64,000 nucleotides of DNA, taken from Halicephalobus mephisto (taxonomy: Eukaryota; Nematoda; Chromadorea; Rhabditida; Panagrolaimidae). The translations under genes and the position numbers were made by a program. The stretch is taken from assembly GCA_009193035.1 (NCBI GenBank), contig SWDT01000185.1, positions 1 to 64,000 on the forward strand, read 5' to 3'. How positions within the stretch are numbered: the stretch's first letter is position 1; the number at the start of each line of letters is the position of its first letter. Below, in pieces: positions 1 through 64,000 of the stretch. The notes under the pieces are model-generated. The model saw only the letters and a program-made list of their open reading frames with translations, searched no databases and was not told the DNA's origin.

Positions 1-1065
1 ATATTCATGAAAGTGTGACCATAGTGTCACGTTTTTATCGTATTTCGCAATTATTGCCGGTCCGAAAATTATGTTTTTTACATGTACGTAAGCGATTGAA
101 TCGTCATCTGATAATTGTTCGTTTTGTAGTTTGTCTAGGATAAGCCTTGAATAATTAGTTATTATCTACGATGTTATTTTTTTTTAAAAATACGGTGGAT
201 TTAATAACTGCAATTGTTGGATCTATTTTTGTATGTTTAGATTCGTCTTTTTCGACCAATTTGCAAAATTTAATTTTTCTGCAAATTTTCAAATTTGAAT
301 CAACAAAATTCAATTTTTAATTTTAATAAAATTTTTTAAAATTTCAAAAATTATTTTTGGAATTTCGAAATGTAAAAATTATCGAAAATTATGAAATTCT
401 CAATGATACTGTAATTTTTTAAAAACTTTCAGAATTCAATGAAATATTTTAAAATTTTATTGTTTTTAAAAAAGTTTTTAAAATCGAAAATTTAAAAAAT
501 TTTTTAAAATCAAAAATTTAAAAAGTTTTTAAAATCTGAAATTTTCCAGAATTTTTTCAAACTTCAGAATCCGCGAAAAATTCAAAATTAAACATAAATT
601 TTTTGATTTTTTAAAATTATTCAAAAATTCCGAAATTAAAAAAATTCACTTTTTCGATTTTGTTTTTTTTGATTTTATGACTTCACGTTTATCTCCCTCA
701 GGGGATAAATCTGCAAGTTTAATTTCTCTGCAAATTTTTGAATTTAAATCAATTAAGTTTGCAGAAAACAAAATCCCAAATTTTAGTTTAAAAAAAATTA
801 ATTTTTAACAAAATTTTAATTTTTAATAAATTTTAATTCGAAAAAAATTAATTTTTAGAAAAATTTTAATTAAAAAAAATTAATTTTTAATAAAATTTTA
901 ATTCAAAAAAAATTTAATTTTTAAAAAAACTTTAATTTTTAGTAAATTTTAATTTTAAAGAAAATTTAATTTAATAAATTTTTAATTTAAAAAATTGAAA
1001 TTTAACGAATGATTAATCTCTCGTTGATCATTTTAATTTTTTTGAAGACTAAAATGAGATCAAAT
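1..1065. repeat. AT-rich intergenic DNA with phased A/T runs
   Basis: The first ~60 bases hold a fragment of the dispersed repeat that contains ATAGTGAC-like words (fuller copies at 3355-3905). From about 280 on the sequence is alternating runs such as AAAATTTT and TTTTTAAAA spaced by roughly one helical turn, the look of nematode PATC DNA. I see no open frame with protein-like composition. A degenerate TTAATTTTTAA-type unit is tandemly repeated at 790-1000. Confidence 0.55.
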
Positions 1066-1383
1066 AACCCCCTTTTTCGAGTTCAGGGACCATTAAAGTT
1101 TCCCACACAATGACTAATTCTTGGAAATTCAAAGAATAAAATTTTTTATTGAAATTGACACTCCTAAAATTTTCGATAACGAAAATCCTACATTTTTATG
1201 GATTTTTTAGAATAATTCGAAATCAGAAAATTTCACAATTATTTAAAAACAAAAATCTTAAGTTTCTAAAATGTCCCAAAATTCGTGTTGAAATAATTCC
1301 ATAAAAAAAGCAATTTTTACGTTTTTATAAAAATAGAATTCTGTAAAGCTTCCAGAATCCAGAAGACGATTCTGAAGGTTTTA

Positions 1384-1810
1384 GAATTCTCTGAAATTTA
1401 AAAAATTCAACAAACAACTTTGAAGTTTTTAGAATTTTCTAAAATTTTGAACTTTTTAGAATTTTCTAAAATTTTGAACTTTTTAGAATTCTCTGAAATT
1501 TTGAACTTTTTAGAATTTTTTAAAATTTCGAATTTTTTAGAATTTTTTAAAATTTTGAACTTTTTAGAACTCTCTGAAAATTTGAACTTTTTAGAATTTT
1601 TTAAAATTTCGAACTTTTTAGAATTTTCTGAAATTTTGAACTTTTTTGAATTTTCTGAAATTTAAAAAATTCAACAAACAATTTTGAACTTTTTTGAATT
1701 TTCTAAATTTTTTACGAATTTCTAAAATTTTCTATAATCCTCTGAAATTTAATAAAACTTCCAAAATTATCTAAAATTCCGAATTCTAAAAACTCAAAAA
1801 TTTTTGTTAA
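1384..1810. repeat. 27-bp A/T tandem repeat
   Basis: A unit of about 27 bp (GAACTTTTTAGAATTTTCT plus an AAAATTTT run) is repeated roughly nine times between 1420 and 1665 and decays on both sides. Because 27 is a multiple of three, the array is open in one frame and gives a spurious 9-residue peptide repeat. A and T runs are strongly phased, so this is best read as PATC-like repeat DNA rather than a gene. Confidence 0.7.
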
Positions 1811-1945
1811 GATTATTTCGTCACATTAGTTATTTTAAATTTTCATAATATTTTGATTAGTAATCTCACAAGTCATGAATGAAGATTCCGATTATCTCAA
1901 ATGTTGTATTTCCTCCGGGCATGTTTTTTCTAAGTCGTAATTGCC

Positions 1946-2215
1946 TATAATTTGTTTTTAAATTTAAAAAAAAATTCGTTTTAAAAAAAATTTGTTTTAA
2001 AAAAATTATTTTAAAAAAAATTATTTTTAAAGATAAAATTTGTTTTTAAAAAAATTATTTTTAAAAAATTAATTTTAAAGAAAAAATTCATTTAAAAAAA
2101 TTTATTTTTAAAGAAAAAATTTATGTGAAAAAATTATTTTAAAAAAAAATTTATTTGAAAAAAAATTTGTTTAAAAAAAAATTTGTTTTAAAAAAATTGT
2201 TTTTTTTAATGATTA
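1946..2215. repeat. Low-complexity A/T block
   Basis: Repeated words of the form TTTTAAAAAAATT with an ATTTGTTT variant fill this block. Nothing else is visible in it. Confidence 0.6.
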
Positions 2216-2399
2216 ACGTAAATCGTCTTCGGCGAATTTCTTTACCTATGGTCATCAGATAAAAATTGAAAGAAAATTTTCGAATTTTTCAGAATTTTTA
2301 TGGAAAATTTAAAAACGAATAATAAACACAAAATTTGTGTTTTTAAGCCAAATCTTCGGGGAATTCATGTCGAAGAAGTTTAGAGTTTGTGACAACTAC

Positions 2400-3012
2400 C
2401 AGTTTCGAAATAAGTGCATTTTAGGACATTTTAGAAAAATAAAAATATAAAATTCTGCAATTTCGGTTTTGACTGGAAAGTTTTAGAAATTCGTGTTGAG
2501 ATTATTTTTGAAATTTGTGACGAAAGTTATTTATTTTAATAATAATGCGATTTTAGGACATTTTAGAAAAATAAAAATATAAAATTCTGCAATTTCGGTC
2601 TTGACTGGAAAATTTTAGAAATTTGTGACGAAAATTATTTATTTTCACAGTAGTGCAGTTTTGAAACTTTCTAAAATTGCGTAAATATAAAACTATATAC
2701 TTTTCAATTTTAATTGGAAAATTCCTTTCGAGACTAATTTTCGAAATTCTTTAGTATTTTAAATTATAATTTTATAATTTTAAAATTTTCTAAAATTATG
2801 TAAATTTTGTAATTTTAAATCTTTTTGGTCCCTAGTGGAAAATTTTAAAAATTCCTTTGGAGATTAATTTTCGAAATTCTTTAATATTTTACATTATAAT
2901 TTTGTAATTTTAAAATTTTCTAAAATTATGTAAATTTCGTAATTTTAAATCTTTTTGGTCCCAAGTGGAAAATTTCGAAAATTCCTTTCGAGATAATTTT
3001 CACTTTTTGTAG
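2400..3012. repeat. Dispersed tandem repeat, GGTCC...TGGAAAATTT family
   Basis: Four to five degenerate copies of a 100-120 bp unit whose best-conserved core is a 'GGTCC(N)AC/AGTGGAAAATTT' word followed by a 'TTCGAGA' word. The same core recurs at 5560-5965, 9880-10960, 12815-13400, 49985-50200 and 62110-62730, so this is a family spread over the whole window. It has no terminal inverted repeats and no coding capacity that I can see. Confidence 0.65.
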
Positions 3013-3019
3013 CAAAAAA

Positions 3020-3350
3020 AATTTTTAATAATATAATTTTGGGATTATCACAAAACACACAGTACATTTTTAAAGTTAATAATGATGACGGAAATAAACA
3101 TTTTCTGAGGGATACTGTAGCACTCCTCAATTGACCCCTTTTACTTCCTTGATTTTTTCACTGACATGAGTCATTTTTGATTTGACACGTCTGAAAAGGA
3201 GAATATTCGTTTCCGAATATGTTTGTCTTCCCCGAGGCCTTTGATGGATCAGCTGCACGGTAGTCCGTTGTTGCAGAACTGACTTAGTCATTTTAAAAAA
3301 ATTATTTGCATTGTCGCACATTTTGTCACGCACACAAAAAAGCAAAACTT
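3020..3350. other. Higher-complexity island, no assigned gene
   Basis: Base composition is more even than in the flanks. A 72-codon frame is open on the minus strand (3127-3345) and includes a TTTTCAG that could act as an acceptor on that strand, but there is no recognisable motif, no conserved neighbour and no second exon that I can join in phase. It could be a stray exon, a regulatory island or chance. Confidence 0.2.
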
Positions 3351-3354
3351 TTGG

Positions 3355-3905
3355 TCCAGTAACAATTGCGAGATGTGACGAAAATGTAACTTAATAGTGA
3401 CGATTTGCATTTGTTACTGGATTAAAAAATATACTTTTTTTTGTACAGATTTGGGATAGTGTTTATTTCCAACTCAAATCAGGGCTTTCTAGTCACTATC
3501 CAATGTTTATTAGAGCTGTCAAAATCACTATCCAAAAACAGTTCCAATACACAAAAAATTATAATTTTTGATTTAATAACAATTACGAAATGTAACAATC
3601 GTTATATTTTTATGAATATTTGACTTTTGTGACGAAATTAAAACACAATAGTGACTATTTCTATCTGTTAATAGATTAAAAGTTGTTTTTTCTAGAGATT
3701 TTGGATAGTGCCTATTTCCAACTCAAATCAGGGCTTTCTAGTCACTATCCAAAAACGGTTCCAATACACAAAAAAGTCTAATTTTTGATTTAATAACAAT
3801 TATGAAATGTAACAATCATCATATTTTTATGAATATTTGACTTTTATGACGAAATTAAAACATAATAATAACGATTTTTATTTATTCCTGGACCAAAAGT
3901 TACGT
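3355..3905. repeat. ~250-bp tandem repeat with ATAGTGACGATTT and TAGTCACTATCC words
   Basis: Two tandem copies about 248 bp apart (matching words at 3451 and 3701) plus partial ends. Each contains a conserved stretch reading TCAAATCAGGGCTTTCTAGT and a following TCACTATCC word; ATAGTGA and TCACTAT are complementary, so a copy can fold back. Near-identical copies sit inside the ACAD10-like intron at 28540-28940 and a diverged one lies at 50210-50360. Confidence 0.7.
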
Positions 3906-3984
3906 TTTTTTGTGTGTGGGAATAACGACAGAAAGTGATCAAAAGGTCAATTTTTCGTTTTATTTTTTATTTTATTTGACAAGA

Positions 3985-4400
3985 GTGGGAGATTTGACCT
4001 TTAGAACCTTCAAGGATTTTAAATTTATGACGCAAAAAAATCGCAAAAATGTAAAATTTTTTCGAAATTGTCTCGAACGGAATTTTGGAAGCTTACAAAT
4101 ATTCGAGTTTTAAAAACTAGTTTTGGGATTTTGCTGGATTCTGGAATTTTTCAAAAACTTCTGAAATCTGAAATTTTGGAGATTTTTTAAAAATTAAGTA
4201 ATTCAAAAATGTTCAAAAAATTTTTTTAATTTTCGAAAATTTCTGGAATTTTAAAAAAATTCATAAAATTTTTGAAATTCTAAAATTTTAAAAAAATTTT
4301 ATAAATTTTTGAAAATTCGAAATTTTCCGAAATTAGAAAATTTAAAATTTTTTTTATTAAATTTCAAAAATTAAAAAAAATTAAAAATGTTTTAAATTTT
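3985..4400. repeat. PATC-like A/T tract
   Basis: Phased AAATTTT runs separated by short C/G-containing words. No gene or structured repeat beyond the phasing. Confidence 0.5.
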
Positions 4401-4494
4401 TACAATGTTTTTGCAAGTTTTGAATTTTCGTTGTTTTGAAACTTGAATTCAACAAAAATCTGGAAATTTCCACGACATTCGAACACAAATAGTT

Positions 4495-5295
4495 GATATG
4501 AGTCATAATTCGTTCCCCGACAAATAATCATCGGAATTTGGAGAAAGGAATGAATGGTCATCTCAGCTGCCGATGATGTTGGTTGTACAACAATTGCCCC
4601 CGGCGATATTTATTCCCTTATTTCACAAAATTTATTTTATTTCATTTTTATATTTAATTTAATTTAACAATTTAGTTAAGTAAAAAATTAATTTTAAAAA
4701 AATTCTGAAATTAGAGAAAAATTATTCAACAATTGCCCCTGGTGATATTTATTCCCCTTTTTTATTTAATTTTTATGCAAATTTTTTATATTTAATTTAA
4801 TAATTTAGTTAAGTAAAAAATTTATTTTAAAAAAATTCTGAAATTAGAGAAAAGCTAAAAACTGCACAATAATTGTCCCTGGCGATATGTACCCCTCTTT
4901 ATTTCACAAAATTTATTTTATTTAATTTTTATGCAAATTTTTTATATTTAAATTAATTTAATAATTTAGTTAAGTAAAAAATTTATTTTTAATAATTTTG
5001 AAAAAAAAATGGGGAGCAAATGTCGCTGGGGAAGTGTCGTACAGCCTTTGATATGAATCATAAGTCGTTCCCCGACGATATGTAACCTTCTTTATTTCAC
5101 AAAATTTATTTTATTTTATTTTTACGTAAATTTTTATATTTAAATTTATTTTTAAAAATTTCGAAAAAATAGGGAGCAAATGTCGCTGGGGAAGTGTCGT
5201 ACAGCCTTTGATATGAATCATAAGTCGTTCCCCGACGAATAATCATCGGAATTTGGAGAAAGGAATGAGTGGTCATCTCAGCTGCCGATGATGTT
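4495..5295. repeat. Duplicated 86-bp block and ~130-bp A/T tandem repeat
   Basis: An 86-bp block starting GATATGA(G/A)TCATAA and ending CTGCCGATGATGTT occurs at 4495-4580 and 5210-5295 with very few differences; its first half also occurs near 5050. Between the copies is a ~130-bp A/T unit repeated three to four times, each with a CAATTG(C/T)CCC(T/C)GG(C/T)GATAT word. No coding signal. Confidence 0.65.
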
Positions 5296-5559
5296 CGGCG
5301 ATTTCGAAATAGTTTTGACCGGTCACATTTTTGCAGCTTCTTTCGAGTAGTTCTTAAATGAAAAAGATGACGAAATAATTATTTTTGTTTTTATTAAAAA
5401 ATAAAAAATCACTTTTCATAAAATCGAAAAATTTTTGCATACTTATCCTTATTTCGTCATCGGTGTGTTTTGTGTAGTGGTCGTTGAGATCAGGATCAAA
5501 AAATTGCGAAACAGAATGGTCAATTGTGTTATTATAAAAGAAAATTTTTTTCTAAAAAC

Positions 5560-5965
5560 TCTTAAAAAGTATTTCAATACAAAATTTAAAACTTTCCACT
5601 CAGGACCCAAAAATTAAACATTTTAAGTTTATGTATTTTTAAAAAATTCCGAAATTAGAAAATAATTAAAAAAATTAAGAATTTTTAAAAATATCCCAAC
5701 ACGAAATTTCAAAACTTTCCAATCAGGACCAAAACTTAAAATTTATGTTTTTTAAAAAATTTAAAATAAGATTATTTTTAAAATAAAAATGTTTATGAAA
5801 AAATTTGTCTCAACGGGAAATTTCAAAATTTTCCAGTCGGGACCAAAACTTAAAATTTATGTTTTTTAAAAAATTTAAAATAAGATTATTTTTAAAATAA
5901 AAATGTTTTTCAAAAAATTTGTCTCAACACGAATTAAAATTTTCCACCCAGGACCCAAAGTTAAA
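5560..5965. repeat. GGTCC...TGGAAAATTT family, second cluster
   Basis: Three copies of the same unit as at 2400-3012, here about 120 bp each, with the core AC(T/C)TTCCA(N)TCAGGACC on the plus strand, i.e. the opposite orientation to the first cluster. Confidence 0.65.
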
Positions 5966-6399
5966 AATTTAATATTTAGTTATTTCTGTAAAATTTTAAA
6001 TTACTTCGTACATGTTTAGAAATTTCAAAATCCCATATGGTATTCTGTAGTTTTATTCAGAAAAAAAATCATAGAATGTAATCCAATGTGTGATGAAAAA
6101 CATTTTTTCCGTTGTACTTTTACCGTTATTTCCGTTTTTAGCTAGATAATTATAAAATTGTTGCTGTATTTGGTTTTTGCTAGGTTTTTTCTAAGAACCA
6201 ATTTTCTGCAAACTTTGGTTGAAAATTAAATTAAAAACATGTTTGTATTTTTGTTTTTAAATTTTTTGTTATTTGTGAAATTTAAAAAAATTAAATTAAA
6301 ATTGACCGATCAATTGATTCGAAAAATGATAAATTTTATTTCAATTTTATCAGTTTCGATTCCCACGGAATCCAAAGTACGACCAAGGACTAGAACCAG

Positions 6400-7290
6400 A
6401 TAGAAAAGTGATACACACTATATGATTTATTGATAAATTATATTTTTTGTATCCTAGTGGTTCATTACTCCTAATGTATCAGATTAATATATACATATTA
6501 AGTGCATTGTTTTCGATGTATCAGATACATTGAATCCAATATGCCAAGTGATGTATGATATTTTGTGTATTGATGCGTAAAATATGCTGTATCGATATAT
6601 TAGAGATGTTTTAATATATGGATATAGCATATTTTATCGATACATCAAAAACTACATATTAAGTGCATTGTTTTCGATGTATCAGATACATTGAATCCAA
6701 TATGCCAAGTGATGTATGATATTTTGTGTATTGATGCGTAAAATATGCTTTATCGATATATTAAAACATATCTAATATATATTGATAGAGCATATTTTAT
6801 CTACTTTATCGATGCATTAAAAACTACGTATTAAGTGCATTATTTTCTATGTATCAGATACCTTGAATTCAATATGCAACATAATATATGATATTCAATA
6901 TGCCGATATGTAAAATATGCTGTATCGATATATTAAAACATCTCTAATATATCGATACAATATATTTTATCGATGCATTAAAAACTACATATTAAGTGCA
7001 TTGTTTTCAATGTATTAGATACATTGAATCCAATATGCAACATAATATATGATATTCAATATGCCGATATGTAAAATATGCTGTATCGATATATTAAAAC
7101 ATCTCTAATATATCGATATAGCATATTTTATCTATTTACCGATGCATCAAAAACTACATATTAAGTGCATTGTTTTCGATGTATCAGATATATTGAATTC
7201 AAAATGCCAAATGAAACATATTTTATGTACCGATGTGTTGAAATAATGTTCTTATACATTGTGTTTCAATTTATGTACCGATATGTTCGA
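6400..7290. repeat. ~165-bp satellite rich in TATCGATA
   Basis: The word AC(A/G)TATTAAGTGCATTGTTTTC begins at about 6493, 6654, 6826, 6987 and 7156, giving spacings of 161, 172, 161 and 169 bp. Each unit is itself full of inverted words (ATATCGATA, GATGCATC), so single strands can fold extensively. The length is close to one nucleosome repeat. A related ~140-bp array lies at 50460-51000. Confidence 0.8.
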
Positions 7291-7299
7291 GTTATCTTT

Positions 7300-7700
7300 T
7301 TGTGTGCGAACAAAAACCAAAATATGATTTGTGCTGACGTTGCATAGTCTTTCTTTGTGTTCAAAACGGTGTCATTGGTTTTCGTTTGTGACTAGAAGGT
7401 TCTCGAAAAACCTGTCCTATTTGTCAATGTCAGTTTCAATGAAGACTACAAAACTCATCGTGAACAATGACGTAGTTCAGGTTTTGGTCTGAACCTTGAC
7501 TAAAGAATATGATTTTTTACAATAGATTTATGTCGCAATAAACAAATCTCCTGTAATGACGAAAAACAATCTGAATCAAAATCTACCTTCTAGTTTCTGT
7601 CAATTGTTGATTTCGATGTGACAATTTACTCGCGCCTTTGAACGGGTGAATTTTTGATGATATTAAGGATTTCGCAACAAAAGTTGATTTTTTTTTGTGA
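7300..7700. other. Intergenic DNA, no gene seen
   Basis: Moderately complex sequence without repeats. No frame shows protein-like composition together with usable splice sites. Confidence 0.3.
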
Positions 7701-8460
7701 AGTTAATTTTAAATGAAGTTTCATCTACGACACAAATAAGTGAATGTATTACAATCGTTAAGCGCTTGAAGATGAAAAACAACTTTGACACGAAGCTTCA
7801 TCTGCGCTTAAAAGTAAGGGAAATTATCGTCATAATTAAGCGCTTCACTTTTTGTAATTTCTTGACATGAAATCATCGTCATCATTAAGTATACTATATA
7901 GAAGTTAATTTCATTGTCCTCTTAGACAATTTTCAATGCAGGTTTTTATTTTTGCTAGAAAAATGAGCGAAATTATCGTGATTATTAAGTGTTTCGTTTT
8001 CGTTTATAATTTTCGATGTTGATTTTCATTTTCGCCAAAAAATGAGCGAAATTATCGTGATTATTAAGCGCTTTACTTTCCTTCAAATTATCTTTAACAT
8101 CGATTCCTTTTTGATTAAAAATAAGCGAAATCATGATAATTGTTAAGTGTCTTACTATAGGAACTAAGTTCATTTTTTTGAATACCCTTCAGCGTCGATT
8201 CCCACTTTTCGCTTGAAAATAAGCGAAATCATGATAATTGTTAAGTGCCTTATTATAAAATTTAAATTCATTTTTTTGAATATCCTTCAGCGTTGATTCC
8301 CACTTTTCGCTTGAAAATAAGCAAAATCATGATAATTGTTAACTGCCTTACTATAGGAAATAAATTCACTTTTTTGAATACCCTTCAGCGTCGATTCCTT
8401 ATTTTGATTAAAAATAAGCGAAATCGTGATAATTGTTAAACGTGCCCCTTTAAAAATTAA
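7700..8460. repeat. Hairpin satellite, cluster 1 (~100-bp unit)
   Basis: Units of about 100 bp carry TTCGCTTGAAAATAAGCGAA or close variants followed by ATCATGATAATTGTTAAG; the best copies are at about 8110-8450. TTCGCTT and AAGCGAA form a 7-bp stem. The same hairpin with different spacers recurs at 41290-41720, 45105-45620, 53630-54075 and 58195-59680. Confidence 0.75.
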
Positions 8461-8484
8461 TTTTATTTTTCATTACGAGATTTT

Positions 8485-8820
8485 TCAATTCAGATAATCA
8501 ACAATAAACAAGAAAAAAGAAAAACTTCCTATTAGAATTCTTTTACGTGCATTTTTGGAAAAATCATGTCGAAGTTGAAAACTGAATTTACCGTTCCAAA
8601 TTAGTTTTGCCAATTTTTTCATAAAGTACTTGTATAAATTCCATTTTGCAAGGAAAAGCTGACTAGGATTTTGCAGACTGGCCACCTGAGTAAGCATCAT
8701 GATCCATTTTGCCGGGAGCGTTTTGTGACAAATATGTGATTTTGAATTGGGTGAAATATGGATGAAAATCCGCATTCTTTTCTCACGTGGGGTCACCCAA
8801 ATTTTTTCGAAAAAAATCAA
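8485..8820 (-). other. Unassigned open frame, 111 codons
   Basis: A minus-strand frame with ATG at 8820 is open for 111 codons in sequence that is less AT-rich than its surroundings. The peptide is rich in Lys, Phe and Ser with no motif I recognise, no signal peptide and no clear partner exon. It may be an exon or chance; I would not annotate it as a gene without transcript data. Confidence 0.15.
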
Positions 8821-8957
8821 ATTTGTTCTTTTGAACTATTATAGGATTTCGAAATATAGTTGAAACCATGTGAAAAATTTATTTTGATGGATGACACAAA
8901 ATCGTACCAAAAAAAACGTGACTGAAAAAGGTCAAAATTAAAATTTTATTATTTTTA

Positions 8958-9499
8958 CACAGGTTTTCTGAAATCAGACTTAACTGAATGGAATGAACAT
9001 ATAAGAGCTCCTAATCATAGTTTTCACATTATTTGATTCTAACTGAGTACAATCGATGGCAGGATTGCAATATAACAGAAGATTGAATATAACTGAATGT
9101 AATCAACGTACTAATACCTTTTTAACTAAAAATAAATTTGGTTTAAATACGTTGATTACACTCAATTATATTCAATCTTCTTTGGATCGCAATCCTGTCA
9201 TCGATTGTACTCAGTTAGAATCAAATAATGTGAAAACTATGATTAGAAGCTCTTACGTGTTGATTCCATTCCAATACAATGTTGAATATAACTGAATGTA
9301 ATCAACGTACTAATACCTTTTTAACTGAAAATAAACATGATTTAAATACGTTGATTACACTCAGTTATATTCAATCTTCTGTTATATTGCAATCCTGTCA
9401 TCGATTGTACTTAGTTAGAATCAAGTAATGTGAAAACTATGATTAGAAGCTCTTACGTGTTGATTCCATTCGGTTACACCTGATTTCAGAAAACCTGTG
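8958..9499. mobile_element. 542-bp foldback/MITE element with long terminal inverted repeats
   Basis: The left end CACAGGTTTTCTGAAATCAG (8958-8977) is the exact reverse complement of the right end (9480-9499), and both are flanked by TA, the target duplication used by Tc1/mariner-superfamily transposases. Imperfect inversion continues inward for at least 150 bp. The interior holds further inverted and direct copies of the same words (an AATATAACTGAATGTAATCA word appears near 9082 and 9282), so the element looks like a nested or internally duplicated foldback. There is no transposase frame; it must have been moved by an enzyme encoded elsewhere. Confidence 0.85.
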
Positions 9500-9826
9500 T
9501 AATTGTAAACGGAAATTTATCAGTTTGTTTTTGCTTTGAGAATAACCGGAAACATGTCGCGTGAAATCTCTGAATCAACGAAAAAGACATAAAATCAGTC
9601 AAGTCACAAATGATGAAACAGACAAAACCCAAGAATTGCACTTTTCATCATTTGAACAAAAGTCTTCGAATTTCTATTTTCAATCGGTACGCAAAATCAT
9701 TTTGAATTTTTGCGTTCATGATCTTGAACCAAAATTGCACAATATTATGAAATGCTTTGAAATTAAACATTTTTAACAATTTTAAACATTAAATTTCACA
9801 ATTGTTTTAATTTAAAAGTTTGGAAA

Positions 9827-10980
9827 TTTTTATGAAAAGAAATTTTAAATATTTTGTGGTACACATTTGTGAATTTATATTTGTAGGATTTGGAACTTGT
9901 TAGAGTCAAATAAAAACGAATTTTTTTTGATCCTGACTGGAAAACCTCGGAAATTCCAGTCGAGGAATTTTTAATTTTTTCGGTACACATTTCTGTTTTT
10001 TGTTTTATTGTAACTAAAATCCTTCAAAACTACGAACACCAACTTTCACATTTCGGTCCCAATTGGAAAATTTAAAAAATTCTATCAAGGCACTTTTTTC
10101 GAGTTTACGGGGGTACATATTTTCATTTTTATAGGATTATGATTTTGGATTATTTTAGGATTATGTGAATTTCTAATTTTTCGGTCCTACGTGGAAAATT
10201 TAAAAAATTCTATCAAGATACTTTTTTCGAATTTACGAAGTACATATTTTCATTTTTATTTTTATAAAATTATGATTTTTGGATTATTCTACAATTATAT
10301 AAATTTTTAATTTTTCGGTCCTACGTGGAAAATTTAAAAAATCTTCATTGAGACGCTTTTTTTCGAATTTGTGGGGTATGTATTTCTATGAAAATAAAAA
10401 TACATTTTTTACCCGGCGGAAATACGTATATACTAAGTTTTTCAGTTTTCAGTCTCAACCGGAAATTTCAAAGTTTCTTGTCGAGACAAATAGACTTTTG
10501 TGATAAACATTTTTATTCTAAAAATAATTTTGGAGTTTTCCAAAAACACATAAATTTTTAGTTTTGGTCCTACGTGGAAAATTTTAAAACTCGTGTTGAG
10601 AAAAATAAAAATTTTTGATAAACATTTTTATTTTGGAATTTTTCAAAAATACATAAATTTTGAGTTTTTGGTCCTGATTGGAAAATTTTGAAATTTCCTA
10701 TTGAGACAAATTTTTTCATAAACATTTTTATTTTAAAAATAATCTTATTTTAAATTTTTTAAAAAACATAAATTTTGAGTTTTTGGTCCCGACTGGAAAA
10801 TTTTGAAATTTCTCGTTGAGACAAATTTAAAAAAAAAAATTTTTATTTTGAAAATAATCTTATTTTAGATTTTTCCAAAAATACATAAATTTTAACTTCT
10901 GGTCCCGACTGGAAAATTTTGAAATTTCCTATTGAGACAAATTTTTTGAAAAACATTTTTATTTTGAAAACGGAATAATG
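9827..10980. repeat. GGTCC...TGGAAAATTT family, third cluster, with a segmental duplication
   Basis: Eight or more units of about 110 bp, each with GGTCC(C/T)(A/G)(C/A)(C/T)TGGAAAATTT. The first ~560 bp (9827-10390) are duplicated at about 12835-13400 with only scattered substitutions and small indels, a recent segmental copy about 3 kb away in the same orientation. Confidence 0.75.
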
Positions 10981-11159
10981 CTCTCGAGCCAGTTTTTCCA
11001 CAGCTGATTTAACAAAGGAAAAAAACAGGTTCAAATTGTTATTTTTATTCCAAAACTAAAATTAATACATGTTTTCAATTACTGTATTTCTTGTAAATCA
11101 TTAGAAAATTATTTTCGAAGAAAATGTAAAAATAATTAAAAATTGAAAAACAACTTGAT

Positions 11160-11345
11160 CAAAGTGACTTTGTTTTTAAAATTTAAAATTTTTTTATTTT
11201 TTTAAAAATTTTCGATTTTTTAAAAATTTTAAAATTTTTCGATTTTTTTTAATTTTAAAATTTTTTTATTTTTTTGAAATTTAAAATTTTAGGTTTTTTC
11301 GATTTTTTTAAAATTTAAAATTCTTTCAAATCAAAAAAAAAATTA
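11160..11345. repeat. Low-complexity A/T block
   Basis: Repeated TTTTAAAATTT words with TTTTCGATTTTTT inserts; nothing else visible. Confidence 0.5.
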
Positions 11346-11449
11346 AATGAAAAAAACAAATTTTGGAACAAAAACAACAAAAATTTAAAAAAAATTTGAT
11401 CGTAGATTTGTGTCAAAATTTAGAAAAGGATCAAAATTAAAGTTAAATT

Positions 11450-12065
11450 TGCAGTTTACTTGCAACATTTAGACAAATAAGTCAATGTCGAAATCAAAAT
11501 TAAAATTATAGTTTGTGCGCAATATTCAGTCACATCGGTCGAAATTTTTATGTTTACATTTATAAAGATTTCGAAATCAAAATAAAAGTTGCACTTTGCA
11601 CGCAACTTTTTGGCAGTTAGATTGATTTCGAAATTAAAATAAAATTTGCACTTTGTGTGCAACTTTTTAGCAGTTAGATCGATGTCGAAATCAAAATAAA
11701 ATTTGCACTTTGCGCGCAACTTTTTGGCAGTTAGATCGATGTCGAAATTACAATAAAATTTGCACTTTGCGCGCAACTTTTTAGCAGTTAGATCAATTTC
11801 GAAATTAAAATAAAATTTGCACTTTGTGTGCAATGTTTTGGCAGTTAGGTAGATTTCGAAATCAAAATAAAATTTGCATTTTGCGCGCAACTTTTTGGCA
11901 GTTAGATTGATTTCGAAATCAAAATAAAATTTGTACTTTGTGTGCAATATTCCATTATATTTGTCGAAATTTTTATTTTTGCATATGTGACGACTTCGAA
12001 GTCACAATAAAACTTGTAATGTGCGCACAATATTTAGACAAAAAAGTCGACATTAAAGTCAAATT
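11450..12065. repeat. 57-bp tandem satellite
   Basis: About nine units of 57 bp; the core reads GCGCGCAACTTTTTGGCAGT followed by TAGAT(C/T)GAT and GAAATCAAAATAAAATTTGC. Because 57 is divisible by three the array is open on the minus strand for 163 codons and encodes a 19-residue repeat; I treat that as a by-product of the period. A related, longer-period array with TTGCG(G/C)GCAA and TGCAAAT words lies at 63490-63935. Confidence 0.8.
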
Positions 12066-12129
12066 TGTAGTTTGGTTGCAGTATTTTGTCGACCCCATTT
12101 GTGCGAAAATTCAATTTGATTTAAATGTC

Positions 12130-12500
12130 GAATTTTTCATAGATTTTAAAATTAATATTTTTTGTTTTTTATTAAAATTTGAAAATGATTTTTCATAGAT
12201 TTTAAAATTAATATTTTTTTTTGTTTTTTATTAAAATTTAAAAATAATTTTTCATAGATTTTAAAATTAATATTTTTTTTTGTTTTTATTAAAATTTAAA
12301 AATGATTTTTCATAAATTTTAAAATTAATATTTTTCTTGTTTTTTATTAAAATTTAAAAATGATTTTTTTCATAAATTTTAAAATTAATATTTTTTTTGT
12401 TTTTTATTAAAATTTGAAAATGGTTTTTTTCATAGATTTTAAAATTAATATTTTTTTTTGTTTTTTATTAAAATTTAAAAATGATTTTTCATAGATCAGT
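12130..12500. repeat. 59-60 bp A/T tandem repeat
   Basis: Six copies of a unit containing CATAGATTTTAAAATTAATA, a T-run and ATTAAAATTTAAAAATGA. Copies differ mainly in the length of the T-run, as expected for slippage. Confidence 0.8.
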
Positions 12501-12750
12501 TTTGGTCCTTCCATCTGAGGTCGAAACCAATTTGGAAAATGAGTCATCCGAGGATTGCGGTCCCGCAGTGTCCTGCTTTAGTCCTCTTCGCTAAGTCAAT
12601 TCGGTCCACGCCGATCTCTTCATGATGATGCAAGAGATTCATACATGCGCGAAAATCCCCGATGACGAAATCGGTTAATAATAATGAGGAATAAAATTCG
12701 TTTTTTAGGTAAAAAATAACTATGAATAAAATTATCACAATTTTCATAGA
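12500..12750. other. Higher-complexity island
   Basis: A ~200-bp block with normal base composition between two A/T repeats. The minus strand is open for 67 codons (12544-12747) but without a recognisable motif. It could be a conserved non-coding element or an isolated exon. Confidence 0.2.
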
Positions 12751-12814
12751 AATTTATAAAATATATAAAATTCGAAATTTTCAAAATATTTTAAAATTTT
12801 TAAAAAATTTACAC

Positions 12815-13400
12815 TTTTTAGTCTTGATTGGAAATTTTTGCGAAGAGAAATTTTAAATATTTTGTGGTACACATTTGTGAATTTATGTTTGTAGGATTTG
12901 GAACTTTTTGGAATCAAATAAAAACAAATTTTTTTACTTTTGATCCTGACTGGAAAACCTCGGAAATTCCAGTCGAGGAATTTTTAAAATTTTTTCGGTA
13001 CACATTTCTGTTTTTTATTTTATTGTAACTAAAATCCTTCAAAACTACGAATACCAACTTTCACATTTCGGTCCCAATTGGAAAATTTTAAAAATTCTAT
13101 CAAGGTACTTTTTTCGAGTTTACGGAGGTACATATTTTCATTTTTATAGGATTATGATTTTTGGATTATTTTAGGATTATGTGAATTTCTAATTTTTCGG
13201 TCCTACGTGGAAAATTTAAAAAATTCTATCAAGATACTTTTTTCGAATTTACGAAGTACATATTTTTATTTTCATTTTTATTTTTATTTTTATTTTTATA
13301 AAATTATGATTTTTGGATTATCCTGAACATGTGAATTTTCAATTTTGAATTTTTCGGTCCTACGTGGAAAATTCCGGAAATTTGCGTCAGGATAATTTTT
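12815..13400. repeat. Second copy of the 9.8-10.4 kb segment
   Basis: Nearly collinear with 9827-10390: the same series of units with the same internal order, including a shared stretch around GTACACATTTGTGAATTTAT. A short TATTTT slippage expansion near 13265-13295 distinguishes this copy. Confidence 0.75.
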
Positions 13401-13599
13401 GCACACATTTCCGTTTTTTGTAAAATGAAATTTTTAATCAAAAAATTGTCTTTGAATTGTTTTATCAAGCGGAAGAAAAAAAATCTTTATCTTGATATCT
13501 GATTTTAATCCACATCTGTCGATGGAACCATTTGATGAAAAAAGAAACATCATATTCCAGAAAATTCTCAAAGTTTCTATCTGGAACAGATGACAAAAT

Positions 13600-14040
13600 A
13601 CTATTATGACCAAAGTTGTCGATTTTTCGAACTCAAACTTTTTAATTTTTCAAATTCAAATTTTTCGACTTTTTGAATTTAAACTTTTTAATTTTTCAAA
13701 TTTTAATTTTTCGACTTTTCGAACTCAAACTTTTTTGATTTTCAAATTCAAACTTTTTAATTTTTCAAATTCTAATTTTTTTGATTTTCAAATTCAAACT
13801 TTTTAATTTTTTAAATTCAAATTTTTTCGATTTTTCAAATTCTAATTTTTCAACTTTTTGAATTCAAACTTTTTAATTTTTTTATATTCAAATTTTTTCG
13901 ATTTTTCAAATTCTAATTTTTCAACTTTTCGAACTCAAACTTTTTTGTTTTTCAAATTTAAACTATTTTAATTTTTCAAATTCTTATTTTTTTGATTTTT
14001 CGAACTTAAACTTTTTCGATTTTTTGGACTTGAATTAATT
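13600..14040. repeat. ~40-bp pyrimidine-rich tandem repeat
   Basis: Repeated units of the form TTTTCGAACTCAAACTTTTT and AATTTTTCAAATTC. Strong strand asymmetry: the plus strand is almost free of G for about 400 bp. No coding signal. Confidence 0.7.
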
Positions 14041-14080
14041 CAAAGTTCGATTCGAAAGTTTGGAAATCGACAGCTTTGAT

Positions 14081-14340
14081 TATAACCTTTTTTTTCTTCT
14101 GTTGACCGCAGTCAATTGTTCTTCGTTCTTTCGTAATTGGGGCAGATCGGAGTTCTTGCGAAATCCTCCGAGAAGCTGTCAAAGACGACCTGCCGGCATA
14201 CGCGGAAATAACGGCAGAGATTAGGTCGAAATGGCATTGCCAGCCAAGTCTTACCTCGGTTACCCGCTCTGATAGATCTTTTTCTATTTACAAAATACCG
14301 CCCCCAGTGGGCGGAGCTTTTTTTTTTTCTGTATAAAAGG
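14081..14340 (+). promoter_or_regulatory. Sulfotransferase promoter with GC hairpin and TATA box
   Basis: TATAAAA lies at 14332-14338, 44 bp before the chosen ATG, so initiation would fall near 14360-14370 with a very short leader. Just upstream, CCGCCC (14298-14303) and GGGCGG (14309-14314) form a perfect 6-bp inverted GC box. The 200 bp above (14090-14290) are the least AT-rich non-coding DNA in this part of the window. No AG acceptor is seen between the TATA box and the ATG, so the mRNA may not be trans-spliced. The promoter role is inferred from position and motifs. Confidence 0.6.
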
Positions 14341-14381
14341 TGGTCATTTTTGCGAAATTGTTCATCGTTATCGGGTCGAGT

Positions 14382-16332
14382 ATGAGCTTCATGAATTTTA
14401 ATAATTTTGAATTTTTTAAAGATTTAAACATGGTACCGTCACCACGATCACGAATGACTTTGTTGTCGTTATCGGAGAACGAGGTCCCCGAACTAACCCC
14501 CCCATGTACCCCCGTCCAGTCATCTTCTACAGCTCCTGTTTTCCCAGTTTTCGAAAGACAAACTTCAATAAAGGTCCCAGAAGCCCAAGTGTTCCAACCA
14601 GAAGGCCATCCGAAGCAGTCCAAAATAGACGGCGAAATCTGGCCTCCGATCTTCAGAACCGAATTCGTGAGGTCGGCGAAGGCCCTGGTCCCTAGGGATG
14701 ACGACGTCTTCGTCTGCACCTACCCCAAGTGCGGAACCACCTGGATCCAGCATATCTGCTCTCAGCTCCTCCACAACAATTACGGTCCTGAAGCCGGAAA
14801 AGGTATTTGATAATTTTTAAATTTAAAAAAATTAATAATATTCTTAAGTTTCAGAATTAAGCATGACTTCTCCTATGATCGAAAGAATGGGAGCCAAGTT
14901 TGCGGACGAACTTCCGTCTCCCAGACTTCTGAAAACTCATTTTAATTACGATAATTGTCCGAAGAGTTCCAAAGCGAAATATATTTATTGCGTCAGAAAT
15001 CCTAAGGACTGTCTGACTTCTTATTACTTCCACAACAGAAACTTCAAAATCTACGACTGGGCCGACGGAGAATTCAACGTCTTCTTCGAGCTCTTCATGG
15101 AGAGCCAACTCGGCTTCGGAGACTACTTCGAACACATGAAGTCCTGGCTTCCCCATATTCACGACCCTAATGTCCTCTTCTTGAAGTACGAAGACATGTT
15201 GGAAGATCTGGAAACAGCCGTCAAAAAAATCGGAAACTTCCTCGGAGGCAGAGCTGCCGAGATCGCCAACGATCCGGAATCCTTGAAAAAAATCGTTTCT
15301 GAAAGCAAAGTTGACGCTATGAAGAAAAATCAAGCTCGCTGGTTCCCCGGATCAGTACTGTAAGTTTTTTAATTTTATTCAAAATTAAAAATTTATTTAA
15401 AATTAAAAAATTTCTGCGAACTACTACCGATGGGATATTTTAGAAACTTCCAAAACTATGGATTTTGAGTGATTTAAAAAGTTTAATGAATTTTGGAAAT
15501 TTCTAGAAAATTTTAAAAATAGAATTTTCTGGAAAAATTCAGAAGTTCTACAGATTTTTATGAACTTTTGAAGTTTGTAGAAATTTGTTTTTGGAAATTT
15601 TTGAATATCCTTAGGTTCTGGGGCATTCTAGAAGATTCTAGACAAATCCTAGAAGTATTACGAAATCCTAGCACTTGGGTTCTGGGATATTCTAGAAGAT
15701 TCTAGACAAATCCTAGAAGTATTACGAAATCCTAGCACGTGCGACCTGGGGTATTCTAGAAACTTCTAGACAATTCTTAAAAGTATTACGAAATCCTAGC
15801 ACGTGCGACCTGGCAACTTGCCAAGTGGGTCTTTCGCGCGGGAGGCCATTTTCGGAGAATTTCGGGATTTTTCGATGACAAGATTAGATTTTTTCTCTCA
15901 TCCCTCGGGGAACGAAAACAAGGAAAACATGAATCCATTAATTTTTTTGTTTTTAGGCGTGAACAGACGTTTATCCGAAAAGGAGTAAAACGGGATTGGA
16001 AAAACTACTTTTCTCGAGAACAATCAGATGCGATGGATATCCACTTCAAGACGATGTTGAAAAACACAATTGCCCTTCATTGGTGGAGACAAGAAATGGC
16101 TTGGGACGATCTTCCTGAAGACAATCTTCCAGAAATTGAAGTCACAACGACAGAATCAGATGAAGGATTCCACTCAGATGAATCTGACGATCTTCCACCC
16201 AGTGTCTCCAGAAGGGGTTCCGACGCTCACACCCTTGTGCCCCCCTTCCCTTCGAGCAGGAGGGGGTCCCACGAGTCCATCACCACTATCGTATCCCTCA
16301 ATAGCTCCGGCTGGGGATCCACATGGCAATGA
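14382..16332 (+). CDS. ssu-1: Cytosolic sulfotransferase (SULT family), SSU-1-like
   Basis: Transfers sulfate from PAPS to hydroxyl groups of small molecules such as steroids or phenols. Exons: 14382-14802, 14855-15359, 15957-16332; phases match and give 433 residues. The 5'-phosphosulfate loop YPKCGTTW is at residues 114-121, the catalytic histidine is in KTHF (H169), and the 3'-phosphate-binding RNP and RKG..DWK motifs follow (RKGVKRDWK, 316-324). The usual glycine of RKGxxGDWK is Arg here. A ~100-residue Ser/Pro-rich N-terminal extension and a ~70-residue acidic Ser-rich tail make it longer than vertebrate SULTs (~295), closer to my recollection of about 410 residues for C. elegans SSU-1. 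The first in-frame ATG after the TATA box was chosen; ATGs a few codons later are possible. Orthology to ssu-1 is inferred. Confidence 0.92.
15600..15800. repeat. Intronic triple repeat of ~75 bp
   Basis: Inside sulfotransferase intron 2, three near-identical copies of a unit containing TTCTAGA(A/C)(G/A)A(T/C)TCTAGACAA, GAAGTATTACGAAATCCTAG and CACGTGCGACCTGGGG. The two TTCTAGA words can pair. The last copy runs into unrelated intron sequence at about 15815. Confidence 0.75.
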
Positions 16333-16544
16333 TTTCATTCCATCTAAGTTACAGTAAGCTGTATTCAGTAGTTGGTGCATATTGCATCCCATGGTATCCT
16401 GGAGCCTTTCATACTTGTATCTGCTTTCAATAATATCTCGTCTATTTATGCAATATCGTCCATATCGAAAATTCACATATCGTTGTCTGTATCTACAGTA
16501 TCCCAAAATTGTTATTGTTGTGCTATTGAGATGAGTCGGAATTT

Positions 16545-16550
16545 AATAAA
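16545..16550 (+). terminator. Poly(A) signal for the sulfotransferase
   Basis: AATAAA lies 213 bp after the stop codon. It is the first canonical signal downstream. Confidence 0.5.
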
Positions 16551-16619
16551 CAACATAGTGATCTCTGTAGAACGCAGTAGAAAATGGAACGCAATTCAGC
16601 GAAATCTCCCATAGTTCAT

Positions 16620-18790
16620 TTCCTGTGGCAATGACACAGAATCCTTTGCTGTCGTCATCATAAAGCCTGTTTCAGAAGTCAAACGTGATTCACGCGAATG
16701 TTTGTCTGGAACCCATGCCAGAGTTTACCCGACGACAAACTAGAACTTTCTCATCGGAAGATAAATTTGATTAGAGCAAAGTCTGATGACGTCTGCAAAG
16801 GATAATCACCTGATCCTATTTCGACACAATAAAATCATTGTAGTCTCTTGATTTATCCCTTGCATTGAATTATTTTTGTTTATCTTTGAATCAGCTTCCA
16901 AATTTACCGAATTAGTACTCGATTGGAAGATCTTTGGAATAGTGATGTGAATTAAAAATTGTGAATTCTCCAATTTCGAAATTTATGAGATTCTAAAAAA
17001 ATGTAATCTATAAATAGAATGAAGTTTGTTTTTCTGTAGACTGACTTAAATATAGTAAATGGACATGTCACCGTTGTTTCTAAGAGCAATAACGTCATAT
17101 GGACCTCATAAATACTTGACACAAAGAAATCATGAAAGGTTTGAACTTTTAAAATTTGTAATTTGTGTCCGATCTATATATAGAATCAACTTTATTTGTC
17201 AATTTATAGACATATTCTTAAACTTAGTAAATAAGTACTCCATTGGGAGATTTGAAAGTGTTTATGTCATATTTACTTTATAAACGCTATAGACGAAGCA
17301 AAGATGGGAATTATAGAATTTTAAAGAGTATTTTTGACTATTTTTATATTGAATCAACTTTGCAAACTTGATCCCAGACTTGATAAATAAATGTTCTATC
17401 AGTAGATCTCAAACGATTGATGTTAAATGCGCTTCTTAGATACTTTAGATGAAACAGGATTATGAAATAAAGAATTTTAAGAATAACAGGTGTATTTGTT
17501 CTATATTTAGAAGTGATTTTGTGAGGTTGATCTTAGACTTGATAAATAGATATTCTATCAGTAGATCCCAAAAGATTGATGTTAAATACGCTTCTTAGAT
17601 ACTTTAGATGAAACAGGATTATGAAATAAAGAATCCTATCAAATGTAATTCTTGAATACAAGTTCTGGAAATCAGTCGTAAATTTTCCAGGATGTGACAT
17701 TTAATTCGAACGTATTTTTTCAGCGAAAATATTTGTAATCGATGTGAATTTCACGATTAAATTAATTTCAGACATCTGCGAAATATCCTTTGCTTGTAAA
17801 AAACCGAGTTGTTTTGGCTCTAATGAAGCAGATACGGATTCAGCCTACATCACATAAGCTTAACAATGGAATGAGTGTTTCATCATAAAATAAAACTTGT
17901 TTGGGTAGCTGTTTCCCTTTTCAATGTCATCAATCCTGTTCTCGCCCAACTTATTGAACTTGCAGTCTTCCATTGTCACTTGACACAGATACCCCAAGGA
18001 AAATTTTTGATTTATAACCTTGGATTTCAATGTCATCGTGTTTTAATATGAGTAGAGTTATTTTTAACTTCTTTGATTGCTGCCACGTCGAAATAGAAGC
18101 CAAAAAAACCGATAAAACAAGAGTACATTTGTACTCAAATGATTGTATTGATAAAATTGGCGTGGCTGTTTGCTTAACAAGGTCTTGTGTCATGATAAGC
18201 AGCATGCTGTCGAGGAAAATGAGATTAATAGGGACCTTTTTCCACAATAAGTGCATTTCAAAGTAAACAAGTTCTTAATATGGATAGAAAAAAGAAAAAC
18301 AATCTAAATTACACTGTGTGTTGAACTTGATTTTTCCTTATGATTGTTTTCGGGGGGTCAATTTCGATTTGGGTTTAGGAAAAACGAATTCTTTATGACC
18401 TTCTGGAACATCGTGTTAGGAGTTCATTTTGCGTTGCGAGACATGTTTTATGATGGACTATGACGTGGCTCATGTTTTCCTTTAATATCCAGTTGACGAA
18501 ATATCTTCTATGACAAATTTAATGCACAATAAACATATTTATAACAGTAATAAAAACATGAAAAACAACCTAAATTACATTAAGTACTGGATTACATTTT
18601 CCTGTAGAATTGTATTCAGTGTCGATTTTAACTTGAATTAAAGAGCAAGTAAACTCTTCATGATCATCAGGGACTTTGTAACAAGAATTGTTTTCATGTC
18701 ATATGACAGACAAGATCGATGAAAAATTTGAATAAAACACAAGACTAAATTCATTTTTAAAAATTTCATAAGAACAACGACGGTGGCAGG
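16620..18790. other. Intergenic DNA between sulfotransferase and DHHC genes
   Basis: Mostly unique, moderately AT-rich sequence. A ~100-bp block with CTATCAGTAGATC and TTAGATACTTTAGATGAAAC words is duplicated at 17395-17480 and 17550-17632. Overlapping frames of 101 codons (minus, 17951-18256) and 78 codons (plus, 18030-18266) occupy the same DNA; neither has a recognisable motif. Regulatory DNA of the downstream gene is the simplest reading. Confidence 0.35.
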
Positions 18791-19968
18791 ATGTCATGGT
18801 ATTCGAAAATCTACATCTACGTAAGAGAATTCAGATCTCGGAATTCCATCTGTGGCTTCATTCTCCATCTCTGCCTGAACATGATGTTATTGTTGCAGAT
18901 TATAGTTCTCGTCTGCGGGTAATTTTCCCTCATTTGAGTCAATACTTAAGATACTCTTTAGATACTATGTATATACATTCATCTTTCTGCCAGAATTCAT
19001 CCAGAATCCAATTCAAGCCACAGTATACTGTGTTTTGTTCCACTCTTTTTTATTCATGTTCCTGTGGTCTTTGGCGATGACTATTTTTACTCCTGTTTTG
19101 AAGGTTCCGAAGATTTATTATGCAGACGAAGAAACAGATAAGAGACTTAAGGATTGCACCCCCAAGACAGGAGATATTTACTATCCAGATCATTCTACGC
19201 CAGAAGAAGTAGCCAAACAGATCAAGATTCTCGAAAGTTTCGCAAATGCTCGTTCTTTGGTTTTTGTTGAAGTAGATGAACATGGAAGATTACGATATTG
19301 CTATCAATGTTGTCTCCTGAAACCGGACAGAGCTCATCACTGTTCTTCCTGTGGATTCTGTGTGGTCAAATTCGATCATCATTGTCCTTGGATCAACCAA
19401 TGCGTCTCCTTTGCGAATTACAAATATTTCCTACTGTATTTGATCTACGGAGAAGTCCTCATTTGCTTCGGGTTCTTAACTCAACTTGAGGCAATTTATT
19501 CATTTACAAGAGAAAAGAACAAAGATTTCCTAATCTGCATTAATTTTTCTTTTGTTGTTCTTAGTTTGTTACTATACTTTGTACTTGCGTATTATCACCT
19601 AGGAGAACTTTTAATATACCATTTAAAGCTCCTGTTAAAAAATGAAACGACATGCGACCAGGTTAAATATCCCATAATCAGGTTAGTCCAAAAATAACCG
19701 ATGACTAACGCGGATTATCCTTTAAAAATAATTTTTATTTTTCAGAGGAGATTCCAGGGCCAATTATAATTTCGGAAGGTACTTCAACTGCAGAGAAGTT
19801 TTCGGATGGGGACTTTGGGGGTTTCCTGTCCCTACTCCGGTCACAGACGGAATGCATTATCGTGTTAAATATTCAGAAAACTACAATGGAGACAGATACG
19901 AAGTAATAAAAAAACCGTTATCAACAAAGATGACAAAAGTCCCAATTAAAAAAATAATTTCAACGTAA
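18791..19968 (+). CDS. DHHC palmitoyltransferase (ZDHHC2/15/20-like)
   Basis: Attaches palmitate to cytoplasmic cysteines of membrane-associated proteins in Golgi or endosomal membranes. Exons: 18791-18918, 18962-19681 and 19746-19968 (introns of 43 and 64 bp) give 356 residues. The zinc-binding cysteine-rich domain spans about 152-202 with the catalytic DHHC at 181-184 preceded by CxxCxxxxPxRxHHC-type ligands. Four membrane segments are visible: two before the domain (roughly 22-52 and 62-86) and two after (about 197-217 and 232-258). The TTxE motif reads TTCD, and the C-terminal NF..NFNCREVFG segment matches the PaCCT region. The tiny first intron was recognised because it restores the TM1 to YYVYTF continuity seen in family members. 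Which of the nematode dhhc paralogues it is cannot be settled here. Confidence 0.92.
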
Positions 19969-19977
19969 TTGATAAAG

Positions 19978-19983
19978 AATAAA
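19978..19983 (+). terminator. Poly(A) signal for the DHHC gene
   Basis: AATAAA begins 10 bp after the stop codon, leaving a 3' UTR of perhaps 20-30 nt. The SINE target duplication starts about 20 bp further on. Confidence 0.6.
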
Positions 19984-20020
19984 AAAATATTGTTTTTGAT
20001 GAATATCCTTGTACTCTAGT

Positions 20021-20335
20021 TTTCAGATAGTATAATGGTAGTACACGTGAATTCAAATTCACGAGACCTGGGTTTGATTTCCGATCGAAGACCGGCAGCT
20101 AGAAGTCTGACTCACAAGCTGCTTGTAGGCTAAAGAAGCGAAGTCCTCTGGATATCTCTCATTAGAGGCTCGGCTGACCAAAAACAAGCTAGATGATAAG
20201 AAGAATCCCAAGGTCCTAGGAACGGAAGGTTTGCACCGACGGATGAGTTGGATCAAAGGTACAAGGGTTTAACTTCAGTATTATTTGTGAACTTTGAATG
20301 TGCGATATGGGAATAAATAGTTTCAAAATAGTTTC
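20021..20335 (+). mobile_element. tRNA-derived SINE, copy 1
   Basis: The 5' ~70 bp resemble a tRNA: an A-box-like TAGTATAATGG, an anticodon-arm palindrome CGTGAATTCAAATTCACG and a B-box-like GGTTTGATTTCC (consensus GGTTCGANTCC). A ~210-bp non-tRNA body follows and the 3' end is a short AAATAG-type tail. It is flanked by imperfect 16-bp direct repeats, ATCCTTGTACTCTAGT (20005-20020) and ATCCTTGTACTGTAGT (20336-20351), the signature of target-primed insertion. The second copy (23327-23637) is highly similar by eye and inverted. A 65-codon frame on the complementary strand of the body is present in both copies but is most likely incidental. Confidence 0.85.
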
Positions 20336-20359
20336 ATCCTTGTACTGTAGTAACTAATC

Positions 20360-21300
20360 GTGTTTAATTGCTTTGAAGACTTAATTATTCAAGTTTGAAT
20401 TTGAGAAAATAAACATGCAGCAAAATTCCTTCCGTGTTGATATAATCGAAAATAGAAAAACAAAAAAAAGCAAAACAAATATTTTCACTTTTAATATAAT
20501 GAATCTGTTTATGTTTTGGACCATGTTTGCTCATTTTTTTCCTCATTCTCGAAATTTGAAATAAAAGGACTAATTCAATTTTTATTAAATCACATAAATG
20601 AAATAAAAAATTATTTAAAAATTTGAAAAAATTTCATTTTTAATTTTACACACATTGTATGTAGTCGATCATGTTCGAAAATTTTCAAGTCTTGATTTTC
20701 CAAATTTGAAATTTAAAAAATTGCGATATTTTTTGTTAAAATACTTGGTTGAAAATATAAAAACACATTGAAAAGACAAATTAGAACAAGAAACTTTAAT
20801 TTTTGTTTTGTTTGTTATGCATTCACAGATCCTGCTTAATGTTTTGAAATCCAATCATCAAAATTTTAATTTAATAAAATAAACTACTACTATTACTAAA
20901 TGACAGTCCCGGTTTTTTTATAGTTGAATATTTTGTTTTTTCTCGTTGTGAAACCTACTATTAGCGACTTTGTTGTGATGATGTTAATCGTTAACTTTTC
21001 CTTCTACCGTAGTAGCATCAATCGAGAAAAAAGTGTCTGAGGCATTGACATTAGTTGATACTATTAACTTTCAATTCAATTTTAGCTAGATGTATTTTGT
21101 GTTTTGAGCTAATGGAGTTAGTCATCACAAAGTATTCATTTTATTTAATTTGTCGATCTCGCTGATTTCTTCTCCTTGTTATTTATTAACTTAACAAGCC
21201 GAAAGGTCTTTGACGGGCTTCAGAGATTAATATAATTCGAATATTTTCATCAATTACAACTAGTTTTTATCAAAAAAATTTTAAATGAAAAAGTATGTTT
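20360..21300. other. Intergenic DNA, no gene seen
   Basis: AT-rich, mostly unique DNA. No frame with protein-like composition or matched splice sites was found. Confidence 0.3.
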
Positions 21301-21308
21301 TGGAACTA

Positions 21309-21495
21309 CAGTGGAATCTCGATATAACGCACCCAGGCTATAAGGCACGGTTTCAGTACATTAGTTTGGCCCACATACAAATTTGTGAGAATTTAAGGAA
21401 TTTTAGTCATATTCGACCCTCGATATAAGACACCCCAGGCTATAAGGCATGATTTGTCCGGTCCCTTGAGGGTGCCTTATATCGAGATTCCACTG
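21309..21495. mobile_element. 187-bp pogo/Tigger-like MITE
   Basis: Ends CAGTGGAATCTCGATATAA and its reverse complement TTATATCGAGATTCCACTG lie directly inside TA dinucleotides (21307-21308 and 21496-21497). The interior repeats the CTCGATATAAG(G)CAC motif, so the element is partly a tandem of its own end. CAGT...CTCGATATAA ends with a TA target are typical of non-autonomous elements mobilised by pogo/Tigger-type Tc1/mariner transposases. No coding capacity. Confidence 0.85.
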
Positions 21496-21499
21496 TATT

Positions 21500-22480
21500 A
21501 TGTTTTTATATCGCAAGACACCAAACAAGAGTTTATAACGTAAAATAATAGTACAACACAAAGGATCCTCAACTCACACCCCACGTTCCCCTTTATAATC
21601 CTTAGTTCAAGGTCACCAGACACGTGTCAGGTGGTCCAAACATGTCTGGTTGGGACGTTTCTACAATAGAAACATTTTAAATCATTTTCAGAATTCATAT
21701 CAAAGCACATTACACGTAAAAGTTATTATTTTGGGATTGTGTTATCTTCTAGCATTCTTCATCTAGAATACTTCAAGACTAGAATTAGCGTCAATGTATT
21801 GAAAATTGACAATGAAATACATATTTGTTATATCTAAGAATGGTTCCAAAACACAACTCTACGCATCGATTGAATACATTGCAATTTGCAGAATCTTATA
21901 GCTTCCGTGATTCCTTTGTCTGAACTGTACATAGAGTTTATATGATATCTTTGTTCTTAGAGACATCGGTGAAGTACTAATTTGCTTGAGTTAGCAATAT
22001 CTGTAAAAAGACAAAAAGATCGACTCTGAATATAGATTGCAATCTTCCGAGTCCTGTGATCTTGAATTTTACTGGATTTGGGTCATTTATAATCGAAAGC
22101 TGATAATTATCTCCAGAACCATCTTTACAGTATTCATGTGTTAAATTTAAAGCAAGTTTGCAGAGGAAACTGAATTCAGGGTGGATGTAAATTGTAATTT
22201 GAAAAATCCCATAACTACACATTTTGTTTTAGTTGAAGTAGGTGTAAAGTGCATATGATATCATTTCTCTCACAATTATCCATACAGTACTCGGTTGTTA
22301 ACTCAATGAATTGCTTTACATAGACAAGAACGTTCAATATAAGGTGAATTTCTGAATAGCCTTTGATTCGTTACATAACACTCATAACTTCCTTATGAGG
22401 GTAGTTCTGAATTTGCTTAGAGTGCACTTAATGTTTGTCGAATAATGCCGCATAAGCAGTAAAAGTAAAAGTTTCCAAGC
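21500..22480. other. Upstream region of the receptor gene
   Basis: Unique moderately AT-rich DNA. A minus-strand frame of 81 codons (21977-22222) has no motif I recognise. It may hold the receptor promoter; no clear TATA box or trans-splice acceptor was assigned, although an AAG two bases before the receptor ATG could serve as an acceptor. Confidence 0.3.
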
Positions 22481-22481
22481 A

Positions 22482-24669
22482 ATGTGGCAGTTACAAGTAA
22501 ATCTCTACAGTCATTTTTGCGGCACAATCGTTTGTATTCCACTCAATATTCTACTTATATATTTGATTTTAACTAAAACGAATAAAAATATGAAACAATT
22601 CAGTCTAATATTGCTTCAGAACTGTGTAATGGACATAATGGCTTCGATGGTTTATTCCTTTTCAGTTCTTGTAAGTTTTCAAATTAACTAGAAATTTCTC
22701 GAAAGTTGCGGAATCTTGATGAAGATTTTCGAGCCTCTAAAACATGAAAATTTTTAAAGCTTTTCATAATCTATAAAAAATTTTTTAAAATCATCCTGAA
22801 ACTTTTGAAAGTTTCCAAGTGATCTTGAAAATTTATGTTTAAACTATTTTGTAACAACTTTTACTTTTATTCCTATTTCGCACAAAATCAGAGGTTACAA
22901 CAATAATTTTTCACTTTTATAATGATTTCATTTTTAGAATCTGGAAATGAATCGAGGTTACATCTTCAACCGAGGAGGAGCTCCGTGGTCGACAACTGTG
23001 TATCCTCCTCCTTGTTACCATGTATCCCTCTACGGATCTGCTTTTGCTATTTCCCAATCTCCAGCAGCAATTCAGTGTATTTTTAGATACTTTGTCATTT
23101 TCAAAAAGAGAACTATTCCTCACTATTACTTCCATATTACATATGTAGTCATTATATGTATATTGTTTCCAGGAGCCTATTGGAACACCAAAAGTTACGA
23201 TATTGTAGACAATATGCCTGAGGCAAAGAGTGTTTTCAAGTCTCTTCATAACTGGAACGAGATTCCAAATGCGAGTTCTACGTTTTGTGCAATCAAAATT
23301 GTGAGTTTTTTCTAGTTACATAGTATTCTATTTCTATTTATTCCCATATCGTACATTCAAAGTTCACAAATAATACTGAAGTTAAACTTCCTTGTACCTT
23401 TGATCCAACTCATCCGTCGGTGCAAACCTTCCGTTCCTAGGACCTTGGGATTCTGTTTATCATCTAGCTTGTTTTTGGTCAACCGGGCCTCTAATGAGAG
23501 ATATCCAGAGGGTTTTGCTTCTTTAGCCTACAAGCAGCTTGTGAGTCAGACTTCTAGCTGCCGGTCTTCGATCGGAAATCAAACCCAGGTCTCGTGAATT
23601 TGAATTCACGTGTACTACCATTGTACTATCCGAGGACAGTTACATAGTATCGTACATAAAAAATTGCAACTTTTATGTGATGAAAATGAAGCGAATATGT
23701 TACAAATGTTATAAGTATTAGATATTCATGAAAATTACCACAATTATATTGTATTTTGTGTTAAATTGACAATTGTTTTAAAAATTACTCATAATAGTGA
23801 TGTTTTTCATCCATCACTTGAGCAACGGTTAGGAGTTTTTATGTAGAGAATTCTATAAAGTTTTCAAAGGAAAATTTCTAGAAGATTTTGGAATTTTACC
23901 CTGTAAAACAGTGTTGATTTGGATTCTGTTAGATCAAATAAGAATGTTCTAAAATCATCCTATTCGAACTAATCTGGAGCTTTCTAAAAAGATCTATGTC
24001 AAATCGAACAGGAATCCTCTGGAATGACTTACAATAAAGCTTAATTGATCCATGATTTCCTAAGCCTGATCTCAGAGCACATAAAAGCCTATCCACGAAA
24101 TCAGTAGATGTTATTTGAGAAAATACTTTTATTTTCTACTGTTTGTAAAAACTTCTGTTATTATTTTTTAGTTTAATGCCTGATATTACGGCCTCTTACT
24201 TACAGTATTTTTTCAGTTATCGGCTCCATCTATTTTCTTCACGAGTTGCCTCTCCCTTGTGAGTAATTCCTACATCGTTATAATTGTCTTCACTTCCTTT
24301 CAAATCCACAGATACCTCACAAAAAATAAAGCCCAAATGAGCCCAAAAACGGCATCTATGCATCAGGACCTAAGTCGTCGTCTGATCTTCCAAACGATTG
24401 TTCCTGGATATTCAGGATTGAATGCCCTCTTGTTGACAGTTCTCTCCTTCCTCATCAAGGATTACGAAGGAGGAATGTTCCAGTATGTATTCATAACTTA
24501 TCCGTGGATCCCTGTCGTCAATACACTGGCTACGCTGTTCTGCATCAAGTCCTACAGAATAGGTGTTCTTAATATCTTCAGCAAAGCCACTGGCCAAAGT
24601 ACAGTAATAGACAACGCTTCTACTACAAGACATATTTTTGTTACAATTTCTCAAAGGGCCATTAGGTAA
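22482..24669 (+). CDS. Nematode seven-transmembrane chemoreceptor-like GPCR (Str/Srd superfamily)
   Basis: Probable G-protein-coupled receptor of the kind expressed in nematode chemosensory neurons. Exons 22482-22670, 22938-23300 and 24217-24669, all phase 0, give 334 residues. TM1-TM2 are in exon 1 (a short extracellular start, then ILLIYLILTKT..K..SLILLQN); exon 2 has an extracellular loop with a Pro-Cys (PCYHVSLYG), TM3 and TM4; exon 3 has TM5, an intracellular loop with SPKTASMHQDL, TM6 (FQTIVPGYSG) and TM7 ending in IKSYRI. The KT...QT.IP and I..YR patterns are characteristic of the Str/Srd group. Intron 2 carries a SINE insertion. Exon 3 ends AG-GTAAAA at its stop, so an alternative splice into 25042 would stay in frame (see findings). 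Exact subfamily and ligand are unknown. Confidence 0.83.
23327..23637 (-). mobile_element. tRNA-derived SINE, copy 2, inside receptor intron 2
   Basis: Read on the minus strand it begins with GTCCTCGGATAG, has A-box-like TAGTACAATGG and B-box-like GGTTTGATTTCC, then the same body as copy 1, and ends in an AATAGAAATAGAA tail. It is bounded by perfect 13-bp direct repeats AGTTACATAGTAT at 23314-23326 and 23638-23650. This copy keeps the tRNA acceptor end better than copy 1: TCCTCGG can pair with TCGAAGA at the 3' side with one mismatch and one wobble, resembling tRNA-Asp. Insertion is antisense to the receptor gene. Confidence 0.88.
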
Positions 24670-24675
24670 AATGTC

Positions 24676-24681
24676 AATAAA
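24676..24681 (+). terminator. Poly(A) signal for the receptor gene
   Basis: AATAAA begins only 7 bp after the stop codon, supporting the stop at 24667-24669 as the normal end of the message. Confidence 0.5.
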
Positions 24682-25041
24682 GTTAAATTGTTTCGTTTAT
24701 GATTATCCACATTATTAAATTACTGAATTTTTATTGAATTAATATCTGCAAAAATTAGATTTATTTAGAACTAAAAAGAAAATTCTGAAAATTATAAGAA
24801 TTTTATGAAAATTTCTAAAGCATTTTAAAATTTTGTAGAAATTTCGAGAATATTTTGGAGTTACTACAAAGTATTCAAATTGTCGATAATCTCGTGGAAG
24901 ATGTTAGAACTTTTTGAGGTTCTAGAGAAGCTTCCAGAATCTTCTCGAGCTACTGTAAGGTCTTCAAATCATTGGTAATCTTGTGGAAGATTCTAGAATC
25001 CGATGAAAGATTACTGTCGGATCGAGTACTATCTATTTCAG

Positions 25042-25793
25042 TGGAAGGTTGTATAACTTTGGTCCCGAACGGAAGTATCCTGAGGACCAACGAAAGGCGT
25101 ACGATTGTGTATTGGCGGGAATTTGGAGATTGCGCAATATTATGTAAGAATTGTTTTTGTATCTCGTGCCTTCGGGTCTATAAAGTTATTTCATATATCT
25201 CATCTATCCACGGATCAGGAACCACTAACTACGATCTAACAATTATGAAATTTGCAAAAATCATGTTGGAATTTTAGGGACAATTGAGAATCAAATATAA
25301 CTTTCTAGATTCCTCCAAAGTCCCGCGTGAGCTTCTAGGACCCTTTAGAATCTCATAGAAGCCTCTACAATCCTTCAGAATCCAGTAGAAAAATTCTTAA
25401 TCATCAGCAACTTTAACTTCAAGATGTTTTTCAATTTGAACATTCGCGTCAAGACAATTTCGTAGAAATATTTATTTTGCAGAACTTTAAATGTAAAAAA
25501 TTTGTTTTTTAGATGTTCTGTTATGTCTTTACTTAATTATAAAACACAATATAAGAATAGGAAGAGTATTATTAAAAATCAGAGCTACACCTGAGGACTT
25601 TTGGTACACCGAAATGTTCCGTTTTGTACTCCTTAGTGAAAAGAAGGGACTGTTAAGACTTCGATATTCTAAATATCTCCGGTCATGGGGACTATGTGTC
25701 TACAACCCTTTCCATTTTCAACCGATAGATGTAGGAAACAGAAATCGTAGTGTGATCGAAGTCGATAAGAGAATAAAACCGAATATTCCTTAA
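25042..25793 (+). other. Exon-like segments of an unassigned gene or receptor alternative end
   Basis: Segment 25042-25143 follows a CTATTTCAG acceptor, ends at GTAAGA and is open in one frame; residues include LYNFGPERKYPEDQRKAYD and a Trp-Arg-Leu-Arg stretch, far more protein-like than the surroundings. Its phase is compatible with splicing from an AG-GTAAAA donor at the end of receptor exon 3. A second segment, 25513-25793, follows TTTTTTAG and is open for 92 codons to a TAA; it contains EDFWYTEMFRFVLLSEKKG. I could not join the two segments in one frame (donor phase 2, acceptor needs phase 1), so this may be a decayed gene, alternative exons, or a gene with a missed exon. No family recognised. 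Confidence 0.3.
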
Positions 25794-25846
25794 ACTACAC
25801 TAATTGTACACTTTTAATTTTGTGCGGAATTTTTTGAATCTAATAA

Positions 25847-25856
25847 TTTTTTTCAG
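25847..25856 (+). promoter_or_regulatory. Probable spliced-leader acceptor before ACAD10-like gene
   Basis: TTTTTTTCAG ends at 25856, ten bases before the ATG at 25867. With no upstream coding exon in phase this is the expected position of a nematode trans-splice acceptor. It supports the choice of start codon. Confidence 0.5.
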
Positions 25857-25866
25857 AAATTAAAAA

Positions 25867-28800
25867 ATGAAACAATTCAAAGCAGTTATCCTGGATATGG
25901 GCGGAGTCCTCATTCCTTCGCCGATGCAGTTGTGGAATTGTGAGTTTATCGATTTTAAATTTTCGAAGTACATTTTTTTCAGCAAATCCGTCATCTTTGA
26001 CTTCGGATTTAAAAGAACCAGTGACAGCAAAGCAGATGATTCAGACACTTTTGTCTCCAGAAGTCGCTCCACATTTCACTAGTTTGGAAAAAGGCGAAAC
26101 TAATACTGAAGATTTTTCTGCAATTTTTACTCATTTTTACAACAAACAACACGGAAGAAAAGACGAAAAAATCATCAGACTGTTTGATTGTGTGTCCGCT
26201 GACAATGTGAACATCATTCCTGATTGGATCCCGGTCCTTCAGGGCCTCAGGGCGGAGGGAGTGAAAATCGCCGTTTTAACGAACAACTTTTACCACGATC
26301 GGGCGAGATTGAAGCCGACTTGCAGACTAGATTCCACGTTGTTTGATGGAATTTTTGAATCTTGTAGAATCGGATTGAGGAAACCTGACAAGAAATTTTA
26401 CGAATTTGTTTTAAAAAAACTAAACATGAAACCAGAAGAAACAATTTTCATCGATGACCTTGGAGTGAATCTGAAGTCAGCGAAGGAGATGGGAATCACC
26501 ACGATCAAATGCAGCAATGTCCGAGAAACCATCAAGGAATTGGAAAAAATATCCGGATTAGAGTTGATCAACTACATCCCCGGGACAAGGATGCCACTTC
26601 CGAGTGAGTTATATTTAAAAAAAAATAAATTCAAAAAAAAATCGATTTTATTACGAAATTTCAGAATTTTTAAAATTATAAAATTTTAAAATTTCAAAGT
26701 TTTAGATTTTTAAAAATTAAAAAATCTATTATTTTCGAAATTTTTTACAAATTTTGTAAAATTTTAATTGATGAAATTCCAGAAGAAGAACTTCCACGAG
26801 AAGCCCTTCTAACCTACTTGCAGAAGCTCTTCAGAACGAATGACAATTACCTCCGAGTTCGTCGATTCGGCTATGGGCAGTCAAATCCGACTTACTTTGT
26901 TCAGTTTGGAAATCGTCAACTTGTACTTCGGAAAAAACCCTCAGGGAAACTATTGCCGAAAGCTCATTTGGTCGACAGAGAATACAGAATTCTGAAGGCT
27001 CTCCAGAACCAGATTCCGGTCCCTAAGGTTTATGACTACGTGGAGGGGGTTCTGGATACGGCCTTCTACGTGATGGAGTACGTCGAAGGGAGGATATTCA
27101 CGGATCCGAACATGCACGAAGTCAGGAATGAAGACAAAAAAGAAATGTATCGAGACTTCATGAGGATTCTGATGAAACTTCACAATTTGGATTACAAAAA
27201 ACTCGGGTTGGAGAACTACGGTAGACCAGGGGACTACATGAAGCGGAACATCTCCTTGTGGTCCAGACAGTACGAGGCTTCTAAGACGGACGAGATTCCG
27301 GAAGTCGACAAGTTGCAGTCTTGGTTGGAAAAAAAACTGTCTTCGGATTCCAGAACGACCATTGTCCACGGAGATTACAGAATCGACAACGTTATCTTCC
27401 ATCCAACGGAAAACAGAATCATTGCGGTTCTGGATTGGGAAAATTCGACTTTGGGAGATCCGTATGCGGACTTAGCTACAGCGATGTTGGCCCATTATTC
27501 TCCAAAAAACCCATTTCTGAAATCTCTTCATCCATCCGATACTCTTCATTTGAGAGGAATTCCGACGGTTAAAGAGTTGATTAAAATTTACCATTACTTC
27601 GGAGATATTCCGGAAATCGACGAAGATACTTGGCTTTTTTACGTCGTTTTTATTCATTTCAGAATGGCTTGTGTTTCTCAGGGGGTTTATTTTCGAAGTC
27701 TTTTGGGAAATGCTTCGAGTACTGTCGCCAGAAACTACAAAATCCTCCCGAAGATGATCGCTGCGAATGGATTGCGGATGATTGAAGAAGTTCAGAAGGA
27801 AAAAAACTTCGGGATTTACCCCACGATTCCGAGCGTTCTTCGATCAGAAGCTCTGGATATGTACGAAAAAGTAAAGTATTTTGTTGAAGAAAAAATTATT
27901 CCTAGAGAAATGGAAATTTACTCTTATCATAAGGATGTCGAGAATCCTTGGGTCGTTAATCCGGTCATCGAAGAACTGAAAAAAGAAGCGAAAGCCGCGG
28001 GCATCTGGAATCTGTTCATTCCGCCTCACATCGATCCGGAACAGAAGTACGGTAGAGGACTGACCAACGTGGAGTACGCTCACATGTGTGAAGTCATGGG
28101 GAAGTCCGTCTGGGCTCCAGAAGTCTTCAACTGCAGCGCTCCGGACACCGGCAACATGGAGGTCTTGATCAAGTACGGTAGTCCTGAGCAGAAAAAACAA
28201 TGGTTGGAACCGCTTCTGGAGGGAAAAATTCGGTCTTGTTACTGTATGACGGAACCGGATGTGGCTTCGAGCGACGCTACGAACATCCAAGCTTCGATCG
28301 TCGAAGACGGAAATGAGTTGATTCTGAATGGAAGAAAGTGGTTCGCCTCGGGGGCTGGACATCCCAACTGCAAAATCGGAATCTACATGGGAAGGTTCTC
28401 TGGATGGAAAAACAGACCTCTGCATCGACAACAATCTATGGTCCTGGTCCCCATGAACGCCCCCGGAGTGGAAATCGTCAGACCTTTGTCTGTTCTCGGG
28501 AACTTGGACGCTCCACGTAAGCTTCAGAAAGGCATAACTAAGATAAAAAAGCGTAACTTTCGGTCCCGTAACAATCGTCACATTTTTATGAATATTTAAC
28601 TTTTGTGACAAAAATTAAAAAATAGTGACGATTTCTGTTTGTTACTGGATTAAAAGTTGTTTTTTGTACAGATTTGGGATAGTGTTTATTTCCAACTCAA
28701 ATCAGGGCTTTCTAGTCACTATTCAAATTTTATTAGAACTGTTAAAATCACTATCCAAATTTTATTAGAGTTGTCAAAATCACTATCCAAAAACAACTCT

Positions 28801-29514
28801 AATATACAAAAAATCATAATTTTTGATTTAATAACAATTACGAAATGTAACAATCGTCAAATTTTTATGAATATTTGACTTTTGTGACGAAAATTAAAAA
28901 ATAGTGACGATTTTTATTTATTCCTGGATTAAAAAATACACTTTTCTGTAAGATAAAAATTAATTTCAGATGGTCATTGCGAAATCCTGTTCACCAACGT
29001 CAGAGTTCCTGCGACGAATCTGATTTTAGGCAACGGCAGAGGATTCGAAATCGCCCAAGGCAGACTTGGACCTGGTAGAATCCACCACTGCATGAGATTG
29101 ATCGGATCTTCTGAGAGAGCTTTACAGTATATGGTGGAACGTTCGATCACCAGAATCGCCAGAAACCAGCCTCTGACGGAATTTCAAACAATCAGAGTTG
29201 AAATCGCCCAAGCAAGAATCGGAATCGAACAAGCAAGACTTCTGGTGCTGAAGGCAGCTCATATGATAGATACTGTAGGAACGAAATCAGCACAATCAGA
29301 AATCGCCATGATAAAAGTTGTCGCTCCAAATCTGGCTTACCGTATAGCCGACACTGCGGCCCAAATATTCGGAGGAGCAGGATTGACGGACGATTATCCG
29401 ATCGCAGGAATGATCGTCCACGCCAGAACTTTGAAACTCGCGGATGGACCAGACATCGTCCACCTCGAAACTGTGGCCAAACAGGAACTGCGAAAATATG
29501 CAGCTAAATTGTGA
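25867..29514 (+). CDS. ACAD10: ACAD10-type fusion: HAD phosphatase, APH-like kinase, acyl-CoA dehydrogenase
   Basis: Human ACAD10/11-type proteins handle 4-hydroxy fatty acids: the kinase phosphorylates the hydroxyl and the dehydrogenase domain completes conversion for beta-oxidation. Exons 25867-25939, 25983-26603, 26783-28516 and 28970-29514 join in phase to 990 residues (human ACAD10 about 1059). HAD domain, residues 1-225: motif I DMGGVL (D10), motif II LTNN (123-126), RKPD (157-160) and IDD (181-183). APH-like domain, about 245-500: HGDYRIDN and LDWE, the phosphotransferase catalytic and metal-binding motifs. Acyl-CoA dehydrogenase domain, about 590-990: [16 protein letters not shown]-binding motif and [13 protein letters not shown] near the end. 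Intron 3 is filled by a dispersed repeat. All domains look intact; subcellular site (mitochondrion or peroxisome) is not clear from the N-terminus. Confidence 0.95.
28540..28940. repeat. Dispersed ~250-bp repeat filling ACAD10-like intron 3
   Basis: Almost the whole 453-bp intron (28517-28969) is this repeat, nearly identical in long stretches to 3430-3905, including ATTTCCAACTCAAATCAGGG and the TAGTGACGATTT word. An internal ~29-bp piece with TTTTATTAGA is duplicated at about 28727 and 28756. Since other introns here are 43-180 bp or made of local A/T runs, insertion of a repeat is the likely reason for this intron's size. Confidence 0.75.
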
Positions 29515-29519
29515 TAAAA

Positions 29520-29525
29520 AATAAA
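29520..29525 (+). terminator. Poly(A) signal for ACAD10-like gene
   Basis: AATAAA starts 6 bp after the stop codon. Confidence 0.55.
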
Positions 29526-29579
29526 TTAGGAATACTAAAATAACAATATTATAAAACATCGGAAATAAATTTAATTAAT

Positions 29580-30190
29580 AAAATATCACTGTTTATTTTC
29601 AATTTTTAAAATTACTTAAAAATTCAAATTTTTTATTAAATTTTCAGAATTTTTAAAATTACTTAAAAATTCAAATTTTTTATTAAATTTTTACAAATTA
29701 TTTAAAATTTTGAATTTTTTTGTAAATTTTCAGAATTTTTAAAATTATTCAAAAATTTAATTTTTTTTTTAAATTTTCAAAATTTTTTTAAATTACTTAC
29801 AATTTTAAATTTTTTATTAAATTTTCGAAATTTTCAGAATTTTTTAAAATTATTTAAAAACTTAATTTTTTCTTACATTTTCAAACTTCTTACATACGTT
29901 CCTAAAATCTTTAAAAACTTCAAATTTTTAAAGTTATTAAAAATTTTCTTAAAATTATTCAGAAAATGTAAATTTTTTTAATTTTTGAAAATTAAGTTTT
30001 AAAAAAATCTTTATTTAAATTTTTGAAAATTAAGTTTTAAAAAAAATTTTATTTAAATTTTTGAAAATTAAGTTTTAAGAAAATTTTTATTTAAATTTTT
30101 GAAGATTAAGTTTTAAAAAAAATTTTATTTAAATTTTTGAAGATTAAGTTTAAAAAAATTTTTATTTAAATTTTTGAAAATTGAATTTCA
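29580..30190. repeat. PATC-like tract between ACAD10-like and TECPR2-like genes
   Basis: Two successive arrays: a ~60-bp unit with TTTTTATTAAATTTTCAGAA and AAAATTACTTAAAAATTC (29600-29860), and a ~45-bp unit with TTTATTTAAATTTTTGAA and ATTAAGTTTTAAAAAAA (29985-30185). A and T runs are phased at close to 10 bp. No coding signal. The TECPR2-like promoter probably lies in the unique stretch 30200-30347. Confidence 0.6.
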
Positions 30191-30347
30191 AAATTTTTTT
30201 CGCGGAGAACTTTTTGGTAGATGTTCGTGGTTTTGAGTCAAACACGACTGTTCTCTGTTTCGTTTTTGGTTGATCATCTGATCGAAGTCAACAATGTTCG
30301 TTATCTGAAAATTCGCTTTCGTCACGTTCAATATTCATTTTCAAATA

Positions 30348-33300
30348 ATGGATTTCTTTGATTCGGAAGATATTTTCGTCGACAATTGTACAGGATTACT
30401 CCAAGAAGTTTGATTTTTAATTTTTTTCGGATTTTTATATGAGTCATTTCAGGTTCCGGAGAACTTTGACAACGGCCGAACCAAAGTCCAACTCAGAGTG
30501 ATTAGTATTTCTAAGAACTTCATCGCCATCGGCAGTGAATGCGGAGCGTTGTTTCTGTACAATCGGAATCTGAACAGAACCGTGAAACCGTTGGTTTATT
30601 TTTCTTTTCACAGAAGACTACTTTGTTTAAAATTATCTTTTTAAACCTAATTTATGCTATTTTTAACTCATTAAAAACTTATTCAAAATCCATTATTAAT
30701 CATTTTTAAAAATCTTTTAAAACAATCAAACTCAAAAAATTTCATATATCAATCATTCAAATTTCTTTAAATTATCTTTTTAAACCTAATTTATGTTATT
30801 TTTCAATCTATTAAAAACTTATTCAAAATCCATTGCTAATTGTTTCTTAAACATCTTCTAGAATGGGTAAACTCGAAAAATTTCATATAAATTTTAGTTT
30901 TCACATATGGATTTCTATTTTTCACATATGGATTTTAGTTTTCATATATAAATTTTTATTTTTCATATATGGATTTTAGTTTTTATATATAAATTCCTAC
31001 TTTTCATATATAAATTTTTATTTTTCATATATAAATTCCTACTTTTCAGGTTAAGAACAGCTGATTGTGATCCGGTGACAGCTCTAGAACTGCATACAGA
31101 TGGTGTGGATAATTTTCTAGCTGTTGGAAGGCAGTCGGGACAAGTGATCATCATGTGTCTTCCTTCTGAAAAAATCCGAAAAGTTTGATTTCGAAATTGA
31201 ATTAAAATTGAAATTGTTTTTAGATTCGACAGTCGATTCAGGATGAAATTCATCGAGGACAAGCGATCACGTGTGTCCGATGGTCGCCAGATGGAAGACG
31301 GCTGTATACTGTAGACATCAGCGGACAAGTCATCGGAATCGATGTGGATTTTGATAATGAATTTTTTAGTTCTATATTTATTGCTGATTTGAGTTCTCCA
31401 ATCAGGGATTTTTCATGCAATAATGATTTTATTTTTTTTTGCACCGAAAATCAATGGATGTACATAGAAGCCAAAACTTTGAAGTTGGTCAATTCTGGAG
31501 CCGAAGAAACCGATGACAGGTTGGTTTTGAATTTATTTTTATTAATATTTTTTAATTTTCAAAAATTAAAAATTTAAATTTCCAAAATTTTCGAATTTTA
31601 ATTGAAAGTTTCTAAGAATTAGAATCCGTGAAAGATTACTGTAATTTTGAGTTTCATGAAGATTTCTAAAAACTTGAAAATTTTTACAAATGTTTGGAAT
31701 TTTAAAATTTTTATTGAACATTCTGGATTTTCGAAATTTTTGAAAATCTTTGAAAATTAAAAGTTTTTATAATTTTTTTAAAATTGAAAATTTTCTAAAA
31801 ATGAAAATTTTCTAAAATTAAGAATTTTCTAAAATTGAAAATTCAGTAAAGTTTTCTGAAATTTTCCTATTTTTATTCAATGATTTTAGAAATCCCTAAA
31901 AAATAAAAACTTTCTACTTTTATAATTATTTATTTTTTAGACAATTTATTGGAGCAGTTATTGTCGAAAAAAAACCGTATTTAGCTCTCTCTGATGGCAT
32001 AGTACGGTGTTTGGTTGAAGAAAATTCAGAATTAAATTTGTTTGCTTTCGAAGAGATCTCAATTTTTCCGAAGATATCCGTCGATGGAACCCAGAAACAC
32101 AATTTAGAAGGCGTATTTTCGAAAATTGGAAATTTAAATTTGAAAATTTTTCATTATTTTCAAAAAAATTCAATAATTTTATATTCGACAGAAAATATTA
32201 CTGTAATAGATCTTCAAAATGGATATCTGTCCTTGGATTTAGTCAAACTTTGTGAAGACAGTCTTATCGAAGTTATCTCAGCTACAGTAGACCACGATTT
32301 GAAAGAAATTTTTTTATTAACAAGAAATCAGAAAATTTTAAGAATTTCGAAATTTAAGTCATCTGAAGGCCTTCTGACGACGAAAATTCCGGAACCTCCA
32401 CAGTATTCCTTGATGAATTCTTTCATGTCAGTTGCTCAAAATTCATCTTTTTTTTCGAAATTTTCAAATTTTAAAGAACTTGAAAAATTAAAAGATTTAA
32501 AACAAAATCAAAAATTTTTCGAAATTCAAAATAAATTTAACGAAGTTGTAAAATCGGTCCAGAATGTTGAATCCGGAAAATCCCTTGCAAATGGCTTACT
32601 GTATCAAATTAAAAATAGTCAACTTTATTCTGATTTTGATTCAACAAAAAAAAAAGAATTTTCAGAAATTGAAGAAGATTTTAAAAATTCAGAATTAAAT
32701 TCAGATTCTGATAAAGAATTAATTATTATTCGAAGAAAAAAAACAAAATTAACAGAAAATACAAAAAAAAATGTTTTATACGGTTTAATGACTCCAGAAG
32801 TTGTAAAACAAAGTCCTGAAGAATTTTTATCAAATACAGAAAAAATTGGAATTAATGAAGCCAAAAATTCTGATATTGAAGAAGATGTGTTAAAAAATAT
32901 CCTAATGGGAAATTTTGAATTGCCAAAAAGACCGATTAGTCCAGTTTCTGAAGATAATGAAGAAGATAATGATAAAAGTGACGAAATAGAAGGAGATCTA
33001 GAAGGATCAGAAGGTTTGAAGAAGTCGAAGAACTTGGAAGAATCAGAAAACTTAGAAGATTTTGAAGAATCAGAAGATCTAGAAGAATCAGAAAGTCGAA
33101 GAAAATTAGAAAAGTCAAAAAATCTAGAAGAATCAGAAGATCTAGAAAAATCAGAAGGTCGAAGAAGATCAGAAAAATCAAAAAACCTAGAGGAATCAGA
33201 AGATTCAAAGGATTCAGAAGACTTAGAGAAATCTGAAAAGTCAAAAGGTCGAGAAGGATCAAATGGCTTAGAGGAATCAGAAGACTTAGAAGATCCGGGA

Positions 33301-36300
33301 GGATTAAAATATCTAAAAAGATCAAAGGACTTAGATGGAGGAGAATATCTAGAGAAATTCAAAGGTCAGGGAAAATTAAATGGACTACAATATCTGAAAA
33401 AATCGAAGGACTTACATGAATTACAAACCTTAGAAGAATCAAAAGCTTTAAAAAAATCAAAAAAAATACATTTCACTATTTCTGAATCTCCTGAAGACAA
33501 TCCTAGTTCTTCTGCTGGTTTTAAACAAGATTTTAGTTCTTCTGTTATTTTCGAAGAAGATTTTAGTTCTTCTGTTATTTTGGAAGAAGATCATAGTTCT
33601 TCTGCTGTTTTCGAAGAAGATTATAGTTCTGATGTATCTGACGAAGAAAACGAATCTCTTGAAGCAGCGGCTGCTAGGTCTCTGAAAAAAGCAGAAGAAG
33701 AAGCTGAACAAAAAGAACTCGTGGAATCGTTTGTTTCTGTAGATGAAATTCCTTCAATAAGTCTTCCAGAAGAATTTAAACTTCCTGATTACGGTCAAAT
33801 AACAGCAATTGCGAATCACAGAACAGATACGTGGAATATTTTTAGTTTGCCTTTTTCGATTTCGAATTTCGATGTTTCTTGTTCTTATATAGTGATTATT
33901 CCGGCCAAACATTGGAGACATTATCCTCATTTTCGGATTTTCGATAGCTTACTGAATGGACTTCGAGGCGGGGGATGGACCCCATTGAAGGTCTCCATGG
34001 ACAATGTTGCTGTCAATGGTCAGTTTTTGGACGTTTTTGTTGTAGTATTTACTGTAAAAGAATTTAATATTTTTAAAATTAATTAATCCTATACGAATTG
34101 AAATTTCTCGATTTATTTAAGTAACAAAATAGTTTTAATTTTTAATAATTCAGTGTCAGTATTTTTTAAATTTTTTAATGACGTCATTGTTGCTTAAAAT
34201 TGACGTCCAAGTTGAGTTCTTAATTTTCAAGGATTTTCGTTTTCAGATTTTTCTTGTTTTTTGTGATGATATTTTTAAAAGGTTACTGTAGTGGTATTTA
34301 CTGTAAAAGAATTTAATATTTTTAAAATTAATTAATCCTATACGAATTGAAATTTCTCGATTTATTTAAGTAACAAAATGATACAAAAATAATTTTAATT
34401 CATAATTTTTTATTATTTTTAAATTTTTAGAATTTTAAATTTTTTATTATTTTTAGATTTTTTAATTTTTAGAAGTTTAAATTTTTTATGATTTTTTAAT
34501 TTTTTATTATTTTAGATCAGGGAAATCTTCTTTGGCGAATCCATAAAAATGTTGCGTATTGTCCGGTCAATTTCGACGATTACTCTCCTGAATGTTCTGG
34601 ATGGCAAATTCAAGCAAATCACGCTAAAATTATTCAAGCTTCGTTGACGACGAAACATGGATGGTACTTGACGGATAAGGATATATGTGTTCAGATGAAT
34701 CTCCCGGATATGGGAATTCTGCATCAGACGGACTGTCACTTCAAAGTTAAAAATATTACGGCTTCTGACCACGCTGTTTGGGGTCTTAGAGCGGACAAGG
34801 GTACCGTAATCGTCAGGACGGGGATGGATGAGCAGATTTGTCCGATGGGGACTGACTGGGTCGAGGATTGCCTGGGGGGTCCGAGGAAGTTCGTTACTGT
34901 AGGTTTGCACGGAAAAACGGGCTTCGGACTGGATTCAGAAGGCCATTTGTGGTTCATAAATGGAGTCGATGAGAAAAACCCCTTAGGCAGTAGGACATGG
35001 TATCGTTGTTGTGATCCGTTAATTATGAATTTTCAAAATTTAAAAAAATATATTTCACAATCAGAATTAAAAATTTCTTCTCAAGGAATTTTTTATTCTT
35101 TAGGACGTCAGATTCTGACAGCAACTCAACCGTTGACAGGACATTTGATGAAAAAAGTTATTCCAGAAAGATTAATTTTACATGATAATTTTTCAATAAT
35201 ATCTGCCGGAGGCAATAATGGAATTTTTGTATGTCAACCAAATTCAGAAATTTTTGTTTTTGATAAAAATCGAAAAAATTTAACATCAATTCCGCATTTT
35301 GACACTGATTATTCTATTTTGGCTTTGACGTCGACGATTCAGAGACTTTATGTTTTGGATAATTGTGGAAATTTGAATGTCAGAAGAGGATTCAATTCAG
35401 AATTGACACCACTTGGAACTTCATGGGATCGTCTCGACACAAGTACCGTAGGTAAGTTGATTTTTTAATGAAAATGTCAAACATTTTTAGAATTGAATAA
35501 GAAATTTTAAAATGTTGGAAATTAAAAAAAATTTTAGAATTGAATAAGAAATTTTAAAATGTTGAAAATTTTAAACATTTTTAGAATTGAATAAGAAATT
35601 TTAAAATGTTGGAAAGTTTAAAGATTTTTAGAATCCAATGAATAATTCTAAAATTTTCAAGAATTCTATAATATTTCAAAATCTAGTGGAAAACTTTTGA
35701 AGTTTAATTGTCGATTTTGACTTCGAAATTTGATGATCAACTTTGACTTTCAAAGTTTAATCATCAACTTTGAGTTTGAACTTTGATGATCAATTTTGAA
35801 ATTTAATTGTTAATTTTGATTTTAAATTTTGACTAACATGATGAAGCGGAATCTGAAAATATTTTTTCTTTGATTTTTATGGTAATTTGATATTTTTTAG
35901 GATTGCCGATTTGCTCAATAGCGGTTTCTCTGAATTCTCTTTGGATCGTTACTGCAGATGGACAAATATTCGTGGCTACAGAATCCTTAAGAATAAGTAA
36001 TTCGCCGAATTTTGTCAAAATTGAAACTCCAAAGTTGTTCAACGATAAAATCGATCAAATTCGAGTATCGCCGACGGGCAGATATGTTTGGATTTTTTCT
36101 CTAACTTCAGGAAAGTGTTTTTCAAGATACGGTATTGACGAAGGAAATCAAAAATTTAAAGGATTAAATTGGTTAGAAGCTCCGATGGACATTAAAGTTT
36201 GCGATATTGCCGTAGGGGATAATGTTATTTGGGCTATATCTCAGACAGATAAGAAATTATTCAAATTACGAAATTTGTCACAAAATAACATCATCGGAAT

Positions 36301-36532
36301 TGGATGGAGACCGATGCCGTTTTATCTTCGAACGATTTCTGTGGATTCTCAAGAAAGTCGACTTTGGGGAATAGATCTCGATAACAGATTAGTCATGCAT
36401 GAAATGGATATTTATCCAAGAAGTTGTTTAGCTCCAAGAGGTCCGAAACAGGTTGTGCAGTCTATGGACAGAGCAGATTCTTCAGAATCTTGGACAGATG
36501 TTGGAGGTCATGGATACAGTATATGTCGATAA
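30348..36532 (+). CDS. TECPR2: TECPR2-like protein (WD40-like N-terminus, tectonin repeats, C-terminal LIR)
   Basis: TECPR2 acts in autophagy and ER export through binding of ATG8-family proteins. Seven exons join in phase: 30348-30407, 30453-30589, 31050-31182, 31224-31519, 31941-34018, 34516-35451, 35901-36532; 1423 residues (human TECPR2 1411). The N-terminal propeller is shown by FIAIGSECGALFLYNRNLN and the following NFLAVGRQSGQV, which align with IAVGSSIG and LVAAGTASGRV of the human protein, then CVRWSPDGRRLYTVD. Residues about 559-715 are a Glu/Ser/Lys-rich low-complexity repeat (SEDLEESE-like). Residues 902-1423 hold tectonin-type blades (W.L....D..I..R.G). Near the C-terminus SESWTDV (W1411) fits a W-x-x-V LIR, matching the position of DEWEVI in human; nine extra residues follow. 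The exon 2 donor CC-GTTGGT was chosen because it alone restores frame and alignment. Confidence 0.9.
34045..34382. repeat. ~88-bp duplication in TECPR2-like intron 5
   Basis: A block beginning TATTTACTGTAAAAGAATTT and ending TTTAAGTAACAAAAT occurs at about 34045-34132 and again at about 34295-34380 with essentially no differences, so the copy is recent. The spacer contains an ATTGACGTCCAAGTTGAG stretch not seen elsewhere. Confidence 0.75.
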
Positions 36533-36992
36533 CATATCTAAAAAGAGATTTTGTTTGAAGTTTTTTTCATAAATGATCTATATAAAAATCCAAGTTATTT
36601 AGAATATGGATTTTTAGACAGATATCTGATTATGAGTACAGTATATGTCGATAACATATCTAAAAAGAGATTTTGTTTGAAATTGTTTTCATAAATTATT
36701 TATATATAAAAATTTAAGTTACTTAGAATATATTTAGATTTTTAGACAGATACCTGATTATGAGTACAGTATATGTCGATAACATATCTAAAAAGAGATT
36801 TTGTTTGAAATTTTTTTCATAAATGATCTATATAAAAATCCAAGTTATTTAGAATATATTTAGATTTTTAGACAGATATCTGTGATTATGAGTACAGTAT
36901 ACGTTGATAACATATCTAAGAAGAGGTTTTATTTAAAATTGTTTTTATAAATTATTTATATAAAAATTCAAGTTATTTAGAATATATTCAAA
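36486..36992 (+). repeat. ~125-bp tandem repeat that includes the end of the TECPR2-like coding sequence
   Basis: Four copies with GTATATGTCG (or GTATACGTTG) at 36519, 36641, 36769 and 36897, spacings 122, 128 and 128 bp. The first copy is the last part of the TECPR2-like reading frame: GATACAGTATATGTCGATAA encodes YSICR-stop and is followed by CATATCTAAAAAGAGATTTT in all copies. The second to fourth copies lie in the 3' UTR or beyond. Upstream similarity extends into the LIR codons (GGACAGATG versus AGACAGATA). Confidence 0.85.
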
Positions 36993-37235
36993 ATTTTTTA
37001 TTTAATTTTAATGAATTTTCTTTTGAAACTTAATTCATGAATTTTTATACTTTTGTTTTATTGTCCCATTTCAGATGGATTGTTACCAAAAATAAACAGA
37101 TTCAGAATAAGTATCCGAAAAGGTACAAAATGACCTGTAAGTTGTCTGAAAAAACCACTTGGAATAAAGTGTTTTCCCTTCTAAGTAGAGATCTGATTCG
37201 AGTATTTTTTTTACTTTTTTAAGAAATCATCAAAG

Positions 37236-37352
37236 ATGAAGAATAAACTCATTGTTTCCACTCAGACTCGTCATCGAGCCCCTCTTGATTCCCGATCGGA
37301 TGAGTCAGAGTCAACGCGTGTCTCCTCGACGACGCCATCGAGTCTGCCGTGA
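37236..37352 (+). other. Small GC-richer open frame (38 codons)
   Basis: An isolated block at 37220-37440 is much less AT-rich than its surroundings and contains an ATG-initiated frame rich in Ser, Thr and Arg (MKNKLIVSTQTRHR at the start). No splice partner could be fitted in phase. It may be a small exon, part of a non-coding RNA or a regulatory island. Confidence 0.15.
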
Positions 37353-37559
37353 CACCGCGCTTTTTCTCGATTCAAAACGAAACCAAATCAGCTTACTTTG
37401 AAAATAAAAAAGAAGCTGCTTGCCTTTTGTCTTTCACGCAAATCCGAAAACTAAAATTTGACCTTGATGAAAAAATTTAAAAAAGTTATTTTTAGATTTT
37501 GGCAGTCTTTGATGACGAAAGAGTTTAATTTCATCGAAGTTCTCTAAGCTCGAATTATT

Positions 37560-38160
37560 AGGAAAGTGCAAATTGTTACGAAATGGTCTTAGCACGAATT
37601 TTAAAACTTCTTAAAATATCGAAAATAAACTTTTTTATAAAATAGTCTTAGCACGAATTTTAGAATATCTTAAAAAACAAACTTTTTTATAAAATAGTCT
37701 TAGCACGAATTTTAAAACTTCTTAATATATCGAAAATAATTTTTTTTTACGAAATGATCTTAGCACGAATTTTTAGAACTTCTTGAAAAATCAAAAATAA
37801 ACTTTTTTATGAAATAGTCTTAGCACGAATTTTAGAACTTCTTAGAAACCAAAAATTAAATAATTAAGAACTTAAAAAACTTTTACGAAATGGTCTTAGC
37901 ACGAATTTTAAAATTTCTTAAAGTATCGAAAATAATTTTTTTATGAAATAGTCTTAGCACGAATTTTAGAATTTCTTAAGATTAAAAAACAAACTTTTTT
38001 TACAAAATAACCTCGACGTGAATTTTCAGAACTTTTTAAAAACTTAAAAAAACATACTATTAAGAACTTAAAAAACTTTACGAAATAGTTTCGACGTGAA
38101 TTTCCAGAATTTTTTTTACAAAATAGTTTCGACATGAATTTTCAGAACTTTTTAAAAACC
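37560..38160. repeat. 50-60 bp tandem repeat with TCTTAGCACGAATTTT
   Basis: About ten units containing ACGAAAT(A/G)GTCTTAGCACG then AATTTTA(A/G)AACTTCTTA. Towards 38000-38150 the motif changes to CTCGACGTGAATTTTCAGAA, a diverged subtype that resembles the GGTCC family core. Confidence 0.75.
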
Positions 38161-38169
38161 AAAAATCAC

Positions 38170-38560
38170 ACTATTAAGAACTTTAAAAAATAAACTTTTT
38201 TTTACTTTAAAAAAATTTTTTTGTAAAAATATTTCACAAATTTTTAGAAAATTTATTTTTTTTTTACTTTAAAAAATTTTTTTGTAAAAATATTTCACAA
38301 ATTTAAAAAAAATTTTTTTTGTAAAAATATTTCACAATTTTTAAAAAATTTATTTAAAAATTTTTTTTGTAAAAATATTTCACAATTTTTTGCACTTGAC
38401 CTTGTTTGACCTTTCAAGTATATTTTGCCAACTTTTATTATTCTCTTTGAAAAAAGTCTTTGTTTACTAAAAAATATAAAAAATACAAAAATAATGAAAA
38501 AATTAAAAATAGAATTATTTAAAAATTAAAATTTTTTGAATATTTTTCTCGTAGATTAAG
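38170..38560. repeat. A/T low-complexity DNA
   Basis: TTTTTTTGTAAAAATATTTC is repeated four times between 38210 and 38390; the remainder is A/T-rich DNA downstream of the asparagine synthetase stop. Confidence 0.55.
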
Positions 38561-38672
38561 GAAAGACGGGCAAAGAGACATTTGGCAAATTATGTACACT
38601 TTGATCACGGGGTACTATGGGGATCTAGAAGTGGATGTGGACATTGTTGACTGGAATACTTAGAAATAAAAA

Positions 38673-40906
38673 TTAAGCAACACCGGAAAATTTGGAACTT
38701 CCGGTGGATTTTCTGCGAAGTCTGGCAGATTCGATATTGAGAAGTCCGTCTTTACAGTTTTCTTTGTCGTCGAGATGCCAAGCGGCTGTCCTGTACACTT
38801 TGGTGTGGACGACAGAATCCATTTTTTCTATACTGTAGAATTCCTCAAAAAGAGAACGATACCAGTACTCTTCTTTCGTTTCGGGAGTTTTCCAATTGAA
38901 AATCTCAGATCTCAAAGCGAATTTTTCGTCGGAAATTATTTTAGAACAATGATCTTGAACGACATCTCCGAGGTCGATTTTCCCGAGGGCTTCGGCGAAA
39001 CCTTCTTTGCTCCTCCAGAGGACCTCGTGGGGAAGCCATCCTTCGAAGGCGCTTCTGAGGACGAATTTCTCGAGTTTGTTCGGAATCAACTTCAGCATCG
39101 GAGGAAGTTTCGCAACAAATTCGATGATTTTTTTATCCAAGAAAGGAACACGGATTTCTAATCCATGACAAGAAGTAGATCTGTCACATCGAAGGACGTC
39201 GTATTGATGAAGGTGCTTGATCCGGCGGAGGGACTCCCGATGGAGGTGGCTGGGGGTCGGGGCGCGCTGCATGTAGGCATAGGACCCGAAGAGTTCGTCG
39301 GCCCCCTCGCCGGAAAGAAGAACTTTCACATCGCTGGTTTCGGATATATGACGACAAAGAAGATAATGAGCAATTCCACAACGAATAATCAAAGGATCAA
39401 AGGTTTCTAAAGCAAAAACTACTTCAGGAATGATGTTAATACAGTCTTCCGGAGTTATAACGAGGACTTTGTGAGGAATACCGAGAAATTCGGCGACTTT
39501 TTTTGCGTTTTCCAAATCTGGAGAATCCTCGAACCCCACAGAGAACCCTATCGGCTTCACCGGCAGGAGCTTACTCGCGATGGAAGCGATCAAGGAAGAA
39601 TCCAGTCCTCCAGAAAGCATAAATCCAAATTGTCTATTTCCCATCAATCTTTTTTCAACAGCTTCGATCAAAAGTTTTCGTACAACATCCTGAAAATTTT
39701 CCATCATTAAAAAAAAAAAGTTTCAATTATGACTTTTGGAATTTAATTTTTTTTTTCATATTTTTTCAGACATTTTCGAAAAATTCAAAGTTCATCGGAC
39801 TGAGACCGAATTTTGTGGTCTCGGCAAATCCGTTACTTAAATATTAAGGACCTTTAATTTTAGTCCCGGAAGTCTTACTGTTAAAAAATAAAAAATCACT
39901 ATCATTACAAAGTTTTTAAAAATTAAAAAATATTTTAAATAAAATAATTTTTAATTTTTTTAAATAAAATAATTTTTAATTTTTAAAAATAAAGTAATTT
40001 TAAATATTTTTAATAAAGTTATTTTAAATTTTTTAAATAAAATAATTTTAAATATTTTTAAATAAAGTAATTTTAAATTTTTTTTAAATTCTAAAATATT
40101 ATAAAAATTTTTTTCAGATTCTAAAATTTTCTAAAAACTTTCATAAAATTCTAAAATTTTCTAATTTTTTTCAGATTCTAGAATTCCCTAAATTTCTGAG
40201 ATTCTTGATGATTTTAGGATTTTTAATTTGATTTTAAAAAACTTTAAAATACATGTTGACTTACTTGAGCCACGGGGAGAGCGACGGATCTCTCGGGGTT
40301 GGTGGGGACGGCGTAATATTGCATGATCTGGAAGCCTTGGAGGACGGAATCGACGGGGATTTGAGCGCAGCATCCAGGGGGGAAGTAGTCGATTCTGACG
40401 CAGAGTTTTTCGATTGACTTGACTTCTGATCCGAAAATAAGAGTTCCTTCGGTGGTGTATCCGTAGAAGAGGGGTCTGACTCCGATGGGGTCTCTCCCTA
40501 TGTAGACCGATTTCTCGTCGACCATGACGAAAGCGAAGACTCCATCGAGGGAACTGCAAGTTTTCCGTAAATTTCCGTTGTTGGTTTTGAAGGAATGGAT
40601 GATGGCAGCACAGTCACTTGCTCCGTTCTTGACTTCGCATTCTTCGGTTTCGGATTCTTCTTTCAAATTCAGATGATTGTAAATTTCGCCGTTACAAACG
40701 ACACTAAGCCCTCCGGCGACGATGGGTTGTTCACTAGGAGCATGACCTGGTTCAACAATGGCCAATCTGTGGAAGCCCAGCCAGACCCTCGGCTGGACTT
40801 CCGAGATAACCGTCAAATCCGGTCCTCTACCGACGATTTTCAAAAATTCCTTCTCATGAGTCTTAGTTTCGTAGTTCTGGCCGATGAGAGCCCAGATGCC
40901 GCACAT
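38673..40906 (-). CDS. ASNS: Asparagine synthetase (glutamine-hydrolysing)
   Basis: Makes asparagine from aspartate, ATP and glutamine in the cytosol. Two exons on the minus strand, 40906-40265 and 39689-38673, separated by a 575-bp intron (donor GTAAGT, acceptor TTTTCAG), join in phase to 552 residues (human 561). The N-terminal class II amidotransferase domain begins MCGIWALIG with catalytic Cys2 and has FHRLAI, CNGEIYNH, DGVFAFV and GRDPIGVRPLFYG. The synthetase domain starts near 215: PP-loop SGGLDSS at 240-246, LSGEGADELFGSY, HGLEIRVPFLD and WRSKEGFAEA. The upstream acceptor at 40953 suggests a 47-nt trans-spliced leader. The C-terminal ~25 residues are basic and Ser-rich. All catalytic motifs are present, so the enzyme should be active. 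Confidence 0.95.
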
Positions 40907-40952
40907 GATTCAAGGTAATGAAACTGCTCTCGAAAAGGAACGGCTGAGAGGC

Positions 40953-40961
40953 CCTGAAAAA
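40953..40961 (-). promoter_or_regulatory. Probable spliced-leader acceptor for asparagine synthetase
   Basis: On the minus strand TTTTTCAG ends at 40954, 47 nt before the ATG. Its match to the nematode acceptor consensus and lack of an upstream coding exon in phase suggest trans-splicing. If used, it removes the start of a 90-codon upstream frame (41182 to 40910). Confidence 0.45.
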
Positions 40962-41289
40962 GGAACTGAGTACGGTATTGCGAACTGGACATGACTGGTT
41001 TCGGGACTCGAAAAACAAAAAACTCGAGGGCTTTGGACAGACTTTTTTGTCCAGTTAGTCCAGTTTCGGATCAACGGTCCCAAAACGAAATTTAGGAACA
41101 AAGTTCGGACTTCTGCGTCAAGAAGCACTTTTGGGATTCTGAAGTTGGATGCGGTGTCTAGTGGACAGCACTCGGAAGACATTTTTCCGGATTAGATTTA
41201 CTCTACAGTAAGCAAACACTTAACACTAGAAGAACGCAGAAAAACAATCTGGATCGTAAACTATCAACATTGGACTATAGACGGTTTTT

Positions 41290-41720
41290 GGCTGGTTTTT
41301 CAGCGAAATTCTACTTGCGCTTGGAAATAAGCGAATTCGCTTTAATTTTCAGCGATTTCATTCGGAGAATTAGCTTCAATTTCAGCGAAATTCTACTTGC
41401 GCTTGGAAGTAAGCGAATTCGCTAAAGTTTCCGAAAAAATTTGTTTCTTTGGACAAAACTCTACTTGCGCTTGAGAATCAGCGAGATTTTCATTATCTTT
41501 AGCGATTTCGCTGGGAGAATTAACTTTATTTTTTAAATTTTTCCTAGTACGAAATCTACCTGCGCTTAAAACTAAGCGAATTCGGCAAGGATTTCAAGGA
41601 ACTTCGCGGTAAGAGTTAATTTCACTCTTTTTTAAATTGCTTTTAGCACTAAATTTCACTTTTGCGCTTACGAAAGAGCGAATTCATCATGATCATCTAA
41701 GATTTCGCTGTAGGAGTTTA
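41290..41720. repeat. Hairpin satellite, cluster 2 (~82-120 bp unit)
   Basis: Four to five units with AGCGAAATTCTACTTGCGCTT, a short spacer and AAGCGAATTCGC. The stem word is GCGCTT/AAGCG(A/C) and a second inverted word GCGAATTCGC is palindromic on its own. It separates asparagine synthetase from the islands at 41.8 kb. Confidence 0.75.
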
Positions 41721-41839
41721 TTTCGCGACAATTCCAACAAGTCTGGTGTTTCTTGGCCTCAATAATCTCCACTTTTAGCTCACGAAAGAGTGAAGGTGGA
41801 GCGGCCTCGGGAGACGACGCACTAGTTTGACGCTCGATC

Positions 41840-42690
41840 GCCAAAAACACAAACGCAAATATAACAGGACTTGCGAGAAAGGATTATCCTTGGACTTGGG
41901 CTAGCGCAACATAAAAAAGAGTGCGTCCACGTTATCGGCAACATCACGGTGGCAAGGAGGACTCCGTGACGAGCTCCGCCTCGGGAAAAAACCCAGTCCT
42001 TGCTGGGACAACAGACACAGAGGCGACGGTCACGCAATTTATTTCCGAAAAAGTGTGTTTTAAAAATGCTAAAATTCGATGGACGAAAGAAACGCATGGA
42101 TTCTGATTACGGTAAGTCATATTAACACATCGTTCGCAATGTGGACCGTATGTGGTACACAACCCCTGGATACGGTACATAACATTTCGTAATAGATTTA
42201 TTTTTGTGATTTTTTCAGTTTTTATAATTAACAAATATTTCTAAATTGAACGGAACATTGACGGATTCGGGCCACGGAAAAAATACATAACTTCGGATCC
42301 ACGGCAGACAACTTCCAAAACATGGATTGTCCGCGATGTGTTAATTTAAATAACTTTCGGGACAAAACTAGTGGAACAACTGTCTCGAAGACAGATTCTC
42401 GATTCCGTTGGCCATCCGTTTTGACTGAAAAAGCGCAAATGATCGGAACCCGCCTCCGGGAGAAGAAGCTTTAGTCCACAAAAAGATTTATCTCCGCCTG
42501 AGTCTCATGATGCTAGGAAGAGGGTCGTGCTTTTGCTTTCGCTGTGCTTACTTAGTTCCTGAGGCGATCGAGAGCCATTGTTTGTGTTTTGCAGAGAGGG
42601 TTCTTGATCAAACCGGTTGTTGGAGCTCTTCCGGAAATGACGAGCAAGTTCCGGTTCCAGACACTGTCATCATTAGCTAATTTTTGTGAG
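41840..42690 (+). other. Exon-like islands of a putative small spliced transcript
   Basis: Even-composition DNA with: an ATG at 42066 starting MLKFDGRKKRMDSDY and ending at a perfect G-GTAAGT donor (42111); a TTTTTTCAG acceptor at 42218; an ATG-initiated 50-codon frame at 42322-42474 (MDCPRCVNLNNFRDK start, REKKL end); and a TTGTGTTTTGCAG acceptor near 42590 followed by a 30-codon open stretch up to a GTGAGC. Joining 42111 to 42218 adds only seven codons before a stop, so the frames do not chain simply. It may be a small-peptide gene, a 5' UTR of a downstream gene or a non-coding RNA. Confidence 0.3.
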
Positions 42691-42904
42691 CTTTTTAAAT
42701 TTTGAAAACCAAATACTGCAAAAAATGCAAACAAAGAATTTTTTAAATCCTAAGTGGATTCGTCCATCTATGGCCAGCTCTTCGTGGATCACTTTTCGGT
42801 CGAATCTGGTCTCATTACGAAAGCGACGGAAGTCCATCACATATCTTAAAAAATTTAAAGTACTTTCAAAAAACAGCCAATTTTCTGTTCAGGACCAACT
42901 TAAA

Positions 42905-44330
42905 AATATTTTCGGTTAATTTTCACTTTTTTTTGTTGATTTTTACTTTTTAAAAATTGATATAAAATAAATTAAATATTTAAATAAAAACATAATTTAA
43001 AAAATTCTTTCAAATAATTTTAAATAAAAAATTTTCCACTTTTTTTGTTGATTTTTATCTTTTAAAAACATAAAATAAATTAAATATTTAAATAAAAACA
43101 TAATTAAAAAATTACACTTTTTTTCTTGATTTTTACTTTTTAAAAATTGATATAAAATAAATAAAATATTTAAATAAAAATATAATTTAAAAAATTCTTT
43201 CTTAAATCAATTTTAGAAAATTATAAATTTTACATTTTTTATTTTAAATAAAATTAAAATTTTTTAAATTTTTTTTGAAAAATTTTATATTTTTAAATTG
43301 AATAAAATTTGAAATATATATTTTTAAAAAGTAATTTTACTGTATTTAAATCTGAATCAGACCAAAGAACAACAAAAAGTTCATCCGAAGGTTCTCGGAC
43401 GGAAAGTGCATTCCGTCTTCGAAGTAATCCGAAGTTGACGTTTTTACTTTAATTACACAAAAGACAGTATGCATGATGTCATTAATCAAACTGTATCAAT
43501 CATTTTCGTAAAAAAAGTTTAAAATTAATCTTTGAAAATTTCAATTTAAAAAAATAAAAAAAATTAAAGAAAAATAAAAATTAAAAATCTTTAGAATTAA
43601 AAAAATTAAAAATTAAAAATCTTTAAAATTTAAAGAAAAATTAAAAATTAAAAAAAATTAAAAAATTGAAAATATTTAAAATTAAAAATCTTTAAAATTT
43701 AAAGAAAAATTTAAAAAAATTAAAAAATTGAAAATATTTAAAATTAAAAATTAAAAATCTTTAAAATTTAAAAAAAATTTAAAATTCTAAAATAAAATAA
43801 AAAAGTAAAATCGCAAAAAATTTTAAAAGATAAAAATTTAAAATTAACTTTTAAAAAAATAATATTTTTTAGAATTGTATTTACAGTAATCCTTTGAAAT
43901 TTATCTTTATGATTATTTTTTAGAAATTAAAAATTTAGTTTAAAAAAAAATAAAATTTACAGTAAGATTTTAAAATTGATTTTTATAGTTATTTTTTTTG
44001 GAATTTATATTTTTAATTTTTAATAAATTTATTTTTTAACAAATTTATTTTTTAAATTTTTTTTATAAATTTATATTTTTTATTTTTTTCATAAATTTAT
44101 TTTTAGAATTTACTTTTTAAATTTTTTTTTTACATTTATATTTTTTATATATATATATTTTTTTAGTAAATTTATATTTTTTATTTTTTAATAAGTTTGT
44201 TTTTTTTTATTTTTTTTTATAAATTTATATTTTTTTCATTTTTAAAAATAATACAATTTTGTAAAAATGATATTCACAATTGTTTCAATTTAAATGAAAA
44301 AAACTCGAAAAAAAACCAAAAATAGATAAT
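42905..44330. repeat. A/T low-complexity DNA with one island
   Basis: A ~120-bp unit with CACTTTTTTTGTTGATTTTTA and ATAAAATAAATTAAATATTT is repeated three times at 42925-43200; an AAAATTAAAAATCTTTAAAA array covers 43530-43800; T-rich TTTATATTTTT words fill 44000-44240. The exception is 43340-43450, an even-composition block whose plus strand is open for ~35 codons and Ser-rich (TTKSSSEGSRTESAFRLRS). Confidence 0.5.
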
Positions 44331-44660
44331 TTTCAAGATTGCTTTCGCGGAGACAATTGTCCAACAAGGATCGGATCTTAATCCTCGGAAGCTGATCATT
44401 TTGTCAAATTTCAGTGCATCTTAAAAAAATACCGGTCTTCCGCTTTTTTTAAATTAAACTTTAATCCAAACTGAAAGCCGGTTAGAGTAGTCTTCAATCA
44501 AGTTATTACCTTGGAAGCACTCAAGTAAACAGGATAAACTGGGCCAAATTGAGTCAATAAGCGGATTTTGCCTGAGGCGCTTCCTCGAGACAATGGTTCC
44601 AGGAAGAGAATTGGATTAGGCGGGGCGAGACACCGGAAGTCCAAGTACTATTTTTGATCT
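44330..44660. other. Higher-complexity island
   Basis: Contains a plus-strand open stretch after TTTTCAAG at 44338 (IAFAETIVQQGSDLNPRKL and a stop ten codons later), which could be a terminal exon, and inverted words. No product can be named. Confidence 0.2.
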
Positions 44661-45104
44661 TTCTCAGATTCTTTATATACCTTTTTAAAAATTTAAATTT
44701 TTATTATTTTTTGAGAAATAAATTAGAAATTAAGTAGGCGAAAATTTTATTTTTAGTTTGTTATCAGTTCATGGTTGAACTTCGAAAAGTATAAAAATTC
44801 TTTGAAAAATAATATTCATTATGGCCTAAAATATCGGGATTTCCGGTCTCATTACGTAATTAAACTTTCGATTAAATTTAATTCGATTAACGTGAATTTT
44901 CATTGTTTACTTTCGAAGCAGAATCCTCGGCGCCTAGTTTCGAGGATCACTGCACACGTCTATTTTGAGTCCGGAAAATCAGTCACTTTTTCAAACACCC
45001 TATCAGGGTCCTTTGATACAGACTTATTTTTGAATACAAACATCACAATATTAATAAAAAGAAAAAATTCAATGAATTATGGTCAATTACTAAGTTAGGT
45101 TAGT

Positions 45105-45620
45105 GTCTTGATTTTAGCGAAATTCTACCTGCGCTTGAAAATAAGCGAATTCGCTTTGATTCTTAGCGACTTCGCTGGGGGAATTAACCTTGATTTTAGC
45201 GAACTTTCAGTTGCGCGTGAAAATAAGCGAAAGTTTCATGATTTTTAGCGATTTCGCTGGGAGAATTAACTTTGATTTTAGCGACATTCTACTTGCGCTT
45301 GAAAACAAGCGAATTCGCTTTGATTACTAGCGATTTCGCTGGGAGAATTAACCTTGATTTTAGCGAACTTTCAGTTGCGCTTGAAAATAAGCGAAAATTT
45401 CGTGATTCTCAGCGATTTCGCTGGGAGAATTAACTTTGATTTTCGGTGCGGAATTCTACTTGCGCTTAAATTTAAGCGAAAATTTCTTAATTCTTACCGA
45501 TTTCGCTGCGGAAGTTAACTTAGATAACTTATGTTCACTTTTGCGTAAAACTGTATTTCTGGTTGAGAATAAGCAAAATCATTATGATCTTTAGAAAATT
45601 CACGAAAGAAATTAATTTTT
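45105..45620. repeat. Hairpin satellite, cluster 3 (~80-85 bp unit)
   Basis: Six units; the alternating forms TTGCGCTTGAAAATAAGCGAA and GCGCTTGAAAACAAGCGAAT are followed by AGCGATTTCGCTGGGAGAAT. Here each unit carries two inverted words (GCGCTT...AAGCGA and GCGATTTCGC), so both halves can extrude. Confidence 0.8.
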
Positions 45621-45697
45621 CATTTTGTAACGACATCTAACTGATACTGTGCTTGATAATCCACTGAACTATTTTAGTTTATTTCCAACCTTAGGTA

Positions 45698-45874
45698 CAG
45701 TAGAACTTGGATATAAAATATCCCCGCTATAATATATTTCGGGTTATAGCATAAGGTCTGAGTCAATGAGTTTGATTAATCTGCCTTCAAAATTACATCT
45801 TCTATGATATATCCTTTCTTATAACATACGCTTTACCCGGTCCCAAAGGGGTATCTTATCTCCAAGTTCTACTA
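45698..45874. mobile_element. 177-bp pogo/Tigger-like MITE
   Basis: Left end CAGTAGAACTTGGATATAA after TA (45696-45697); right end CTCCAAGTTCTACTA before TA, with one substitution in the last base of the inverted repeat. Interior words (CCCGCTATAATATATT, GCTTTACCCGGTCCCAAAGG) match the shorter element at 45928. Confidence 0.8.
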
Positions 45875-45927
45875 TAATGTTATCATAAAAAATGGAAATG
45901 GAACAAGTTTATTTCGAAATTGTAATA

Positions 45928-46029
45928 CAGTAGAACTTGGATATAAGATACCCTCACTATAACATATCCTTTCTTATAACATACGCTTTGCCCGGTCCTA
46001 AGGGGGTGTCTTATATCCAAGTTCAACTG
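45928..46029. mobile_element. 102-bp pogo/Tigger-like MITE, deletion derivative
   Basis: Starts CAGTAGAACTTGGATATAAG after TA (45926-45927) and ends TATCCAAGTTCAACTG before TA (46030-46031). It lacks a middle section present in the 177-bp neighbour 53 bp upstream, so one is probably an internal-deletion form or the two result from local hopping. Confidence 0.8.
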
Positions 46030-46079
46030 TATATATTCTTTGTAATAAGAAGTAGTACATAGTAAACTTCCGTTTCTGA

Positions 46080-46510
46080 GGATATCTTATAACTTCTAAT
46101 AACATTATATATATATCTAAGAGTGTTAGAATCGTATACTTCTAATAACACTAGATCTATATAATTTTGAGCATATTAAGTTTTCTATCTTCGAATAACG
46201 TTGTATATATATTCGTTTCTAATAGTATTGCATACATATTTTTTTAACGACATTAGATTTATCTATTTTCAATAATATTAAATCCATTAACTTCGAATAA
46301 CGTTATATATATTCGTTTCTAATAGTATTACATATATATTTTTCTAACGATATTAGATTTATCTATTTTCAATAATATTAAATCCATTAACTTCGAATAA
46401 CGTTATATATATTCGTTTCTAATAGTATTACATACTTATTTTTCTAACGATATTAGATTTATCTATTTTCAATAATAATAAATCTATTAACTTCCACCAA
46501 TGCTAAATTT
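46080..46510. repeat. ~110-bp tandem repeat with TAACGTTATATATATTCG
   Basis: Three good copies and a degenerate leading part; shared words are TTTCTAATAGTATT(G/A)CATA, CTAACGATATTAGATTTATC and AATCCATTAACTTCGAATAA. No coding signal. Confidence 0.75.
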
Positions 46511-46867
46511 GCTCAATTTTTCTATAAAATCAATTGCTTCACTATTCGCCCTCAGGCATGAATATTTTTCAATTTTCATAAATTTAATTAAAAATAAAAA
46601 TTAACACGCAATAAGTTTCCGAAGACGTTAGATTTTTGAATTTTCTTAGATGAAATCTTTCGTGACCTTCCCTCAGGCAAAATAGTTGTTCTCGATAGAT
46701 ACTGTTTTAAATCGGATCGCGCGATCCTAAAATGGACAAAAATTTTTGAAGCAAAACACCTGAATTCCATTTTTAAGAAAAGACAAACAAATCCAGCTAC
46801 CTCGAACTAACCCGAAAAAATTTTTTTTTCTTTTACAAATTTTTTGCGGAAATTTTGTACTTTTTTG

Positions 46868-49800
46868 ATGGATAATAATGTTCCAGAACACCTACTTCGG
46901 ATGGCTACTGTTCATCCGGCACCAGCTACAGGAGTCCCTAAAGTCAATCAACAACTAAATTACCGATGGATGCCTTCATTCAGATTCCTCACTGCGGCTC
47001 TTCTCTGCATGTGTTTCGCAAGGTAATCTTATTACATGTCCGTATTATCAGAGTTTGAGGTCGAAACTTGAGATCAAAGTTGGCAGATTTTGAAGTCGAA
47101 GTTCGAAGTCAAAAATGGTCATTAGAGTTCGAACTCTGATGATCAACTTTGAAATTAAAGTTCGAAGTTAAAGTTGACAGTCAGACTTTGAAGTTAAAGT
47201 CCGAAATCAAAGTCGATTATCAAAGTTTGAAGTTAAAGTTGATAATCAAAACTTGAAATCGAAGTTGATCATCAAAATTAGAGGTCGTAGTTGGCAGTTA
47301 GAGTTCGACATCAAAGTTGATAGTTAGAGTTTGACATCAAAGTTAGCCATCAGAGTTTGAAGTCAAAAATGGTCATTAGAGTTCGAACTCTGATGATCAA
47401 CTTTGAAGTCAAAATTGACAGTCAAATTTTGAAGTCCAAGTTCGAAGTCAAAGTTGACTATTGAAATTCGATATCGAAGTTTGGCATCAAAGTTGACAGT
47501 CAGACTTTGAAGTCTAAGTTCGAAGTCAAAGTTGATCATCAAAATTTGAGGTCGAAATTCATTATCAAAATTGACAGTCAGACTTTGAAGTCTAAGTTCG
47601 AAGTCAAAGTTGATCATCAAAATTTGAGGTCGAAGTTCGGCATCAAAGTTGACTATTGAAATTCGAGATTGAAATTTATCATCAAAGTTCAAAGTTGACA
47701 GTCAAATTTTGAATTCTAAGTTTAAAATCAAAGTTGATCATCAGACTTTGAAGCTTTCTATAAGATTCTCGAAAATTTAATAATTTTTGAATTTTGCGAT
47801 TTTAATTATTTAAATTTTTTTCAGTGTTCATATGATGAACAGCAACATGGGGATGGCGATTGTTTGCATGGTGAATTCTACAGAATACGACGACGACCTC
47901 GTTATCAGACACCATAGAAGCTCCAACGATTCTGATTTTGAATTTTTTAACTTTTCTGTCTCGAGTGAACCCCTTGGGGCTGAGAAACTCAACTGGTCCC
48001 CCACGGACCAGGGATATATCTTCGGGGCTTTCAACGCTGGTCTTCTTTGTATGCTCGTCACGGGACTTTTGGCAGATAAATTCAACGCCAAATATATGAT
48101 AATTGCTGCTGTTTTGACAGCTTCAACTGCGAATTTTATTATTCCACTTTTGTCTCCGAAAAGTGTTTATTTCGCTATTTTCGCCAGATTCCTCATCGGA
48201 TTGGCCGATGCTCTTCTTCAACCAGCCGTGAATTCACTTCTAACAAGATGGTTCCCGGCCAACGAACGATCCTATGCCCTCGGGGTCGCCAGTGGAGGCC
48301 GACAAATCGGTGAGTATTTTTAACCAAATCCAACTTTTTAAAATATACAATATATTCCTACAGTAACCCAACATAAAAAAAATAATAATTTATTTCTACA
48401 GTAATCCAAATTTTTATAAAATATAATTTATTTCTACAGTAATCCAAATTTTTATAAAATATAATTTATTTCTACAGTAATCTAACTTTAAAAAAAATGT
48501 AATTTATTTCTACAGTAATCCAAATTTCTATAAAATACAATATATTCCTACAGTAATCCAAATTTTTATAAAATATAATTTATTTCTACAGTAGTCCAAG
48601 TTTTTAAAGAATACAATATACTCCTACAGTAATCCAGTTCCATAAAAATTAAAATCTACGGTAACCTAATTTTATTATTTTTATCTACTTCTAAAAAAAT
48701 TACTTTTTAATGATTTTTGAAACTGTAGAATTTCTTTTAAAAACTTTTCAGAAGTTGAAAATTTATAAGAAAATTAATTTCATTTTTTTTAAAATTAAAC
48801 AATTTAAACAATTTAATTTTTTTATTTTTAAAACAAATTTCAGGAGCTTTGTTGATTGTGCCTGCGGCAGGAGCCTTGTGTTCTCAAACGGAATTTTTTG
48901 GAGGATGGCCTTCGATTTTTTACGTTTCTGCCTGTGCCGGATTATTTTTCATTTTTATTTACGCCATTATTGGTCGTGATAAACCTTCGAAACAATCCTG
49001 TATTTCAGAAGCCGAGTTGAAGTTTATCACGTTGTCGAATGCTTCTGAAGACGTCGGAAAAAAAAGAACTGAAAGAAAAGTACCGTGGACCAGGATTCTC
49101 CGGAGCGGACCAGTTTGGGCCGCTTTGATCAGTGTCGTCTGTCACGAATTTCCCCTGATGACGATGATCATGTTTTTGCCAAGGTCCGAAAATTTAAAAA
49201 TTTTTTTTTGTAATTTAAAATTATTATTTAGTTATCTCCATGATGTGCACAAGTACGACCCGGCCCACAACGGAGTTTTGTCCGCTTTGCCGACATTGTG
49301 TCTGTGGATCAGCAAAATCGGAAGTTCGTATCTGAACACATGGCTTCAAGCAAGAACAAAATGGTCGAAATCGGCGCTTTCTAAGACTCTCAACGCGATC
49401 GGATCTGTCGGTCTCGGGATCTTCCTCATCGGAGCGACTTTTTTGGATTCCACCAAAGCCAGTCTAGCGGTCGTTTTCCTGTGTTTGTCAATGCTGTTCA
49501 CAGGGATGCATACCCCGGGATGTCAAGCCGCCCTAGTGGCGATCGCCCCGGCCTTCAGTGGAGCCATCACAGGCTTAACGTTCTTCTTCGTTGCCATCTG
49601 TGGAATCACCAACCCATTGATGACGAAATTGATCGTTCAAACAGGATCCCAAACGGAATGGAACATTGTCTTCTACATATCTACCGTAATCGCTTTTCTT
49701 CCTGTCGTCATTTTCTCCGTCTTCGGAAGCGCCGATGTTCAGTGGTGGGCGAAATCCCCTGAGGCATACACAGAAGCCCAAGCTGCCAAGGCTGAAAGAT

Positions 49801-49916
49801 ATCTCGCCAAGAAAAACGAAAAAAAAATGTCAAAGAAAAGCACCAGCACCGTCAGTGATCTCGAAGGAAAAAATTCTCCTCAAACATCTATCGAAAATAT
49901 TGAGAACATTGCCTAA
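46868..49916 (+). CDS. SLC17-family major facilitator transporter
   Basis: Membrane transporter of the sodium/phosphate, vesicular glutamate and sialin family. Exons 46868-47022, 47825-48309, 48844-49183 and 49232-49916 join in phase to 554 residues. TM1 is in exon 1 (FRFLTAALLCMCFA); NSNMGMAIVCMVN follows as in SLC17 proteins. Exon 2 has the glycosylated loop, WSPTDQGYIFGAFNAGLL and ADKFNAKYM (the MFS loop 2-3 signature) and LIGLADALLQPAVNSLLTRW...ER. Exon 3 carries GALLIVPAAGALC and FYVSACAGLFF; exon 4 carries TM7-12 and a Lys/Ser-rich cytoplasmic tail. About 12 membrane segments are expected. The last intron (48 bp, donor GTCCGA) is a multiple of three without a stop. Introns 1 and 2 are filled by tandem repeats. 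The substrate cannot be told from sequence. Confidence 0.92.
47040..47745. repeat. Imperfect tandem repeat in transporter intron 1
   Basis: Dozens of short units combining GAAGTCAAAGTTGA, CATCAAAGTTTGA and GACAGTCAGACTTTG; a ~110-bp higher-order unit is visible at 47480-47640. The plus strand is purine-rich. Related words occur in TECPR2-like intron 6 (35690-35830). Confidence 0.75.
48340..48660. repeat. ~38-bp CTACAGTAATCCAA repeat in transporter intron 2
   Basis: Eight units with TATTTCTACAGTAATCCAAA and TTTTTATAAAATATAATT. CTACAGTAA words are also frequent singly elsewhere in the window. Confidence 0.8.
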
Positions 49917-49984
49917 AATTAATAATTTCTTGTGTACCCTTAATTAACCATATTCGATCTCAAGAAATTAGACCGTAATTTGTA

Positions 49985-50360
49985 AACAGTAGAAATATAT
50001 GACAAATTTCGAAAACATTGTCTTACAAAGAAATTTTTGGAATTTTCCAGTTGAAACCAGAAATTGTGGACTTTTGTTTACATGATCTTAGATGGTTTCG
50101 AAACCATGCTAACGTCAATAGCAGGATGTGGGACACAAAAATCTAAAGAAATTGTTCCTATACAAAGTTATGAAACTTTCCAGTTAGAATTAAAAATTAC
50201 ACACAAAAAATATAGATTTTGGTCTTAACACTATTGCGAAATGTAACAATATACAACAAACGTCACATTTTTCATGATTATTTGGCATTTATGAAGACAG
50301 TGTAACGCAATAGTGACGATTTGTATTTGTTACTGGTCCAAAAGTTACACTTCTTTTGTA
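49985..50360. repeat. Copies of two dispersed repeat families
   Basis: 49985-50200 has diverged units of the TGGAAAATTT family (TTTTCCAGTTGAAACCAGAA); 50210-50360 has the ATAGTGACGATTT family, including TTGTATTTGTTACTGGTCC. No gene. Confidence 0.6.
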
Positions 50361-50459
50361 TGCATTGAGTTTGATTTATATACTTCCAAAGTTTTAAAAT
50401 TATCAAAAAATTAAAGAGTAAAATTTTCTACAATGTTATGAAATTATACTTTGATATTG

Positions 50460-51000
50460 TACACACAAAAAACAATACGTTAAAACGATTCCAGTGTATT
50501 GAATGCATTATATTTAATGTACTAATATACTGAATAAAATCCATTGATATCATACTTAATGCATTGGTACATTGAATATAATATACCTTTTATATCAGAG
50601 CCGTTTTAATGTACCGACACATTAAATACAATACATCGATATCATACTTAATACATTGGTACATTGATATATTGAATACAATTTATTGATATTATACTTA
50701 GTGTACCGGTGCATTGAATATAATATATCCTTTATATCAGAGCCGTTTTAATGTACTGACACATTAAATACAATGCATCGATATCATACTTAATACATTG
50801 GTACATTGAATACAATTTATTGATATCATACTTAGTGTACCGGTGCATTGAATATAGTATATCCCTTATATCAGATCCATATTAACGTATCGATACATTG
50901 AGTACAATGCATTGATATGATACTTAGTATATCGATATATTAAATATATCTCATATATCAGAGCTGTTCTAATGTATTGATACATCATATAACATGTGCA
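50460..51000. repeat. ~140-bp satellite related to the 6.4-7.3 kb array
   Basis: Units marked by TATATCAGAGCCGTTTTAAT start at about 50592, 50733 and 50868, with a shorter last unit. The words TACATTGAATA, GATATCATACTTA and ATCGATA are shared in style with the ~165-bp satellite at 6400-7290. Confidence 0.7.
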
Positions 51001-51352
51001 ATTTAGAAAATTCCTAGTAGTTAATCTAGTATGTTCGTACATCAAAAAAGTAAGCTATTTTTGAATTCAGTTTGTGTTTATGTTGTCACTGTAATGAAAG
51101 TTGTAAAAAAATCCAAGAATTCCTATTGGGCGTGTTCCGTTTACGGTCTTCCGTGATTGAAGCTGAGTCACGGATATTCTAAGGCGAGGCGAAGAATGAA
51201 GAAGTCATAAATCGTCTTGCTTTTCTTCGAAAATTTGTTTGATAATAATAAAAAATCGCACAAGTGTTGCTTTTCTGACGAAATAAAGACTCCAAACATC
51301 TATTTTAAAGGATTTCTTTGAAACGAAATAATTTTTAACTTTTTAGGTAACA

Positions 51353-53084
51353 ATGAAGATTCTGGTGGGATTCTTGCTTATTGTCGGTATTTCCAAAGCT
51401 TACAGTGCTGAATCTTCAACTATGGCAGATGGTAATACGGATTCAACATCTACAGTAACGTCTGAAACAACATCTTTTGCAGATACAACATCGTCAAATT
51501 CTGTAGCATCTACTACGGAACCAGAGTCAACTACCACAACTACTTCACTACCTGAATCAGGTACTACAGACTCTACAATGATCCCTAGTACAGAACTACC
51601 TTCGACATCTCAAAACATAAGTTCCAACCCTACTGTAACTGACTCAACAGGTTATCCGGATCAACTCCAAGCAAACACGACTGAGATATGGCATTTCGAA
51701 CCACTGAACCCCGAACTCCACTCAGTATTCATACTCCTCAACACGGGCAAGACGTTTTCTAAGGACACCGGGGCTGAGCTCCTTGTCTACAACGGCAACG
51801 CCGGTTTTCCGAGACCTTGGGATGTCCGAGCACAGTACACCTTCAATACGACTGACACAGAAAACAAAGTTATCACTACGTCCGAACCAGGAGAAACCAT
51901 CAGCGTCAGATTCTTCTCCGGAAGGGAGACTCTCACCAAAGGAAGAGCTATGGATTCTGATGACTGTGGAGTTCAATATGTGGTCTTTGCAGTGAATATG
52001 ACCCTGTTCAACTCTACAACTGCGAACTGGACCGGTGTTTACGATAAGAATCTGACGCAAAACGAACAGCCATTCTTCGGACAGACTTCTGAATATCCGA
52101 AATTCTACGCTCCTGACACGAATGAAACCTACAGATATTACCCTGCCGACTCCAATATGCAAATATTCTTCTACATGATAGATTCAGGAGCGACTTTTAA
52201 TTCCGGAAACGCCGTTTTGACCGTCTACACAGGAGATACTTTAGGAGTAATCGACCCGACAAATGTCCTTCGGAAGTGAGTTTATCTAACTACAGCTTTT
52301 ACAGAAGCTTTTAAATTTTTCCAGAATATTGTGGAAGTTTATAGAATATTCAAAGATATAATTTAAAGTTCCAACTTTTCGGAAACATAAAAATTTCTGA
52401 AACTTTTAGAATCTTGCAAGATATGGAAGGACATTTTCGAAGCTTCTGGAGCTTTTTAGAATTTTATGAAACTTTTAGAATCTTGCAAGATATGGAAGAA
52501 CATTTTCGAAGTTTCTGGAGCTTTTTAGAATCTTATGAAAGTTTGTAGAATCTTGCAAGATATGGAAGAACATTTTCAAAATTGCCGAAAATCGTATTGA
52601 AATTTCTGAAACCATGTAAATTATAGTAGAAAATTCCGAAGCTTTTAAAAATTTTTGAAAATTTCTGGAGCGTTTTAGAATTTTAAAGAAGCTTATCGGA
52701 CTTTTTAGAATCCATAAAAAAATCTGAAATTAAGATTTCTAAAATTTGTTAATTCCGAAAAGTCGTCCCGAAATAGTTTTGTAACGATATATAATTCTAA
52801 TTTTTACAATGATGTAATTAAATAATTTCAGGTACTCGAAACCAGAAGATACCGTACTCCCGTGGGCATTCAACTCGGTGGGAAAACCTCTTTCTATAAA
52901 ATTCACATCCACCGGAGGAAGCCCGAGTATAGGTACCTACGGAGTCAAATGGGTCATATTCCCCCTCGGACAGGCCGATATCAACCCCGGACAGACAACC
53001 ACGGAGACTTCTAATCCAGGTGCTTCACCTTCGACTTTAACTTTTTCTTTATTTCTTATTTTCTTTTCTGTTTATTTATGTTAG
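51353..53084 (+). CDS. Secreted, probably GPI-anchored protein with two CUB-like domains
   Basis: Two exons, 51353-52275 and 52832-53084, join in phase to 391 residues. Residues 1-18 are a signal peptide (MKILVGFLLIVGISKAYS). Residues 20-100 are a Ser/Thr-rich, mucin-like stretch. Two similar domains follow: about 100-225 (NTTEIWHFEPLNPE, LLVYNG, CGVQYVVFAV) and about 240-360 (NETYRYYPADSN, VLTVYTGD, YGVKWVIFPLG), each with the pattern expected of the nematode CUB-like family (Pfam CUB_2). Several N-x-S/T sequons are present. The C-terminus is a short hydrophobic tail after Gly/Ala/Ser (TFSLFLIFFSVYLC), typical of GPI attachment. In C. elegans many such genes are induced by pathogens or stress; that role is inferred, not seen. 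TTTTTAG six bases before the ATG may be a trans-splice acceptor. Confidence 0.8.
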
Positions 53085-53236
53085 TAAATTAACCAGTTAA
53101 TTAACTAAATTTTTTCAAAACTTGAGTTTTTTGTTTCATAACTGGGTTAATGAAATTGATGATTTTTTTGAAAGGATATGTTCACAGAAATAATTTAGGA
53201 AAAACTTGCGTTATTCTAGGATCAATTTTAAAAATA

Positions 53237-53408
53237 CAGTGAAACCTCGCTAAAAACACCCTCGATAAGAGCAAATTTTCTTTAAAGACAACTCGGTTCC
53301 GACCCCTACTGTGGATTTTCCCCTAGTAAACCCCTCGATAAAGGCAACTCCTCTGTAAAAACAACTTTTCTGCCGTCCCTTCGGGTTGTTTTTAGCGAGG
53401 TTTCACTG
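53237..53408. mobile_element. 172-bp pogo/Tigger-like MITE, CAGTGAAACCTCGC type
   Basis: Ends CAGTGAAACCTCGCTAAAAA and TTTTTAGCGAGGTTTCACTG are perfect inverted repeats flanked by TA on both sides (53235-53236, 53409-53410). The interior repeats AC(C/A)CCTCGATAA and CCTCTGTAAAAACAAC. It is a third end-type beside the elements at 21309 and 45698. Confidence 0.88.
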
Positions 53409-53629
53409 TATTTCTGGAATTTTCAGTGGTTCAAAAGTAGTACAGTATATTGTTTCTGAGAAGTTGGAATAAATTTCTCAAAAGTCAATTATATTTCGGA
53501 ATTTGACGTGATTCAGATTTTCGTTTAGAATTTAATAAGTAGGAAATATTCTATAAGTTTATCTTACAGTAAATCTTTTTGGTGAGAAAAAAATTTGAAT
53601 AATGAATTATTAATGTTTAATTTTATTTA

Positions 53630-54075
53630 ATCTAAAAGCGACTTTTGACGAAAAATTATTTTTTCGCTTTAAAATTAGCGATTTCGTCACAATTTTCAGA
53701 GAACTTTGTTGCGAAAATTAATTTCTTTTTTTTTTTTAAATTATATTTTAGTTTTAAAATAAGTGATTTTGTCATGATCTTTGACGAATTTCGTTGCGAA
53801 AATTAATTTCTTTTTTTTTAAAATTATATTTTAGTTTTAAAATAAGCAAACTCATTTTAATCATCAGGAACTTCGTAGTAAAAGTTAATTTCCTTCTCAG
53901 GTTTTTTGACGCAAAATTTTACTCTCGTTTAAAATTAAACAGTTCTCTATGATATTTAAGAACTCCCATGACGAAAATTAATTTCGCTATTTTAAATTTT
54001 TGGTGAGAAATTTCACTTTCGCTTAAAAATAAGTAAATTTATTTTAACAATCAGGAATTTCGTAGTGCGGCACTT
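53630..54075. repeat. Hairpin satellite, cluster 4 (diverged)
   Basis: Four to five units of ~110 bp with TTTAGTTTTAAAATAAG(T/C) in place of the TTCGCTT...AAGCGAA hairpin and GAAAATTAATTTC between them. The stem is largely decayed here. Confidence 0.55.
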
Positions 54076-54079
54076 GTAT

Positions 54080-55175
54080 TCCAGACATTTATACTTTAAT
54101 TCCACAATTAAAAGTACTTTTAGTTATGCGACAGAAGCAGTGGATTCGGAATCTGACGTCAAAATCAATAGTTGACCTTTGGAATTCTGAATTTCGACTT
54201 CAGATTTGGAATCTACAGACTTTAGGGCGTTATTTTGAGTATTTATTGTTCAACTTTAAAGACATCTAAAAGTTGTTATATGACATATATATCCTATACA
54301 TTTGTATTCCAGACATTTATATGTTTATTTTGTAGTCCCAGTCACTCAAAAAGGATTTATAACTATGCAATAGAACCTGTAGATTCTGAATTCCAAGTCA
54401 TAATTGATAGTTGACCTCCAGAATCCAGGATTCTAGAGGTTGACCCCCGCCTCTAAGGACGTCTGAAATTTCATTTTCGGGGTTCTATAAAAACTTGAAA
54501 TTTTACCTAGAATTACTTTTAAACCCTCATGTAAAGATGAACAATTATTTACAATTATTTTTCATTTTTAAATTGAAATTGCCAAGATTAAAACACAAAT
54601 GTCACATAACCGAACTTTTGTGTTTTTTGAAAACTTTTGTCAGAAGTTATTCCGCAACATTGACATTTTTGATTTGAAAAAATTCAACGTCAATGTTTAC
54701 TAAACAAGAAATTCAATATTTCAAAAGTATTTTCAAAAAAGTAATCATTAGAAATTGGTCTTTCATGTGACATAGACAGAAAATCAAATCAAACATCAGC
54801 TGACAACGAAGGCATTTTGCTTTTTCAAAATTCAGCTAATCATCTTCAAAAACGAAATTAATTCTATTTTGCAGTTTTTTCGAATAAAAAAAACATTATT
54901 TACGGTCGAATAAATTTTTTTATTTTATTTTTTTGGGTTTTTACCTTTAATTCCGGGTTTCCCGATGCCCTTTGCTCTTGGGTAAAATTTCCAGGATTCT
55001 TCCGTTCAATTTGGGACTTGGGTTTCGTTTTTATTTACTTTTTGTATCTTCAGGTAATCGTCTACTGTTGACTTTTCCTTGTGAACAACAAAGATCAGAA
55101 GTAATTTGGAAATTCCATTCGAGATTTTTTGGCGAAATGTTTACAGAACGCCAAAGGTTAAATGTTTTTTAAAAA
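54080..55175. other. Intergenic DNA, no gene seen
   Basis: A pair of related ~230-bp blocks (54070-54215 and 54300-54440) share GTATTCCAGACATTTATA and a following GATTC(G/T)GAATTC. An even-composition stretch at 54950-55120 has short open frames on both strands but no convincing exon. Confidence 0.3.
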
Positions 55176-55179
55176 TTTC

Positions 55180-55840
55180 CGACGAAATGTTGATTCAATG
55201 TCAAATAATAAAAATTCTTTGGAAAATTATTATTTTTTAAATTCCTAGTGAAATGTTCATTGAATACTAAAAGTCGAAAATTCCCTCCGAGACCTTTGGC
55301 AAAAAGTCCACTGAACGCCAAAAGTTGACTTTTAAAAGAATTTTCTTGGCGAAATGTTGATTCAATGCCAAATAATAAAAATTGTTTCTGAAATAATTAT
55401 TTTTTAAATTCCTGGCGAAATGTTCATAGAATGCCAAAAATAAAAATCTTGGCAAAAAGTCCACAGAACGCCAAAAATCAAAAAGTTTGGCAAAATGTTC
55501 ATAAAACACTAAAAATTAAAAATTAAAAAAATTTTTTTCGAAATTTTTTGGCGAATTTTCCATAAAACGTCAAAAATCAAAAATCTTAAAACTTTTTTCG
55601 AGATTTTTAGCAAGTCGTTTCCAAAATGTCAAAGGTTGAAAGTTTTTTTGAAAGTTCTTTTTGAAATTTTTGAAAAGTTGATCACAAAACGCCAGATGCT
55701 TTAAATTTTTCTGAAATTTCATTTAAGATCCTTGACGAAATGTCTATGATAAAAATGAATTATTTACAAAATGTCAAATATTTTAAATTTTTTTCGGGAT
55801 TTTTTAGTGAAAAATTCATTGCAAAAATTGAAGTTTTCAT
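55180..55840. repeat. 60-90 bp repeat with GGCGAAATGTTCAT
   Basis: About seven units of TTTTTGGCGAAATGTT(C/G)AT followed by AAAACGCCAAAAAT; GGCG and CGCC can pair. The unit decays toward 55840. Confidence 0.65.
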
Positions 55841-55859
55841 AAAATGTCAAATATTTTAG

Positions 55860-56330
55860 ATTTAAGAAAAAAAATTTTCCGAAATTTTTTAAAAATTATT
55901 TTTTATAAAAATTTAATTTTTAAAATATATTAAACATTTTAAATTTTTTAAAAATTATTTTTTATAAAAATTTAATTTTTTAAATATATTAAATATTTTT
56001 AGATTTTTTCTAATATCCTTGAAAAAAAATCTTATAAAAATTATAATTTTTTATGAAATATTAAATGTTTTTAAATTTATTTTTAAAATTAAAAAAAATT
56101 AGGATTTTTTATAAAATATTAAATGTTTCTAAAATTAAAAAAAATTATAATTTTTTATAAAATATTAAATGTTTTTAAATTAATTTTTAAAATTAAAAAA
56201 AAAATTAGAATTTTTTATGAAATATTAAACATTTTTAAATTTATAAAAATTATATTTTTTTATGAAATATTAAATATTTTTAAACTTATTCTAAGAATTC
56301 CACCTGAGACCTTTGGTAAAATGTTTTATG
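55860..56330. repeat. A/T tandem repeat with ATAAAATATTAAATGTTTTT
   Basis: Six units of ~60 bp; very low complexity, 85-90 percent A+T by eye. Confidence 0.6.
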
Positions 56331-56379
56331 AAAATTAATTGTTCGGAAAATATTAAAGGTCGGTAAAAGACCAATTTAA

Positions 56380-56720
56380 ATTTTTTCGGAAAAGTCTGCA
56401 AACTTTGAATTCTCGACTAGCACGATTTTTTCACGGACTTCGAGTTCTTGAAAAAATGAAATAGAGCCCGACTTCCGGTTCCCCAGCTCAGAAAAATGAT
56501 TGCAAATTTTCCGAAATCTTCCATCTTCGAGCTAATCCAATTTTTGAGTTCTTTGCTCTGTTTGTTTCCATTGCCTAAGGCACTGGATCAGAAAGTCAAA
56601 AATGGGATCCTGGATTTCGTGCATCTTCAAAAATAAATTTCGTTTCGAGTTACTTCAGACTTGCCGAAAATGGAAGGGTCCTTTGGAAATGAATATCCCA
56701 GTCTCAATGAACTTCTGTCA
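56380..56720. other. Higher-complexity island with exon-like minus strand
   Basis: On the minus strand a TGACAG at about 56715 is followed by an open stretch (KFIETGIFISKGPFHFRQ), and a TTTTTGAAG 36 nt later by a 30-codon frame ending in TAG (MHEIQDPIFDFLIQC at its start); treating the 36 nt as an intron keeps one frame. A competing frame through the same DNA is also open, so coding status is unproven. Confidence 0.25.
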
Positions 56721-57865
56721 TTCAGAAAATATCGATTTTTTGCATATTTTTTTATTTTTAAATTACCGTAGTTTCTAAAAATTAAAATTTTTGAGAAATT
56801 ATATCATTAAAAAAATTAAGATTTTCTTGCATATTTTTTTATTTTTAAATTACCGTAATTTTTGAAGATTGATTTTTTTTGAAGAATTTTTAAATAAAAA
56901 ATTTAATTTTTTTTGTTTTACAATTTTAGAGTTATTGTAATTTTTGAAAATTAACATTTTAATTTTTGCAAATTTTTGATCTTATTGGTCTTAAAATTCC
57001 GCAATTGTAATTTCTTTGGAAATTGGCATCTCAATTTTCAAAGTTGTTCTTAATGAAAAAAATGAGAAATTTTTCGTAAAGTTCTTTGATCTTTTTGAAT
57101 TTTAAAATTACCATAATTTTAAAAATTAATACTTTTGTTTTTAATAATTTTAAAAAAATTAAATTAGAAAAAATAAATTTTTAAAATAAAAAAAAATAAA
57201 AAAAATAAATTTTTAATTTTCAAAAATTTTTAAAAAAATAAAAAACTATTAAAAAATAAATTTTCAAACATTTTTTAAAAAATAAAAAACTAAAAATTTA
57301 AATATTTTTTAAAAATTTAAAATTAAAAAAAAAATTTTTAATTTAAAAAAATTTATTTTTTTTTACAATTTTAAAAACATATCTGACTTTTCGGAATAAT
57401 TTTTAATCTTTAAATTTCCTGTATTTTTTAAAAATGAATAATTTTATTTTGAATAACTTTTTTCGAAAAACATGAATTTTTTAAAAATAATTTTTTGACC
57501 TTTTTGATTTTAGAATTTTAAATTTATTATTAAAAAAAATATTTTTTTTTGAATTTTTAATTTCTTTAAAAATGTTTTTAAATTTAAACTATACTGTATA
57601 TATTGAAAAATAATAGTTTTTATTTTTAAAAAATTAAATTTTCGAAAAATTTTAAAATATTTTTTTTAATTTTTAAAAAATATTTTTTAAAAAACTAAAT
57701 TTTCGAAAAATTTTAAAATATTTTTTTATTTTTTTTATCTTAGAATTTTAAGTATACTGTATTTTTTGAAAAATTATAATTTTTAAATTTTGAAAAATAT
57801 TTTTTTTTTAAATTTTGAAAAATATTTTTTTTTAATTTTTAAAAATATTTTTTTTAAATTTTGAA
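56720..57865. repeat. PATC-like A/T tract
   Basis: Phased A/T runs with a recurring TTTAGAATTTTAA(A/G)TATACTGTA word (57585, 57740). No gene visible. Confidence 0.55.
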
Positions 57866-57866
57866 T

Positions 57867-58115
57867 TTACGGTATTTTTTTGGATGTTAGACTTAATATT
57901 ATATAATATCCTATGCAAAACCATAAATCTGCATCTCTTCCGAATTTTTGATTGAAGATTGCCAGAGGCAACAAGCACATGATTTCTTGGACAAATTCAT
58001 CCAGAACGAATTTCGAAGGAAGGCCATTTTTTTCATCAAACAAACGTCCATTTTCCGGGTTTTCCTTGATGTGTTTTAGAATGCCAAAATAATAAAACAG
58101 AAAATAAACTATATA
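57867..58115 (-). other. 82-codon open frame without ATG, probable exon
   Basis: The minus strand is open from 58115 to a TAA at 57867-57869. The central part (about 58070-57925) has even composition and a protein-like sequence with HIKENPENGRLFDEKNG, then LPSKFVLDEFVQEI and FGRDADLW, flanked by hydrophobic stretches. CATCAAG at about 58064 may be the acceptor, giving an exon of ~195 nt. No family recognised and no partner exon joined, so the call is exon-like rather than a gene. Confidence 0.3.
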
Positions 58116-58194
58116 TCACGCTTCAGCTCTCGATATTAGAGGAAGGGTTGAAATATCGCTGTGACTCAGACGTCTGGTTATTCGGAAGGTCTAG

Positions 58195-59680
58195 TTACTT
58201 TTAAACGCGAAATTATATTTTCGCTTGGAATTAAGCGAATTTTTTATGGTTTTTAAAAAGTCGCTGTGAGATTTTTATTTTTTTAATCACGAAATTATAT
58301 TTTCGCTTTGAATTAAGCGAGTTTTTTATTATCTTCAAAAAGTCGCTGTTAGATTTTTATTTTTTTAAACACGAAATTATATTTTCGCTTGGAATTAAGC
58401 GAATTTTTTATTATCTTCAAAAAGTCGCTGTGAGATTTTTATTTTTTTAATCACGAAACTGTACTTTCGCTTGGAATTAAGCGAGTTTTTTATTATCTTC
58501 AAAAAGTCGCTGTTAGATTTTTATTTTTTTTAAACACGAAATCAAACATTCGCTTAATTTGAGTGATTTTCTTATTGTCTTCAAAAAGTTGCTGTGAAAT
58601 TTCACTTAATTCTTCAAATATGAAATTATACTTTCGCTTAAAATTAAACGAATTTGTCAGTTTTCAGAAAATTTCGACAGAAATTAATTTTTAAAAATTA
58701 TCCAAACACGAAATTACGCTTTTGTTTGGAATTAAGCGAAGTCGTCATAATCTTCACAAAAATCGCGGTGGGAGTTAACTTTCTTTTTTTAGATGATTTT
58801 TGATGCAAAATTCCATCCGTACTTAAGAATGAACTAATTCTTCATAATCTTCGGGAATTTTGTGATGGGAGTTAATAGTTTTTTTCGATTATTTTCGGCG
58901 TGAAATTTTAGTTCCGCGTGGAAATAAACGAACTTGTCCGTTTTTAGAGATTTCCGAGACAAAAAGATAATCGCTATCTGTTCGACTAATGTTGGCGCGA
59001 AATACCACCTTTCGCTTAAGAATTGGCGAACTCGCTTGTCTCTGAAAACTCTCGCTTAAAAATTGGCAAATTTATGAAGATCTTTAAAGAATTTCGCTTA
59101 AGAATTGGCGAATTCGCTAAATTTTCTAAAAATTGGCGAACTCACTAAGGTGTTTGAAAATTTTCGCTCAAAAGTTAGCGAAATCGCTAAAGTTTCTGAA
59201 AACTTTCGCTTAATAGTTAGCGAAATCGCCAAGATCTTTGAAAACTTTCGCTTAAAAATTGGCGAACTCACTAAGATGTTTGAAAACTTTCGCTTAATAA
59301 TTAGCGAAGTCGCTTGTCTCTAAAAACTTTCGCTTAAAAATTGGCGAACTCGCTAAAGTCTCTGAAAACTCTCGCTTAATAGTTAGCGAAATTGCCAAGA
59401 TCTTTGAAAATTTTCGCTTAAAAATTAGCGAACTCGCTAAAATCTCTGAAAACTTTCGCTTAAAAGTTAGCGAACTCGCCAAAATTTGCACAACTTTTGC
59501 GACGAATATTACTTTCAATTTTTAAATTATTTTTATATAAAAGTATATTTTCGCTTAAAAATTAACGAATTTATCAAAATTTTTAAAAATTTTCGCGACA
59601 TGAATCAATTTAATTTTTTTCGATTATTTTTGACGTCAAATTATATTTTCGCTTAAAAAAGTGAACTAATCAAAAATTTG
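58195..59680. repeat. Hairpin satellite, cluster 5 (82-bp and 42-bp units)
   Basis: The largest cluster. At 58200-58560 the TCGCTT word starts at 58221, 58303, 58385, 58467 and 58550, an exact 82-82-82-83 bp ladder with hairpin TTCGCTTGGAATTAAGCGAA. From about 59080 to 59480 the unit contracts to 42 bp (GAAAACTTTCGCTTAATAGT, TAGCGAAATCGC). The 42-bp part is open in frame on both strands only because of its period. Confidence 0.88.
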
Positions 59681-59879
59681 AAAAAATTCCGTGACGAGAA
59701 TTAATTTCCTTTTTACAACACTTAAATTTCAAAATGTCGCAGTTTTTCTATTTTTGAGGATTCTGACGTGGCGATATGTCGACTGAAGTGAGGGTGGCCC
59801 TTGAACTTGGTTTTTTTCAGGATGAAGTCATTTTTCAAAATTTGAGAATCCATTGTTTGAAAAATTTCAATTTCGAAAA

Positions 59880-60110
59880 AAAAATAATTTATTTTTTTAT
59901 TCAAAAATAAAAAAAAATAATTTTATTCAAAAATAAAAAAAAAATTTATTTTTTTTATTCAAAAATTTTAAAAAAAAATTAATTTTATTCAAAAATAAAA
60001 AAAAAATTATTTTTTTGTTTAAAAATAAAAAAAATCTACTTTTAAAAATTATTTTTTTATTCAAAAAAAAATTTATTTTAAAAAAATTATTTTTTTATTT
60101 TTTTAAAAAT
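59880..60110. repeat. A/T low-complexity DNA
   Basis: TTATTCAAAAATAAAAAAAA words in tandem. Confidence 0.55.
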
Positions 60111-60126
60111 GATACTGTATTTTTGA

Positions 60127-60300
60127 TTAAAAACAAAAAGTCACTTGAAACTCGTTGGTTTGTTTCCTAGACCGTGTCAATGTCTTTCCGACAGTGTAAA
60201 ATGATCCTTCTGATGTTATTTGTCGTCTAGCCGGGTTCTTGGTGACTTTCGACATAAGACACCTCAAACTATCCGTGTTCCGTTCCACTTTTTGTGATGA
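60127..60300 (-). other. Exon-like island
   Basis: The minus strand is open through the island to a TAA at 60127-60129, with an in-frame ATG (MSKVTKNPARRQITSEG, then TVGKTLTRSRKQTNEFQ) and a possible donor GTGACT right after the last of these residues. Basic and Ser/Thr-rich. Could be an exon; no family recognised. Confidence 0.25.
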
Positions 60301-61010
60301 TAATTTTATTTCAAAAACAAAAAAAAATATTTCTAAAAAATTTAGATTTTAAAAAAATAATAAAAATTAATTTTTTTAAATAAAAAATATTTTTAAAAAA
60401 TTTAGATTTTAAAAAGAACAATTAAAAATTAATTTTTTTAAATAAAAAATATTTTTAAAAAAGTTTAGATTTTAAAAAGAATAATAAAAATTTTCGTTGC
60501 AGATAGAAAAAGTTTTTTTTTAAATTTAGGTTTTGCAACGAACAATTTAAAATTAATTTTTTTAAATAAAAATGTTTTTAAAAAAGTTTAGATTTAAAAA
60601 AAAATAATTTAAAATTAACTTTTTTAAATAAAAAATATTCTTAAAAAAGTTTAGGTCCTGCAACGAATTTCGAAAATCTTCTTTGTGAGACAAAAATTTT
60701 GCAAACTTATTAGGTCATAAAATAATTTAAAATTTTCGTGGGAAAACACATTTTTTTTTACTTTTTGAATTCTCACAACGAAAATTTTCTATAAAAAATA
60801 ATTCGATTTTAAAAATTAAAAATTTTTTTTGTAAAAAAATCAAAAAATAAATAAGAAAATTTTTTTTGTAAAAAATCAAAAAATTAATAAGAAAATTTTT
60901 TTTGTAAAAAAATCAAAAAATAAATAAGAAAATTTTTTTTGTAAAAAATCAAAAAATTAATAAGAAAATTTTTTTTGTAAAAAAATCAAAAAATTAAAAT
61001 TCATTGACCT
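60300..61010. repeat. Two A/T tandem repeats
   Basis: A ~65-bp unit with TTTTTTAAATAAAAAATATT and AAAAGTTTAGATTTTAAAAA (60340-60660), then a ~37-bp unit with GAAAATTTTTTTTGTAAAAA and ATCAAAAAAT (60830-61005, five copies). Confidence 0.7.
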
Positions 61011-61180
61011 TTGTTTTTTTCGTTGTTTAATTAATCTGCTATCGTAATCTCAAATCCCAATTGCTCTTTTCCTGATGGTCAGATTCGGGTTTCAACTTCC
61101 GAGAATCATTTGTGAAAAAACAAATTATCTCCTACTTTGGTCAACGACCATTTTCGCAGAATTACAGACTCCTAAGTTAA
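61010..61180. other. Higher-complexity island
   Basis: Short open stretches on the minus strand (SVILRKWSLTKVGDNLFF and KLKPESDHQEKSNWDLRLR) in different frames. Coding status unproven. Confidence 0.18.
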
Positions 61181-61189
61181 GCAGTAAAA

Positions 61190-62100
61190 AAAATAAATAA
61201 ATTTTCAATGATGTTTTTTAAAATATCTAAAAAAAATAAATAAATTTTTAATTATATTTTTTAAAATATCTAAAAAAAATAAATAAATTTTCAATGATGT
61301 TTTTTAAAATATCTGAAATAAAAAAATAAATTTTTAATTACGTTTTTATAAAATTTTCGAAATATTAAATTTTTATATAATTTGAAAATGTTCGAAAATT
61401 TTTCATAATTTTGTAAAATTAAAAATTTCCAAAATTTAATAAAAAAAGGTTTAAAATTTCCAAAATTTAATAAAAAAAGTTTAAAATTTTTTTTAAATTT
61501 ATAAATTTAAAAAGTTCTTAGAATTTTGTAAAATTAAAAATTTCCAAAATCCGGAAATGTGCAAGTTTCTAAAAATTCCCACCCTGACAATTTTTAAAAA
61601 TTCTTTTTTATTTTTATAATTGTGTAATTTAAAGGTCGTGGGCGGTGTGTCCCTTGTTTATTTTTTCAGGATTCTGGTTTCTTTGAAGGACCAAATTAGG
61701 AAAACTAATTTTTTTCTGATTTTTGACTTTTCTAAAAAGTATCAATTTCTTTTTTTCTCAAAATGGAAAAATTGTAATTTTAGAAGACAATGAAACTTTG
61801 AAAAATTTAAGATCCTCGAGTCTTTTGAAATTCGCCTCAGGGCATTTCGACATAGCTGTGACAAATTTAGTTTTTTTTGTAAATTTTAAATTTTTTTTTT
61901 GTAAATTTTTAAATTTTTTTTTTGTAAATTTTTAAATTTTTTTTTGTTAATTTAAAAATTTTTTTTTGTTAATTTAAAAATTTAATTTTTTTTGTTAATT
62001 TTTTAATTTTTTTAAAGTTGTTTTTGAAAAATCTTCTCAGTTACAGTATTCAGGTAAAATTTGCAAAAAATTAAATAAAACTTTGGATTTTTTAGATATT
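61190..62100. repeat. A/T-rich repeats
   Basis: A ~60-bp unit with AAAAAATAAATAAATTTTCAA and TGTTTTTTAAAATATCT (61190-61340, three copies), a 30-bp AAATTTCCAAAATTTAATAA duplication (61425-61490), and TTTTTTTTGTAAATTTTTAA words (61870-62010). A short even-composition patch at 61640-61700 shows nothing specific. Confidence 0.6.
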
Positions 62101-62109
62101 TCTGAAATT

Positions 62110-62730
62110 TTGTAGATGTACTTAGAAGTTAAATTTTATAGTTTTTGGTCTCGATTGGAAAATTTCGAACTTTTTGATGATTTTTTTAAAATTCACAATA
62201 CAGATTTTTATATTTTTAAAGTAATCGGATTTTCAAAATCTTCTAAAACGATAAAAATTTTAAATTTCATTATTTTTGGTCTTGATTGGAAAATTTCGAA
62301 ATTCGTTGTGAAAAATTTTTTTGATTTCGTAATATAGATATTTTTAACTATTTTAGAAATAATTCTAAAGCTTTCTAAAATAATGAAAATTTTAAATTTC
62401 ACTATTTTTGATCTTGATTGGAAAATTTCGAAATTCATTGTGAAAAATTTTTTTTGATTTCGTAATACATAAAATTTTAACTTTTTTAGGATTTTCTAAA
62501 ATAATAAAAATTTTAAATTTCACTATTTTTGGTCTTGACTGGAAAAAATGGAATTCGTGATGAGGTAATTTTTTTTAATTTTTGCAGTGTATGTGCTTTT
62601 TTTGTATTTGTTCAATTTTAGCACTTTTTACACCTACATGACCCAAAAACTACAATTCTCAGTTCTAACCAGGGATTTCTAAAAATTGAGTTTGGGAAAA
62701 TTCTTTTCAATTTTTGCGGTACATTTCTTT
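62110..62730. repeat. TGGAAAATTTCGAA family, last cluster
   Basis: Four ~125-bp units with TTTTTGGTCT(T/C)GATTGGAAA, AATTTCGAA(A/C)T and TTTTTTTGATTTCGTAATA. Same core as the clusters at 2.4, 5.6, 9.9 and 12.8 kb. Confidence 0.7.
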
Positions 62731-63039
62731 TGTCAAAAATTTATGAATCAAACCACCTATAATTGTGTAAACAAAAAAGTTCAAAATTTTCGGTTTCGAA
62801 TAAAAAAGTCGTTGAAATTCAAATCGAAGTAATTTTTTAATTTTTAAAAATAATTATTTTTCAAAAAATAACTTTTTTAAATTTTAAAATTTCAGATTTT
62901 TTAATTTTTTTAAATTTTAAATTTAAAAAAATCAAAAATTTTTCATTTTTTTTAAATTTAAATTTTTTAGAATTTTTTAAATTTTTTTAAATTTTTTGGT
63001 TTTTTTGAAAATCCCAAAATTGTAATTTTTTTGCTTAAG

Positions 63040-63370
63040 AGATTCAGAATCCATTAAGAACACTTTTCTGAATTCAGAATCCGCCAAGCACCGGAAGGAA
63101 AACCGAAACCGAATATTTCCACGAAAATTTCCCACGGAGATCACCATATTCGTCTTCTTTGTTCCGAAATTATTTTTTTTAAATTCAAAAATTTTCGGAT
63201 GAAATAATTTTAAAATTGATGTTGAATTTTGAAAAACTGAAAAGTAAACAAAATTTTAAAAATTTTATTGTTTGAAAAAAGTTTTCCGATTTCGACGAAA
63301 GTGGGACATCGGCACGTGTTTGCGTTAAGATTTATTTTACGTAACTTCGAAGTTGGACTTTGTGGATCCT
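63040..63370. other. Higher-complexity island
   Basis: On the minus strand two frames are open through 63050-63170 (one reads NKEDEYGDLRGKFSWKYS then a hydrophobic VFLPVLGG; another starts MVISVGNFRGN). They are mutually exclusive, so at most one is real. Confidence 0.2.
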
Positions 63371-63489
63371 ATTACTGTATTTTTAAAAATTTAAATGTGT
63401 GATTTCGTGTCAAAAAAGTTGAAAATTAAAATTAAAAATTTATCTTTGTCGAGATCAAAATGAAATTGAATTTTCGAACAACATGACAG

Positions 63490-63935
63490 GTTGTCTTTGC
63501 TGAACACTGCGTGCAAAGTGCAGATTTTATTTTGATTTTGAAATATTTATAAATTTTAATGTAAAAGCTCCTCCTGATCTGTTTCTATGTTGCGAGCAAT
63601 ATGCAAATTTTATTCTGATTTTGAAATATTTATAAGTTTTAATGTAAAAGCTCCCCCTGATCTGTTTCTATGTTGCGAACAATATGCAAATTTTATTCTG
63701 ATTTTGAAATATTTATAAGTTTTAATGTAAAAGTTTCTCCTGATCTGCTTGTATGTTGCGGGCAAAGTGCAAATGGTATTTTAACGTTGACATTGACTTG
63801 TTTGTTTGTATGTTGCGGGCAATATGCAGATTTCACTTAAATTTCGAAATATTTATAAATTTTAATGTAAAAGTTCCCCCTGATCTGCTTGTATGTTGCG
63901 GGCAAAGTGCAAATGGTATTTTGATGTCGGTCATT
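63490..63935. repeat. ~112-bp tandem repeat with TGTTGCG(G/A)GCAA
   Basis: Four units with TAAAAGCTCCCCCTGATCTG, TATGTTGCG(G/A)(G/A)CAA(A/T)(A/G)TGCAAAT and TTTTGAAATATTTATAA(A/G)TTT. It shares the TGCGNGCAA...TGCAAATTTTATT words with the 57-bp satellite at 11.5-12.0 kb. Confidence 0.75.
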
Positions 63936-64000
63936 TTATGGACCTCAGCAAAAAATGCTAAATTTACAGATTCTAAAAGACAAACTCTGACTTCAGATTC

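Follow-up and report, generated by a model that had tools for sequence, protein, structure and literature searches.

A tRNA-Asp-derived SINE family with a LINE-related 3' end in the nematode Halicephalobus mephisto

As summarized in Table 1, two elements of approximately 310 bp each, 96% alike and lying in opposite orientation, were found within the window, by which we mean the whole 64,000-nucleotide stretch of contig SWDT01000185.1 analyzed herein. Their coordinates agreed to the base with those of the initial annotation, which had described both copies from the sequence, and an inverted-repeat search of the window recovered them as inverted repeats in two segments, one of 244 nt (96%) and one of 54 nt (98%). 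Each copy carried the A-box- and B-box-like words and the flanking direct repeats that had been ascribed to it (16 bp with one mismatch for copy 1 and 13 bp without mismatch for copy 2). The short 3' tail was likewise present, but where an A-rich stretch had been described, the family ends in a tandemly repeated short unit, for the most part (AAATAG)n. The LINE-related 3' part was clear from consensus position ~250 onward in comparison with the LINE loci L087 and L093, and the preceding ~35 bases matched some LINE copies only. A very short LINE fragment is situated between the two copies; its extent and a possible imperfect duplication around it were judged by eye. A DNA transposon was considered unlikely, as the two copies are the only inverted repeats of at least 30 nt in the window, and the duplications are variable, ranging from 10 to 17 bases.

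Table 1. Features of the two SINE copies and the intervening LINE fragment (positions refer to the window).
Feature	Position	Strand	Remarks
Left target-site duplication, copy 1	20005..20020	+	ATCCTTGTACTCTAGT; 16 bp, 1 mismatch against right
SINE copy 1 (W1)	20021..20335	+	Virtually full length; 5' end and tail altered
tRNA(Asp)-derived head, copy 1	20021..20092	+	Rfam RF00005, 25.9 bits, below gathering score 29
A-box-like word, copy 1	20028..20038	+	TAGTATAATGG; by eye, placed by homology to tRNA model
B-box-like word, copy 1	20071..20081	+	GGTTTGATTTC; family consensus GGTTCGATTCC
LINE-related 3' part, copy 1	20232..20317	+	Consensus ~213-300; boundary approximate
Short-repeat tail, copy 1	20318..20335	+	
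Right target-site duplication, copy 1	20336..20351	+	ATCCTTGTACTGTAGT; 1/16 mismatch against left
Very short 3'-end fragment of related LINE	22858..22893	-	Pattern match 22866-22884, 1 mismatch
Target-site duplication, 3' end of copy 2	23314..23326	-	AGTTACATAGTAT; 13/13
SINE copy 2 (W2)	23327..23637	-	Full length
(AAATAG)n tail, copy 2	23327..23339	-	
LINE-related 3' part, copy 2	23340..23424	-	Boundary approximate, as copy 1
tRNA(Asp)-derived head, copy 2	23564..23635	-	Rfam RF00005, 27.4 bits, below gathering score 29
B-box-like word, copy 2	23575..23585	-	By eye
A-box-like word, copy 2	23618..23628	-	By eye
Target-site duplication, 5' end of copy 2	23638..23650	-	AGTTACATAGTAT; 13/13

In the 59.9-Mb genome of H. 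mephisto, at least 68 copies of the element were identified at 66 independent sites. A first-look similarity search scored 40 of 93 candidate loci, and a 34-nt word from the 3' part, allowing up to three mismatches, matched 67 places in the genome while the reversed control matched none, so that these matches are not due to chance. A body word gave 63 genome matches (control, 0), all inside the 68 known loci, and all 35 matches of a shorter tail word fell at known SINE places. All 28 loci newly fetched by the SINE-tail pattern matched the SINE consensus, one of them (L053) in the tail part only (consensus 213-310) and with a duplication score of 3, i.e. no duplication. Target duplications scoring 10 or more were observed in 50 of the 68 copies, and in 0.7% of 1338 control pairs made by mispairing the flanks; at a score of 9 or more the figures were 58 copies and 2.0%; the remaining 18 copies lacked a duplication of score 10. 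The duplications measured 10-17 bases with a mode of 13, and T|AA was favoured at their start. Of the 68 copies, 43 extend to the 5' end of the consensus, one (copy 1) begins at position 5, and 24 are 5'-truncated; 14 of the truncated copies still had a duplication score of 10 or more. The least diverged copies include L011, L014 and L029.

The family comparison revealed that copies 1 and 2, some 3 kb apart, differ by 3.4% and are mutual closest relatives, as would be expected if they had arisen by segmental duplication or by the duplication of a tRNA pseudogene and belonged to no mobile family. Against such an origin, however, stand the number of loci (at least 68), the restriction of common 300-bp flanks to two pairs among them, the differing target duplications of the window copies, and a repeated unit extending far past the tRNA part, and we consider its probability negligible. 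The full-length copies with independent duplications that the initial annotation had anticipated were thus present, neither limited to two copies nor sharing their flanks, although with about 70 recognisable members the SINE family is of modest size. The host is a nematode, as had been supposed, yet one of the Panagrolaimidae rather than of the Caenorhabditis type.

The Rfam tRNA model fitted the first 72 bases of the element, and exceeded the gathering score of 29 in seven of eight further loci (best, 42.5 bits), the eighth, L065, having no match at an E-value of 0.1. While ARAGORN reported no tRNA in the window, it called one with an unreadable anticodon in the family consensus, in which the promoter-like words TAGTACAATGG and GGTTCGATTCC are located at positions 10 and 53, respectively. 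The tRNA-Asp-like origin proposed earlier was borne out among the tRNA genes sampled, where Asp(GTC) was the best source: the Asp(GTC) gene L142 matched the head at 61 of 69 aligned positions with a score of 41.5, five other Asp loci scored 25.5-27.5, and 37 genes of twelve other isotypes, a sample leaving out Glu, Val, Leu, His, Pro, Tyr and Cys genes, scored at most 12.0. Lys, Gln and Gly tRNAs were rejected as sources by score. As judged from this sequence comparison, the head of the SINE is a decayed tRNA-Asp(GTC).

A second SINE family with a related Asp-type head was found in the same genome (L143-L147) by a head search in which 40 matches were scored of 119 candidates. Its heads matched the consensus head of the first family at 59-63 of 71-72 positions (scores of 44-52), and are thus closer to it than the Asp gene L142, whereas the body is different, and so is the 3' end of the single copy that was followed to its end.

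The 44 copies starting within consensus positions 1-5 were 273-492 bp long (median, 316), which lies within the range of SINEs (about 100-600 bp). Internal modules of 33, 36 and 12 bp were tandemly expanded. The longest stop-free stretch in the six frames of the consensus comprised 73 codons, indicating no protein-coding capacity. For the middle of the element (consensus ~74-212) no source emerged; a comparison of consensus 74-214 with 15 LINE loci returned one match only, of 11 bases with an E-value of 0.69.

In contrast to the body, the last ~50 bases of the SINE (up to ~85 against some copies) matched the 3' end of endonuclease-reverse transcriptase (RT) LINEs of the same genome, so that LINEs with a related 3' end, which the initial annotation had proposed to look for, do exist. 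The 3' ends were read for nine of 49 RT matches, and a related tail was present in three of the nine: L087 (score of 57 against consensus 250-300; shuffle maximum 28, 0/300 shuffles), L093 (score of 48, 0/300 shuffles) and, marginally, L088 (1/300 shuffles). In a BLAST comparison of the SINE tail with the nine ends, L087 was matched over 29 bases at 93% (E = 2.7e-7), and by this comparison L089-L092, L094 and L095 gave no match better than an E-value of 0.25. The LINE loci L096-L114 were chosen by an end word, and hence their last 19 bases do not constitute independent evidence; L111-L113 were marginal (1/300 shuffles) despite this selection. A genome pattern search for a LINE with the same tail word returned SINEs only.

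The L087 element showed endonuclease and RT matches in separate frames, and the related element C216 (L088/L116), whose tail match was marginal, contained the two within a single 794-aa open frame, with the domains PF03372, PF14529 and PF00078 in L116. Relatives of these LINEs were also present in Halicephalobus sp. NKZ332. The partner LINE is probably RTE-like, a name that we use provisionally.

As the last ~50-85 bases match LINE 3' ends, the copies might alternatively be LINEs that have lost their 5' part or internal sequence, and not a SINE headed by a promoter of its own. This explanation appears very improbable, because 43 of the 68 copies begin at a common 5' end with a tRNA-like head, the central part yields no more than the 11-base match described above, and no stop-free stretch exceeds 73 codons. 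Moreover, no LINE with the SINE head and body upstream of its frame was seen among the LINE sequences read, namely nine 3' sides and one frame.

The tRNA-Asp head, the LINE-matched 3' end and the duplications thus mark the element as a tRNA-derived SINE, and together with the copy number they support the initial view of a SINE moved by LINE machinery. Both window copies are almost certainly members of this tRNA-Asp-derived family, for which we propose a cycle of the following kind. From its promoter-like words, the element would be transcribed by RNA polymerase III via the A and B boxes of the head. The 3' stretch of the resulting RNA would resemble that of RTE-like LINEs, and owing to this relationship the enzyme of such a LINE is proposed to recognise the SINE RNA. 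The enzyme would then nick AT-rich target DNA and reverse-transcribe the RNA on site, the insertion leaving target duplications of 10-17 bp and frequent 5' truncations. The helper is putatively an RTE-like LINE, as suggested by the 3' similarity together with the target duplications.

As for which LINE serves, L087 ends, by eye, in (AAAGT)n shortly past its last codons, and since this differs from the (AAATAG)n of the SINE, the exact helper subfamily may be absent among the LINEs read. A 19-base end word with up to two mismatches occurred at 262 places in the genome, SINEs included, the 100 matches listed falling into at least four variants, and only some of these places were read. It is therefore a serious possibility, albeit not the expected one, that the matched LINE is only related to the actual helper and that another RTE-like subfamily moves the SINE. 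The 93% match over 29 bases to L087 argues against this, as do four further copies of more than 370 bases, which are 93-99% identical to L087, an identity by which its subfamily looks recent.

SINE copies at most 20 kb apart were more alike than by chance, the window pair most of all. Close pairs were also over-represented, six lying within 20 kb where 1.4 were expected (Poisson, 0.004) and nine within 60 kb where 4.3 were expected (Poisson, 0.03), contig ends being ignored in both calculations. This excess would favour new copies landing near their source as the cause of the likeness, which we regard as plausible without being probable. To our knowledge, no local landing has been described for LINE-driven SINEs. 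H. mephisto is parthenogenetic, and its genome is reported to keep heterozygosity. A phased assembly from long reads, comprising 123 primary contigs, has been published (PMC12354626). The same pattern in human Alu elements has been read, in the part of the study drawn on here, as gene conversion within about 10 kb (PMC8230782), and we tentatively suggest, somewhat short of an even chance, that copies within tens of kilobases may have been homogenised by ectopic gene conversion in this parthenogenetic nematode. If so, the inverted window pair would be the clearest case, and the small dispersed family would act as a natural reporter of gene conversion.

The H. mephisto genome paper described the repeats as highly divergent: 87.3% of interspersed repeats escaped classification by RepeatMasker, a figure that a further method lowered to 23.3%, and the term SINE is absent from the main text of the paper. 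No description of this SINE in H. mephisto was found in the literature searched; as judged from that literature rather than from SINE sequence libraries, the family is new for H. mephisto and of an ordinary kind. Describing a SINE together with its source tRNA and probable partner LINE would partly close this classification gap, would detail how a nematode SINE is built, and would supply markers for the study of retrotransposition and gene conversion without sex. For comparison by description, SINE content has been annotated in Pristionchus species (PMC9297572) and in plant-parasitic nematodes (PMC11118728), in the portions consulted as software counts or percentages without anatomy. Likened by description, the H. 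mephisto element shares with tRNA-derived SINEs in general the Pol III-type head, non-coding body, LINE-related 3' end, simple-repeat tail and target duplications, and differs in the tandemly expanding modules of its body. It likewise resembles the AviRTE-linked SINEs of birds in joining a separate head to a tail from an RTE LINE; according to the sections drawn on here (PMC4844689), those elements originated within bird lineages, their heads deriving for example from tRNA-Glu, 5S or 28S and their tail holding parts of the 5' and 3' UTR, whereas the H. mephisto SINE has an Asp head and was matched at the 3' end only.

The two repeats of approximately 310 bp in the window were inverted relative to each other, 96% identical and each flanked by direct repeats, in good agreement with the initial annotation. 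When copy 2 was used as the query against the H. mephisto genome (59.9 Mb in 331 contigs), 93 candidates were obtained, 40 of which were scored, the 41st being a short weak fragment; a 34-nt word from the 3' part matched 67 places when up to 3 mismatches were allowed, compared with no matches for the reversed control word. The union of both searches gave a set of 68 loci (38 and 28 fetched, and 2 in the window), all of which aligned to the majority consensus, L053 over the tail part only, and the 63 places found with a 35-nt body word (0 in the control) all fell within these loci when the lists were compared. The family is thus small, with about 70 recognisable copies. As flanks were shared within two locus pairs, L010/L021 and L016/L034, which are probably alleles or duplicates, the set represents 66 independent sites; the outcome that would have spoken against a SINE family, namely only two copies or flanks common to all, did not occur.

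Features in the window and loci of the second SINE family
Feature	Location	Strand	Remarks
SINE copy 1	20021-20335	+	flanked by ATCCTTGTACTCTAGT and ATCCTTGTACTGTAGT
SINE copy 2	23327-23637	-	flanked on both sides by AGTTACATAGTAT
3'-end fragment of related LINE	22858-22893	-	about 36 bases
Second SINE family (L143-L147)	C302, C38, C202, C67		related Asp-type head, other body

Within each flank-sharing pair, the target duplications were also identical, and the SINEs agreed at 294/308 (L010/L021) and 298/311 (L016/L034) positions, with L010 and L021 differing in the 12-bp unit as well; alleles lying on separate contigs are the probable reading. In two other copies, L017 and L020, the left flank resembled the copy's own right flank over 76-163 bases.

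Target duplications and 5' truncation together are the signature of target-primed reverse transcription. A duplication score, that is, the match score between the two flanks of one copy, of at least 10 was observed in 50 of the 68 copies, compared with 0.7% of 1338 mispaired flank pairs, so that the independent target duplications expected of a mobile family were indeed present. These 50 duplications were 10-17 bases long (mode 13), and their left edge preferred T|AA, with T before the edge in 30, A first in 36 and A second in 28. The consensus 5' end was reached by 43 copies and copy 1 starts at position 5, the remaining 24 being 5'-truncated, 14 of them with a score of at least 10. The insertions therefore carry the signature of target-primed reverse transcription. 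Divergence from the consensus had a median of 4.0% (range 1.0-8.4%), with 641 transitions and 173 transversions.

Both window heads fitted the Rfam tRNA model over its whole length, scoring 25.9 and 27.4 bits, a little short of the curated threshold of 29. Better-preserved copies exceeded this threshold, as did seven of the eight loci submitted (top 42.5 bits), the exception being L065, which gave no tRNA match at E 0.1. We then compared the consensus head with tRNA genes of the same genome, the Asp genes being located by a tRNA-Asp pattern search. While 37 loci of twelve other isotypes scored at most 12.0 (seven isotypes, Glu among them, were left out of this comparison), the Asp(GTC) gene L142, as assigned by ARAGORN, scored 41.5, being identical to the head at 61 of 69 aligned positions, and the other five Asp loci read scored 25.5-27.5. 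The acceptor stem TCTTCGG/CCGAAGA was common to L142 and some SINE copies such as L030. ARAGORN read no isotype from the SINE consensus because its anticodon loop has changed. The suggested tRNA-Asp-like origin of the head thus held among the isotypes sampled. All these observations established the family as a real, small, tRNA-Asp-derived SINE.

Downstream of the head, Rfam gave no match in the SINE, and a comparison of consensus positions 74-214 with 15 LINE loci yielded a single 11-base match (E 0.69). The 44 full-length copies ranged from 273 to 492 bp, and the number of internal modules varied among copies: by approximate word counts, up to four 33-bp, six 36-bp, three 12-bp and nine ~10-bp units were present. 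A single unit was the commonest state for the 33-bp (52/68 copies) and 36-bp (62/68) modules, and Tandem Repeats Finder confirmed a 36-bp array in L065 and a 33-bp array in L054. Tandem expansions of the 33-, 36- or ~10-bp units inside single copies were seen in L047, L050, L051, L052, L054, L060, L063, L065 and L067.

A T-arm word matched 57 genome places, six of which lay outside the first family and the Asp-type genes. The four read among these six had an Asp-type head that agreed with the first-family consensus head at 59-63 of 71-72 aligned positions; a different sequence followed. In the one copy read through, inspection by eye gave a duplication of 11 bp, TTCGTTTAGCT, and a 3' end unlike that of the first family. 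There were 119 candidates for head matches, 40 of which were scored. Since the second-family heads scored 44-52 against that of the first family, above the 41.5 of the Asp gene, a common SINE ancestor or an exchange of heads between the families is probable.

Genome word searches found no exact copy of the SINE tail outside SINEs, and we therefore read the 3' side of LINEs at reverse transcriptase (RT) loci, covering 9 of 49 RT matches. Three of the nine, L087, L093 and L088, had a related 3' end; the other six gave BLAST matches to the SINE tail no better than E 0.25, the shuffle test covering the former three. L087 scored 57 against consensus positions 250-300 (maximum of 28 among 300 dinucleotide-type shuffles); the scores of L093 and L088 were 48 (0/300) and 26 (1/300). 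Alignments of the further loci L096-L115, nineteen chosen by the end word and one by similarity to L087, started between consensus positions 213 and 282 and ran onward; five aligned from 213-230 or nearby (0/300 shuffles) and L111-L113 were marginal, the final 19 bases of the word-picked loci being alike through selection. The 19-base end word itself had 262 genome-wide matches at up to 2 mismatches, SINE copies included. The L087 3' end matched 40 further places, 37 of the 41 extending to its last 26 bases, and four other L087-like copies longer than 370 bases were 93-99% identical.

Endonuclease and RT matches lay in separate frames in L087 but shared a single 794-aa open frame in the related element L116 (marginal tail, L088), and the LINE protein was 88% and 72% identical to Halicephalobus sp. 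NKZ332 proteins. We provisionally term these LINEs RTE-like, a name taken from their endonuclease/RT anatomy and not from a tree. AATAAA was present at the LINE ends and close to the end of the SINE consensus, which contained no TTTT. The anticipated LINE sharing the SINE tail was thus encountered as related ends. The SINE tail repeat, (AAATAG)n, differed from the (AAAGT)n of the closest LINE, so that the actual helper may belong to a sister subfamily of the LINEs read; judging from these end sequences, the partner is likely an RTE-like LINE.

By eye, L111-L113 also contained a short repeat around AGTCATTTATAAAATCTAGTCAC with the end TGTGCGAAATAGGAATAAA, to which a tail resembling (ATTTGAA) was added; this is perhaps the 3' end of another LINE, or else a non-autonomous element whose tail is of a separate type. 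At L110, a tRNA-like stretch, likewise noted by eye, lay antisense directly upstream of a truncated LINE end and is perhaps another tRNA-derived element.

H. mephisto, a nematode that reproduces by parthenogenesis, was originally discovered in a deep aquifer, and its genome paper gives 61.4 Mb in 880 scaffolds. An asparagine synthetase exon was 90% identical to that of Panagrolaimus sp. JU765 and 82% to that of Panagrellus. Among the matches listed, titles and abstract beginnings of the literature on nematode SINEs and on Panagrolaimus or Halicephalobus transposable elements held no description of this family, and the term SINE does not occur in the main text of the genome paper, whose repeat library or supplements may contain the sequence as an unnamed repeat. 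The modules, the sister family and the similarity of neighbouring copies are details worth following.

As for the last, the window copies diverged from the consensus by 6.7% and 6.5%, above the family median, had 15 departures in common and were mutual nearest relatives, 3.4% apart and at least 6.6% from other copies. In a post hoc test prompted by this pair and involving few pairs among 67 copies (L053 left out), the six pairs within 20 kb differed by a mean of 4.9%, versus 7.5% for shuffled positions (p 0.0006), and the effect kept p ≤ 0.005 on dropping any single pair, that of the window included. The three pairs at 20-60 kb showed a weaker effect (p 0.07 by differences and p 0.03 by ranks), and the 11 same-contig pairs beyond 60 kb leaned in the same direction (6.8% versus 7.5%, p 0.15; ranks p 0.03). 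When the element was divided into thirds, the pairs within 60 kb, nine in all, showed a clear effect in the first (p 0.003) and last (p 0.001) thirds but not in the middle one (p 0.13). A uniform spread would give 1.4 pairs within 20 kb, compared with the six observed. On this post hoc comparison of few pairs, the likeness of linked copies may reflect gene conversion or, alternatively, local landing. The same pattern of alike neighbours is reported for human Alu elements, where gene conversion over distances of up to about 10 kb is given as the cause (PMC8230782).
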